Positions 1-39,657 of a stretch of DNA of 39,657 nt are shown in pieces. The notes under the pieces were generated by a model. The model worked only from the letters and a program-made list of their open reading frames with translations. It ran no database searches and was not told the DNA's origin. The first letter of the stretch is position 1, and every line of letters starts with the position of its first letter. Source of the stretch: a virus. A program made the position numbers and the translations under genes. The stretch lies in the IMG/VR virus record IMGVR_UViG_3300027741_000133, positions 1 through 39,657 of that record; one strand, 5' to 3'.

Positions 1-2
1 CT

Positions 3-119
3 GGCGAAGTTTGGTATCTTCGTCAGCGTTCACGGTGGACGCAAGAACTTGAGGATGAACTGATTTCCCTTCATAATGCTGGTAATCCCCCCAACATCAA
101 CGAATTCCCAACCGCTTGA
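3..119 (+). CDS. 3' end of unknown protein (partial)
   Basis: Open frame running in from the left edge and stopping at TGA 117-119; the last 38 residues are visible and rich in polar residues (ends NINEFPTA). No family recognised. Its final codons overlap a weak stem-loop (ACCGCTT with AACCGGT) of the intergenic family described elsewhere, and the next promoter follows directly, so this is the last gene of its transcription unit. Confidence 0.6.
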   Translation, partial: GEVWYLRQRSRWTQELEDELISLHNAGNPPNINEFPTA

Positions 120-138
120 AGAACCGGTACACTGACCC

Positions 139-167
139 TTGTGATGCCGGGAATTTTGTCGTATGAT
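139..167 (+). promoter_or_regulatory. sigma70-type promoter
   Basis: TTGTGA at 139-144 and TATGAT at 162-167 with a 17-base spacer, directly after the stem-loop remnant at 111-129. It would drive the run of overlapping small genes from 191 to 1882. Confidence 0.6.
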
Positions 168-190
168 ACTCACATACCCAAAGGAACCTG

Positions 191-316
191 ATGGATTTAT
201 TCAAACGATTAGTTCTTTACTTTCTTGTTTGTATTCTGGTGGGATACACACTCAAAGACCAAAAGTTTGACCCAGCAACAGACCTTATTCCAGCACAATC
301 TCCCTTTGTAAAATAA
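191..316 (+). CDS. 41-aa single-span membrane protein
   Basis: Unrecognised small protein, MDLFKRLVLYFLVCILVGYT then a short polar tail. Residues 6-20 form one hydrophobic segment, so it is probably an inner-membrane peptide. It is the first gene after the promoter at 139-167 and its stop overlaps the next start (TAATG), which suggests coupled translation. Confidence 0.55.
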   Translation: MDLFKRLVLYFLVCILVGYTLKDQKFDPATDLIPAQSPFVK

Positions 317-525
317 TGTCTCAACAACTCTTTTTCCTGAATACAAAATCATTTTCTCATTCTCTTTCCCTTCATGTTCCTGATAAATGGGATTATTGGA
401 CGATGAATGGAAAACGAGTGAATTTCAACATCAAAAAAATCAACAATCCAGAATATCAGAACTTTACTGGATTTAGTATTATTCTCTGGGTATTTAATCT
501 TTATTATGTTTGGAAACTGAAATGA
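316..525 (+). CDS. 69-aa hypothetical with C-terminal hydrophobic segment
   Basis: No family recognised. The N-terminal half is polar (contains PDKWDYWTMNGKRVNF); residues 51-66 are hydrophobic and aromatic, compatible with a membrane anchor. Start overlaps the upstream stop by one base and its own stop overlaps the next ATG, typical of a tightly packed phage operon. Confidence 0.55.
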   Translation: MSQQLFFLNTKSFSHSLSLHVPDKWDYWTMNGKRVNFNIKKINNPEYQNFTGFSIILWVFNLYYVWKLK

Positions 526-683
526 CTTTTACAACTGCTTTACTTTGGTTCTTTTTTCCTCTTATTGGTTCTTATATTGGAGTAAAACTTTCTAAGTATT
601 TCAATAGAACTGATAAACCAATTGACCCAGAAGACCCTACCTGTTGGAACTATTCAGAAGCACGATTGAGGAGAATGAAATGA
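522..683 (+). CDS. 53-aa membrane protein
   Basis: N-terminal hydrophobic stretch (residues 5-22, LLWFFFPLIGSYIGV) followed by a charged tail ending EARLRRMK. Overlaps the preceding gene by 4 bases (ATGA) and the next gene in the same way. Function unknown. Confidence 0.55.
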   Translation: MTFTTALLWFFFPLIGSYIGVKLSKYFNRTDKPIDPEDPTCWNYSEARLRRMK

Positions 684-841
684 AACTTCTACTCAAATAC
701 CTACTTCAAGTACCTCTACTCGCCTTTCTGGTTATTGGAGTAGATTCAATTGCTGATGGTAATCTTTGGATTACTGCTCTGGTTACAATTGGTGTTTTAT
801 TTCTTTATACTACTGGCGAATACTTGGAGACAGACAAATGA
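680..841 (+). CDS. 53-aa two-span membrane protein
   Basis: Start chosen at ATG 680, which overlaps the upstream TGA as in the neighbouring genes; an in-frame ATG at 644 lies inside the preceding gene. Two hydrophobic segments (about residues 3-18 and 28-45) suggest a small inner-membrane protein. No family recognised. Confidence 0.55.
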   Translation: MKLLLKYLLQVPLLAFLVIGVDSIADGNLWITALVTIGVLFLYTTGEYLETDK

Positions 842-1161
842 ACCTACTTGAAAAATACAAACGGTGGGTCAATACCTACAACTACCTACAAGGTCACACA
901 AATGCCTGGGATGAATGGTATCAACCTCATTATCGTTGGAATCCATTTGATTATAGAAACTACTACTGGACTCCTCTGTGGTTGGATAGGTATATGTACG
1001 GGTGGAAGAGCGTTCATTATGCCTTTGAGGCGTGGTCTTATCGTATGATTGATAGGCGTTATCACTCAAATCCTGAAGTATTCTGGGCAGAACTGAATGA
1101 TGGTTGGTTAGAGATTAACTATCCAAATCAATTTAAAAAAACATCTGGAGAGAACAAATGA
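838..1161 (+). CDS. 107-aa Trp/Tyr-rich conserved hypothetical
   Basis: Aromatic-rich protein with a C-terminal block YGWKSVHYAFEAW ... FWAELNDGW. The gene at 17334-17540 carries the same pattern (YGWSNVAYSFRIWAD ... FYFWDSLNDGMD), so the two are paralogues within this window. The start at 838 overlaps the previous stop; an in-frame ATG at 766 would overlap the upstream gene heavily. Function unknown. Confidence 0.6.
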   Translation: MNLLEKYKRWVNTYNYLQGHTNAWDEWYQPHYRWNPFDYRNYYWTPLWLDRYMYGWKSVHYAFEAWSYRMIDRRYHSNPEVFWAELNDGWLEINYPNQFKKTSGENK

Positions 1162-1394
1162 CTCAAAAACTATTCTATGTTGAAGTTACCAAATCTGCTT
1201 GGGTGCTTGCGGACGATGAAACCGAAGCAAGAACTTTTGAGCAGGCGATTATGGATACTGAATATCTTTCAACAATTGAAGTCAGTGAATATGATGAAAA
1301 ACTACTGTGGTCTTCTGGGTGGAATAAGGATTGTTATGTCTATCATAGAGACCAAAGAAACAAAGACATTAAACTTGGAGATGTTTTGAAATGA
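1158..1394 (+). CDS. 78-aa hypothetical
   Basis: Small mixed alpha/beta protein (starts MTQKLFYVEVTKSAWVLADD) with the look of a compact beta-alpha-beta fold; no family assigned. ATGA overlaps on both sides place it in the same operon as its neighbours. Confidence 0.55.
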   Translation: MTQKLFYVEVTKSAWVLADDETEARTFEQAIMDTEYLSTIEVSEYDEKLLWSSGWNKDCYVYHRDQRNKDIKLGDVLK

Positions 1395-1558
1395 CTGAAG
1401 AATATTACACTGATTATCCAAAAAAACCCATTGGTGGACGAAATCCTTATTACCGATGTTCTTATTGTAAGAGAAGTGTCCCAGAAATCAACGGACAAAT
1501 CAAAAATCACGCTGAATGGTGTGAGTATCGTATTAAAAAAGAGGAGATTCTAAAATGA
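1391..1558 (+). CDS. 55-aa zinc-finger-like protein
   Basis: Contains C-S-Y-C near residue 24 and later H-A-E-W-C, that is a CxxC...HxxxC arrangement able to bind one zinc. Too short for an enzyme; a nucleic-acid or protein adaptor is possible. Overlaps both neighbours by ATGA junctions. Confidence 0.55.
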   Translation: MTEEYYTDYPKKPIGGRNPYYRCSYCKRSVPEINGQIKNHAEWCEYRIKKEEILK

Positions 1559-1722
1559 CTGAAAAGATAGAAACATCTCTTAAGATTTTTATTCTTTTGC
1601 CTGTATTTTTTATACTTTTTATTGTTGAGAGTTTAAAAATTTTATTCTTTTATTTGGGTGAAGTTCTATCAAAGATAAGTTCCATACTTTACAATATAGT
1701 AGAATATTTTATTGTGTATTGA
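1555..1722 (+). CDS. 55-aa hydrophobic membrane peptide
   Basis: Starts MTEKIETSLKIFILLPVFF and remains Phe/Leu/Ile rich through residue 35, predicting one or two membrane spans. Overlaps the upstream zinc-finger gene by 4 bases and stops 1 base before the next ATG. Function unknown. Confidence 0.5.
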   Translation: MTEKIETSLKIFILLPVFFILFIVESLKILFFYLGEVLSKISSILYNIVEYFIVY

Positions 1723-1723
1723 A

Positions 1724-1882
1724 ATGACTGAAGAACAACTTGAACAACGATTTCAACAACTTGAGGACCGCATCAATGAACTTGAAAATGAGAAGTTTAG
1801 ATTGGAATGTAAAATTGAAGATTTGGAGTCCTTGTGCTCCCGACTTGAAGATAAAATCACTGATATTGGATGGAGAACTTAA
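1724..1882 (+). CDS. 52-aa coiled-coil protein
   Basis: Almost the whole protein follows a heptad pattern (LEQRFQQLEDRINELEN, then FRLECKIEDLESLCSRLED), so it should form a parallel coiled coil. Last gene before a stem-loop and promoter, so it probably closes the first operon. Role unknown. Confidence 0.55.
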   Translation: MTEEQLEQRFQQLEDRINELENEKFRLECKIEDLESLCSRLEDKITDIGWRT

Positions 1883-1887
1883 GGGGT

Positions 1888-1945
1888 AGGACACTTGAAG
1901 AACCGTCACAAGGGCACTTCACAACCGCCCAGAATGCCCTATAAT
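1888..1945 (+). promoter_or_regulatory. intergenic stem-loop plus promoter
   Basis: Imperfect stem GACACTT-GAAG-AACCGTC at about 1890-1907, then TTCACA (1918-1923), a 16-base spacer and TATAAT (1940-1945). It drives the 286-aa gene starting at 1969. Confidence 0.55.
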
Positions 1946-1968
1946 ACTCACATACACACAAAACCACA

Positions 1969-2829
1969 ATGATTGACCTTTCACAGTTTGTTGATAAGAA
2001 TGTCCGAGTGACTTTTAGAAATGGTAGTAATGATAATGGTACTGTTAATATTACTACTATCAATCCTATGTTTCCTTATGTTTATATTGGAAGGTCACTA
2101 AAAGAATGTTACAATAGAGATGGAATGTGCCCTTATAAAGGACATTACTTAAACGCATACGACATCATCCAAATTGAGGAACTGAAACCTATGAAAAAAT
2201 ACGAACAACTGGAAAATCAGGTTGCAGAAATGCAGAAGGAGATTGACCCTCTCAAGAGGGAAGAGAAGAACTATCCCAATCTGAAACCTGTTGAGATTAC
2301 TCGCACTGTGACTTATACTCCTGAAGAGTATTTAAAGTATTGTGAAGAAAATGGTGAAGAACCATCAGAAGCAGGATATGTAGACTATTATTCTGAACCT
2401 GAAATGCCTATTACCAAACCAGAGTTTTATGATAATCTGACCCCAGGTGATAAAACTTGCTACAATGTTGCAGAGAAAGAAGTATCAAAGCAGTGGGCAA
2501 TAGCACTCACAAATTTCATTGATGAACTTGGTGGCGATGGTCCTGCTCTTTGGGGATGGGAAGATAAAACACCAACACCAGAGAAAGTTGTAGAATGTCT
2601 CCGAGATAATATCCAGTATATTGCTGATGGGGAACTGGAATCCTGTTGTGTTGTTGTGGAAATGAATGAAGGGCGTGTATCTGGGAATGTTCTTCGTGCT
2701 ATTCGTAGACCTCAACCAACTCTCAAATCACAGGCACTGAAAGATTTTGAGACAGTGAGGAAACATAGTGATTTGCTTCCTGAAATTCTTGATACTATTG
2801 AGAATGCTTTGAAGTCGCTCCCAGAATAA
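1969..2829 (+). CDS. 286-aa conserved hypothetical
   Basis: No enzyme motif recognised. The first 70 residues look like a small beta-barrel (VRVTFRNGSNDNGTV, reminiscent of Sm/SH3-like folds, an inference only). Residues 75-97 are probably helical/coiled coil, followed by an acidic mid-region with YTPEEYLKYCEENGEE, then a helical C-terminus. It has its own promoter and is followed by the leader of the GIY-YIG gene. Confidence 0.6.
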   Translation: MIDLSQFVDKNVRVTFRNGSNDNGTVNITTINPMFPYVYIGRSLKECYNRDGMCPYKGHYLNAYDIIQIEELKPMKKYEQLENQVAEMQKEIDPLKREEKNYPNLKPVEITRTVTYTPEEYLKYCEENGEEPSEAGYVDYYSEPEMPITKPEFYDNLTPGDKTCYNVAEKEVSKQWAIALTNFIDELGGDGPALWGWEDKTPTPEKVVECLRDNIQYIADGELESCCVVVEMNEGRVSGNVLRAIRRPQPTLKSQALKDFETVRKHSDLLPEILDTIENALKSLPE

Positions 2830-2863
2830 AATGATATGAGAAAACTACTATAAATAAAGATGC

Positions 2864-2940
2864 TTGTGTTTGGTCGCAGAAGCAGAGAAAAGGTGCTTTC
2901 GGGCATCTTTTCTTGTATAAATAGTAATGACCAAACACAA
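2864..2940 (+). promoter_or_regulatory. hairpin leader with internal terminator and late promoter
   Basis: Perfect 12-base inverted repeat TTGTGTTTGGTC (2864-2875) and GACCAAACACAA (2929-2940). Between the arms lie a terminator hairpin (2892-2907, GGTGC/GCATC, then TTTTCTT) and a T4-type late promoter TATAAATA (2916-2923). Late RNA would start near 2929 and lack the 5' arm, freeing the start region of the GIY-YIG gene. Confidence 0.65.
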
Positions 2941-2949
2941 AGTAGAACT

Positions 2950-3519
2950 ATGGAAACTCAACAGGAGTATTACTATACCTATTATTCTTATGAAGAATAT
3001 GGTAGGGGATATATTGGAAGTAGAGGATGTAAATGTCTTCCTGAAAAAGACATAAGATATTTTGGTTCCTTTACCGATAAAACATTTAAACCCACACAAA
3101 AAATAATACTTAAAAGTGATTATACTTCCAGAGAAGACGCATATGCTGATGAGATTATTTTGCATCAATACTATAAAGTAGCAGAAAATTTGCATTTTGC
3201 TAATAGGGCATATCAAACTTCTACAAAATTTATTTCAAGTGGTGAAGATGTCGCAAAAAGAAATAGAGCAAAAATAGGTGAAAAAAATCCTATGTATGGT
3301 AGAAAAAGACCAGATATATCAGAAAGAAACAGAGAAAATAGGGGAAGAAAAGTGAAATATAGTGAAAATGGACTAAAATCAATCAAAAAATCCATAAATT
3401 TAGTCAATTCTCAAAGATGGATGTGTATTGAAACTGGATACATAACAACATCAGGACCACTTACAATATATCAAAGAAACCGAGGAATAGATACTTCTAA
3501 AAGAAAACGAATAGTTTGA
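2950..3519 (+). CDS. GIY-YIG homing endonuclease, Seg-like
   Basis: 190-aa free-standing endonuclease. Residues 6-22 carry the GIY-YIG-type core (YYTYYSYEEYGRGYIGSR); the mid-region has a NUMOD3-type DNA-binding repeat (GEKNPMYGRKRPDISERNR), and a basic C-terminus follows. The C-terminal motif W-x-C-I-x-TGYI...Y-QRNRGIDTSKRKR is shared with the GIY-YIG gene at 29576. Start taken at the ATG after the late promoter; an in-frame ATG at 2860 lies upstream of that promoter. Homing endonucleases cut phage DNA lacking the gene and spread by repair. Confidence 0.8.
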   Translation: METQQEYYYTYYSYEEYGRGYIGSRGCKCLPEKDIRYFGSFTDKTFKPTQKIILKSDYTSREDAYADEIILHQYYKVAENLHFANRAYQTSTKFISSGEDVAKRNRAKIGEKNPMYGRKRPDISERNRENRGRKVKYSENGLKSIKKSINLVNSQRWMCIETGYITTSGPLTIYQRNRGIDTSKRKRIV

Positions 3520-3548
3520 GGACACTCCTTGAACCGTCACAAGGGCAC

Positions 3549-3577
3549 TTGAACTTGCGGTGCTTATGCCTTATAAT
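3549..3577 (+). promoter_or_regulatory. sigma70-type promoter
   Basis: TTGAAC (3549-3554), 17-base spacer, TATAAT (3572-3577). It follows a stem-loop of the intergenic family at 3521-3540. Transcription should start near 3584, which rules out the in-frame ATG at about 3560 for the next gene. Confidence 0.7.
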
Positions 3578-3601
3578 ACTCTTACATACACAAAAACTCT
3601 T

Positions 3602-4213
3602 ATGAACTACACCCCCGAACAAATTGCAGAAATCGTCCTTAAGGTTCTTAAGGAAGTAAATGAACCTGATGTTCTTTCACTTTCTTATGATGAAAAACGT
3701 GAACTAGCACGAAATCCCAATACATCACCAGAAACTCTAGCAGTTCTTGCAACTGATAAGAATTCTGGTGTTCGCTATTGGGTTGCTAGAAATCCCAATA
3801 CACCACCAGAAACTCTAGTTACTCTTGCAACTGATAAGAATTCTAGTGTTCGCTATGGAGTTGCTCAAAATCCCAATGTACTACCAGAAACTCTAGTTAC
3901 TCTTGCAACTGATAAGGATTCTGGTGTTCGCTATTGGGTTGCTAGAAATCCCAATACACCACCAGAAACTCTAGTTACTCTTGCAACTGATAAGGATTCT
4001 AGTGTTCGCTATGGAGTTGCTTATAATCCCAATACACCACCAGAAACTCTAGTTACTCTTGCAACTGATAAGGATTCTAGTGTTCGCTATGGAGTTGCTA
4101 TAAATCCAAACTATAAGACCCAAACTATTGAACTGACTCAAGTTCAATATGATGCACTTAAGGTTCTTTTGGAATCAAGTCAGGACAAGACTCTTAAGAC
4201 ACTATCACTTTAA
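3602..4213 (+). CDS. Leucine-rich-repeat-variant (LRV) protein
   Basis: 203 aa. After a 30-residue helical N-terminus come five tandem 24-residue units of the form NPNTPPETLVTLATDKDSSVRYGVA, the signature of LRV/HEAT-like alpha solenoids. Units 2-5 are nearly identical at DNA level (72-bp period, 3722-4105), suggesting recent expansion. The closing segment is a helix (VQYDALKVLLESSQ). Such solenoids usually bind proteins. Start chosen at 3602, downstream of the promoter. Role in the phage unknown. Confidence 0.8.
   Translation: MNYTPEQIAEIVLKVLKEVNEPDVLSLSYDEKRELARNPNTSPETLAVLATDKNSGVRYWVARNPNTPPETLVTLATDKNSSVRYGVAQNPNVLPETLVTLATDKDSGVRYWVARNPNTPPETLVTLATDKDSSVRYGVAYNPNTPPETLVTLATDKDSSVRYGVAINPNYKTQTIELTQVQYDALKVLLESSQDKTLKTLSL
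3722..4105 (+). repeat. 72-bp in-frame tandem repeat, about 5 copies
   Basis: Near-identical units such as CCAGAAACTCTAGTTACTCT recur every 72 bases within the LRV gene; copies differ mainly by AAT/GAT and GGT/AGT substitutions. Copy number can vary by slippage or recombination. Confidence 0.85.
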
Positions 4214-4244
4214 GAACTGGCACAGACACCCTCCACAGAGGCAC

Positions 4245-4273
4245 TTGATTTCAGGTGCCTTCTGTTGTATAAT
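4245..4273 (+). promoter_or_regulatory. sigma70-type promoter
   Basis: TTGATT (4245-4250), 17-base spacer, TATAAT (4268-4273), preceded by a half-site of the intergenic stem-loop (AACTGGCAC at 4214-4222). Drives 4320-4876. Confidence 0.65.
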
Positions 4274-4319
4274 GACCTTGACCTTATGAAACAAACCTTA
4301 TAATTATGGAGGAAAATTA

Positions 4320-4454
4320 ATGACTCATTCTCAACTTGTAATAATTCTTGCAAATATCTGGATAGTAAAAAGTTGTAAAGATGAGAAATTTGTGTTTTCT
4401 ATTGGTTTATTTTATTTAATTGTTTATATTATCTTGGGGATTTTAGGAAAATGA
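4320..4454 (+). CDS. 44-aa membrane peptide
   Basis: Two short hydrophobic stretches (LVIILANIWIV and FSIGLFYLIVYIILGILG) around a charged turn. A good ribosome site (GGAGG at about 4308) precedes the ATG, and the stop overlaps the next start (ATGA). No family recognised. Confidence 0.55.
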   Translation: MTHSQLVIILANIWIVKSCKDEKFVFSIGLFYLIVYIILGILGK

Positions 4455-4876
4455 CTTCAGATGAGGATGCCCTTAAAAATGTTCAAAAGAACTTTAAAAA
4501 ACTTGTAAAAGAGGAAACAGACAAAGTTATCTACAATACTGTGAAAGACATTATCAACAAAGAACAACCATCATACTCACAATGCCCCGGCGAATGCTAT
4601 GACGAATTTTGGGAGAATGAGAATGGTGATAACGAACCTACTCTTGATATTGACGAACTTACAAAGGGGAAGACCTACGATAAGGACTTAAATGAGTGGG
4701 TGGAACAAACCACACGGTATCGTATTGATTACTATTATAAGAATGACTTAGAGCGTCGGTGGAAATATTGTAAGACAATGCATAGTGCTATCGCTAAAGC
4801 CTATGAGATGATTCAATCTGATGAATATACTATTATAGGAATTGAAACTGAATACCCTAATATAGGGCAAGATTGA
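4451..4876 (+). CDS. 141-aa acidic hypothetical
   Basis: Charged helical N-terminus (about residues 1-40), a central segment with C-P-G-E-C and many acidic residues, and a C-terminal helix-strand region. No family recognised. Translationally coupled to the 44-aa membrane peptide. Confidence 0.55.
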   Translation: MTSDEDALKNVQKNFKKLVKEETDKVIYNTVKDIINKEQPSYSQCPGECYDEFWENENGDNEPTLDIDELTKGKTYDKDLNEWVEQTTRYRIDYYYKNDLERRWKYCKTMHSAIAKAYEMIQSDEYTIIGIETEYPNIGQD

Positions 4877-4882
4877 TACGCC

Positions 4883-4911
4883 TTGACGCCCACTTAAAAC
4901 TGTGGTAGACT
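4883..4911 (+). promoter_or_regulatory. sigma70-type promoter
   Basis: TTGACG (4883-4888), 17-base spacer, TAGACT (4906-4911). The 5' leader that follows contains a nested hairpin at 4936-4966 (CCGATA...TATCGG enclosing AAGTATT-C-AATACTT), a candidate regulatory structure for the RlpA-like gene. Confidence 0.6.
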
Positions 4912-4989
4912 AGTCTAGACTAAATAAAAACTGTGCCGATACGAAAGTATTCAATACTTATATCGGATGTTCTATTTGAGGAATTAACC

Positions 4990-5325
4990 TTGCTTAAGAA
5001 ACTTCTATTCTCTACTCTTTTCATTTGTGTGGGTGCTGCTCCATCTTGGGCTACTTGCACTGAAGCCTCTTATTATGATAGCGGTGATATCACAGCATCT
5101 GGAGCACCCTTTAATCCCTATGGTAATACGATTGCGCACCGATATTATAAATTCGGAACTCGCTTGAGAGTTGTAAATCCACGTAATGGTAAAATCGCAT
5201 ATGGTGTTGTGAGGGACCGAGGGCCATTTGTAGGCGGAAGAGATATTGATATGGCTCTTGGTATTTTTGAACAAATTGAAAGTCCCTCAAGAGGTGTAGC
5301 TAATGTTTGTTTCTCCCGAGTTTAA
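4990..5325 (+). CDS. RlpA-like double-psi beta-barrel exported protein
   Basis: 111 aa. Signal peptide MLKKLLFSTLFICVGAAPSW is followed by cleavage at ...SWA-T. The mature part is a minimal DPBB domain: EASYYDSGDITASGAPFNP, IAHRYYKFGTRLRVVN, GVVRDRGPFVGGRDIDMA, matching RlpA/expansin-like proteins including the conserved Asp of RDRGPF. RlpA proteins are lytic transglycosylases on denuded peptidoglycan. The start is TTG at 4990, supported by GAGGA at 4978-4982; an in-frame ATG at 4933 would bury the signal peptide. A role in periplasmic cell-wall remodelling is inferred. Confidence 0.8.
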   Translation: MLKKLLFSTLFICVGAAPSWATCTEASYYDSGDITASGAPFNPYGNTIAHRYYKFGTRLRVVNPRNGKIAYGVVRDRGPFVGGRDIDMALGIFEQIESPSRGVANVCFSRV

Positions 5326-5422
5326 TGAGTGATAACGAACTACGAGTGTATTTACTATTGTTCTTTTTATTATGAATTTCATTGCTAAAACTTTACATCT
5401 TTGGTTAAACATTTATGAATAA
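5325..5422 (+). other. two chained 16-codon ORFs
   Basis: ATG 5325 (overlapping the RlpA stop, TAATG) opens a 16-codon hydrophobic frame ending at 5375; ATG 5372 (TATGA overlap) opens another ending TAA 5422 just inside the next gene. They may be leader peptides coupling translation to the gene at 5415 or may be fortuitous. Confidence 0.25.
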
Positions 5423-6053
5423 ACATTACGAAGATTGCTGGACTGCTCTCAATGACCTTAATCAAAAAATGATTGAGAATCAGTTTATTTTAACATTCAT
5501 TAAGTCTACTGAATCAAAACATAAATCAGGAGAAAAGGTTTCTGAAGAATTAAATGCATTGTATGTATTGGTTCGTAATTATTTTGATGAAGTTGAAAGT
5601 GATTTCTCTTCGGTATGGAATACAATCATAAGAAATTATCCCTCACCTTTTATTCAGGAAGATAAGGATTTGATTATGCCCGATGATATCTTTGAAGAAT
5701 TGGCTTCAGAATACTCTACTACTTTACCTGAAACTGAAACATCTTGGAGTTGTACTGTAGATGAGAATGGTATCATAAACCTACCATCTGAACTAATGAA
5801 ACAAATGGGATTTAAAGTTGGAGATTATCTAGAATGGATACCTCAAGATGACGGAGAATCCTTTATACTCAAAGTAGTAAATAATGTATCTCAAATTGTG
5901 AATAGACAAAGTAAAGAAGAAATTAAGCAAATTATTCATAGTATCTTTATAACTGGTAATGAATTAGAAACATTACCACAAGAACTTTGTAATGATTACT
6001 GCGAACAAATTCTAGAGGTAGTTAATGAGGCCAGTTTAAGCACCGGCACATAG
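5415..6053 (+). CDS. AbrB/SpoVT-like domain protein
   Basis: 212 aa. The first 95 residues are helical. Residues 112-155 (WSCTVDENGIINLPSELMKQ, then MGFKVGDYLEWIPQDDGESF) match the swapped-hairpin AbrB/MazE DNA-binding fold; a helical tail follows. AbrB-type proteins are transition-state or antitoxin-like regulators. No toxin partner is seen next to it. The domain call is by pattern only. Confidence 0.65.
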   Translation: MNKHYEDCWTALNDLNQKMIENQFILTFIKSTESKHKSGEKVSEELNALYVLVRNYFDEVESDFSSVWNTIIRNYPSPFIQEDKDLIMPDDIFEELASEYSTTLPETETSWSCTVDENGIINLPSELMKQMGFKVGDYLEWIPQDDGESFILKVVNNVSQIVNRQSKEEIKQIIHSIFITGNELETLPQELCNDYCEQILEVVNEASLSTGT

Positions 6054-6106
6054 AAGCCCCGACTCAGCTCAATTCACGCGATACTACTATCAGTTTCAAA
6101 CACATT

Positions 6107-6319
6107 ATGACTCAACTTTCCGAACAAGTAATCATTTCTCTTGAAAACGCTCAAGCTGATTTGAGAGAAGCTCTTGGCTTTGCCTCAAAATCAGAAGAGC
6201 CAATAATTAATATTTCAATCTCTCAAATTCTTCACGCTACAGATGAAGTTCTGAAATATTATGAAAAACGGAAGATTTCGTTTGAGGATGTAATGCGTCA
6301 GCGTTTCGGGAATATTTAA
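6107..6319 (+). CDS. 70-aa helical hypothetical
   Basis: Predominantly helical small protein (VIISLENAQADLREALGFAS ... QILHATDEVLKYYEKRK). A stem-loop half-site and a possible -10 (TACTAT near 6082) lie upstream. Function unknown. Confidence 0.55.
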   Translation: MTQLSEQVIISLENAQADLREALGFASKSEEPIINISISQILHATDEVLKYYEKRKISFEDVMRQRFGNI

Positions 6320-6331
6320 TTCTAAATATTT

Positions 6332-6526
6332 ATGAAATGTGTTGAAATGCCGACAATGAGTAAAGATGAATGGGATGAGCTATTTGCTCTAAAGTCTGCG
6401 ATTTCTTATAATCCTGCTTCAGTAAGTACGGATAAAATGGAATTGTTTACAGAACTTCTAATAAAGTCCTTTGAATATCGTGGAGAAGCCTTTGTAGAGC
6501 CTAAACATCTTCAAACTTCTAAATAA
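6332..6526 (+). CDS. 64-aa hypothetical
   Basis: Short protein with a helical C-terminus (KMELFTELLIKSFEYRGEAF). ATG 6332 is 12 bases after the previous stop; in-frame ATG 6347 or 6356 are alternative starts. No family recognised. Confidence 0.45.
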   Translation: MKCVEMPTMSKDEWDELFALKSAISYNPASVSTDKMELFTELLIKSFEYRGEAFVEPKHLQTSK

Positions 6527-6554
6527 TAGAAGAGTAGTTATAGGGTATCTCCAA

Positions 6555-7136
6555 ATGCTTGAAGTAGAATTAATCGCAGAATATCTTTTAGAAAACTCAT
6601 ATGTGTCTTCAGAGCGAGATGCATATGAGTTTATTCCTCATATGAGTGATGAATGGTTATCTTTAGTTATTGAAGAAGTCTTAAACGAAGAGACCTCACT
6701 CTTCAATCTTATTACAGAAATGAGAAGAGAAGATAAAGAGAGAGGTAAAAAACCACACGGTCTTTATATTCCATCTGATAAGAAAAGGGTTTTAAAAACT
6801 CCAGAAGGAAAATTACAAGTAGTACGTGATAAAGATGTATTAAATCCTTATGCAGCTCTTGGTAGAGGCAAACAGGGAATGAGACCTGACCCAAAACAGG
6901 GAAATCCAGAGACTTATAGGAAACATATTACAGACCCAACAACTCAAAGACGCCACCCCCACGGTGGAGGAGAAGCAGGAGTTACTGCAGGATATGCTCG
7001 TGGAGCAAAAAAGGTAAAAGGTGCTAAATATAGAAACACGAGTTATACACCTGTAGAACTTATTAAGCAAAGATTAGCAGCTGACCGAAGACGTAAATCC
7101 GAACAAGGTAGATTTAACCGTAATCCAAATTTCTGA
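6555..7136 (+). CDS. 193-aa protein with basic C-terminal half
   Basis: Residues 1-60 are acidic and helical (LIAEYLLENSYVSSERDAYE...); from residue 60 the protein becomes strongly basic, with low-complexity Gly/Pro/His segments (RRHPHGGGEAG) and ends RRKSEQGRFNRNPNF. It may bind nucleic acid or be virion-internal; this is inference from charge only. A strong terminator follows. Confidence 0.55.
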   Translation: MLEVELIAEYLLENSYVSSERDAYEFIPHMSDEWLSLVIEEVLNEETSLFNLITEMRREDKERGKKPHGLYIPSDKKRVLKTPEGKLQVVRDKDVLNPYAALGRGKQGMRPDPKQGNPETYRKHITDPTTQRRHPHGGGEAGVTAGYARGAKKVKGAKYRNTSYTPVELIKQRLAADRRRKSEQGRFNRNPNF

Positions 7137-7159
7137 TATATTCATAAAATATAATCAAT

Positions 7160-7188
7160 AGGGACACTTCACAAGGTGTCCCTTTTTA
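7160..7188 (+). terminator. intrinsic terminator
   Basis: AGGGACACTT-CACA-AGGTGTCCC followed by TTTTT. It is a U-tract-bearing member of the same stem-loop family found between most operons here. Confidence 0.85.
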
Positions 7189-7241
7189 GTCTGAAGGCTC
7201 GTCTAACCGTGCTATGATACTACTGAACCTGAAAAGCTCTT

Positions 7242-7484
7242 ATGATGGAAACAATTGAAATTAAAAACTCTTCTGCAATTGCTAAAATTGTATTCAATAA
7301 CGAAAAGAATGTTGTAGGTATTTGCTTTACTTCTAATGTAGAAAAGTCTTATGATTTTTATTGTGAGACATTTGAAGATACTAAAACTAAAATCATAGAG
7401 ACTAATTCTCTGGGAGAAAGTATCGGTAAACTCATTCATTCTTATCGTAAAGATGGAACCCTGGAGGCAATTATAGATGAGTGA
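7242..7484 (+). CDS. KTSC-like domain protein
   Basis: 80 aa resembling the KTSC domain family: beta strands in IAKIVFNNEKNVVGICFTSN, an aromatic strand SYDFYCETFED and an SLGESIGKLIHSYR helix corresponding to the 'S.G.f....I...Y' end of the family. KTSC domains are common in phages next to nucleic-acid enzymes, with unclear function. Starts at 7242 or 7245 (MM). A weak promoter (TATGAT 7213-7218) precedes it. Confidence 0.55.
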   Translation: MMETIEIKNSSAIAKIVFNNEKNVVGICFTSNVEKSYDFYCETFEDTKTKIIETNSLGESIGKLIHSYRKDGTLEAIIDE

Positions 7485-7490
7485 TTGAGA

Positions 7491-7519
7491 TTGACGTTTA
7501 GTTCTTTCACTGCTATACT
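7491..7519 (+). promoter_or_regulatory. sigma70-type promoter
   Basis: TTGACG (7491-7496), 17-base spacer, TATACT (7514-7519); drives the 55-aa gene at 7544. Confidence 0.75.
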
Positions 7520-7543
7520 ATTTGAAATACACAGTCCTCTACA

Positions 7544-7711
7544 ATGAAACAGAAAGACACAGTTAAGATTGAAATTCCAAGAGAAGCTTTAAAAAATGTT
7601 CTAGATATTCTTGTAGACCATCAAAAAGGATACTCTGTAGACTTTGCTTCTGAAAGAATTTATAATATTCGTCAAACTATTGACGTTTTTACGAAAAACC
7701 TTTATAAATAA
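7544..7711 (+). CDS. 55-aa hypothetical
   Basis: Small charged helical protein (MKQKDTVKIEIPREALKNVL...). It has its own consensus promoter. Its last codons contain a TATAAATA late promoter (7703-7710) for the next gene. Function unknown. Confidence 0.55.
   Translation: MKQKDTVKIEIPREALKNVLDILVDHQKGYSVDFASERIYNIRQTIDVFTKNLYK
7703..7710 (+). promoter_or_regulatory. T4-type late promoter
   Basis: TATAAATA overlapping the stop codon of the preceding gene, 21 bases before ATG 7731. Confidence 0.6.
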
Positions 7712-7730
7712 ACATACGCATTAACTAACA

Positions 7731-7838
7731 ATGACTTACCCCACTCATATTCAACCTCAAGAGTTTAGCCCAATGTATCCCCAAGCCAAGGGATATATTG
7801 ATAGCTCCCTCTTGGTTGCGAATTTAGGAAAGATGTAA
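7731..7838 (+). CDS. 35-aa late protein
   Basis: Very short protein (MTYPTHIQPQEFSPMYPQAK...) lying between a late promoter and a strong terminator, which argues for a genuine single-gene late transcript. No homology recognised. Confidence 0.5.
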   Translation: MTYPTHIQPQEFSPMYPQAKGYIDSSLLVANLGKM

Positions 7839-7861
7839 GTCTAATCTAAAATTCAAAATCA

Positions 7862-7905
7862 AGAGGGGGAGGGAATTTAAAAGGTTCTCTCCCCCTCTTT
7901 CTTTG
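7862..7905 (+). terminator. intrinsic terminator
   Basis: AGAGGGGGAG (7862-7871) pairs with CTCCCCCTCT (7889-7898), followed by TTCTTTG. It closes the 35-aa late gene unit. Confidence 0.8.
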
Positions 7906-7913
7906 TTTACACG

Positions 7914-8058
7914 GTGTGACGCTTTTTGAACCGGCACACTATTTCCCCAAACGGTCTCCAAATGGGGTATGTTAGTTAGGTCTCGGTGAGGGAGAGGCGG
8001 GGCACCGCTTCATTCACTGAAAGCACATTGATAATTAAATATTTTTACCATATTATTT
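7914..8058 (+). promoter_or_regulatory. stem-loop, promoter and leader of tRNA array
   Basis: Stem-loop GTGTGACGCTT-TTTG-AACCGGCACAC (7914-7939), a -10 TATGTT (7969-7974) with a poor -35, and the leader motif TTAGTTAGGTC..GGTGAG that is repeated at 20147, 25955 and 26069. A short hairpin GAGGCGG/CCGCTTC follows, then spacer to tRNA-Lys. Confidence 0.5.
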
Positions 8059-8129
8059 GGGTCGTTGGCATAGTGGCTGTGCACCAGGCTTTTAACCTGT
8101 AGAGAGAGGTTCAATTCCTCTACGACCCA
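8059..8129 (+). tRNA. tRNA-Lys(UUU)
   Basis: Acceptor GGGTCGT/ACGACCC, anticodon loop CTTTTAA, T arm AGAGG-TTCAATT-CCTCT. No encoded CCA. First tRNA of the array. Confidence 0.9.
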
Positions 8130-8180
8130 TTTGGTGAAGTATCTTACTTGTCTAAATAAGTTAAATACTCTACCAAAACT

Positions 8181-8774
8181 ATGGAAAGCAAATCAAAATA
8201 TCATAAACGATATGACTGGTCTCTTATTCAAAAAGACCACGATGAAGGTATGACTTGGGAGAAACTTAGGTCAAAATATGGAGTTGCATTTGCAACCATA
8301 GCCAAAGCTAAAGAAAGAGGTGATTTTGTTTCTAGAAATATGAGTGAGGCTCAAAAACTTGTGCCTGGACGACCTCTAACAGAAGAAACTAAACAAAAAC
8401 TTTCCATAGCTAGAACAAAATATTTGAAAGAAAATCCAGATAAAGTTCCTTATAAACTTAATCATTACTCAAAAGGACAATCTTATCCAGAAAGTTATTT
8501 TGAAAAATGGTTATTGAAGGAAGAAATCTCTTATATTTCAGAGCAACAAGTATCAATCTATAGTATTGATTTCCGTATTGGAGATATTGCTCTTGAAATA
8601 GATGGAGAACAACATTATGTGGATAAAAGAATAATTAAGTCTAACTTTTACAGAGATGAATATCTAAAATCATTAGATATTGAAACTATTAGAGTTAGAT
8701 GGGCACATTATCAGAAACTTTCAGATGAAGAAAAAAAAGATTATTTAAATAATCTCCGGACCCATTTGACCTAG
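8181..8774 (+). CDS. Vsr-like PD-(D/E)XK homing endonuclease
   Basis: 197 aa. N-terminal helix-turn-helix-like segment (WSLIQKDHDEGMTWEKLRSK, then YGVAFATIAKAKERGDF), a NUMOD3-like stretch (RPLTEETKQKLSIARTK) and a C-terminal nuclease domain (residues 105-190) with SYFEKWL, YSIDFRIGDIALEIDGEQHY and a conserved Arg in IRVRW, the Vsr/DUF559-like or 'EDxHD' fold. Sits between tRNA-Lys and tRNA-Tyr, a typical free-standing homing position. Confidence 0.75.
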   Translation: MESKSKYHKRYDWSLIQKDHDEGMTWEKLRSKYGVAFATIAKAKERGDFVSRNMSEAQKLVPGRPLTEETKQKLSIARTKYLKENPDKVPYKLNHYSKGQSYPESYFEKWLLKEEISYISEQQVSIYSIDFRIGDIALEIDGEQHYVDKRIIKSNFYRDEYLKSLDIETIRVRWAHYQKLSDEEKKDYLNNLRTHLT

Positions 8775-8796
8775 AAAGTAATTAAACTTATCTTAT

Positions 8797-8885
8797 GAGA
8801 AAGAGGCTACTATTAGATATGTGTGGCGGCGCTCTGTAAAAGCGTTACATAAGAACCGTTGGAGGTGCAATTCCTCTCTTTCTCA
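8797..8885 (+). tRNA. tRNA-Tyr(GUA)
   Basis: Acceptor GAGAAAG/CTTTCTC; anticodon stem GCGCT/AGCGT with loop CTGTAAA; long variable arm as expected for bacterial tRNA-Tyr. Confidence 0.85.
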
Positions 8886-9027
8886 CTTGAATGTAGTCGT
8901 TAGGCCCCAGAGCCTAGAAAGACGCATTCTCATCAGGAATTATTTTGTAAAACGGCGCCGACGTTTCCTCTATATAATAGAGGTTTAAATAATCTTTCCT
9001 TAACCGTCGCGGGTAAACGGTTTTTAC
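8886..9027. other. structured spacer in tRNA array
   Basis: No gene. Holds three hairpins: AGGC/GCCT (8901-8914), CCTCTA/TAGAGG around TATAA (8970-8986) and AACCGT/ACGGTT followed by TTTA (9002-9025). The last may be a weak terminator or tRNA-processing structure. Confidence 0.4.
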
Positions 9028-9101
9028 GGAGTATCGCCTAACTTGGTCATGGCACCTGCTTTGGGAGCAGGAATAATTTCGGTTCAAATCCGAATACTCC
9101 G
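9028..9101 (+). tRNA. tRNA-Pro(UGG)
   Basis: Acceptor GGAGTAT/ATACTCC, anticodon stem CCTGC/GCAGG with loop TTTGGGA, T arm TTCGG-TTCAAAT-CCGAA. Confidence 0.9.
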
Positions 9102-9163
9102 ATATGAGGTCGCACCTCAAAATGGAGCACCCTACCATATCTTTAATAGATAAAGTGGGTCCA

Positions 9164-9236
9164 GGGGTTATAGCTCAATTGGTAGAGCACTTGATTTGCA
9201 TTCAAGAGGTTTCGAGTTCGAGGCTCGATAATTCCA
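9164..9236 (+). tRNA. tRNA-Ala(UGC)
   Basis: Acceptor GGGGTTA/TAATTCC (two G-U pairs), anticodon arm CTTGA-TTTGCAT-TCAAG, T arm CGAG-TTCGAGG-CTCG. Confidence 0.88.
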
Positions 9237-9258
9237 TTGGAGATTTATCTCCATATTC

Positions 9259-9291
9259 CTCATCATACTTAACAAGTATGATGAGTGTTTT
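9259..9291 (+). terminator. intrinsic terminator after tRNA-Ala
   Basis: Perfect 12-bp stem CTCATCATACTT (9259-9270) / AAGTATGATGAG (9274-9285) followed by TGTTTTTG. Confidence 0.8.
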
Positions 9292-9292
9292 T

Positions 9293-9415
9293 GATGAAGA
9301 AGAAATGGTCGTTCTACTCGACCCCTGGCTAACCTGAATTGGCAGGCTTGCGGCTGGAAAGTAGTTTAAAGAGGTGCAAAGATAGGTTTTCCTATTCAAA
9401 AACTTCTTCTTCATC
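9293..9415. repeat. 12-bp inverted repeat around a 99-nt structured segment
   Basis: GATGAAGAAGAA (9293-9304) and TTCTTCTTCATC (9404-9415) are perfect inverted copies. The enclosed segment has an ATAGG-TTTT-CCTAT hairpin (9382-9395) and tRNA-like stretches (GAATTGGCAGGC) but does not fold into a full tRNA by eye. The right arm spans the stop of the minus-strand HNH gene, so it may act as that gene's terminator structure. Confidence 0.45.
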
Positions 9416-10151
9416 TCCTAATTGATTTATAATCAACATCTAGTAATCTACATCTTTTTCTTACTGCATTATCACTAACTCCTAAAATTTCTCCAACTTT
9501 AGTCATTGGATAATGTCTTATAAGATTTACTAGCTCTTCTTTTGAGATTTCAAATTTTCTTTGAATTTGATTTTTTAAATTGTTTGCACATCTGACGCAT
9601 CTTGTAGATTTTTTACTTATGACTTTATTGCAATCAATGCACTTGGTTATCTTTTTTCGATGCCTACCAGAAAAAGTGTCAGTTTGTGAATGACAATTTG
9701 GACATAAAAATCTTAAATTTTCAATTCTGTTATCATTATTGATACCATTGATATGGTCTAACTGTAAACTCAGAGGTTTATTATTCCACATATTTTGCAA
9801 AGTGCAGATAGTACACTTATATTCTTTTAAACCTTCTCTTATTAAGCGAATTTTTAACTCTCTATTACTAGCATATGTTGAATTTTCAATTAGAATCTTT
9901 TCTGTTGGAATTTTTATATTCTTTAAATTTTGACTTGTCCTTTGAGATTTTAATTTATTTCGATTGATGTTGATGAGATTGAAATCAAAGTTTGAAGCTT
10001 TTAACCGTAATCTTAATGTTTTCCTATTCCCAGTTTTGGGGTCCATATTTAACTTTATAAGAACTTCAGAAAATGAATTTGACTCATTTAATAGTGATTG
10101 AAGTTCCTCATCGCTTAATTTCCAAATTTTACTTTTTTTCTTGTTATTCAT
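9411..10151 (-). CDS. HNH homing endonuclease (minus strand)
   Basis: 246 aa. An N-terminal segment IWKLSDEELQSLLNESNSFS is typical of phage HNH homing enzymes. The HNH domain has C-T-I-C, LSLQLDHINGINNDNRIENL and LRFLCPNCHSQTDTFSGRH. Next come a CIDC...CVRC zinc ribbon and a C-terminal HTH (MTKVGEILGVSDNAVRKRCR) also seen in the HNH gene at 21071. Start set at MNNKKK; upstream in-frame ATGs are less likely. It is the only clear minus-strand gene here, lying inside the tRNA array opposite to transcription. Confidence 0.82.
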   Translation of the reverse strand: MNNKKKSKIWKLSDEELQSLLNESNSFSEVLIKLNMDPKTGNRKTLRLRLKASNFDFNLININRNKLKSQRTSQNLKNIKIPTEKILIENSTYASNRELKIRLIREGLKEYKCTICTLQNMWNNKPLSLQLDHINGINNDNRIENLRFLCPNCHSQTDTFSGRHRKKITKCIDCNKVISKKSTRCVRCANNLKNQIQRKFEISKEELVNLIRHYPMTKVGEILGVSDNAVRKRCRLLDVDYKSIRR

Positions 10152-10199
10152 TTGAACTCCCGTTGTTATAATAACTATATAGTTAGTATAAAACATTTT

Positions 10200-10271
10200 G
10201 GCTCATTCGTCTAGTGGTTAGGACATATGCCCGTCTAGCATATTACAGGAGTTCAAATCTCCTATGAGCCG
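10200..10271 (+). tRNA. tRNA-Asp(GUC), C33
   Basis: Acceptor GGCTCAT/ATGAGCC, anticodon stem TATGC/GCATA with loop CCGTCTA. Position 33 is C, not the near-universal U, and position 37 is U. Either a sequence-divergent phage tRNA or one on its way to decay. Confidence 0.75.
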
Positions 10272-10337
10272 TTGAAGTATCACTAAAGATACTTCATATT
10301 CCAGGTAGTCTAACATTCTTTTAGATTATTCTGTGTG

Positions 10338-10411
10338 GCGTAGTAGACAAATTGGTAAAGTCACCATCCTTTCAAGATGGATATCTTGCGGGTTCGATGC
10401 CCGTCTACGCT
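10338..10411 (+). tRNA. tRNA-Glu(UUC)
   Basis: Acceptor GCGTAG/CTACGC, anticodon stem CCATC/GATGG with loop CTTTCAA, T arm GCGGG-TTCGATG-CCCGT. The pair at 7-66 is a T-T mismatch. Confidence 0.82.
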
Positions 10412-10439
10412 TCTTGCTTCTTTATGAAGCATTTAAACG

Positions 10440-10511
10440 GGGACATAGCTCCAATTGGTAGAGCACTTGATTGAAGCTCAAGGTGTTATCGGTTCAAATC
10501 CGATTGTCCCT
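10440..10511 (+). tRNA. tRNA-Phe(GAA)
   Basis: Acceptor GGGACA/TGTCCC, anticodon arm CTTGA-TTGAAGC-TCAAG, T arm ATCGG-TTCAAAT-CCGAT. Confidence 0.85.
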
Positions 10512-10516
10512 ACCAC

Positions 10517-10589
10517 AGGAATGTAGCATAGCGGTTAATGCACTCCGCTGATAACGGAGAGACCATCGGTTCAAATCCGATCATTCCTA
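10517..10589 (+). tRNA. tRNA-Ile(GAU)
   Basis: Acceptor AGGAATG/CATTCCT, anticodon arm CTCCG-CTGATAA-CGGAG, T arm ATCGG-TTCAAAT-CCGAT. Confidence 0.9.
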
Positions 10590-10612
10590 TTCCTCTTTAT
10601 GAGGATATTTAA

Positions 10613-10696
10613 GGTGAGTTGGCAGAATGGTAATTGCAAAAGTTTGCTAAACTTTCGGGTTAATAGCCCATATAGGTTCGACCCCTATACTCACCG
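10613..10696 (+). tRNA. tRNA-Ser(GCU)
   Basis: Acceptor GGTGAGT/ACTCACC, anticodon arm AAAGT-TTGCTAA-ACTTT, long variable arm CGGGTTAATAGCCC, as expected for Ser. Confidence 0.88.
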
Positions 10697-10699
10697 CCA

Positions 10700-10772
10700 G
10701 GTTGTGTAGTTCAGTAGGTAGAACGCTTCTCTCATAAGGAAGTCGTCGGAAGTTCAATTCTTTCCACAGCCA
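10700..10772 (+). tRNA. tRNA-Met(CAU), elongator-like
   Basis: Acceptor GGTTGTG/CACAGCC with a normal G1-C72 pair, anticodon arm CTTCT-CTCATAA-GGAAG. Could instead be an Ile-reading (lysidine) tRNA; sequence alone does not decide. Confidence 0.8.
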
Positions 10773-10774
10773 CT

Positions 10775-10848
10775 GTATGCGTAGCTTAAATGTCTAAAGC
10801 ACTTCGTTGTGACCGAAGTTGATGCGAGTTAGAATCTCGTCGTATACC
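10775..10848 (+). tRNA. tRNA-His(GUG)
   Basis: Acceptor GTATGCG/CGTATAC, anticodon arm CTTCG-TTGTGAC-CGAAG, T arm GCGAG-TTAGAAT-CTCGT. G-1 is not encoded. Confidence 0.85.
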
Positions 10849-10854
10849 CCAAAC

Positions 10855-10928
10855 GCCCGATTAGCTCAGTGGTCTAGAGCAATTGTTTAGTAAATAATAG
10901 GTCATCAGTTCAAATCTGATATTGGGCT
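10855..10928 (+). tRNA. tRNA-Thr(AGU)
   Basis: Acceptor GCCCGAT/ATTGGGC, anticodon arm ATTGT-TTAGTAA-ATAAT. The loop equals the usual Thr(UGU) loop TTTGTAA with A at 34, giving AGU, rare among bacterial tRNAs. A normal Thr(UGU) gene is present at 22954. Confidence 0.75.
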
Positions 10929-10938
10929 TTCTCAAATC

Positions 10939-10967
10939 TTGATTTTGAGATTAATTTATGATATACT
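10939..10967 (+). promoter_or_regulatory. sigma70-type promoter of nuclease/methylase pair 1
   Basis: TTGATT (10939-10944), 17-base spacer, TATACT (10962-10967). The -35 lies in a small hairpin (TCTCAAA ... TTTGAGA). Confidence 0.65.
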
Positions 10968-10984
10968 TTTAAATAAATTTTATT

Positions 10985-11569
10985 ATGTTTTCTTCCATTG
11001 TAAGTCCATTAACTAAACTTTTAAAAAAACATCACGATTTATATGAAAGTCCTTGCAATTCTATACAATGGGAAGAATTATGCGCTAAATCATTAATAGA
11101 GTCAGGATTTGGAAGTGATTGGCTTCCAGATAGCAATCACAAGTCACTTTTAGATCAAACTACAAATTCTGGAAATAGGCTTTGCAATAAATCTGGAGAG
11201 ATATTGAATATGAGTGACTTAAAATTTAGTGGTTCACGATTAGGATCTCATTCTAAATTAAGTGATAAACTGGATTTTCTTTCTTCATTGAAAACCGATT
11301 ATACTTTCTTTTTATCTAGAAATCCTAAAGAATGGCCGAATAAAATAAAAAAATATTATTTTATTGTTTATGATTCATCTATTTTTGATTATCATCTTCA
11401 ATCTTGGAATGAAGACTTTTACATAAAAGGTAAAAATAAAGGAAAAATAAAAGGTTGGAAATGTGAATGTGATAAGTATAAATCTAAAATAGTAGAAAGT
11501 ATGTCTTCTCAAATTTGGACCACCGTAAAATTAAAATATCTTAAAGAAATCTATGAAATTAATATTTGA
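10985..11569 (+). CDS. candidate type II restriction endonuclease
   Basis: 194 aa, no certain family. It overlaps the start of a DNA methyltransferase by 17 bases, the usual layout for a restriction-modification pair. The central region has acidic and basic residues suited to a PD-(D/E)XK-like site (NMSDLKFSGSRLGSHSKLSD), but no motif can be fixed by eye. An alternative is an accessory or specificity protein. Own consensus promoter; more AT-rich than its neighbours, consistent with recent transfer. Confidence 0.45.
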   Translation: MFSSIVSPLTKLLKKHHDLYESPCNSIQWEELCAKSLIESGFGSDWLPDSNHKSLLDQTTNSGNRLCNKSGEILNMSDLKFSGSRLGSHSKLSDKLDFLSSLKTDYTFFLSRNPKEWPNKIKKYYFIVYDSSIFDYHLQSWNEDFYIKGKNKGKIKGWKCECDKYKSKIVESMSSQIWTTVKLKYLKEIYEINI

Positions 11570-12257
11570 TGATTGTTTACAGGTTCTTCCAACCTTTGAT
11601 GATAATTCAATTGATATGATTCTGTGTGATTTGCCTTATGGGACAACTGCGGCATCTTGGGATTCTATAATCCCGATTGAACCTTTATGGGAACAGTATC
11701 ATAGAATATGTAAAGAATCTGCTGCAATGGTTTTTACGGCATCTCAACCATTTACTACATTACTCATTCAGTCAAATTTAAAGAATTTTAAATATGAATG
11801 GATATGGGAAAAACCACAGGGCACAAATCCTCTCAATGCGAAGATTATGCCCCTAAAATCTCACGAAAATATTTTAGTTTTCTATAGAAAAAAACCAACA
11901 TATAATCCTCAAATGTGGATTTCCACTCCTTATTCTGGATTTAAATCTGATTCAAAAAATATTGGAGAAATTTATGGAAAAGTAAAAAGTGTTCATCGAG
12001 ATAATCCAGAAGGATTAAGATATCCAAAAACTATCCTAAGATTTTCTCAGGACAAAGGTTTACATCCTACACAAAAACCATTGGAACTTATGAGATACTT
12101 AATAAGGACATATACAAATGAAGGTGAGGTTGTTTTAGATAATGCTATGGGTTCTGGTACTACTGGAGCAGCTTGTATTCTTGAAAATAGACATTTTATT
12201 GGAATTGAAAACAATGAAAAATATTATGAAATTGCAAAGAATAGATTAGAAATTTAA
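11553..12257 (+). CDS. DNA methyltransferase (beta-class, N6-A/N4-C)
   Basis: 234 aa. Motif IV DLPYG at residues 26-30 comes first; the target-recognition region lies mid-protein (WEKPQGTNPLNAKIMPLKSH), then HPTQKPLELMRYLI and the SAM-binding motif DNAMGSGTTG near residues 195-204. This IV-TRD-I order is beta class. DLPYG rather than DPPYG occurs in several adenine methylases. Paired with the candidate nuclease upstream; it protects DNA or modifies phage DNA against host restriction. Confidence 0.88.
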   Translation: MKLIFDDCLQVLPTFDDNSIDMILCDLPYGTTAASWDSIIPIEPLWEQYHRICKESAAMVFTASQPFTTLLIQSNLKNFKYEWIWEKPQGTNPLNAKIMPLKSHENILVFYRKKPTYNPQMWISTPYSGFKSDSKNIGEIYGKVKSVHRDNPEGLRYPKTILRFSQDKGLHPTQKPLELMRYLIRTYTNEGEVVLDNAMGSGTTGAACILENRHFIGIENNEKYYEIAKNRLEI

Positions 12258-12297
12258 ATGTTATAAACTACCTGAAAATTCCAAGTAGTTTATAATG

Positions 12298-12373
12298 TCT
12301 AGGTGCCCGAGTGACCGAAGGGGTTAGTCTGCAAAACTAATAAATCGCCGCAGGTTTGAATCCTGTCCTAGAC
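12298..12373 (+). tRNA. tRNA-Cys(GCA)
   Basis: Acceptor TCTAGG/CCTAGA, anticodon arm TTAGT-CTGCAAA-ACTAA, T arm GCAGG-TTTGAAT-CCTGT. A little long (76 nt) in the variable region. Confidence 0.82.
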
Positions 12374-12384
12374 TCCACACACAT

Positions 12385-12459
12385 TCCCGAGTGAGCAAAT
12401 TGGTAAAGCTACTACACTTTGAATGTAGATTCTTGTAGGTTCAAGCCCTACCTCGGGAG
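12385..12459 (+). tRNA. tRNA-Gln(UUG)
   Basis: Acceptor TCCCGAG/CTCGGGA, anticodon arm CTACA-CTTTGAA-TGTAG, T arm GTAGG-TTCAAGC-CCTAC. Confidence 0.9.
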
Positions 12460-12462
12460 TTA

Positions 12463-12470
12463 TATAAATA
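12463..12470 (+). promoter_or_regulatory. T4-type late promoter (cassette copy 1)
   Basis: TATAAATA followed by ACATAAAATATCTATAGTTT up to the ATG at 12492; the same leader recurs at 12799 and 13710. Confidence 0.7.
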
Positions 12471-12491
12471 CATAAAATATCTATAGTTTAG

Positions 12492-12803
12492 ATGAAAACC
12501 TTTAAGGAATTCTTAATTGAAGCTAATACAACGCAAAGGCTTGCAGCTAGAGCGTTGGAATTACTTAAGGTTCATCGGAATGACCCAGAGAAGATTAAAG
12601 TTTATTTAAACCTTTTAAAAAAAGCACAAAAAAGAAGTTCTACCGATGAAGAAGATTATCCAGGTAGAACTTCAGCAAGACGAGATAAGTATTTAATACC
12701 ATCACATAGAACAAGTAGTTTTCCAGAACTAGCAGGTACTTCAACGATTACTAAAAATCCAAAGAAGTTGCGTAAACAAAGAGCAATTGGAGAAATTATA
12801 TAA
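12492..12803 (+). CDS. candidate internal capsid protein (CTS-bearing), basic
   Basis: 103 aa starting MKTFKEFLIEA. T4 internal proteins begin with a capsid-targeting sequence of this type, removed by prohead protease gp21 after (I/L)-x-E; here cleavage would fall after LIE-11. The rest is highly basic (KKAQKRSS, KNPKKLRKQR). It is probably packaged in the head and injected with DNA; function after injection unknown. Late promoter directly upstream. Assignment rests on the N-terminal motif, not on a full-length match. Confidence 0.6.
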   Translation: MKTFKEFLIEANTTQRLAARALELLKVHRNDPEKIKVYLNLLKKAQKRSSTDEEDYPGRTSARRDKYLIPSHRTSSFPELAGTSTITKNPKKLRKQRAIGEII

Positions 12804-12806
12804 ATA
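12799..12806 (+). promoter_or_regulatory. T4-type late promoter (cassette copy 2)
   Basis: TATAAATA overlapping the stop of the preceding gene; leader CTAAAAATACTTATAGTTTA leads into ATG 12827. Confidence 0.7.
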
Positions 12807-12826
12807 CTAAAAATACTTATAGTTTA

Positions 12827-13627
12827 ATGAAAACCTTTAGCGAATTTCTAGAAGAAGCTTACTACAAGAGTTCAAAAGAATTACTAGCAGCTCACGGAGG
12901 AGAGCTGCCAGCAGGAAAAATAAAAGGCCATATATCTGGAAAAGGATGGTTTATTACTACTACAGAACAGAAGAAAAAGTCTCAAGCAAGAAGAGAGGAA
13001 AGAAAAAACCCCTTAACGACGAAAGATTTTGAAAGTCACGCAAAAAGAAATCTTATCAAAAATCCAAAAGAGTTTGCGGATATTGCTAAGCATCGTGAGG
13101 ACCGCGCAATCGCACAAAAAGAGACACAAACAAAGAGTAGACAGGAGCGGACAGGGATTCCTCAACACTTAGACCATATTCAGCCACTTTCTCAAAACCA
13201 AAGAAGACCAGAAAATCAAGAAAGATTTTATAAAATAACTCCAGCACATTCTGCTAAAAATCTAGAGACAAGAACTGCTAAATCTAATGAGCAAAAAGGA
13301 GACACTCCACCTAAAAGAGGAGAACCTGGAAGTAAGCTTACAAGAGCTGGTGCGATTAGGCATACTGCAAATGATACTAAAGAATTTATCAAAAATTTGG
13401 ATTCAGCGATAGGTAATGTTCAAGGTAAACCTGCAGAAAGAATGAAGAGAGCATATGATAGAATTACTGGGCTTCCTCCAGAAAAACCAAAACCCAAAGA
13501 ACAAACTTCTAATTCTTCAACACGTAATGTTTCACCTCCTCGGAAGATAGGTTCTCGTAATGTTCCACCTCCTCGGAAGATAGGTTCTCGTAATGTTCCA
13601 CCTCCAATAAAAAAAGAAATACAATAA
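12827..13627 (+). CDS. CTS-bearing HNH nuclease, candidate injected protein
   Basis: 266 aa. N-terminus MKTFSEFLEEA is a capsid-targeting type sequence (cleavage expected after LEE). Residues 100-150 hold an HNH-like core: GIPQHLDHIQPLS, then an N-rich stretch and AHSAKNLETR. The C-terminus is a 12-residue repeat RNVPPPRKIGS (2.5 copies). A different frame just downstream (to 13694) encodes VERTLPKLQARINAANRVRR; losing one A from the A7 run at 13609-13615 would join it, adding about 22 residues. So the gene may be frameshifted, or frameshifting may be programmed. Probably a head-packaged nuclease. Confidence 0.6.
   Translation: MKTFSEFLEEAYYKSSKELLAAHGGELPAGKIKGHISGKGWFITTTEQKKKSQARREERKNPLTTKDFESHAKRNLIKNPKEFADIAKHREDRAIAQKETQTKSRQERTGIPQHLDHIQPLSQNQRRPENQERFYKITPAHSAKNLETRTAKSNEQKGDTPPKRGEPGSKLTRAGAIRHTANDTKEFIKNLDSAIGNVQGKPAERMKRAYDRITGLPPEKPKPKEQTSNSSTRNVSPPRKIGSRNVPPPRKIGSRNVPPPIKKEIQ
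13528..13606 (+). repeat. 36-bp tandem repeat, about 2.2 copies
   Basis: Unit CGTAATGTTCCACCTCCTCG + GAAGATAGGTTCT encoding RNVPPPRKIGS; copies are almost identical. Confidence 0.8.
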
Positions 13628-13709
13628 AGTTGAAAGAACATTACCAAAATTACAAGCAAGAATAAATGCAGCAAATAGGGTGAGAAGGAATTAACTAATA
13701 TGGGTGTGA

Positions 13710-13717
13710 TATAAATA
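13710..13717 (+). promoter_or_regulatory. T4-type late promoter (cassette copy 3)
   Basis: TATAAATA with leader CTAGAAATACTTATAGTTTA to ATG 13739, nearly identical to copies 1 and 2. Confidence 0.7.
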
Positions 13718-13738
13718 CTAGAAATACTTATAGTTTAG

Positions 13739-14746
13739 ATGAAGTTATTTAAAGAATTTCTTGTAGAGTCTGAAAGACAAAGGGGGAAGGCAACTTATAA
13801 TGATGAGCACGCAGTAGCACATTTGTGGAATCACTTTACCAAAGATGAAAAATTCCAAAAACATCTTGCAGCAGGTGAGCACGATGATGCACTTAGTCAT
13901 ATGAGAAGTGAAGTAAAAAAAGCAAAGAGGGATAAGGAACATCCCTTACATTTTAGTCAAGCTTCTCATAGTGGATTTTCTGGAGGAAGAAGAACTCAAC
14001 AGCATTCACCTTCGTATCATATACAACTATCTAAAGCTGTAAGGTCAACTCATTCATTGGCGACTTCAGAGCGAAGGGCTGGGTCTTCTGCGAAAAAAGG
14101 ATTACCTATGAGAGTTACTGGTAATATAGACGCACCAGTTACAAAATATTGGACTAGTCAGACTGGTAAAAATGTAGATAAACCAAAAACAGATTTGGAA
14201 ATTTATGATCCAAATAATCCAAAGTATTCTGTTCGTATAAGTAAGAAGCAAAGTAAAGCTTCTCAAACATTATCATCTAGTCCTAAAGAATCAAATGCAA
14301 CTTACAACCAAGCTGCAAAAACTCTTGGAAAGGAAATGCGTAAAAGTGGTAAATCAAAAGAAGAAGTTGAAGCAATGAAATCGTCGGTCGGTTCCAAAAT
14401 TAGTAAAGTCACTAGAGCATTAGGTCGTATGTCTAGCCCTAGAGCTACTCCTAAAAGACAACAAGCATTAAAAAGAGCTGCGCATAAAAGATTAATGGCT
14501 TTACACACAGAATATCCAGATATTGCGAGGCACGTTGGATCAGAAGCTAAAACTGGAGAAGGTAAATATGGAAGAAGTAAATCTGCACGATTAGGTTTAG
14601 TTGGAAATGAAGTGCAAGATTTAACAAAGGAAGTTAGAAATGTTTCTAATCCTGTTTTCATTAGGGCAAGTTTAGGTGGAGGAAAAAGAGCTGGAAGATT
14701 ACGTTCATCTCGTAGACGTATGAGTCTAACACCAAAAGGAAAGTAA
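13739..14746 (+). CDS. CTS-bearing basic protein, candidate injected PD-(D/E)XK-like nuclease
   Basis: 335 aa, MKLFKEFLVES N-terminus (third capsid-targeting copy; predicted cut after LVE). Residues 133-175 read PVTKYWTSQTGK ... KPKTDLEIYDPNNPKYSVRI-SKKQ, a D-x-E then (S/I)xKK layout suggestive of a PD-(D/E)XK nuclease core. The remainder is Lys/Arg/Ser rich, ending in RRMSLTPKGK. Likely packaged in the prohead and delivered with the genome. The nuclease idea is inference from spacing of acidic and Lys residues. Confidence 0.55.
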   Translation: MKLFKEFLVESERQRGKATYNDEHAVAHLWNHFTKDEKFQKHLAAGEHDDALSHMRSEVKKAKRDKEHPLHFSQASHSGFSGGRRTQQHSPSYHIQLSKAVRSTHSLATSERRAGSSAKKGLPMRVTGNIDAPVTKYWTSQTGKNVDKPKTDLEIYDPNNPKYSVRISKKQSKASQTLSSSPKESNATYNQAAKTLGKEMRKSGKSKEEVEAMKSSVGSKISKVTRALGRMSSPRATPKRQQALKRAAHKRLMALHTEYPDIARHVGSEAKTGEGKYGRSKSARLGLVGNEVQDLTKEVRNVSNPVFIRASLGGGKRAGRLRSSRRRMSLTPKGK

Positions 14747-14760
14747 TAATTATTAGATGA

Positions 14761-14840
14761 TGTGCCGCTTTTTGAACCGTCTACAATACTCACAATCGTC
14801 CTCAACTACCTGCTATCATAGTTGAGTACTTGAGGTTCTT
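14761..14840 (+). promoter_or_regulatory. stem-loop and promoter region of pair 2
   Basis: Stem-loop TGCCGCTT-TTTG-AACCGTC (14763-14781), then TATCAT (14814-14819) as a likely -10; no strong -35. Confidence 0.45.
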
Positions 14841-15305
14841 ATGACGACAACTGCACCTAGGAACACTACAACTGGAACTAACTATGAAACTCAGATTTAT
14901 AATTTTCTAACAGAAAATCATATTAAAAATTTTCATTCTCAGGTTGTGATTGGAAAAAAGCGAAATGGGGGAGTTCATATTGTTGACTTAATGTTTGATG
15001 GTGAAGTAGTATATAAAAAGAAAAGAAAAACTCCAGATTCACTTCATAAAGGTGGAACTCTAGTAAGTCTAAAACATCAAAATTCTGATGGAACTGCAGA
15101 GGAAAAGGTTCCATTTGAATGTATGAAATTGCAAGATGCAATTGATGATTATGGATATGATGCTGCAATCATTGTTCTTAATGGGGAGAATGGATGGAAG
15201 TGGAAAGAAGAGTATCTTTCTGAAAGATTCCGTAAAAGGATGAAATTGATTGCTCCTGATGTTACTATTATTTCACATCAAGATTTTATAACTCTATACT
15301 CATAA
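14841..15305 (+). CDS. PD-(D/E)XK-type restriction endonuclease candidate
   Basis: 154 aa. Residues 45-80 carry VHIVDLMFDGE ... GGTLVSLKHQ, a D...SxKxQ arrangement (Asp49, Lys78) typical of PD-(D/E)XK nucleases; a following helix MKLQDAIDDYGYDAAIIVLN fits the fold. Three bases separate its stop from the next start (a Dam-like methylase), so the pair resembles a compact restriction-modification unit. Recognition site unknown. Confidence 0.65.
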   Translation: MTTTAPRNTTTGTNYETQIYNFLTENHIKNFHSQVVIGKKRNGGVHIVDLMFDGEVVYKKKRKTPDSLHKGGTLVSLKHQNSDGTAEEKVPFECMKLQDAIDDYGYDAAIIVLNGENGWKWKEEYLSERFRKRMKLIAPDVTIISHQDFITLYS

Positions 15306-15308
15306 TAA

Positions 15309-15824
15309 ATGTCTTCACTATCACTTAAAGCTCTCACTGCAACCACAGGAAATCGTCACGATTGTTGGAACACTCCAAAGCATATTGTGAATGATGTTTT
15401 GGAGTTTTTTAATCATAATCTAGAATTAGATCCCTGTTCTAATAGTGAGGATAATCCAAATGTTCCTGCACGAAAAGTATATACAGAGGAAACAAATGGG
15501 TTAGCTCACGAATGGGATGCAGAAAGTGTCTTTATGAATCATCCTTATAGTGAAAGTAAGTTATGGATTCCTTATGCAGTTCAACAATATGAATGTGGAA
15601 ATGCAAAAGAGCTAATTCTTTTAATTAAATTAGATATCTCTACAAAATGGTGGAGTTCAGTATCAATGTATCCTTGGCTTGCAATTAATACAAGATTAAA
15701 ATTTGGTGATAGTAAAAGTGCTTCTCCATTTCAATCTGCTATTGTTTATCTTGGAAGTAATCTTGATAAATTTGTAGATGTATTTGGAAAATATGGAACT
15801 GTTTACATTCCATATGACGTGTGA
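15309..15824 (+). CDS. phage Dam-like N6-adenine methyltransferase
   Basis: 171 aa matching the phage DNA N-6-adenine methylase family (PF05869 type): DCWNTPKHIVNDVLEFF, LELDPCSNSEDNPNVPA, TNGLAHEWDAESVFMNHPYS. Motif IV reads N-H-P-Y (residues 77-80) where the family normally has N-P-P-Y. Proline-to-histidine next to the catalytic Asn may alter activity or be tolerated. It probably protects DNA from the nuclease encoded immediately upstream. Confidence 0.82.
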   Translation: MSSLSLKALTATTGNRHDCWNTPKHIVNDVLEFFNHNLELDPCSNSEDNPNVPARKVYTEETNGLAHEWDAESVFMNHPYSESKLWIPYAVQQYECGNAKELILLIKLDISTKWWSSVSMYPWLAINTRLKFGDSKSASPFQSAIVYLGSNLDKFVDVFGKYGTVYIPYDV

Positions 15825-15843
15825 GACGGTTTTTGAACCGTCT
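15824..15843 (+). repeat. intergenic stem-loop, perfect copy
   Basis: AGACGGTT-TTTG-AACCGTCT: 8-bp perfect stem, 4-base loop. It overlaps the methylase stop codon and precedes the promoter region of the next tRNA group (TACTAT near 15882). Confidence 0.8.
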
Positions 15844-15947
15844 ACCTAATCCCCCAAACGGGGGCGTAACTGTGATACTATATAAAGGTGGTCAGGACAA
15901 GCTCTTGACTTTCTCCTAAATTAGCTTTAAGCTATATAAAAGGATAT

Positions 15948-16027
15948 GCCTCACTGGCGAAATTGGTAAACGCGATAGATTTAGAATCTATTTCTTCGGA
16001 TTCTCAGTTCAAGTCTGGGGTGGGGCA
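15948..16027 (+). tRNA. tRNA-Leu(UAG)
   Basis: Acceptor GCCTCAC/GTGGGGC, anticodon arm ATAGA-TTTAGAA-TCTAT, variable arm TTCTTCGGATT. Confidence 0.88.
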
Positions 16028-16054
16028 TTTGGATTTTATATCCAATTTTTATGT

Positions 16055-16122
16055 GTGAATAGTGTAATTGGTAGCACGAAAATCTCCAAAATTTTTAGTT
16101 AAGGTTCAAGTCCTTATTCACG
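16055..16122 (+). tRNA. tRNA-Trp(CCA)
   Basis: Acceptor GTGAATA/TATTCAC, anticodon arm AAAAT-CTCCAAA-ATTTT, T arm AAGG-TTCAAGT-CCTT. Short at 68 nt. Confidence 0.82.
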
Positions 16123-16127
16123 CGCCA

Positions 16128-16200
16128 GCCCGATTAACTCAGCGAATAGAGTGCTCGTTTACGGAACAAGAAGTCATAGGTTTAAATCCTATATCGGGTA
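16128..16200 (+). tRNA. tRNA-Arg(ACG)
   Basis: Acceptor GCCCGAT/ATCGGGT, anticodon loop TTACGGA; stem has one mismatch. A34 would need host TadA to become inosine. Confidence 0.8.
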
Positions 16201-16203
16201 TTG

Positions 16204-16273
16204 ACTATAACTGCTAAATAAGTTATAGCCATCTAATGGAAGATTGGCGGAGTCCGGTTTATCTGTATAAATA
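16204..16273 (+). promoter_or_regulatory. hairpin and late promoter before HNH gene
   Basis: Stem GACTATAACT / AGTTATAGCC (16203-16230) after tRNA-Arg, then TATAAATA (16266-16273). GGTTTA (16256-16261) can pair with TAAACC (16289-16294) just before the start, a weaker version of the start-hiding hairpin seen at other endonuclease genes. Confidence 0.5.
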
Positions 16274-16298
16274 TTTCATATCATATCATTAAACCACT

Positions 16299-16757
16299 AT
16301 GGAAAATAGAAAACCAAATTGTTCTTGTGGTCATTGCGGTAAGGAAATTTACAGAAGACCTAGCCAAATAGAAAGTGGTTTGGTATTTTGTAGTAAATCT
16401 TGCACCGGAAAACACAGTAGAAAAAATGAAAAATCTTGTCCTATTTGTGGTAAAATAATTTTTGGTAAATCTAAAACTTGTTCCAGAACTTGTTCTAATA
16501 AAAATAGGAATGGAATAAAATATGATGGACTAAATAAAAATAACAAAGCCAATAAATCAAAAGTTTTAAAAGAAAATCTTTCTAAAATTAGAGGTGGTAT
16601 TTGTGAAGAATGTGGTAATGAAAATTATAATATTCTTCAAGTCCATCATATAATTGAAAGATGTAAAGGTGGAACTGATGATAATAGTAATTTAGAATTG
16701 CTATGTCCTAACTGTCATTATACAAAACATTTAGGAAACTCAAAATATGGAAAATAG
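16299..16757 (+). CDS. HNH endonuclease with zinc ribbons
   Basis: 152 aa. Three Cys clusters at the N-terminus (CSCGHCGKEI, FCSKSCTGKH, CPICGKIIF...C..TC), then an HNH domain: C-E-E-C-G, ILQVHHIIERCKGGTDDNSN and LLCPNCHYTKHLG. Its last three codons and stop (TAG 16755-16757) overlap the 5' acceptor strand of tRNA-Ser. Late promoter at 16266. Homing-type enzyme lodged inside the tRNA array. Confidence 0.8.
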   Translation: MENRKPNCSCGHCGKEIYRRPSQIESGLVFCSKSCTGKHSRKNEKSCPICGKIIFGKSKTCSRTCSNKNRNGIKYDGLNKNNKANKSKVLKENLSKIRGGICEECGNENYNILQVHHIIERCKGGTDDNSNLELLCPNCHYTKHLGNSKYGK

Positions 16758-16830
16758 CACGGATGGTCCGTAAATCGTCTTGAAAACGATGCCAGGGGAA
16801 ACTCTGATAGTTCGATTCTATTATTTTCCG
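16749..16830 (+). tRNA. tRNA-Ser(UGA)
   Basis: Acceptor GGAAAAT/ATTTTCC, anticodon arm ATCGT-CTTGAAA-ACGAT, long variable arm. Its first 9 bases are also the end of the HNH gene. Confidence 0.87.
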
Positions 16831-16858
16831 TTGCTATAATTATAGCAAATTTAATTAA

Positions 16859-16930
16859 GGGCGATTGGCGCAGAGGTAGCGCAGCTCCCCTACACGGAGA
16901 CGGCCACTGGTTCAAATCCAGTATCGCCCA
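16859..16930 (+). tRNA. tRNA-Val(UAC), C33
   Basis: Acceptor GGGCGAT/ATCGCCC, D arm GCGC/GCGC, anticodon stem CTCC/GGAG with loop CCTACAC, T arm ACTGG-TTCAAAT-CCAGT. Position 33 is C instead of U. Confidence 0.82.
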
Positions 16931-16957
16931 TTATAATATTATGGAGGTTTTTAAGTC

Positions 16958-17371
16958 GTGTCGATGTTTGACTATTTACGCTCATCGTATAATCTAGGAG
17001 AACACTTTACTGATATAGAACTTCATACCAAAGATATGGAAAGAGGTTTGGGTGGAACGCTAAGCCATTACTGGATTGACTCATCAGGACAACTCTTTGT
17101 AACGGATTATAGAGACACTCACGATATTGTGGAGACTCCTCCTCTACCTTTAGATAAACCTAATTGGTGGAATCCTCCATTCACTTATGTTCCAAATGGA
17201 AAACACGGAAAAGTATCTCCAGTTTATTTAACTGATTATGTTATTGTATACCCATCAAGCTGGGATGGTGATTGGGCTGAATGGCCGGAATGTAGAATTC
17301 ATCTAAAATTGGGAAAAATTCAGGAGTTTAATTATGTTTCAAAAGGTGAAAGATTTAATTTGGGGAATTGA
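16958..17371 (+). CDS. 137-aa cyanophage-type conserved hypothetical
   Basis: Starts MSMFDYLRSSYNLGEHFTDI; Trp/Tyr-rich, with strands in GGTLSHYWIDSSGQLFVTDY. Similar short proteins are familiar from cyanomyoviruses but have no assigned role. GTG start at 16958 chosen because GGAGG (16943-16947) sits 10 bases upstream; ATG 16964 is the alternative. Confidence 0.65.
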   Translation: MSMFDYLRSSYNLGEHFTDIELHTKDMERGLGGTLSHYWIDSSGQLFVTDYRDTHDIVETPPLPLDKPNWWNPPFTYVPNGKHGKVSPVYLTDYVIVYPSSWDGDWAEWPECRIHLKLGKIQEFNYVSKGERFNLGN

Positions 17372-17540
17372 ATATGGATGGAGTAATGTAGCCTATTCAT
17401 TTAGAATTTGGGCGGATATTATGGGTAATCAGTATAATGACCCACTTTATGTAAATTATACCGAACAAGAACGTCAAGATGATTATCTCTTTTATTTTTG
17501 GGATAGCTTGAATGATGGTATGGATGGCTTGATATATTAA
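17334..17540 (+). CDS. 68-aa paralogue of the 838-1161 product
   Basis: Shares YGWSNVAYSFRIWAD and FYFWDSLNDGMD with the protein at 838-1161. Overlaps the previous gene by 38 bases. Function unknown. Confidence 0.6.
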   Translation: MFQKVKDLIWGIEYGWSNVAYSFRIWADIMGNQYNDPLYVNYTEQERQDDYLFYFWDSLNDGMDGLIY

Positions 17541-17542
17541 TA

Positions 17543-17550
17543 TATAAATA
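17543..17550 (+). promoter_or_regulatory. T4-type late promoter for dps
   Basis: TATAAATA 16 bases before ATG 17566. Confidence 0.6.
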
Positions 17551-17565
17551 ATAAAAAAGATTACA

Positions 17566-18009
17566 ATGGAAAAATTATATAAACTATTATCTGATACTCA
17601 AGCATCTCTATTTGTATTATTTCAAAAGACTTGGAATTATCATTGGAATGTTCACGGAACTGATTTCCCACAACTTCACGAGTTGCTTGGCGGACAATAC
17701 GAAGCAATGTTTGAAGAGATAGATAGAATCTCCGAACATATGAGATACTTAAACATTCGTCCTGTATCTACAATGACTAGAATGGTTGAAGTATCTTCAA
17801 TTGAAGGACCAGCTAATGGTAATCAAGTGATTGATGCGAAAGGAATGGTAGAACAACTTTTAGCTGATAATGAAAAACTTATTGAAATGTTTAAAGATAT
17901 TTCTGAAGAAGCAGAAAAGCAAAGAAGTTATGCAACTGCAAATCTGGTTCAAGATTTAATGGAAGCTCACGGTGTTAATGTTTACAAATTACGTTCATAT
18001 CTACAATGA
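17566..18009 (+). CDS. dps: Dps-like ferritin (DNA starvation/stress protein)
   Basis: 147 aa. N-terminal LLSDTQASLFVLFQKTWNYH followed by WNVHGTDFPQLHELLGGQYE shows the Dps ferroxidase residues (His in YHWNVHG, Asp in TDF, Glu in YEAMFEEIDRISEHMR). The long helices AKGMVEQLLADNEKLIEMFK and ATANLVQDLMEAHGVNVYK complete the four-helix ferritin fold. Dps dodecamers oxidise and store iron and protect DNA. Cyanophages carry such genes as auxiliary stress functions. Stop overlaps the next start (ATGA). Confidence 0.88.
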   Translation: MEKLYKLLSDTQASLFVLFQKTWNYHWNVHGTDFPQLHELLGGQYEAMFEEIDRISEHMRYLNIRPVSTMTRMVEVSSIEGPANGNQVIDAKGMVEQLLADNEKLIEMFKDISEEAEKQRSYATANLVQDLMEAHGVNVYKLRSYLQ

Positions 18010-18230
18010 AGAAAAAGAAATTGAAAGAACTCATCCAAGGACCGCTAAGATTTCATCATCAAGATATTCACGAAGAACTTGATGAAATTAAAAATATATT
18101 AAATCAATTGAGTTTTCAAGTTATAGAACTCAAGAAAGAACTTTCTGAATTAAAGCCTAAGCCATTTAAGTCTACAGGCTGTGCCAAATGTGGAACTGGC
18201 ACAGCACCCTTGACGGTGACGCTGCCCTAG
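18006..18230 (+). CDS. 74-aa coiled-coil protein
   Basis: Helical with heptads in the middle (IHEELDEIKNILNQLSFQVI, ELKKELSELK) and a CAKCGTG end. The last codons overlap an intergenic stem-loop and the next -35, so the true functional end may be earlier; the C-terminus looks like translated regulatory DNA. Coupled to dps by ATGA. Confidence 0.5.
   Translation: MKKKKLKELIQGPLRFHHQDIHEELDEIKNILNQLSFQVIELKKELSELKPKPFKSTGCAKCGTGTAPLTVTLP
18178..18205 (+). repeat. intergenic stem-loop
   Basis: GCTGTGCCA (18178-18186) / TGGCACAGC (18197-18205), 9-bp perfect stem with a 10-base loop; lies inside the end of the coiled-coil gene and just before the promoter of pair 3. Confidence 0.75.
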
Positions 18231-18239
18231 TGGTATGGT
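18210..18239 (+). promoter_or_regulatory. sigma70-type promoter of pair 3
   Basis: TTGACG (18210-18215), 18-base spacer, TATGGT (18234-18239). Places the transcript start near 18246 and supports ATG 18311 for the next gene. Confidence 0.6.
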
Positions 18240-18310
18240 ATGAGGGTCCAACACATAGCCCCATAAAAGATGGAGCACTTCCCCCCTTATACATCACAAA
18301 GATTAATCAA

Positions 18311-19078
18311 ATGAAAGGTGTTCCTGGTTACGATACAACTGGTAAATCTCATCATGAAGGTAAAGAGAATGAACACAACACGGCTAAGATCTTGAATGAG
18401 AAAAAGGCTTATCCTTTTGAAGTCGTAGTTCTTGGTGGCAACCGAAAGCAAGATGCTATTTCTGGTTCTCAGCATCTTAGCATGAAGAGGATGAAAAACA
18501 CTAATAGTGGGACTCACGACTGGGCAAATCTTTCTAGTGTAGTTACTGATGGCTTGCTTGGAAATGTTTTTGATGAATTTCTTGATCAAATAAAAGAACT
18601 TCGTCAACTTCCTAAATCAATTCGTGAGGATATTGAGTTCCAATCACTGGTTGAACAAAAATTTAATGCCCTTCGTACAGCCAGTTTTGATTACCTTACT
18701 TCCGAAAATATCATTAAAGTGTTGAATAAGGGATTGATTGATGCTTGCTTTGACTTTCATATTGCCGTGAACGATATTGCAAAAAAGAAAATTTTCATTT
18801 ATGACGCGAATCGCCATCCCGTTTTTGAGTATGTAAAAAAGGGATTTACTGCATATTTGGAAGGTGATGCACCTCTGTCTCGTATGATTTATTTTGAAGA
18901 TTTTAATGGAAATCATTATCCTACAGATATTAGACTTCGTGTAACGAATAATAATGGAACCCGCGCATTTTTGGGAGTCAGTGAGGCAAACACAAACTCT
19001 TCAGTTGTAATTAAACTTCAGCAAGATAGGGTGGGCAATCTACTAAAATCCGTTAATCCTAGGGAGATCACTTACTGA
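18311..19078 (+). CDS. candidate restriction endonuclease of pair 3
   Basis: 255 aa starting MKGVPGYDTTGKSHHEGKEN. NEHNTAKILNEKKAYPFEVV is followed by RKQDAISGSQHLSMKRMK, a D...SxKR pattern compatible with a PD-(D/E)XK site (Asp and Lys about 10 residues apart). It lies 41 bases upstream of a DNA methyltransferase. An in-frame ATG at 18188 lies upstream of the promoter and is rejected. No named family recognised; specificity unknown. Confidence 0.5.
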   Translation: MKGVPGYDTTGKSHHEGKENEHNTAKILNEKKAYPFEVVVLGGNRKQDAISGSQHLSMKRMKNTNSGTHDWANLSSVVTDGLLGNVFDEFLDQIKELRQLPKSIREDIEFQSLVEQKFNALRTASFDYLTSENIIKVLNKGLIDACFDFHIAVNDIAKKKIFIYDANRHPVFEYVKKGFTAYLEGDAPLSRMIYFEDFNGNHYPTDIRLRVTNNNGTRAFLGVSEANTNSSVVIKLQQDRVGNLLKSVNPREITY

Positions 19079-19119
19079 TCTTACATTGTCCACGTTCACA
19101 TCTACCAATATAAAAATCT

Positions 19120-20085
19120 ATGACCATCACAATACTCCAACAAAACGCAGAACGAATGAATGAATTAGATCAGACATTTGATCTAATTTATATGGACCCT
19201 CCATTTGGACTTCAGCGTGATTTTATGATGTTGGAGAGTGATGGTATAGAAAAAGGATTTAGTGATACTTGGTCCTCTTTTGATGATTACATTGATTGGT
19301 ATTCTCATATCATCAATGAATCCTGGAAAAAATTAAATAAAAATGGTTGGATTTATCTTCATAATAACTTCATTGGAAATGCTCTTGTATTAAGCAAAGT
19401 CAACACTGAAATTAGAGATGCTTTCTATACAAATATCTCCTGGAAAAGAAGTGGACCAAAGAATAACATCAAAAATGGTTGGGGAAATATTGTAGATAGT
19501 ATTATGGTCCTTCGCAAAGGCAATCCTTATTTCAAAGTTGAATACACAGATTTAGATGCGAAATATAAACGTAATAGCTTCAAGAATCTTGATTCAAGAG
19601 GTTATTACGCTCTAGCAAAAGTTACAGGTGAAAAAAGTAGACCCTGTAGAGTATTTGATTTTAAAGGATATGTGCCGGAGTATGGATTCAGAATTTCGGA
19701 AGAAATGTTAACAGAATTGGATAGTCATAATTTACTTCACTACGGTAAAAATACAATTTATAAAAAAATATATCTTGAAGATAATAAAGGAGTTCCAGTT
19801 CAAAACCTATGGGATGATGTACATTACATCTCTCGTAGTGAAACTAACAAAAGGAAATATCCAACACAAAAACCTTTAAAATTACTTGAAAGGATTGTGG
19901 TATCATCTTGTCCTCCAAATGGCTGGGTATTTGATCCATTTTGTGGAAGTGGAACAACTGCAATTGCATCACAATTAAATGATAGAAATTGCATTACTTC
20001 TGATATAAATAAAGACGCTATACTTTTAGCTACTGAAGCAATAGAATTTAATAATTCTAAAGTTTTAGAAGAAGTTTCACTTTAA
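19120..20085 (+). CDS. DNA methyltransferase (beta-class)
   Basis: 321 aa. Motif IV DPPFG at residues 26-30, a long central target region, YPTQKPLKLLERIVVSSCPP and the SAM motif FDPFCGSGTTAIA near residue 273. The order is that of beta-class N6-adenine or N4-cytosine methylases. Partnered with the putative nuclease upstream. It is the last gene before the giant RNA locus. Confidence 0.88.
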   Translation: MTITILQQNAERMNELDQTFDLIYMDPPFGLQRDFMMLESDGIEKGFSDTWSSFDDYIDWYSHIINESWKKLNKNGWIYLHNNFIGNALVLSKVNTEIRDAFYTNISWKRSGPKNNIKNGWGNIVDSIMVLRKGNPYFKVEYTDLDAKYKRNSFKNLDSRGYYALAKVTGEKSRPCRVFDFKGYVPEYGFRISEEMLTELDSHNLLHYGKNTIYKKIYLEDNKGVPVQNLWDDVHYISRSETNKRKYPTQKPLKLLERIVVSSCPPNGWVFDPFCGSGTTAIASQLNDRNCITSDINKDAILLATEAIEFNNSKVLEEVSL

Positions 20086-20119
20086 TTAAAGAGACACTTT
20101 TTGAACTGGCATATCACAC

Positions 20120-20148
20120 TTGACTTACGGGGTTGGCTGTGGTATGTT
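20120..20148 (+). promoter_or_regulatory. sigma70-type promoter of large ncRNA
   Basis: TTGACT (20120-20125), 17-base spacer, TATGTT (20143-20148); a stem-loop half (CACTT-TTTG-AACTG) at 20094-20108 precedes it. The transcript begins with the leader GGTCGGTGAGAGAG also found before the tRNA array and the ubl gene. Confidence 0.75.
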
Positions 20149-20159
20149 AGTTAGGTCGG

Positions 20160-21025
20160 TGAGAGAGGCAGTGAAGCAATTCATTTCTAATTTTACAGAC
20201 AAACACACAACCACATAAACAAAATTGGGATTGTCCCTCCCCTAAGTTTGAAAAGAACTTAGAAAACTGACTTCTAATCTATGAGGGTCAGACATCTTCG
20301 GATGTATAAGGGAAAGGAAGATGGAGAATACGGGTGATTGCCCTTCCAACTCCACCAGTCTTCTATCGGTTAATTCTCCTTGGCGGGAGCAGATACCGTA
20401 AGTAGCACATAAGAGTGAGCACAACGCCAATAGTGAATGCTTCTTATATGACTGGGGATTACAGTAGTTATCCCAGAAATAGGACGGAAATATCCAATTA
20501 ACAGGATTCGCCGTGAAAGCACCGTATATCGTTCCTTCGGGTGGTATATTAGGTAAACTGCGATGGATGAAACTGAAGCCCCTAACGCTATTAACGAAAG
20601 TTGGTAGTTGTGTCGAAAGACCTCTAACGGACTGTATTCACGGTGCAGAAAGTTGGAAGATGTGCGAAACTAGATTCTGATCAAGTCAGGGTAGCAAGCA
20701 TAGAAGGTGAATTCCATTATTAGATTTACTCATTAGATTAAATGAGTGGGGAAGCATCTGAACTCGGAAACGACGAGGTGTGCGTACTATCCAAATTTAA
20801 GGATAGCACAGATGCAAAGGGACTAGACGACACTAAAGCCCTTAACACTTTTGTAGGTGCCAAATACCCCTTCTTGGAGTTGAAAATAATACTGCTGGAA
20901 GAAGTAAAGAAGGAAGCGCAAGGTAATGTCTTCCTCACCTACCACTTGTATTCCATACGACCGAGCAAGCGAACGGATTCGGCTGTTAACCGAAAGTAGC
21001 TAGGGGCAGTACCTAGGTATGGAGT
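20160..21025 (+). ncRNA. giant structured ncRNA, GOLLD/ROOL-like candidate
   Basis: About 860 nt with its own consensus promoter and no credible protein; short frames at 20742-20999 and on the minus strand have no ribosome site and odd composition. It is richer in G+C than its neighbours and full of local helices: ACATC-TTCG-GATGT (20292-20305), CTATCC/GGATAG (20787-20806), a near-perfect CTGGG..CCCAG stem (20443-20469), and a 3' tRNA-shaped domain (20952-21024). GOLLD RNAs are about 800 nt, occur in phages (including lake metagenomes) and lie beside tRNA genes, which fits. The class assignment is inference; an unrelated large RNA is possible. Confidence 0.65.
20952..21024 (+). tRNA. tRNA-Asn(GUU)-like domain at 3' end of large ncRNA
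   Basis: Canonical 73-nt geometry: acceptor TCCATAC/GTATGGA, D stem CCG/CGG, anticodon arm TTCGG-CTGTTAA-CCGAA, variable AGTAG, T stem CTAGG/CCTAG. The D loop lacks GG and the T loop is GGCAGTA instead of TTCRANY, so it may be an unusual tRNA or a tRNA mimic. Asn is the only amino acid otherwise missing from the tRNA set. Confidence 0.6.
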
Positions 21026-21027
21026 TT

Positions 21028-21069
21028 CTAACCTCTAACTTATATAAATAATAATAAATTAGAGGTTAG
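21028..21069 (+). promoter_or_regulatory. start-hiding hairpin with late promoter in the loop
   Basis: CTAACCTCTAA (21028-21038) pairs perfectly with TTAGAGGTTAG (21059-21069), which contains the Shine-Dalgarno AGAGG of the HNH gene. TATAAATA (21043-21050) lies in the loop, so late RNA starting near 21056 lacks the 5' arm. Confidence 0.75.
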
Positions 21070-21070
21070 A

Positions 21071-21604
21071 ATGTCGGGCAAACGAGTTGTAGAATTTCGT
21101 CAAAGACGAAAAATATGGGCAGTAGATGCTTTTGGTGGTAAATGTGGAATTTGTGGGTATGATAAATGTATTGAAGCATTAGAGTTTCATCACATTGACC
21201 CATCACAAAAAGACTTTCCAGTATCAGCATCTGTAGCAAATAGACAAGTATTTGTTGAAGAACTTAAAAAGTGTATTTGTGTTTGCTCTAATTGTCATAG
21301 AGAAATTCACGCAAAAACAACTTCTATTCCTGATGATGTTATTAAATTTGATGAAAATTTTTCTGATAAACCTTATCCTGAAAAACCAAAACATCCCTGT
21401 AAACAATGTGGAAAATTAACTACAATTAAACAAAAATTTTGTTCAGTAAAATGTTCTACTAAAAGTAGAGAAGTTGCCAAATGGCCTAATAATGATGAAC
21501 TACTAAATCTTGTTTTAACTAATGGTTATACCGCAACAGGAAGATTATTTGGAGTTAGTGATAATGCAGTAAGAAAAAGATTAAAAAAAGTTGGAAACGA
21601 ATAA
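21071..21604 (+). CDS. HNH homing endonuclease
   Basis: 177 aa. HNH core: CGICGYDKCIEALEFHHIDP and CICVCSNCHREIHAK; then a CKQCGKLTT...FCSVKC zinc ribbon and a C-terminal HTH (NGYTATGRLFGVSDNAVRKR) shared with the HNH gene at 9411-10151. Ribosome site AGAGG is 6 bases from ATG and buried in the upstream hairpin. Located between the large ncRNA and tRNA-Met. Confidence 0.85.
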   Translation: MSGKRVVEFRQRRKIWAVDAFGGKCGICGYDKCIEALEFHHIDPSQKDFPVSASVANRQVFVEELKKCICVCSNCHREIHAKTTSIPDDVIKFDENFSDKPYPEKPKHPCKQCGKLTTIKQKFCSVKCSTKSREVAKWPNNDELLNLVLTNGYTATGRLFGVSDNAVRKRLKKVGNE

Positions 21605-21618
21605 GTTTCCTTACACAT

Positions 21619-21693
21619 CGCAGGGTAGTCAAGCAGTAAGACGCTAGGCTCATAACCTAGAGAGCGTAGGTGCAAATCCTACCCCTGCCTCCA
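21619..21693 (+). tRNA. tRNA-Met(CAU), initiator-like
   Basis: CGCAGGG/CCCTGCC acceptor with C1-C72 mismatch, as in initiator tRNAs; anticodon arm CTAGG-CTCATAA-CCTAG; T arm GTAGG-TGCAAAT-CCTAC. The only tRNA here followed by an encoded CCA (21691-21693). Confidence 0.82.
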
Positions 21694-21724
21694 ATTTTAT
21701 TTGTAATGAGTTGAGGAGCCTACC

Positions 21725-22237
21725 ATTAACATTTTTGTAACCTCACCGTGCCCTAAAGAAAGTGCTACTACACTTCCTGACAAATTAGTGGTGAAAATGC
21801 CTCTTGAGAGCTGCCAAATGCTTGCAATCATCGCATCCAAATGGTATCATAATTACGGAACTCTTCCTAAAAAAGATGGAACTCCATACAAAACCGAAAA
21901 AGGAGCTTTTCGTAATCATCCTTGCGTTAAATGGGGAGCAAAAACAATAGAGAATTCAAATTGGTTAATTCAACACGGGCTAGAACTCTGTAAAGAATTT
22001 AAACACAGGTTTCATAAGCCTCACGCTTGTTATCTTACACTACTAGAAGCACAAAAGATATTTCCTAATGGTGATATCAGTAAGATAACTCCTTTTGTGA
22101 GAGCTATGCCTGATAATTACAAGCTAGATAGAACTATTGATACTTTTACTGCTTACAAAAGATATATACTATCTAAAGAGTGGGTAAGAGATGATTACAA
22201 CAACGCACCTGAAAGGAAACCTTCGTGGATTTATTAA
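21725..22237 (+). CDS. conserved T4-like phage protein with ATT start
   Basis: 170 aa beginning (M)NIFVTSPCPKESATTLPDK then LVVKMPLESCQMLA, the conserved opening of a T4-like phage family usually starting MNIFV...P..SA..L.DK.V.KM..ES.Q. Later NHPCVKWGAKTIENSNWL and HACYLT are conserved. Function not known to me; a glycosylase-like DNA repair role has been suggested for relatives, held loosely. No ATG or GTG matches the family N-terminus: ATT at 21725 sits 6 bases after GAGGAG (21713-21718). Stop overlaps the next ATG. Confidence 0.78.
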   Translation: MNIFVTSPCPKESATTLPDKLVVKMPLESCQMLAIIASKWYHNYGTLPKKDGTPYKTEKGAFRNHPCVKWGAKTIENSNWLIQHGLELCKEFKHRFHKPHACYLTLLEAQKIFPNGDISKITPFVRAMPDNYKLDRTIDTFTAYKRYILSKEWVRDDYNNAPERKPSWIY

Positions 22238-22401
22238 TGGTTAAAACTACCCCACAAAACGTAAATGAAGCAAATGAAGCTCTTTTTAATTCTTCAATGA
22301 ATCTACCAAATGCTGCAGCCCATTGTGGAATGACTTTAAAAGAAATGAAGATGACTTTTCGTGAGTTTCTTAAGTATCATCCACCAACTTATGAGTTTTA
22401 A
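22237..22401 (+). CDS. 54-aa cyanophage-type small protein
   Basis: MVKTTPQNVNEANEALFNSS then PNAAAHCGMTLKEMKMTFRE; resembles a small conserved cyanomyovirus protein of unknown role. TAATG overlap on both sides. Confidence 0.6.
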   Translation: MVKTTPQNVNEANEALFNSSMNLPNAAAHCGMTLKEMKMTFREFLKYHPPTYEF

Positions 22402-22514
22402 TGACTGAAGGTAAGGAAAGCAAACGGAGAATGGGAACCTTAACATCAGCAACAGACGCACCTGACCCGTTAGGGATGATACCTCACCGGCCTTTAACAC
22501 TTGACGAGCTTTAA
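22401..22514 (+). CDS. 37-aa hypothetical
   Basis: MTEGKESKRRMGTLTSATDA followed by PDPLGMIPHRPLTLDEL. Start overlaps the previous stop. Pro-rich, probably unstructured; unknown function. Confidence 0.45.
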   Translation: MTEGKESKRRMGTLTSATDAPDPLGMIPHRPLTLDEL

Positions 22515-22547
22515 TGATTGATGTATGATAGTTTAGTTGGTTCTTAA

Positions 22548-22620
22548 GGGCGTGTATTCCAACGGCAGAGAAAATTGACTTAAAATCAATCCAGTGTCGG
22601 TTCGAAACCGACCACGCCTA
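22548..22620 (+). tRNA. tRNA-Leu(UAA)-like with short variable loop
   Basis: Acceptor GGGCGTG/CACGCCT, anticodon arm ATTGA-CTTAAAA-TCAAT, T arm GTCGG-TTCGAAA-CCGAC. The UAA anticodon predicts Leu but the variable region is only 5 nt, unlike class II Leu tRNAs. Confidence 0.75.
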
Positions 22621-22668
22621 TTAACCAACTAAATTAAATAAATAGTTGAAAGGTTAAGTATTCAACAG

Positions 22669-22944
22669 ATGAAATACAAACTCAATATTGGTTATCGTTG
22701 GATTGATACTTCAAGTGAAAGTTTTATTGTAAAAATGTATTTCATTCAGGAAATGCCTTACACCTTTGATGAACTTCCTCAAGTTATACAAGATGACCCT
22801 GAAATCATAATTGAAGCATCTGAAAATAATAGATATACAGATGACGATATTTATTTAAGTTCAATCTATCTTGGACTAGAAGATGCTCATCCTCTAATGC
22901 ACGTATTAGATTACGAAAATCCTGAATGTTTACCTGTTGATTAA
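22669..22944 (+). CDS. 91-aa acidic hypothetical
   Basis: Compact acidic protein (MKYKLNIGYRWIDTSSESFI ... LGLEDAHPLMHVLDYENPE). No family recognised. Lies between two tRNA genes. Confidence 0.55.
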   Translation: MKYKLNIGYRWIDTSSESFIVKMYFIQEMPYTFDELPQVIQDDPEIIIEASENNRYTDDDIYLSSIYLGLEDAHPLMHVLDYENPECLPVD

Positions 22945-22953
22945 TTTTAGTTC

Positions 22954-23024
22954 GCCCTATAAGCATTGTGGCGATGTGCTAGTTTTGTACTCTAGAAAGA
23001 ACAGTTCAATTCTGTTATAGGGCT
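22954..23024 (+). tRNA. tRNA-Thr(UGU)
   Basis: Acceptor GCCCTAT/ATAGGGC, anticodon loop TTTGTAC with stem CTAG/CTAG, T arm ACAG-TTCAATT-CTGT. Confidence 0.83.
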
Positions 23025-23057
23025 TTAATAAATAAAAATAATTATACAGCATAATTA

Positions 23058-23219
23058 ATGCAAATAAATCTTTGGTTTAACGAGGCAATGGGTCAATGGA
23101 GATGGACTTTAACTGACCCAGAAACAATGGATATGGAATCAGGTCAAAGAGAAAATTTAAGAGAAGCAATGAGTGATGTAGCAACTACTGTAGAATACTT
23201 AATGTCTAAAAAGTCTTGA
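23058..23219 (+). CDS. 53-aa hypothetical
   Basis: MQINLWFNEAMGQWRWTLTD followed by an acidic helix (RENLREAMSDVATTVEYLMS). Unknown; similar tiny Trp-rich proteins are common in cyanophages. Confidence 0.5.
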   Translation: MQINLWFNEAMGQWRWTLTDPETMDMESGQRENLREAMSDVATTVEYLMSKKS

Positions 23220-23364
23220 TTTCTTAACATTCCTTAATCATAGATAGTAATGTTCCAAATAAAAGGTAAATGTGGATACTCATATCCTTTTAGATATGTT
23301 TCTCGTTTTCGGAATTAGTTGTATAAGTATATGGATATCCACTTTGTGAACCGGCACAGTAAAG

Positions 23365-23393
23365 TTGATTGAGCCCACAAAGAGTGCTACTAT
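23365..23393 (+). promoter_or_regulatory. sigma70-type promoter of tmRNA
   Basis: TTGATT (23365-23370), 17-base spacer, TACTAT (23388-23393), preceded by the stem-loop motif TGTGAACCGGCACAG at 23345-23359. Confidence 0.7.
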
Positions 23394-23398
23394 ATACA

Positions 23399-23648
23399 TT
23401 GTCTAGGAGGCTTTAGACACTGGTATTCAAGACTCGGATTCAACTTCCGAATACTCCACTTTATTTGGGGTATAACTGGTTTTCGATTGGATAAAAAGAC
23501 TAGAGCTGTTGAGAAGACACTAAACACAAAAGGCAACAACATTGTCGCTTTCTCTAGACAAGCAATCGCTGCTTGATTGATGATGAGAATGGGGTTAGAT
23601 TAGCCTTATCAACCAAATAATCCTATAGAGGTGAAATGCCTCTTTTTT
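23399..23648 (+). ncRNA. ssrA: circularly permuted two-piece tmRNA
   Basis: The 3' acceptor piece comes first: T arm TCGGA-TTCAACT-TCCGA (23434-23450) then ATACTCC-A (23451-23458). After about 8 bases the coding piece begins GGGGTAT (23467-23473), which pairs with ATACTCC. CTAGAGC (23500-23506) pairs with GCTTTAG (23410-23416) as helix P2. Tag frame GGC AAC AAC ATT GTC GCT ... GCT GCT TGA (23532-23576) encodes GNNIVAFSRQAIAA, a cyanobacterial-type degradation tag ending in the proteolysis signal. A pseudoknot-like GGTT/AACC and terminator follow. It rescues stalled ribosomes; here it may also turn over host proteins. Confidence 0.88.
23627..23648 (+). terminator. tmRNA terminator
   Basis: AGAGG (23627-23631) / CCTCT (23639-23643) followed by T6. 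Confidence 0.7.
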
Positions 23649-23667
23649 AATACAATAGCTAATTCTT

Positions 23668-23739
23668 ATGATTAACTTCTTTAAGAGTCTTTACCAGTTG
23701 ATTATATTTTTAGATGAACATCGTGATTTAAATAAATGA
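23668..23739 (+). CDS. 23-aa peptide coupled to polynucleotide kinase
   Basis: ATG ATT AAC ... encodes MINFFKSLYQLIIFLDEHRD plus LNK; the stop overlaps the kinase ATG (AAATGA). May be a leader peptide; weak evidence. Confidence 0.3.
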   Translation: MINFFKSLYQLIIFLDEHRDLNK

Positions 23740-24239
23740 CGGACATTACAATGATGATGAATTCAAGTAAACCGACTATCATTCTACTTTGTGGTTGTCC
23801 TGCAAGTGGTAAAAGTACTTGGATTAAAAGAGGTCTAGAAAACACATCATCATTAGATCATTTTAAGATTCTGTCTACAGATAATTGGCTAGACAATAAA
23901 GCCAAAGAATTAAACAAAAGTTATGTTGAGATTTTTAATGACTATATTCACGAAGCATTAGAATATTTCATAAATGAACTCTATACTTACACTAAAGAAA
24001 AAGAAAGTTTAATTATAGATCAAACAAATATTAATTATTATTCTCGGCTTAAAAAGTTAAAACTGTGTGAGGATTACACTAAAATAGGAGTTTACTTTGA
24101 ACTAGAGTTAGAAGAAGCTATTCAACGTAATTGCAATCGGGGGCGAGCTACACCTCGTCATATTCTAGAAAGTTATTATAAAGATTATGTAAGACCTACA
24201 ATAGATGAAGGCTTTGATTGGGTGGTAAGTGGTGTGTAG
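23736..24239 (+). CDS. polynucleotide 5'-kinase-like P-loop kinase
   Basis: 167 aa. Walker A GCPASGKSTW (residues 20-29) is almost that of T4 polynucleotide kinase; then LSTDNWLDN, LIIDQTNINYYSRLKKLKL and the lid-type Arg segment NRGRATPRHILESYYKDYVR. It is about the size of the kinase domain alone; the C-terminal phosphatase half of T4 Pnk is missing. T4 Pnk repairs tRNAs cut by host anticodon nucleases, which would suit a tRNA-rich phage, but no RNA ligase is in the window. Confidence 0.8.
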   Translation: MTDITMMMNSSKPTIILLCGCPASGKSTWIKRGLENTSSLDHFKILSTDNWLDNKAKELNKSYVEIFNDYIHEALEYFINELYTYTKEKESLIIDQTNINYYSRLKKLKLCEDYTKIGVYFELELEEAIQRNCNRGRATPRHILESYYKDYVRPTIDEGFDWVVSGV

Positions 24240-24242
24240 ATG

Positions 24243-24266
24243 AGGGGCACTTTTTGAACTGTCCCT
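24243..24266 (+). repeat. intergenic stem-loop
   Basis: AGGGGCACTT-TTTG-AACTGTCCCT with two mismatches; follows the kinase stop and precedes TACAAT (24295-24300), the likely -10 for the phosphatase. Confidence 0.65.
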
Positions 24267-24323
24267 ATAATCCAAAAAACTTCTGGGTGTATGCTACAAT
24301 ACATACATTAAACGTCCAGACAA

Positions 24324-25016
24324 ATGAACTATGTACTCATTGGGGATATTCATTCTCAAGCAAACAAACTTGAATGTGCTCTTGATTTCATTAACAAAAC
24401 TATTGAAAATGCACGAGTAGTCTTTCTTGGTGATATTTTTGATTCCAAAAATAGTTATTCAGATTCCTATTCAGTTTATAATCTTGTAAGACAAGCCGAG
24501 AAAGAGTTAAATGCGATTACAATTCAAAGTAATCATCAAGACAAACTCATTCGTTATTTCAAAGGAAATAAAGTTGAGTTAAATAATGGGCTAGATAAAA
24601 CTCTAGAAGACCTAGTAGAAAAAGATGTATCTTTATCTGACTTGTATGAATGGTTAATTCGTCAGGCTTTTGGTATTGTATTTCGTGATGAGTATGGAAT
24701 TGAATTTCGTTGTGCTCACGCCTATTTTAGTTCTGAAGTTCAGATTCAAGACTATACCGAACAATACCTTGTGAAAGCTATTACTCGTCATCATAAGCAC
24801 GAATTTCTTTATGGTCTTCAGGACTCTAAAAAGAGCAGAGTGAATTGGTGGGAGTTGAATAATAGTGAGAATAGTTTTGTGCGAGTATCAGGGCATTACA
24901 AGACCATCTATACCAATCTAGAGAACAAATCATTAGTTCTTGATTCGTGTTGTGGTGATGTGAATGGATTATTGTCCGTCTATGATGTGAACTCTAGAAC
25001 TATTCATCAGTTTTGA
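24324..25016 (+). CDS. PP2A-like/PrpE-type metallophosphatase
   Basis: 230 aa. Metal-binding motifs in order: GDIHSQ (D-x-H, residues 7-12), VFLGDIFD (GDxxD), QSNHQD where GNHE is usual, then H131 in CAHAYF and the GH of SGHYK. This is the calcineurin-like protein-phosphatase / Ap4A-hydrolase group; lambda phosphatase is a phage relative. Substitution of SNHQ for GNHE keeps Asn-His. The substrate could be phosphoprotein or dinucleotide polyphosphate. Confidence 0.8.
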   Translation: MNYVLIGDIHSQANKLECALDFINKTIENARVVFLGDIFDSKNSYSDSYSVYNLVRQAEKELNAITIQSNHQDKLIRYFKGNKVELNNGLDKTLEDLVEKDVSLSDLYEWLIRQAFGIVFRDEYGIEFRCAHAYFSSEVQIQDYTEQYLVKAITRHHKHEFLYGLQDSKKSRVNWWELNNSENSFVRVSGHYKTIYTNLENKSLVLDSCCGDVNGLLSVYDVNSRTIHQF

Positions 25017-25046
25017 GCCACTTTTTGAACTGGCCCATTATACTCA

Positions 25047-25090
25047 AAAGACCTCTTGACTTGTGGTAGAGTCAAGAGGTCTTTCTATTT
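25047..25090 (+). terminator. intrinsic terminator
   Basis: 13-bp perfect stem AGACCTCTTGACT (25049-25061) / AGTCAAGAGGTCT (25070-25082), then TTCTATTT. A stem-loop family copy (GCCACTTTTTGAACTGGC, 25017-25034) lies just before it. Confidence 0.85.
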
Positions 25091-25096
25091 CAATGA

Positions 25097-25222
25097 ATGA
25101 CTTACTCATTTATAGAACTTCCTCAAGTTGAAGAAGATGAATTCTTTGAATTCTATGAGGATTACTTTGAAACTTTGACTGAAACCGAACAATCCGATTG
25201 GAGCCTTGTAAATGAAAATTAA
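25097..25222 (+). CDS. 41-aa acidic peptide
   Basis: MTYSFIELPQVEEDEFFEFY then acidic residues to the end; pI clearly low. Overlaps the next gene by 11 bases. Unknown function; acidic DNA mimicry is conceivable but untested. Confidence 0.45.
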   Translation: MTYSFIELPQVEEDEFFEFYEDYFETLTETEQSDWSLVNEN

Positions 25223-25412
25223 AAAGAAATTTATCACGATTAAACCCATAACTCCAGAGGCAGTAGAACTATTTGAATATTCAATGCTTGGGCTTCAATC
25301 TTGTGAACTTCTAGAAACAAATCAAACTATGTATCATCTCAAACCAATTAAAGCAGATTATAGCTTTTGGATGAAACTTAAAGGTGATGATAATTGGGAA
25401 GTTGAGAAATGA
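25212..25412 (+). CDS. 66-aa hypothetical
   Basis: Starts MKIKKKFITIKPITPEAVEL; mixed helix/strand small protein with WMKLKGDDNWEVEK end. ATGA overlap with the following MSLFQ-family gene suggests a shared operon. Confidence 0.5.
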   Translation: MKIKKKFITIKPITPEAVELFEYSMLGLQSCELLETNQTMYHLKPIKADYSFWMKLKGDDNWEVEK

Positions 25413-25636
25413 GCTTATTTCAATTATATGAGGCTAATAAGGCAAAGTATAAACAGCTTAAGCCAGGGTCTATATGGAGGTGTAAAGGAGTGCCTGGGGT
25501 TAAATTAAGAATAATCTCTACAAATTTGGAGGATAAGGTATCATTAGTGAGGGGTGGACTTCAATATCTCCCAATTTATTTAAGTAATTTATATCTTCTT
25601 GATATATATGAACCTTGTGAGGACTCACTAGAATGA
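25409..25636 (+). CDS. 'MSLFQ' family small protein, copy 1
   Basis: 75 aa: MSLFQLYEANKAKYKQLKPG-SIW-R, then beta strands. The N-terminal signature (SLFQ-x-YE...K...PGSIW) recurs in six other frames in this window (25633, 31065, 31762, 34391, 36164, truncated 36412). The C-terminal part looks like a small beta-barrel. Function unknown. Confidence 0.6.
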   Translation: MSLFQLYEANKAKYKQLKPGSIWRCKGVPGVKLRIISTNLEDKVSLVRGGLQYLPIYLSNLYLLDIYEPCEDSLE

Positions 25637-25848
25637 GCTACTTTCAATTATATGAAAAGAAACGAAATCGCTATAAACAAATTCAACCCGGAAGTGTATG
25701 GAAAGGTAGCGAATGTGGTTATACTGTTGTTATATCTTCAGTAAATCTTTCAAGAGGAACAATAAATGGAACTTGGAATAATCTTACTTTATCTGGTAAT
25801 GATACCATAGAATGGCTTCTTCGACATTATAATCCAATGGAAGAATAA
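25633..25848 (+). CDS. 'MSLFQ' family small protein, copy 2
   Basis: 71 aa: MSYFQLYEKKRNRYKQIQPG-SVW-K followed by YTVVISSVNLSRGTINGTW, predicted strands. Tandem copy overlapping copy 1 by 4 bases; divergent beyond the N-terminus, so duplication is old. Confidence 0.6.
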   Translation: MSYFQLYEKKRNRYKQIQPGSVWKGSECGYTVVISSVNLSRGTINGTWNNLTLSGNDTIEWLLRHYNPMEE

Positions 25849-25897
25849 CTTAAATTTAATTAGGTAGTTAGATTAGCCTAGTCTCAACTACCCTGAT

Positions 25898-26010
25898 GTG
25901 CCGGTTTTTGAACCGTCCACTATTCAGCCCAAACCCAGCCAATACAGGCTATGGTAGTTAGGTCGGTGAGAGAGATGAAGATTAAGTTCTTCTCAATCTT
26001 ACCTCGTGTG
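25898..26010 (+). promoter_or_regulatory. stem-loop, promoter and short leader unit
   Basis: Stem-loop GTGCCGGTT-TTTG-AACCGTCCAC (25898-25920), a -10-like TATGGT (25951-25956), the leader motif TAGTTAGGTCGGTGAGAGAG (25956-25975) and a hairpin AAGATT/AATCTT (25979-26000). No protein is encoded before the next stem-loop at 26007, so this would make a short RNA of about 50-60 nt or be a vestigial leader. Confidence 0.45.
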
Positions 26011-26132
26011 CCGCTTTTCAAGCCGTCCACTACACGCCCCAAACGATGCGTTCATCTGCTATTGTATTGGGGTCGGTGAGGCGCTTCACGCTTCGCTTTC
26101 AACTTTGTCCTTTATTAGTGAGTTTAAAAACT
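26007..26132 (+). promoter_or_regulatory. promoter region of ubl gene
   Basis: Second stem-loop GTGCCGCTT-TTC-AAGCCGTCCAC (26007-26030), -10-like TATTGT (26060-26065), then the shared leader GGGGTCGGTGAGGCGCTTCA (26069-26088). A 65-nt leader separates it from ATG 26133. Confidence 0.5.
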
Positions 26133-26402
26133 ATGTCTTTCTTTACCCAAGTCCGCACCCAAGACCAGTCTGCTTCCGTGACCCTTATCCTGAATGAGGA
26201 TTCGCTCACCCTGGCTCCCGATCAATACCGCAGCAAGACTGTTAGCCAACTGTTCACAGAGTATGGCGCTTCGCTTGGTGGTGATGTTGCTCGTATCAAC
26301 CGTTATGTTCTGAACGGTGAAGCAGTTTCCGGTGATACTGTGGTTCGCCCTGGAGAAACTGTGAGAGGTGCTGTGAGTTCGGAGTCAAAAGGGCTGGGTT
26401 GA
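26133..26402 (+). CDS. ubiquitin-like / PRTRC protein C-like beta-grasp protein
   Basis: 89 aa. Strand-helix-strand order of a beta-grasp fold: SASVTLILNEDSLTLAPDQY, then SKTVSQLFTEYGASLG helix, then INRYVLNGEAVSGDTVVRPG. The tail is flexible and ends SESKGLG with a C-terminal Gly, as ubiquitin-like modifiers and MoaD/ThiS require (GLG rather than GG). It is followed by JAMM, E2-like and E1-like genes, which is the basis for the call. PRTRC plasmid systems encode a comparable Ubl. Start at 26133, downstream of the promoter. Confidence 0.7.
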   Translation: MSFFTQVRTQDQSASVTLILNEDSLTLAPDQYRSKTVSQLFTEYGASLGGDVARINRYVLNGEAVSGDTVVRPGETVRGAVSSESKGLG

Positions 26403-26422
26403 GCCCGTATAGCCTCACCACT

Positions 26423-26467
26423 ACCCAAGTTTCCAAATGCGAGTTTTGGAAACTTGGGTTCTTTTTT
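26423..26467 (+). terminator. strong intrinsic terminator between ubl and JAMM genes
   Basis: 15-bp perfect stem ACCCAAGTTTCCAAA (26423-26437) / TTTGGAAACTTGGGT (26445-26459), then TCTTTTTTA. No clear promoter lies between it and ATG 26499. Confidence 0.9.
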
Positions 26468-26498
26468 ATCAACCTGTCCTTAACTAAATCTATCAATT

Positions 26499-27602
26499 AT
26501 GTCTACTGAAATTCAAGAACTCCAAGAACTCCAAGAAACTGTAGAAATTCAAGAAGTTGAAGTAGACACTGTGGAGCCAGAAGTTCCTAGTGTTCTTCGC
26601 ACTCGCCGTGATGGTGTATGGGAAGTCTATAATGGAACCTGGGGTTCGTATCTTCGCCCAACTGATGACCCTGACGCCAATGTTGTAATTGACGACGAGA
26701 ATCTCAAAACCTTTAATCTGAATCCTGGTATTCACAAACTTCCCGCAGAACTTTGGACTCGTTGGGTTAAACTTTGTTTCTATTATGTAGATAAAGTCAC
26801 CAGTTCCGTAGAAGTTTCAATCCGTATTCTTCGTTCAGTAGAAGATGCTTCCAAGTATCGTATGCTAGTTCCCCGTCAAAAGGTGTCTGGTGCCTCTGTG
26901 CGGGTAGATAGCTTTGATGTCGCAATTGATATTGAAACTGGAGAAGAAATCACTCAATATCCTCCTGATGGCTGGATTCCTGTTGGATCTAGTCATTCTC
27001 ACAATACCATGCCATCTTTTTTCTCTGGAATTGATGATAAGTATGAGCTTGGCGACCCTGGTATTCACTTGGTTGTAGGTGGAATCAATGTAAGTGGGCT
27101 TAAGTATACCATTGCAGCTTCTGTTGTAGGTAGTGGTCGTCGGTTTGAAGTTCCATTTACCGATTTGATTGATGCTACGCCAGTTTCAGGTGTAGAGTTT
27201 CACCCTAAAGTGATTGACTATGTGGATTATACCACTCCAGTCCATACCTCTACCTATAAGTCTACTCACGCTGGTTCTATCGTTCCTTGGAAGAAGAAAG
27301 TTTCCAAAGATGATGACGTTACCAACTCTTATCAAGAGTGGATGCGACAAGCGTATGGGGATACTACAGATGACTATTGTGACCCACACTTCTATAGTGA
27401 TGGAACCTACTCCAGTGCTAAAACTTATACTCGCACTGGAACTGCTGTAATGATGTGGGAGATTGAAGACCTCATCTCTGATTACATCAATCAAAATCAA
27501 GATGATGTGAATAAGCTCTGTCTTTTCGCAGATTCTTTGAGGGACCATCTCAATGATGTTGAGGCAGGTATTGCTATCAACATTGAAACCTACGCTGGTT
27601 GA
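26499..27602 (+). CDS. JAMM/JAB metallo-isopeptidase
   Basis: 367 aa. The JAMM zinc signature is complete: His166-Ser-His168, seven residues, Ser176-G-I-Asp179 (GSSHSHNTMPSFFSGIDD), with a candidate catalytic Glu upstream (Glu105). The first 30 residues are an acidic coiled coil (QELQELQETVEIQEVEVDTV). After residue 210 there is a long C-terminal region of unknown fold with WMRQAYGDTTDDYCDPHFY. JAMM enzymes remove or mature ubiquitin-like proteins; position after ubl and before E2/E1 genes supports that role. PRTRC protein A is the nearest known type. Confidence 0.85.
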   Translation: MSTEIQELQELQETVEIQEVEVDTVEPEVPSVLRTRRDGVWEVYNGTWGSYLRPTDDPDANVVIDDENLKTFNLNPGIHKLPAELWTRWVKLCFYYVDKVTSSVEVSIRILRSVEDASKYRMLVPRQKVSGASVRVDSFDVAIDIETGEEITQYPPDGWIPVGSSHSHNTMPSFFSGIDDKYELGDPGIHLVVGGINVSGLKYTIAASVVGSGRRFEVPFTDLIDATPVSGVEFHPKVIDYVDYTTPVHTSTYKSTHAGSIVPWKKKVSKDDDVTNSYQEWMRQAYGDTTDDYCDPHFYSDGTYSSAKTYTRTGTAVMMWEIEDLISDYINQNQDDVNKLCLFADSLRDHLNDVEAGIAINIETYAG

Positions 27603-27612
27603 TAATCCTAAT

Positions 27613-27642
27613 GGGGACGCTTTTTCAAGTGTCCCCCTTTTT
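27613..27642 (+). terminator. intrinsic terminator between JAMM and E2-like genes
   Basis: GGGGACGCTT-TTTC-AAGTGTCCCC followed by CTTTTT; a U-tract version of the intergenic stem-loop family. No promoter is evident before ATG 27659. Confidence 0.85.
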
Positions 27643-27658
27643 CACTTTATGAGGACGT

Positions 27659-28657
27659 ATGACTGCTACAATGGAACAAGCCAAAGAAACTCAAACAATG
27701 TCTGCAATTTTCCCAACTCAACCACCTTCAGCTCAAATTCATCTTCTTCCTAGGAATTCTCAATTCATTTCCTATGATGCAGATGATACTCTAACTATTT
27801 CTGCCTGGATGCGTGATGGTTTTCATACCATCAATCAAGAAAGAAAAGCTACGAATGATGATTTCTATCACAACCATTGTGAAGGGTGTGAACGAAATTG
27901 TTCTGACTTCCTTAATGAGTATGAAGATGAAGACGGTGAAATTGATTGGGATTCTGTTCCTGGAGGGTATCACGGTTATTGTAATGTTTATGATGAAGGT
28001 TATAGCGGCCAAAGTTGTCACTATGGATATGAAGTAGAAGACGAGGATTTTAACCTTATTATTGCTCCAATGGTATTCAAAATCTCTCTTAATCATATTG
28101 GAGTACCTCCTCGTTTTGAACGGTTGAGTGATAGTGCATATCTTCAAGCTGGTAAGATTATCAATGGTCGCATTTATGCAACCGACGTTAGAATGGCTAC
28201 TAATGTTTTTGGTTCTTCGGATCATCCAGAAGGTATCTGTTGGGGTAGTAATGACCGACCTGATAATCTCCGTTTGATTGTATCCAGTTATACTACAACT
28301 CCTTTCAATAATGATTTAACTTCAATTGATGCATTTGAGCATAACTGTGAACGCACTAGGACTAGTGTTGCCTTGGACAACTTCCATAATAGGTGTGATG
28401 ATACTTACCTTTGCGATGGGCAGGATGTAGATGCAATTCTTTTTGTAGATGCAGAGCAGAACATTCCAGCATTCTTTACTCTTTTGAGTGCTGGTTTCAA
28501 TTCTCTTCCAGAAGCTCCTCACGTTATGATGATTCCTCTTAAAGAAGTTGAGTTTGAACGTGATGGTTCTCACTTTACTGGGTATCAAACTATGTCCGAT
28601 GCTGTAAATCGTAATTGGTTTGTATCTATGGATGGTCTTCTTGTAGGTCAGGTCTAA
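27659..28657 (+). CDS. Prok-E2 / PRTRC protein B-like conjugation enzyme
   Basis: 332 aa. Residues 185-222 read SSDHPEGICWGSNDRPDNL ... TTTPFNNDL; the HP-x2-IC motif parallels the HPN...G.IC active-site block of ubiquitin-conjugating enzymes, making Cys194 the likely thioester cysteine, and the F-N-N-D-L segment parallels the Prok-E2 family C-terminal motif. An N-terminal Cys/His cluster (Cys74, 77, 81, 108, 120) could bind metal. Flanked by JAMM and E1-like genes. Ribosome site GAGGA 5 bases before ATG. Confidence 0.65.
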   Translation: MTATMEQAKETQTMSAIFPTQPPSAQIHLLPRNSQFISYDADDTLTISAWMRDGFHTINQERKATNDDFYHNHCEGCERNCSDFLNEYEDEDGEIDWDSVPGGYHGYCNVYDEGYSGQSCHYGYEVEDEDFNLIIAPMVFKISLNHIGVPPRFERLSDSAYLQAGKIINGRIYATDVRMATNVFGSSDHPEGICWGSNDRPDNLRLIVSSYTTTPFNNDLTSIDAFEHNCERTRTSVALDNFHNRCDDTYLCDGQDVDAILFVDAEQNIPAFFTLLSAGFNSLPEAPHVMMIPLKEVEFERDGSHFTGYQTMSDAVNRNWFVSMDGLLVGQV

Positions 28658-28666
28658 GGTGTATCA

Positions 28667-28690
28667 GTGGACGGTAATTCAACCGTCCAC
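28667..28690 (+). repeat. intergenic stem-loop, perfect copy
   Basis: GTGGACGGT / ACCGTCCAC, 9-bp stem with 6-base loop, followed by TATCAT (28724-28729) as a possible -10 for the E1-like gene. Confidence 0.8.
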
Positions 28691-28760
28691 TATATTCCCG
28701 TTTCAGCTCCCATATCTGCTATCATAGTCAAGTAAACCCCCACGCACACATTCCACATTT

Positions 28761-29474
28761 ATGGCTTTCGCTCCTGATAAAACTTTTGTGATTGGTTCTG
28801 GTGGCTCTGGCGGTCATCTTATTCCTGCTCTTTCTCGTCTTCTTGCTTATCATCAATCCACTCAAACCTCTAGTTTGATGGTGATTGATGGTGATGAGTA
28901 TGAAGAAAAGAATATGACTCGTCAGATTGTTGCTCCTTCTCAAGTTGGCCTTAACAAAGCTCGCGCAATGCAAGACTTTTGTGCTTATCAAGGCCTTGAT
29001 AACGTGATTAGCAAGGAAGACTTCATCTCCACCTCCACCTTTATTCCTCTGCTTCGGAACTCTGCTTGTCCGATGATTGTTGCTTGCGTAGATAATGATG
29101 CGACTCGTCTCGCAATCATCAATGCGATTGAAAGCACTTGTAAAGAGAAGGATTTCTTCTTCATTACTCCAGGTAATTCTGATGGTATTGAAGAAGTGAA
29201 AGGTCAAGCTCTTTGGTGGGGTCGTATCAATGGAACTACGATTGGAATGAACCCAGCTCTGGCTTATCCCAACATTGAAACTCCTCAAGATAGTATTCCA
29301 CACAAAGGTTCTTGTGCGCTTCACGCTCCTTCTCGTCCACAGTTGATTTCTGCTAACTTTCTATGTGCTGCAATTACTCTATCAGTGATTCAAAATCTTC
29401 TTGACGACCAACTAAATGCATTACAGAGTGCTATGTTCTTCAATCTTCGTAATATGAAGACTTCGGTATCTTAA
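28761..29474 (+). CDS. ThiF/E1-like adenylyltransferase
   Basis: 237 aa. Rossmann ATP-binding loop GSGGSGGHL (residues 12-20), then VIDGDEYEEKNMTRQ (43-55, with the E1 Asp and Arg), VACVDNDATR (Asp111 region) and a candidate catalytic Cys185 in HKGSCALH. It is close to a minimal ThiF/MoeB adenylation domain. Expected to activate the C-terminal Gly of the Ubl. The last 30 residues (VIQNLLDDQ ... FNLRNMKTSVS) are repeated in a separate small ORF at 30468 beyond an endonuclease gene. Confidence 0.82.
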   Translation: MAFAPDKTFVIGSGGSGGHLIPALSRLLAYHQSTQTSSLMVIDGDEYEEKNMTRQIVAPSQVGLNKARAMQDFCAYQGLDNVISKEDFISTSTFIPLLRNSACPMIVACVDNDATRLAIINAIESTCKEKDFFFITPGNSDGIEEVKGQALWWGRINGTTIGMNPALAYPNIETPQDSIPHKGSCALHAPSRPQLISANFLCAAITLSVIQNLLDDQLNALQSAMFFNLRNMKTSVS

Positions 29475-29490
29475 TAAATAAAGATGCCTG

Positions 29491-29561
29491 ACTGGGTTGC
29501 ACTTTTCAGGTTAGGGGGGCATATTCCCCCCTTTTTAATATAAATAATAATGCAACCCAGT
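29491..29561 (+). promoter_or_regulatory. hairpin leader with terminator and late promoter
   Basis: Arms ACTGGGTTGCA (29491-29501) and TGCAACCCAGT (29551-29561), perfect. Between them: terminator GGGGGG-CATATT-CCCCCC-TTTTT (29514-29536) and late promoter TATAAATA (29539-29546). Confidence 0.75.
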
Positions 29562-29575
29562 TTAAGAGCAGAACT

Positions 29576-30385
29576 ATGCATCCTCGTATCTATACGTATA
29601 AAATTACTTTTATTGATGCCCCTTATTACTATTACGGAGTTCATAAAGAAAAACGATTTAATGAAGAATATTGGGGGTCCCCTATAACACATAAATGGTG
29701 TTGGGATTTATATGAACCAAAAAAGCAAATACTTGAAGTATTTGATTACACCCCTGAAGGATGGTTAATGGCGCAACAAATAGAAAAAAAATTAATCAAC
29801 CCATTCTATAATACAGATAAATTTTGTCTAAATGAAAATGTTGGCGGCACTATTTCATTATCTATATGTAGATTAAATGGTAAAAAAGCATATGAACTTG
29901 GAGTGGGAGTTCACGCAAGGACTAAAGAACAAATAATAGAGAATAGTAAACAATCTGGTAAAAAAGCATATGAACTTGGATTGGGTATTCACGCAAGGAC
30001 TAAAGAACAGATGCAAGAACAAGGTAAAATAAATGGTAGTAATACTTATCATCTTGGTATTGGAATTCACGCACATTCCCCTGATGAAAGAATAGAAATT
30101 GCTAAAATTGGGGGAGAAAAAGCATATGAACTTGGAGTGGGAGTTCACGCAAGGACTAAAGAGCAAATGAAGGAGCACGGCAAAAAAGTTTATGAACTTG
30201 GATTAGGAATTTCTACTGTAAGTAAAGAACAATTGAGAGAAAATATTAAAAAAGTAAATTCTCAAAAATGGAAATGTCTAATTACTGGATATATCTCCAA
30301 TCCTGGAGGTTTAACTTCATACCAAAAAGCAAGGGGTATAGATACATCAAAAAGAATAAAGTTATCTCTAGAGGACAGTTTTTGA
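29576..30385 (+). CDS. GIY-YIG-type homing endonuclease with repeats
   Basis: 269 aa. N-terminal YTYKITFIDAPYYYYGVHKE is a divergent GIY-YIG core, with Arg/Trp/Glu residues following (KRFNEEYWGSP). The middle has four repeats of about 28 residues (GKKAYELGVGVHARTKEQ), NUMOD3-like DNA-binding repeats, nearly identical at DNA level. The C-terminus WKCLITGYISNPGGL...YQKARGIDTSKR matches the enzyme at 2950. It stands between the E1-like gene and a duplicate of that gene's 3' end. Confidence 0.75.
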   Translation: MHPRIYTYKITFIDAPYYYYGVHKEKRFNEEYWGSPITHKWCWDLYEPKKQILEVFDYTPEGWLMAQQIEKKLINPFYNTDKFCLNENVGGTISLSICRLNGKKAYELGVGVHARTKEQIIENSKQSGKKAYELGLGIHARTKEQMQEQGKINGSNTYHLGIGIHAHSPDERIEIAKIGGEKAYELGVGVHARTKEQMKEHGKKVYELGLGISTVSKEQLRENIKKVNSQKWKCLITGYISNPGGLTSYQKARGIDTSKRIKLSLEDSF

Positions 30386-30395
30386 ACTGTCCTCT
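30370..30395 (+). repeat. intergenic stem-loop, perfect 11-bp copy
   Basis: AGAGGACAGTT-TTTG-AACTGTCCTCT; overlaps the stop of the GIY-YIG gene. A -10-like TACATT (30423-30428) follows. Confidence 0.85.
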
Positions 30396-30467
30396 ACTAC
30401 CCCCAACCTGCTTCAGTTTCTGCTACATTACCTTTGTAATAAACCAATTATGACTGACGACATCTAA

Positions 30468-30596
30468 ATGAATAATCAAACTTTGAATATTAAAGAAAAC
30501 CTGATGGTGATTCAGAATCTTCTGGACGGTCAGATTGTGCGAGAGCAAAGTTCTATGTTCTTCAATCTTCGTAATATGAAGACTTCTGTTTCTTGA
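30468..30596 (+). CDS. duplicated C-terminal tail of the E1-like protein
   Basis: 42-aa frame whose last 30 residues (VIQNLLDGQIVREQSSMFFN ...) align with the E1-like C-terminus. A 34-nt stretch is identical in both copies (29431-29464 and 30553-30586). It has a new ATG, an intact stop and an upstream stem-loop and promoter, so it may be expressed; otherwise it is a remnant of endonuclease insertion. Confidence 0.55.
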   Translation: MNNQTLNIKENLMVIQNLLDGQIVREQSSMFFNLRNMKTSVS

Positions 30597-30607
30597 TGTT
30601 GTATGTG

Positions 30608-30660
30608 CTGGGGAGGACAGTTTTTGTTCCGGCACATATAATCCCCATTTTTCATCAATT
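30608..30660 (+). promoter_or_regulatory. stem-loop variant and spacer
   Basis: GGACAGTTTTTGTTCCGGCAC, a mismatched hybrid of the two stem types, followed by TATAAT (30639-30644) with no clear -35. Precedes the 30702 gene. Confidence 0.4.
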
Positions 30661-30701
30661 CACCCTACACTGCTTAAGAACCAACCAAGAGGAAACTAAC
30701 T

Positions 30702-31046
30702 ATGGCTACCGACACTCTTACCGTCAACGATAATCTTGTTCGTTTTGATAATCTTCTGACTGCTCTGAACTATCTGATGGAAGAAGTTCAAACTCGTAAG
30801 GAGCAAGTTCTTCAAACCGTAGATATTGATGCTAAAGTCATCAATCATATGGAGAGCCGTGATTTCAAATCTACTCTGGTTGATCACATTCGCCACGAAT
30901 ACGGTCAAGGTATGTATCAAGAGGTTGCATTTCTCGTAATGGAGAAGATTGATAACGATATCTCTGAATTCATCAATGCTCGTGTAGATGAGCGTCTTCG
31001 TGCTGTTGGAGTGAATGTCCCTGATGCTGTTGTGAGTGAGGGTTGA
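30702..31046 (+). CDS. 114-aa helical hypothetical
   Basis: Nearly all-helical acidic protein: TLTVNDNLVRFDNLLTALNY, then VQTRKEQVLQTVDIDAKVIN and VDHIRHEYGQGMYQEVAFLV. Good ribosome site AAGAGGAAA. Codon choice (CGT, GTT, more C-ending codons) resembles the ubl module, so it may be highly expressed with it. Function unknown. Confidence 0.6.
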   Translation: MATDTLTVNDNLVRFDNLLTALNYLMEEVQTRKEQVLQTVDIDAKVINHMESRDFKSTLVDHIRHEYGQGMYQEVAFLVMEKIDNDISEFINARVDERLRAVGVNVPDAVVSEG

Positions 31047-31064
31047 TGCCCTCTCTTTTTTCTT

Positions 31065-31301
31065 ATGAGCTTATTTACCGAATACGAAAAACAACGAAAA
31101 CTTAAGAGTAAAATCCAAATAGGTTCTCACTGGAGATGGAGTGGTCCACCTTATAGATATAATGAGATTACTGTAACAGGAATTACATCTACTACAGTAT
31201 ATTATTATTACGTTTGTGATAAATTAGGTTCTTCAATGTTTATTACACAGTTTATGCATAATGCGGTCTACCTTGGGCCAGTTGTTGAACCGGCACACTA
31301 G
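31065..31301 (+). CDS. 'MSLFQ' family small protein, copy 3
   Basis: 78 aa: MSLFTEYEKQRKLKSKIQIG-SHW-R then strands (ITVTGITSTTVYYYYVCDKL). The stop lies in a stem-loop copy (TTGTTGAACCGGCACAC). Function unknown. Confidence 0.55.
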   Translation: MSLFTEYEKQRKLKSKIQIGSHWRWSGPPYRYNEITVTGITSTTVYYYYVCDKLGSSMFITQFMHNAVYLGPVVEPAH

Positions 31302-31359
31302 ACTCCCGTTTGAGCCCCTTTTACCCTATACTGTTTAAGTCAACCAACCTCCCCACATT

Positions 31360-31491
31360 ATGGAAGTTTCTACTCTCGGCTTTGATTACGGCAATTCGGT
31401 TACTGCTCTTGGAATGGTTGGAGTTGTAAGCACTGCCGTTATTGTTGTTTCGGTTTTCCGTGCATATTTCAACTCACCTGTTCGTAAGTAA
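31360..31491 (+). CDS. 43-aa single-span membrane peptide
   Basis: MEVSTLGFDYGNSVTALGMV, GVVSTAVIVVSVFRAYF then a basic end: one transmembrane helix at about residues 17-34. -10-like TATACT (31326-31331). Resembles small photosystem-type subunits in size only; no family assigned. Confidence 0.5.
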   Translation: MEVSTLGFDYGNSVTALGMVGVVSTAVIVVSVFRAYFNSPVRK

Positions 31492-31524
31492 TATTATCTA
31501 AATAAGTCAAATCTAAACACTATT

Positions 31525-31758
31525 ATGGAAGTCATTAAGTCAATTAAAGAACTGGAAACCGAACTCAAGTCTGAAAAGAAAAGATTTGATAAGATTCAAA
31601 AGCGTTTGAAGAAATGCACCAGTTCTTATGAATATGATAATCTTTATGATGAAGCAGAGACACTTCACGAAGATATTCTACAACTTCAATTCCTGATTCA
31701 AGAGGAACGTCGTAAGAAAAAACGAGACCAAGAAATGCAAGAACTTCTGAATACTTGA
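31525..31758 (+). CDS. 77-aa coiled-coil protein
   Basis: Long charged helices: IKELETELKSEKKRFDKIQK and LHEDILQLQFLIQEERRKKK with a Cys near residue 31, probably an antiparallel hairpin coiled coil. Unknown role. Confidence 0.55.
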   Translation: MEVIKSIKELETELKSEKKRFDKIQKRLKKCTSSYEYDNLYDEAETLHEDILQLQFLIQEERRKKKRDQEMQELLNT

Positions 31759-31761
31759 ATA

Positions 31762-32046
31762 ATGACTCTATCACTTTTTCAAAAATATGAACTCCGAAAA
31801 GCCAAATTTAAACCTGGGTCTATTTGGAGGGATAAAGGGAACCATACTATCAAAGAACTAATGATTGTTTCAAATTTAGAATCAGATGAGTATGTGTATG
31901 AAATGTATAAAGGTACATCTAACATCACATTTAGAATTTTAGATAGTTTAATGGGCAACGTTGGAGCAGTTGTTAGTATAGGTAAATTGATATCTTGGTC
32001 TACAGAATATATGGAACAAAATTATGAGGTAGTATTAGATGATTGA
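31762..32046 (+). CDS. 'MSLFQ' family small protein, copy 4
   Basis: 94 aa: MTLSLFQKYELRKAKFKPGS-IW-RDKG then strands and a helical tail. Follows the coiled-coil gene by 3 bases and overlaps the next by 8. Function unknown. Confidence 0.6.
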   Translation: MTLSLFQKYELRKAKFKPGSIWRDKGNHTIKELMIVSNLESDEYVYEMYKGTSNITFRILDSLMGNVGAVVSIGKLISWSTEYMEQNYEVVLDD

Positions 32047-32263
32047 CCTTTACACTGAAATTCTTAAAATGAGCCCAGCTGAACTTTATCAAGATGAATT
32101 CTACTCCATTCCACTTTCACCTAATCAACTGAATATTGTGATGGACCTTATTACCGAAAACGGGCATATAGATATCCTAGAGAATGTTCGTATTTTCCTT
32201 CGGGAAGAATATGATATCAACTATGTTCCTTTCTTTGAAAAAACCAATGACCTTTCAATTTGA
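32039..32263 (+). CDS. 74-aa hypothetical
   Basis: MIDLYTEILKMSPAELYQDE ... PNQLNIVMDLITENGHIDIL: helical, acidic. Overlaps the upstream gene (8 bases). No family recognised. Confidence 0.5.
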   Translation: MIDLYTEILKMSPAELYQDEFYSIPLSPNQLNIVMDLITENGHIDILENVRIFLREEYDINYVPFFEKTNDLSI

Positions 32264-32273
32264 GTATTACAAT

Positions 32274-32417
32274 ATGGATAGATTTGATTTTCTTCTTTCT
32301 GTGAGTAATGGCTGGCTAGAGACCTATAACTTCATTAAAGGAATGGAGAATCTTGAAGAATGGGAACAAACCACCCTAGACCAACTCATACTCGCAGAGA
32401 AAGTGTTTGACGTATAA
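32274..32417 (+). CDS. 47-aa hypothetical
   Basis: MDRFDFLLSVSNGWLETYNF then helix. Start at 32274 has GAG 9 bases upstream; ATG 32247 in frame would overlap the preceding gene and is the alternative. Unknown. Confidence 0.4.
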   Translation: MDRFDFLLSVSNGWLETYNFIKGMENLEEWEQTTLDQLILAEKVFDV

Positions 32418-32429
32418 GGGTTTGCCCTT

Positions 32430-32451
32430 GTGTCGCTTTTTGAACCGGCAC
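32430..32451 (+). repeat. intergenic stem-loop
   Basis: GTGTCGCTT-TTTG-AACCGGCAC with one mismatch; GTGYC/GGCAC arms show the second stem type. Directly before the promoter at 32459. Confidence 0.75.
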
Positions 32452-32458
32452 AGTCGCC

Positions 32459-32487
32459 TTGACTTCGCACCGCTTCTCTGCTATACT
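32459..32487 (+). promoter_or_regulatory. sigma70-type promoter
   Basis: TTGACT (32459-32464), 17-base spacer, TATACT (32482-32487); near-consensus. Confidence 0.8.
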
Positions 32488-32525
32488 ACATAAGTTCAAA
32501 GCAATCAACCAGTGAGGAGGTTCTA

Positions 32526-32681
32526 ATGGCTAAATTTTCTTATCTACTTCACGATGATTATGAATATTTCGCCAAGCGTTTTCTTGGTGTTGATTATGAA
32601 GACCTCGTAAATCTTGAACTTGGTTATTCCGATGAGGAAGACACCAATGTAGTGGAATACGAGATTCCTTCTTTTGTTTGA
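32526..32681 (+). CDS. 51-aa acidic protein
   Basis: MAKFSYLLHDDYEYFAKRFL then LGVDYEDLVNLELGYSDEED: strongly acidic C-terminal half. Excellent ribosome site GAGGAGG 8 bases before ATG and a near-consensus promoter, so probably well expressed early. Unknown function. Confidence 0.6.
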   Translation: MAKFSYLLHDDYEYFAKRFLGVDYEDLVNLELGYSDEEDTNVVEYEIPSFV

Positions 32682-32688
32682 ACTTATG

Positions 32689-32721
32689 TAGGTGTAAGGT
32701 AGGATTATGTCTTACCTTACA
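32689..32721 (+). terminator. hairpin before split tRNA-Arg
   Basis: TGTAAGGTA / TACCTTACA perfect 9-bp stem, followed by TACTATATAAA; no U tract, so it may be a processing signal or weak terminator. Confidence 0.5.
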
Positions 32722-32751
32722 TACTATATAAATTAATGCGGTTATTATTAT

Positions 32752-33023
32752 GTTTCGGTAGCTCAGCCCGGATAGAGCATCTGCCTTTAATAGGAGCCTT
32801 TCTTAGGAAACTTTGAAAGTGTAACTTCTCAAATTCGGGGAACCCTTTAATATGGTAATCCCGAGCCAAGCATCGCAAGATGAAGGTGTAGAGACTTAAC
32901 GGGAAGTGCCTAAGTCCTTATGGATATGGTAAAGAGAAAGTCCAGACCACAAACAGAAATGGTGGAGAAATCCATAGTGGTAAGCTAAGCAGTTGGTCAC
33001 AGGTTCAAATCCTGTCCGAAACG
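32752..33023 (+). tRNA. tRNA-Arg(UCU) split by a group I intron
   Basis: Exon 1 32752-32787 (GTTTCGG acceptor strand to anticodon loop CTT) and exon 2 32985-33023 (CTAA-GCAG ... CCGAAAC-G). Joined, the anticodon arm is CTGC-CTTCTAA-GCAG, giving anticodon UCU. T arm ACAGG-TTCAAAT-CCTGT. Confidence 0.85.
32788..32984 (+). other. group I intron, 197 nt
   Basis: Contains the conserved core elements: AATCCCGAGCCAAGC (about 32862-32876), GTGTAGAGACTTAACGG (R-like) and GAAAGTCCAGACC (S-like); TCGGG/CCCGA forms P4. Ends in G before exon 2 and interrupts the anticodon loop after U34. Cyanobacterial tRNA genes commonly carry such small introns. No internal ORF. Confidence 0.85.
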
Positions 33024-33048
33024 TTTATTTGAACCCATTATTTTAACT

Positions 33049-33121
33049 GCGGAAATAGCTCAATTGGTAGAGCATCGCACTTCCAATGCGAAGGTTGCCG
33101 AATCGTACTCGGTTTTCCGCT
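33049..33121 (+). tRNA. tRNA-Gly(UCC), atypical T loop
   Basis: Acceptor GCGGAAA/TTTCCGC, anticodon arm TCGCA-CTTCCAA-TGCGA. T stem GCCGA/TCGGT encloses ATCGTAC instead of a TTC-type loop. Confidence 0.78.
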
Positions 33122-33183
33122 TTGACTATAAAATGTAAAAGTTTTATAGTCTTATTTTAACATTACCTGAAGGAATCATTCTT

Positions 33184-33348
33184 ATGAGTAAAGCATCTGT
33201 TCTTGAAATTGCTTCTAACCTTGTGGACAATAACCCCGATGCTGCAAAACTTCTAATTCAACTTTCCAACTCGGAAAGTGGAAGTGAAATTATGAATGCT
33301 CTTGATGCTTATGATGCAGAAGTTGAGGATTCCACTGTAAGTCTTTGA
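33184..33348 (+). CDS. 54-aa acidic protein
   Basis: MSKASVLEIASNLVDNNPDA then AKLLIQLSNSESGSEIMNAL; helical, acidic. Ribosome site AAGGA upstream. Followed by a strong terminator. Unknown function. Confidence 0.55.
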   Translation: MSKASVLEIASNLVDNNPDAAKLLIQLSNSESGSEIMNALDAYDAEVEDSTVSL

Positions 33349-33366
33349 CTTAATCTCTATTAAATA

Positions 33367-33404
33367 GAAGAAGGAAAGTGTTAATATCTTTCCTTCTTCT
33401 TTTA
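33367..33404 (+). terminator. intrinsic terminator
   Basis: 12-bp perfect stem GAAGAAGGAAAG (33367-33378) / CTTTCCTTCTTC (33388-33399), then TTTTATT; ends 3 bases before tRNA-Ile. Confidence 0.85.
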
Positions 33405-33406
33405 TT

Positions 33407-33480
33407 GGGAACGTAGCTCAATTGGTCAGAGCATCCAACTTATAATTGGAAGGCTATGGGTTCAAGCCCCATCGTTCCTA
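33407..33480 (+). tRNA. tRNA-Ile(UAU)
   Basis: Acceptor GGGAACG/CGTTCCT, anticodon arm TCCAA-CTTATAA-TTGGA, T arm ATGGG-TTCAAGC-CCCAT. Reads the AUA codon. Confidence 0.88.
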
Positions 33481-33498
33481 TCAACACTTATAATTATT

Positions 33499-33798
33499 AT
33501 GATGGAAATTGAAACTAAACTTCAGGAATTTCTAGAATCTCCATCTGATACCCTGAAGCAAACTTATGAGGAATGGATTAGTCAAGTTGAATATAATATT
33601 TTAAGCAGTTGCAATGATGTAGAATACAAATCTAAAGAGTGGTTTGATATTAGAACAAATGCATTCTTAATTCGCAAAAAGGTTGCTATGATATTTCTAC
33701 CTATGTGGATTAAACACTATGGTTCAACTAAAGATTGTCCAGTGCAATATCAAGACACTCTAAATATTCCATTCAAACAAATTAAAGAACCTAAATAA
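33499..33798 (+). CDS. 99-aa helical hypothetical
   Basis: MMEIETKLQEFLESPSDTLK then KQTYEEWISQVEYNILSSCN: mostly helical. Starts at 33499 or 33502. Follows tRNA-Ile. No family recognised. Confidence 0.5.
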   Translation: MMEIETKLQEFLESPSDTLKQTYEEWISQVEYNILSSCNDVEYKSKEWFDIRTNAFLIRKKVAMIFLPMWIKHYGSTKDCPVQYQDTLNIPFKQIKEPK

Positions 33799-33822
33799 TT
33801 GAACTAGGCTCCAACTATTTCA

Positions 33823-34296
33823 ATGAAAACATTTAGTCAATTTGTTCAAGACTGTAACTTGATTGAAGGTAAAATTCCTTGGGATGATGCAAATAAACCA
33901 TTAAGAAGTGGTTGGACTCCAAGAGAAAAGAATAGAGCAAAAAGAATTTCTACTGGTGTAGAAAACCCAGAACAATCTCCATCAACTAAACATCTAGAAA
34001 GATATGGAGCATTAAAGGATGCACACAGAACTCAAAGTAATATAAGACGAAATAAAAATATAGAACATAAAAATGAAGAAGATTATTCCATTGGAAGAAG
34101 AAATGTATTTTGGACTCCAGATAGAAGAATGCCTAGTCATAATGTTCACGGAGAAGGTGAACTGGGGTTAATTCGTCAACCAAGAAATTATACTAAAGGT
34201 GAAGATGTGTTTAAAAGAAAATTTGGAGCAGCAAAGGATGAACAAAGAGATGAGTATTATAAAAAAGGACCAAAAGGACTAAAAGAACCTAAATAG
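33823..34296 (+). CDS. basic protein with capsid-targeting-like N-terminus
   Basis: 157 aa starting MKTFSQFVQDCNLIEG, similar to the MKTF.EF(L/I).E. leaders at 12492-13739; an LIE-G site would suit prohead protease cleavage. The remainder is basic and polar (RGKEKNRAKR-type runs, YYKKGPKGLKEPK end). Unlike the other three it lacks the TATAAATA cassette, so the assignment is weaker. Confidence 0.45.
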   Translation: MKTFSQFVQDCNLIEGKIPWDDANKPLRSGWTPREKNRAKRISTGVENPEQSPSTKHLERYGALKDAHRTQSNIRRNKNIEHKNEEDYSIGRRNVFWTPDRRMPSHNVHGEGELGLIRQPRNYTKGEDVFKRKFGAAKDEQRDEYYKKGPKGLKEPK

Positions 34297-34318
34297 AGGA
34301 CACTTGTGAAACCGTCCA
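34296..34318 (+). repeat. intergenic stem-loop
   Basis: AGGACACTTGTGAAACCGTCC (34296-34316 region), imperfect, followed by ATATAATCGCCCG. The same variant occurs at 38239-38259. Confidence 0.55.
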
Positions 34319-34390
34319 TATAATCGCCCGTAGCACCTGAAAGGGTGCTATTCTAGTATGAGCTGAAAGACCTTTTGAAATCTTTTTACT

Positions 34391-34591
34391 ATGACTCTAT
34401 TTCAAGAATACGAAAAACTTAAAGCAGCTAATCAACTTCTCACTCCTGGTAGTATTTGGGAAGATACTGTTGGAGAGGTTGAAATTGTGTCTACTTCTTC
34501 ATCTCACGTTAATTACATCAATATACCTACTGGTGGTTATGATTATTATCTCAAAAAAGCATTTTTAGAAGAATTTCACAAAGTAGGTTAA
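34391..34591 (+). CDS. 'MSLFQ' family small protein, copy 5
   Basis: 66 aa: MTLFQEYEKLKAANQLLTPG-SIW-ED then strands. Five bases before the metallophosphoesterase start. Function unknown. Confidence 0.58.
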   Translation: MTLFQEYEKLKAANQLLTPGSIWEDTVGEVEIVSTSSSHVNYINIPTGGYDYYLKKAFLEEFHKVG

Positions 34592-34595
34592 AATT

Positions 34596-35372
34596 ATGAA
34601 GCTGAAAATCGCATCGGATATTCACCTTGAAAACTATGTTGCAGGTCAACCTCTTCCTGATTTAGGAAGGGGGGACATTCTTGTTTTAGCGGGAGATATT
34701 CTATGTGCTAGGCACTTCAAAACTGACGGATACCTTCACACTCTCTATGATACCTTTCTTAATGATTGTTCCAAAAACTTCAATCAAGTTCTTTATGTAT
34801 TAGGCAATCATTCTTTCTATGGCTACAACTATGAAGGAACCATTAAAACTATTCGTGAAAATCTTCCTGATAACTTTCATCTTCTAGATAACGACACCGT
34901 TAAGATTGGGGATTGGAATTTTGTCGGGTTCACGCTATGGACTAACTTTCGCAATGGAAATCCTATAGAAATGATGGATGCGGAGCAATATATGAATGAT
35001 TATAAAGTCATTCGTATTGGTTCCAATTATAGAAAGTTGAGAGCACAAGATACGCTAAACTTTCATCTTGAAAGTAGGGATTATCTTCTCAAACAACTTG
35101 AAACTCTCAAGGAGAATGTATTCGTGATTAGTCATCACGCTCCAAGTTATCGCTCCGTTGCAGATAAGTTTAAGACTTCATCGTGTAATAGTGCGTATTG
35201 TAGTGATTTAGATGCATTGATTATGATTCATCCACAGATTAAATACTTTGTTCACGGTCATACTCATACGCCTTTTGATTATATGATTGAAGGGTGTCGT
35301 GTGATTTGTAATCCTATGGGCTATCCTGACGAAAGCACGGGTTTTGATCCACATCTATTCGTGACGATTTAA
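34596..35372 (+). CDS. calcineurin-like metallophosphoesterase
   Basis: 258 aa with all class motifs: ASDIHLE (D-x-H, residues 6-12), VLAGDIL (GDxx), VLGNHSFYG (GNH), SHHAPS and FVHGHTHTPFD (GHxH). It belongs to the class III phosphoesterase group with broad phosphodiesterase/phosphatase activity. A substrate cannot be read from sequence; nucleotide signal breakdown (for example cyclic nucleotides used in host defence) is one possibility. Confidence 0.85.
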   Translation: MKLKIASDIHLENYVAGQPLPDLGRGDILVLAGDILCARHFKTDGYLHTLYDTFLNDCSKNFNQVLYVLGNHSFYGYNYEGTIKTIRENLPDNFHLLDNDTVKIGDWNFVGFTLWTNFRNGNPIEMMDAEQYMNDYKVIRIGSNYRKLRAQDTLNFHLESRDYLLKQLETLKENVFVISHHAPSYRSVADKFKTSSCNSAYCSDLDALIMIHPQIKYFVHGHTHTPFDYMIEGCRVICNPMGYPDESTGFDPHLFVTI

Positions 35373-35381
35373 TGAACCAAA

Positions 35382-35406
35382 AGGGGACGCTTATTCAACC
35401 GTCCCT
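35382..35406 (+). repeat. intergenic stem-loop
   Basis: GGGGACGCTT-ATTC-AACCGTCCCT with mismatches, after the phosphoesterase; -10-like TATGAT (35436-35441) follows. Confidence 0.6.
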
Positions 35407-35511
35407 ACAATTTAGCACCAGCCTGGTTCTGTGGTATGATGTTCTCACTGGAGAGGTCAGACGTTGCTCTCTCCTACAAACAAAAACAACTCATTGGAGA
35501 TTAACTTTATT

Positions 35512-35961
35512 ATGGCTAAACAACCCGTTCTGAAATTTCCGCGTATCGCTGCTGGTTTCTATCACGTCACTAATGATGGTGAGCTTGTCGGTTACATTAT
35601 GAAAGAAGTTAATGACGACAAAGAAACCAACTGGTATATCTTTGATAATGCAACTCCTGACCTGGACATCGCAATGTTGTATCCTGAAGATGCGATTGAT
35701 GCACCTGATAGTCTGTTCCGTGAAGCCAAAGAGAGTGCTAAAGCATACTTCCTGAATCGTCCTATCAAGACTGAAGTTGTTGCTCAAGTTGCACCTATTG
35801 AGCAAGCAGAATGGACTGAAGATGCTTCGCAAGACCTTCCTGAAGATGATGAAGTAATTGAAGACAATAACCTCTTCGTCTCTGATGATGGTGAGTTTGA
35901 ACTCTTTGAAGATGAGTTCTCGTTTGATACCGCAGAAGTTGATGAGCTTGCTCTGGTCTGA
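35512..35961 (+). CDS. 149-aa acidic protein
   Basis: MAKQPVLKFPRIAAGFYHVT then a beta-rich domain (GYIMKEVNDDKETNWYIFDN) and a very acidic C-terminal tail (DLPEDDEVIEDN ... FELFEDEFSFD). ATG 35512 chosen over 35464 because of position after the ribosome site. Codon choice like the ubl module. The acidic tail could mimic DNA or bind basic partners; function unknown. Confidence 0.58.
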   Translation: MAKQPVLKFPRIAAGFYHVTNDGELVGYIMKEVNDDKETNWYIFDNATPDLDIAMLYPEDAIDAPDSLFREAKESAKAYFLNRPIKTEVVAQVAPIEQAEWTEDASQDLPEDDEVIEDNNLFVSDDGEFELFEDEFSFDTAEVDELALV

Positions 35962-36027
35962 TAGTTAGTACATTTTGAGTGAGTGGTTATCAACTACTCA
36001 CTCTTTTTCAATTCTTTACTTAACATT

Positions 36028-36162
36028 ATGAACGATACTACTCTTGACTTGTTTGAAGATAAAGCAGATGAAGAATCTGCCCGAGAGTTTACTGCTTGGG
36101 TGAAAGAACAAGCTGATGAACTTGGAGTGTCTGAAGATTATTACCTTTTTGAATTTATCTGA
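36028..36162 (+). CDS. 44-aa acidic peptide
   Basis: MNDTTLDLFEDKADEESARE then helical, strongly acidic. One base before the next MSLFQ-family start. Unknown. Confidence 0.5.
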   Translation: MNDTTLDLFEDKADEESAREFTAWVKEQADELGVSEDYYLFEFI

Positions 36163-36163
36163 T

Positions 36164-36415
36164 ATGAGCCTATTTCAAGAATATGAAACTCAACGCAAAC
36201 CATTTACTGCTGGTAAAAAATGGATTTGTGTAGATGCAGAGATAATAGGATTTCCTGAAGGCAGTAAAGGGGAAATTATTGAAATTATTGAAAATAGAGA
36301 AGGTGATGCAGTTAGATATTGCGTCTTGAGTGGAGAATATGCAAAAGGTAGATATAATTCAAATAAATCCGATATTATTAGAGGATATAGACCTTACAAC
36401 GGACCAATTGAATGA
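36164..36415 (+). CDS. 'MSLFQ' family small protein, copy 6
   Basis: 83 aa: MSLFQEYETQRKPFTAGKKW then strands with a glycine-rich SH3-like pattern (GFPEGSKGEIIEIIENREGD). Start at 36164; an upstream in-frame ATG (36116) lies within the preceding gene. Stop overlaps the ATG of the truncated seventh copy. Confidence 0.58.
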   Translation: MSLFQEYETQRKPFTAGKKWICVDAEIIGFPEGSKGEIIEIIENREGDAVRYCVLSGEYAKGRYNSNKSDIIRGYRPYNGPIE

Positions 36416-36471
36416 GCCTATTTCAATTCTACAAACCCCCCTCTTACTACGGAGATATAAGTAATGCCTGA
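36412..36471 (+). CDS. truncated 'MSLFQ' family ORF, copy 7
   Basis: 19 codons: MSLFQFYKPPSYYGDISNA. Keeps only the family N-terminus; overlaps copy 6 (ATGA) and the following gene. Either a decayed copy or a translational coupler. Confidence 0.4.
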   Translation: MSLFQFYKPPSYYGDISNA

Positions 36472-36829
36472 TTGGAAAGTTGATGTTATTACCCAAGATG
36501 GTCAATTTAAAACTGTAACAGTTTATGACTATAATTATCAATCTGATGCTGAACGAGCTGGTCTAGCTCAATCTGGAGGGCAAAGAGTATATTGTGCTAC
36601 TCCTTTCATCGCAAAAAAAGAAACTCTAACCACCTCACAAAATAGTAATTCAAATACTTATCATAGTTATGATTACAGTAATGTAGAGTTTGATTATTCT
36701 ACTAAAGGTGGTTTAGTTGCTGGCTACATAGCTGCTGCTATTCTGCCCACAATTCTTTTGTGGTGTATTCATCCAGTTCCTGCTATTCTCTTTAATATTG
36801 CATTCGCCCGATGGTGGTTCACAAACTGA
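36464..36829 (+). CDS. 121-aa membrane-anchored hypothetical
   Basis: N-terminal soluble part (MPDWKVDVITQDGQFKTVTV), a Ser/Asn/Tyr-rich linker and two hydrophobic segments near the C-terminus (VAGYIAAAILPTILLWCI and AILFNIAFARWW). Stop overlaps the helicase ATG (TGATG). Unknown. Confidence 0.55.
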   Translation: MPDWKVDVITQDGQFKTVTVYDYNYQSDAERAGLAQSGGQRVYCATPFIAKKETLTTSQNSNSNTYHSYDYSNVEFDYSTKGGLVAGYIAAAILPTILLWCIHPVPAILFNIAFARWWFTN

Positions 36830-38031
36830 TGACTAACACTTTTCGTCCATATCAAATTAAAGCTCTGGAAGCTCTCAAACGCCATAACAAAGGCATTCTA
36901 TGTCTACCCACTGGCTCAGGGAAAACGCTAATCTTTATGGAGGACGTAAAGCAAAGGATTCTTGGTGCGTCAAAACCTCTTGTGTTTGTAATTGTAGCTC
37001 CAAAAATCCTATTGTCTTCTCAATTGTATAGTGAGTTCAATTCCTTCCTGAAAGGTATTGATAACACCTATCAATCTTGTGTTCATTCAGGTGAAGATGG
37101 TATCACTGACCCTGAAATGATTAAAGTCTCACATCAACTCATTCAGGAGTTGGGCTATCATCATTTGATTTTTACGACCTATAAATCTCTTCCTCGTATT
37201 CTAGAAGCAGGAATTGATATTGATGTCGCAATCTTTGATGAGGCACATCATTCAGTGATGGAATCTAACTTTGTAGGTGTTGCTCAAACATCGCAAGCTG
37301 CAAAGAATAGTTTCTTCTACACTGCTACGCCAAGGCATACAGATAGTAAGACTACGATGGCTAACTCTACCGTGTATGGTGGAACTATTATCTCTCTACC
37401 GCCAAAGGAACTGGTAGAAGGTGGTTATATTCTTCCTCCTCGTGTAGAAGCCTATGAAGCATCAGAATATGATGAGGTGAATATTATTAACTTCATTGAT
37501 AACATTGAAGGAATGAATCCAAAGATTTTGGTTGCTGTTCCTTCTACTCAAGTGATGATGGATTTGTTTACAGAATCTGATTTGCTGAATGACCTGTATT
37601 CAAGAAACTTCAACGTGTTTCACATCACCAGTAAGTATGGTTGTGTGTTGAATCAGAATAAGATTTCAAGAGTGGAGTTCTTTAACAAACTGAATGAGAT
37701 TGGAAATGATGATAATCAAAAACTCATCATCTTTCATCACTCAATCATCAGTGAAGGAATCAGTATTGAGGGGCTCTCCCATGCTTTGCTTCTTCGTAAT
37801 CTTTCAGTGATTGATTACGTTCAAACTATTGGACGTATTCTGCGTATTCATCGTGAGGATAAGAAGAGATTGCAAAATGGCGCAATCAAAGCTGGAGACT
37901 ATCATTTATACAAGAAGCCTTGTGGAGTGATTGCTTTTCCATCTAAAGACTCTCGTGGTGATAAGATTCAACAGAAACTACAAACGATTGTAGATACTCT
38001 CTTTGTTGAAGGTAAACAACTTATCGCATAG
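36829..38031 (+). CDS. SF2 DNA/RNA helicase (DEAD/DEAH, UvsW/SSL2-like)
   Basis: 400 aa. RPYQIKALEAL (Q-like motif), Walker A LPTGSGKTLI, motif Ia VIVAPKILLSSQL, motif II FDEAHHSV (DEAH), motif III FFYTATPRHTD, and C-terminal motifs IV-VI (ILVAVPSTQ, SEGISIEGLSHALLLRNLSV, YVQTIGRILR). Domain order is that of SF2 helicases such as phage UvsW, which remodel replication and recombination intermediates. Start at 36829 overlaps the previous stop. Confidence 0.88.
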   Translation: MTNTFRPYQIKALEALKRHNKGILCLPTGSGKTLIFMEDVKQRILGASKPLVFVIVAPKILLSSQLYSEFNSFLKGIDNTYQSCVHSGEDGITDPEMIKVSHQLIQELGYHHLIFTTYKSLPRILEAGIDIDVAIFDEAHHSVMESNFVGVAQTSQAAKNSFFYTATPRHTDSKTTMANSTVYGGTIISLPPKELVEGGYILPPRVEAYEASEYDEVNIINFIDNIEGMNPKILVAVPSTQVMMDLFTESDLLNDLYSRNFNVFHITSKYGCVLNQNKISRVEFFNKLNEIGNDDNQKLIIFHHSIISEGISIEGLSHALLLRNLSVIDYVQTIGRILRIHREDKKRLQNGAIKAGDYHLYKKPCGVIAFPSKDSRGDKIQQKLQTIVDTLFVEGKQLIA

Positions 38032-38059
38032 ATAGTTTGTGTCTATGATGTAGTCCAAA

Positions 38060-38221
38060 ATGTTTGTAAAGAAGTTTCCGAACTCTGGTGATACTATTCA
38101 CATCCGAATTCCAGCCGCATATAAAGATGTGATTGAGAAACTAATGATTATCTTTGATAAAAGGTTTTCACCAGAGAAAGGAGTTAATCTGATTCATAAG
38201 TTTATTAATAACTTTGAATGA
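38060..38221 (+). CDS. 53-aa hypothetical
   Basis: MFVKKFPNSGDTIHIRIPAA then a helix (YKDVIEKLMIIFDKRFSPEK). Lies between the helicase and a stem-loop. Unknown function. Confidence 0.5.
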   Translation: MFVKKFPNSGDTIHIRIPAAYKDVIEKLMIIFDKRFSPEKGVNLIHKFINNFE

Positions 38222-38238
38222 GGAAAAATATAGTAAAA

Positions 38239-38296
38239 AGGACACTTGTGAAACCGTCCACCACTCTCCCCCCACCACCATAAAATGTGGTAGAAT
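38239..38296 (+). promoter_or_regulatory. stem-loop and promoter
   Basis: GGACACTTGTGAAACCGTCC (38240-38259) followed by -10 TAGAAT (38291-38296). Places the next start codon at ATG 38322 rather than 38295. Confidence 0.5.
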
Positions 38297-38321
38297 GAGA
38301 GCATCTCAAAAGTTAAGACCA

Positions 38322-38459
38322 ATGCAATCCTCCAACAACTATAAGATTCACGAGAAGGGCAATAAATCTTCTCGTAATGAAAAGGGCAAACATAAGCCTG
38401 TAGCATTACGTAATGCTAAGCGTCGTTGTAAATCCTTGAAGAATAAGTATTGCAAATAG
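38322..38459 (+). CDS. 45-aa highly basic protein
   Basis: MQSSNNYKIHEKGNKSSRNE then KGKHKPVALRNAKRRCKSLK: about one third Lys/Arg. Probably nucleic-acid binding. No family recognised. Confidence 0.5.
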   Translation: MQSSNNYKIHEKGNKSSRNEKGKHKPVALRNAKRRCKSLKNKYCK

Positions 38460-38477
38460 CCTCATAAATAGAAATGT

Positions 38478-38572
38478 CTCTAGGAACTGCAATCTCTACG
38501 GACAAGATTAGGTGCTCTTTTGGGCACCTTTTCTATTACAAACTTTTATAAATACTAATGCAGTTCATAGAG
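38478..38572 (+). promoter_or_regulatory. hairpin leader with terminator and late promoter
   Basis: Arms CTCTAGGAACTGCA (38478-38491) and TGCAGTTCATAGAG (38559-38572) pair at 13 of 14 positions. Between them: terminator GGTGC/GCACC-TTTTCT (38511-38532) and TATAAATA (38547-38554). Confidence 0.7.
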
Positions 38573-38581
38573 AATAGAAAG

Positions 38582-39322
38582 ATGAAAGACCTTAAGAGGT
38601 TTTATACCTACGCATATTTGCGTGAAAATAGAACTCCGTATTATATTGGTAAGGGTAGCGGAAAAAGACTTTACTATAAACGCGGAAGACCTTGTGGAGT
38701 TCCAAAAGATAAGTCCAGAATAATTTTACTAAAACAAAATTTAACTGAAGAAGAAGCATTCAAACACGAAATCTATATGATTGATGTCTTTGGAAGAAGA
38801 GATTTGGGAACTGGTATTCTTCATAATAAAGCTGATGGTGGAGAAGGTGCTTCCGGTGCCATAAGAAGTGAAGAATTTAAGAGAAAAATAAGTGCATCAA
38901 ATAAAGGAGAAAAACATTATCTTTATGGTAAAACTATTTCAGAAGAACGTAAAAGAAAAATAAGTGAAAGAATGAAAGGCGAAAACCATCCTTGTTATGG
39001 AAAACCAATTTCGGAAGAAAGAAAGAGAAAAATAAGTGAATCTCATAAGGGTAAGTCTCTTTCAGAGGACCATAAAAGAAAAATCAGTGAAGCACTTATA
39101 GGAGAAAATAATCATTTTTATGGTAAATTTCATTCCGAAGAAACCAAAAGAAGACAAAGTGAAATAAAAAGAGGAAAAATACATTCAGAAGAAACTAAAA
39201 AGAAAATAAGTGAGGCATCTAAAGGCAGAAAATGGTGGAATGATAATTGTGGAAATACTACTCTTTCTATAGAATGTCCGGGAGAAGGTTGGGTTCTTGG
39301 TCGTGGAAAAACATTAACATAA
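38582..39322 (+). CDS. GIY-YIG homing endonuclease, Seg-like, with NUMOD3 array
   Basis: 246 aa. Core [20 protein letters not shown] at the N-terminus, with catalytic-type Arg in KRLYYKRGR and Glu in [11 protein letters not shown]. Seven NUMOD3-type repeats follow ([20 protein letters not shown] and variants), binding DNA in tandem. ATG 38582 is preferred: the in-frame ATG at 38558 coincides with the late transcription start. Free-standing, after the basic 45-aa gene. Confidence 0.85.
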
Positions 39323-39329
39323 AGTATAA

Positions 39330-39389
39330 GGACACTTGATGAACCGGCACAACTACACTCCAACCAGAAGTTAGGTGTGCTATGATAGT
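39330..39389 (+). promoter_or_regulatory. stem-loop and promoter
   Basis: GGACACTTGATGAACCGGCAC (39330-39350), then -10 TATGAT (39381-39386) with a weak -35. Drives the exonuclease gene. Confidence 0.5.
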
Positions 39390-39392
39390 CTT

Positions 39393-39657
39393 ATGAACGC
39401 AATCAAACCAATGAACCCAGTGAGACCAATTAATTATTTTTCATTGGATTTGGAACTTAATAATAAAAGTGATGGGACTACACCCCGAATAATTGAGGTT
39501 GGTGTGGCTTTCGGTTCTTCAGTAAGACCAGAAGAAATCACAAGGTACAATTGGTATCTTGACCCCGAAGAAAAAATCACTGACTTTATCTCAAACTTAA
39601 CAGGCATCACAGACGAAATCATTAAAGAGAAATCTGTTCCTCTTTCACAAGTTGCGG
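39393..39657 (+). CDS. DnaQ-like 3'-5' exonuclease, 5' end only (partial)
   Basis: First 88 residues visible before the right edge. YFSLDLELNNKSDGTTPRII is Exo motif I (D-x-E), and DFISNLTGITDEIIKEK matches the 'tGI.' stretch downstream in the DEDDh family (proofreading/RNase T type). Motifs II and III lie outside. Phage members act in nucleic-acid trimming. Confidence 0.72.
   Translation, partial: MNAIKPMNPVRPINYFSLDLELNNKSDGTTPRIIEVGVAFGSSVRPEEITRYNWYLDPEEKITDFISNLTGITDEIIKEKSVPLSQVA

Follow-up and report, generated by a model that had tools for sequence, protein, structure and literature searches.

A large structured RNA family in phage tRNA arrays without a match to the GOLLD or ROOL models

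Between a DNA methyltransferase gene (19120–20085) and an HNH endonuclease gene (21071–21604), the 39.7-kb virus record IMGVR_UViG_3300027741_000133, analysed over its whole length and hereafter called the window, holds a stretch of about 1 kb with no plausible protein, and ARAGORN called 23 tRNAs in the same record. What does this DNA encode? The first-pass annotation, made from the sequence alone, had placed a GOLLD/ROOL-type non-coding RNA at 20160–21025 (~860 nt). Large structured RNAs are rare; the phage ones, GOLLD and ROOL, form homo-oligomeric cages of RNA only, with no agreed function (PMC12286853). We found a large structured RNA within the proposed interval, with tighter boundaries: the conserved RNA occupies 20227–20843, and the remainder of the interval spans the upstream promoter, an insert of ~105 nt and a tRNA-Asn-like gene (Table 1). 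The G+C content is indeed above that of the surroundings (42–44% versus ~32–38% in the flanks), and that of the core is 43% in all four homologues described below.

Table 1. Features at and around the structured RNA locus (window coordinates)
Feature	Coordinates	Strand	Description
Repeated phage promoter module	20098..20175	+	TTTTTGAACTGG palindrome, then TTGACT (20120)-17-TATGTT (20143) and GGTCGGTGAGAG; likely promoter of the RNA
Structured RNA core	20227..20843	+	~617 nt; 5'-GGGAUUGUCCC to 3' terminal hairpin AAGGG...CCCUU; homology in three other phages and covarying structure
Hairpin CTAAGTTT/GAACTTAG	20242..20262	+	replaced by CCAAATAT/GTATTTGG, CTATAACT/GGTTATAG and CTAAGATT/GGTCTTAG; 5 compensatory pairs over four sequences
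Hairpin CTGAC/GTCAG	20267..20291	+	TCAGA/TCTGA in S-CRM01; 5 compensatory pairs
UUCG-capped stem	20292..20305	+	loop GUAA in L053; A-U to U-A swap in S-CRM01
5' module (model R2)	20316..20476	+	helices 6–13; possible pseudoknot GAUUG/CAGUC
Multi-branched domain	20562..20718	+	closed by GATGGA/TCCATT; GAAA (GNRA) loops, helices 18–23; GAAA to GUAA in L053
3' module (model R1)	20659..20843	+	includes CTATCC/GGATAG (20787–20806) and terminal hairpin (20817–20843)
Insert, window only	20844..20951	+	~105 nt; separates the RNA core from the tRNA-Asn-like gene; closed by a GTAGGTG/CACCTAC stem; missing from the other three homologues
tRNA-Asn(GUU)-like gene	20952..21024	+	3' of the RNA; non-canonical T-loop GGCAGTA; missed by ARAGORN; resembles L007:1831-1903, Mwe-JY26 and Pakpunavirus tRNA-Asn
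Inverted repeat CTAACCTCTAA...TTAGAGGTTAG	21028..21070	+	possible transcript end; not called by terminator scan

Homologues, covariation and coding potential

A blastn search of phage records returned a homologue in Synechococcus phage S-CRM01 (131.08–131.71 kb, 78% identity), in an alignment that covered 63% of the 995-nt query, equivalent to nearly the whole core. Pattern searches of IMG/VR recovered another at 1052–1672 of contig 3300027214_000179 (L007; 89% identity, full core), and a combined protein-led and DNA search of whole records a third on the minus strand of contig 3300043446_005051 (L053; 2123–1501, 87% identity, full core). Across the homologues, identity ranged from 77 to 89% over almost the full length. 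All four RNAs sit in tRNA arrays, with differing neighbour tRNAs and protein genes: the RNA lies between tRNA-Val and tRNA-Met in L007, between tRNA-Ile and tRNA-Leu in L053, and between tRNA-Trp and a directly following tRNA-Asn in S-CRM01, where this intergenic member of the family has no annotated feature in HQ615693.

Comparison with these related phage sequences revealed strong covariation. On a sequence-only MAFFT alignment of three members, RNAalifold predicted 178 pairs, 47 of which had compensatory changes (44 of 168 when L053 was included as a fourth sequence). In the three-sequence fold 98.1% of cells were paired, and sliding the 3' partners by 1–3 columns reduced this value to 39–42%, with 1–4 compensatory pairs. 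An unbiased scan for stems of at least 4 pairs that are present in all four sequences and contain at least 2 compensatory pairs found 15 covarying stems, compared to 2.05 ± 1.36 (maximum 7) in 60 column shuffles; five stems had at least 3 compensatory pairs, against 0.02 in the shuffles, and the majority of the 15 fell within the predicted fold. The pairing GAUUG/CAGUC, outside that fold, would make a pseudoknot within the 5' module; since chance alone should yield about two stems, it counts only as a candidate. Cross-phage conservation and compensatory base changes together show that the locus is a large structured non-coding RNA.

The many stable hairpins of the first-pass annotation are borne out by this fold, which lies below shuffled energies (z scores: region, −2.31; window core, −2.85; S-CRM01 homologue, −2.25) and whose stems covary across homologues. 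The UUCG-capped stem (helix 5) and the CTATCC/GGATAG stem (helix 27) are exactly where they had been placed, and both covary. Tetraloops exchanged among stable loops, from UUCG to GUAA at 20297–20300 and, in L053, from GAAA to GUAA at 20615–20618, while helices 18, 20 and 21 of the multi-branched domain had 6, 4 and 3 compensatory pairs, respectively. With four members, the data constrain the finer points of the structure and the candidate pseudoknot only loosely, and support was poor for helix 16 as well as for parts of helix 29 (in the numbering of the three-sequence fold).

A protein encoded on either strand, with the structure incidental, would be an alternative, and antisense open stretches of 99–142 codons are present in each homologue. 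However, single-base indels shift the antisense frame and substitutions show no preference for any codon position, for which reason we dropped the antisense reading; every sense frame of the four homologues has many stops, and 47 compensatory pairs cannot arise from coding. With ORFs of at most 85 aa in the region, the earlier reading of no plausible protein agrees with these results, and we assign a negligible probability to a coding origin.

Relation to known RNAs and distribution of the family

The setting, size and ornateness of this RNA recall GOLLD and ROOL, and it could in principle be a divergent member of either, given an equal size class, a phage and tRNA-array location, and an ornate fold (PMC12286853). 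Infernal spoke against the family names: a cmscan of the stretch against the 4,227 families of Rfam 15, with permissive filters, returned zero matches at E ≤ 5, and neither the ROOL model (RF03087) nor the GOLLD model (RF02032, searched without a GOLLD positive control) matched anything at E ≤ 10 in the window record, S-CRM01, the L007 contig or Microcystis phage Mwe-JY26. The ROOL model recovered the true ROOL on pMP118 at 130.4 bits, whereas covariance models built from the 3' module (R1) and the 5' module (R2) of our RNA scored at most 5.5 bits on that pMP118 locus, so that sequence and structure models match in neither direction. Membership of GOLLD or ROOL is therefore highly improbable. 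Since Rfam gave no match but covariation was strong, the "structured RNA in a phage tRNA array" part of the original proposal holds and the named families fall. We are highly confident that 20227–20843 represents a structured RNA gene family distinct from both.

The likeness to other large RNAs is nevertheless considerable. ROOL is a phage/prophage and megaplasmid RNA of ~570–660 nt, often located by tRNA islands, ornate and with no known protein partner. GOLLD is a phage RNA of tRNA arrays that also occurs in clusters containing an HNH endonuclease gene, and a tRNA or pseudo-tRNA sometimes lies within it (PMC6582537); in contrast to GOLLD, whose 5' half is variable, both halves are conserved in our RNA. 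As in large ornate phage non-coding RNAs generally, the RNA exceeds 400 nt, has a covarying multi-helix fold, is non-coding and is conserved across phages. Abundant lncRNAs of ICP1 and Staphylococcus phage K have been likened by their authors to GOLLD/ROOL (PMC7567579, PMC9241854), but R1 and R2 found no homologue in either genome. The best weak R2 match in ICP1, which has an orphan lncRNA, scored 14.5 bits inside a helicase gene (82988–84403) and is attributed to chance.

We searched with R1 and R2 a set of ~80 contigs related by Dps-like or helicase proteins, some of them scanned with one model only, together with phages S-CRM01, S-CREM1, S-CREM2, S-CBWM1, S-PM2, DSL-LC03, S-B68, MA10, ICP1, phage K and Mwe-JY26. 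Clear matches were confined to the known four members; the models did not find the RNA in any of the phages from S-CREM1 to MA10 in this list, and DNA and model searches did not find it in close relatives by Dps-like protein, among them the 243- and 248-kb contigs. Weak matches of 9–15 bits in L141–L143, L159, L161 and L166 appear to be due to chance: helices were broken or skipped in the alignments printed for weak matches, and L141–L143 and L159 had no nearby tRNA, while L161 and L166 were dismissed by score alone. Of the 36 contigs matched by the degenerate pattern AANNNNGANACGANNNNGTGTGCG, nhmmer upheld just L007 and L008; scanning bacterial genomes with a pattern produced three matches, all by chance, and a plasmid search returned nothing convincing. 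The family thus has a narrow, patchy distribution: S-CRM01 and window-like contigs carry it, and it is missing from many relatives. It is missing from Rfam 15, and no description of it was found in the literature searched, a partial coverage that did not include the original S-CRM01 paper; the family appears to be new, while the kind, a large phage RNA in a tRNA array, is already known.

S-CRM01 is a freshwater isolate from Copco Reservoir with a Synechococcus host on record (cultured, LC16). The phages of the window, L007 and L053 are apparently also cyanophages, as we infer for the window from its type of tmRNA and for L007 from what reads by eye as part of a porin gene of cyanobacterial appearance at the contig end. 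The window tmRNA (23384–23642), missed by ARAGORN, is of the cyanobacterial type (RF01851, 104.8 bits), and the permuted tmRNA model matches too.

Promoters and neighbouring genes

The consensus promoter suggested at the outset, TTGACT-17-TATGTT, is present at 20120–20148, and its match by itself is not significant because 2 sites of this kind turned up in the scan, against 3.2 in shuffles. This promoter belongs to a module repeated ~10 times in the window, and the copy at 20098–20175 is likely the promoter of the structured RNA transcript. Upstream of the L007 and L053 RNAs, TTGACA-17-TATGAT and TTGACA-17-TATGGT end 7–9 nt before a conserved 5'-GGGAUUGUC (GGG start).

The module copies are intergenic, all on the plus strand (7923, 14769, 15830, 20098, 24251, 25022, 25905, 26015, 30379 and 32437), and consist of a palindrome like ACGGTTTTTGAACCGT followed ~40–50 nt on by a −10-like box; similar elements occur in L007 and L053. 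The set looks like a phage promoter/operator system.

At the other end of the RNA, the 3' hairpin is followed after 2–7 nt by a tRNA at three of the four loci (tRNA-Met in L007, tRNA-Leu in L053, tRNA-Asn in S-CRM01), and in the window ~105 extra bases separate it from the tRNA-Asn-like gene. The close spacing would suit a role in cis on the phage tRNA transcript, as a leader or a scaffold for its processing, with RNase P/E recruitment or antitermination across the array as the means, rather than a role in trans. However, the downstream tRNA differs each time (Asn, Met, Leu, Asn-like), the insert intervenes in the window, two loci have a strong promoter of their own, and a conserved fold of >600 nt is far beyond the needs of known processing leaders. 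We consider this main rival unlikely.

The adjoining HNH endonuclease gene could instead point to a ribozyme, or to the remnant of a self-splicing intron or mobile intron-like element, particularly as the window has a group I intron elsewhere (32771–32966; RF00028, 59.4 bits), shortly upstream of tRNA-Gly at 33049. Yet cmscan gave no Intron_gpI, gpII or ribozyme family match at the stretch, which showed neither a catalytic core nor an interrupted exon. In S-CRM01, L007 and L053 it is tRNAs and not the endonuclease gene that directly flank the RNA, and these are complete on both sides, which leaves no split exon. An intron or ribozyme origin is thus quite improbable.

Both the D-arm and the T-loop of the tRNA-Asn-like gene are atypical (AGGGGCAGTACCT, lacking TTCRA). 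Genes of this type were noted at L007:1831–1903, L006 near 1501–1558 and L163:127–203. Versions with 76–81% identity are present in L007, Mwe-JY26 and Pseudomonas Pakpunaviruses, where the gene is annotated as tRNA-Asn, so that phages with unrelated hosts have an unusual tRNA in common.

Possible modes of action

The best overall explanation, which we hold with moderate confidence, is that of a new ornate RNA family, transcribed with the tRNA array and stable, whose product functions as RNA, the likeliest role being that of a homo-oligomeric scaffold or cage. In L007 and L053, transcription would start from the RNA's own, clearly visible sigma-70-type promoter, and in the window and S-CRM01 from a phage promoter lying upstream; in S-CRM01, the ~620-nt RNA would begin with GGAUUGUCUC. 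The 3' end of the RNA may then be cut as RNase P matures the tRNA that follows, a proposal that fits three loci better than the window because the ~105-nt insert precedes the tRNA-like gene there. The stable product would accumulate during infection and, by analogy, might be abundant: ROOL forms an eight-chain RNA cage, can equal 16S rRNA in abundance and was non-essential in one strain (PMC12286853), and one GOLLD accumulated in lytic infection and was dispensable (PMC7567579). The assembled RNA could handle ribosomes, tRNAs or other cargo.

A GOLLD/ROOL-like mode of action, perhaps as a multimeric scaffold, is put forward tentatively, the functional analogy being one of size, setting and ornateness only. 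It is likewise possible, if somewhat short of probable, that this family, although its sequence is unrelated to theirs, resembles GOLLD and ROOL in self-assembling into an RNA-only complex. As a third family of that size and tRNA-array address, with a sequence of its own, it suggests a convergent need for such RNAs in tRNA-rich phages; if self-assembly were true, such phages would have evolved these RNAs repeatedly, and the isolated cyanophage S-CRM01 would be a system in which to learn what they do. Given that S-CRM01 is cultured, together with its Synechococcus host LC16, expression, structure and loss of function are directly testable.

Elsewhere in the window, a gene row at 26136–29471 is composed of a small ORF (26136–26402), a weak Prok-JAB match (26499–27602), an unknown gene (27659–28657) and a ThiF/E1-like gene (28761–29474), a possible phage ubiquitin-like conjugation set. 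Relatives of the JAB-like and E1-like genes are adjacent in Vibrio phages D69, D148 and D181.
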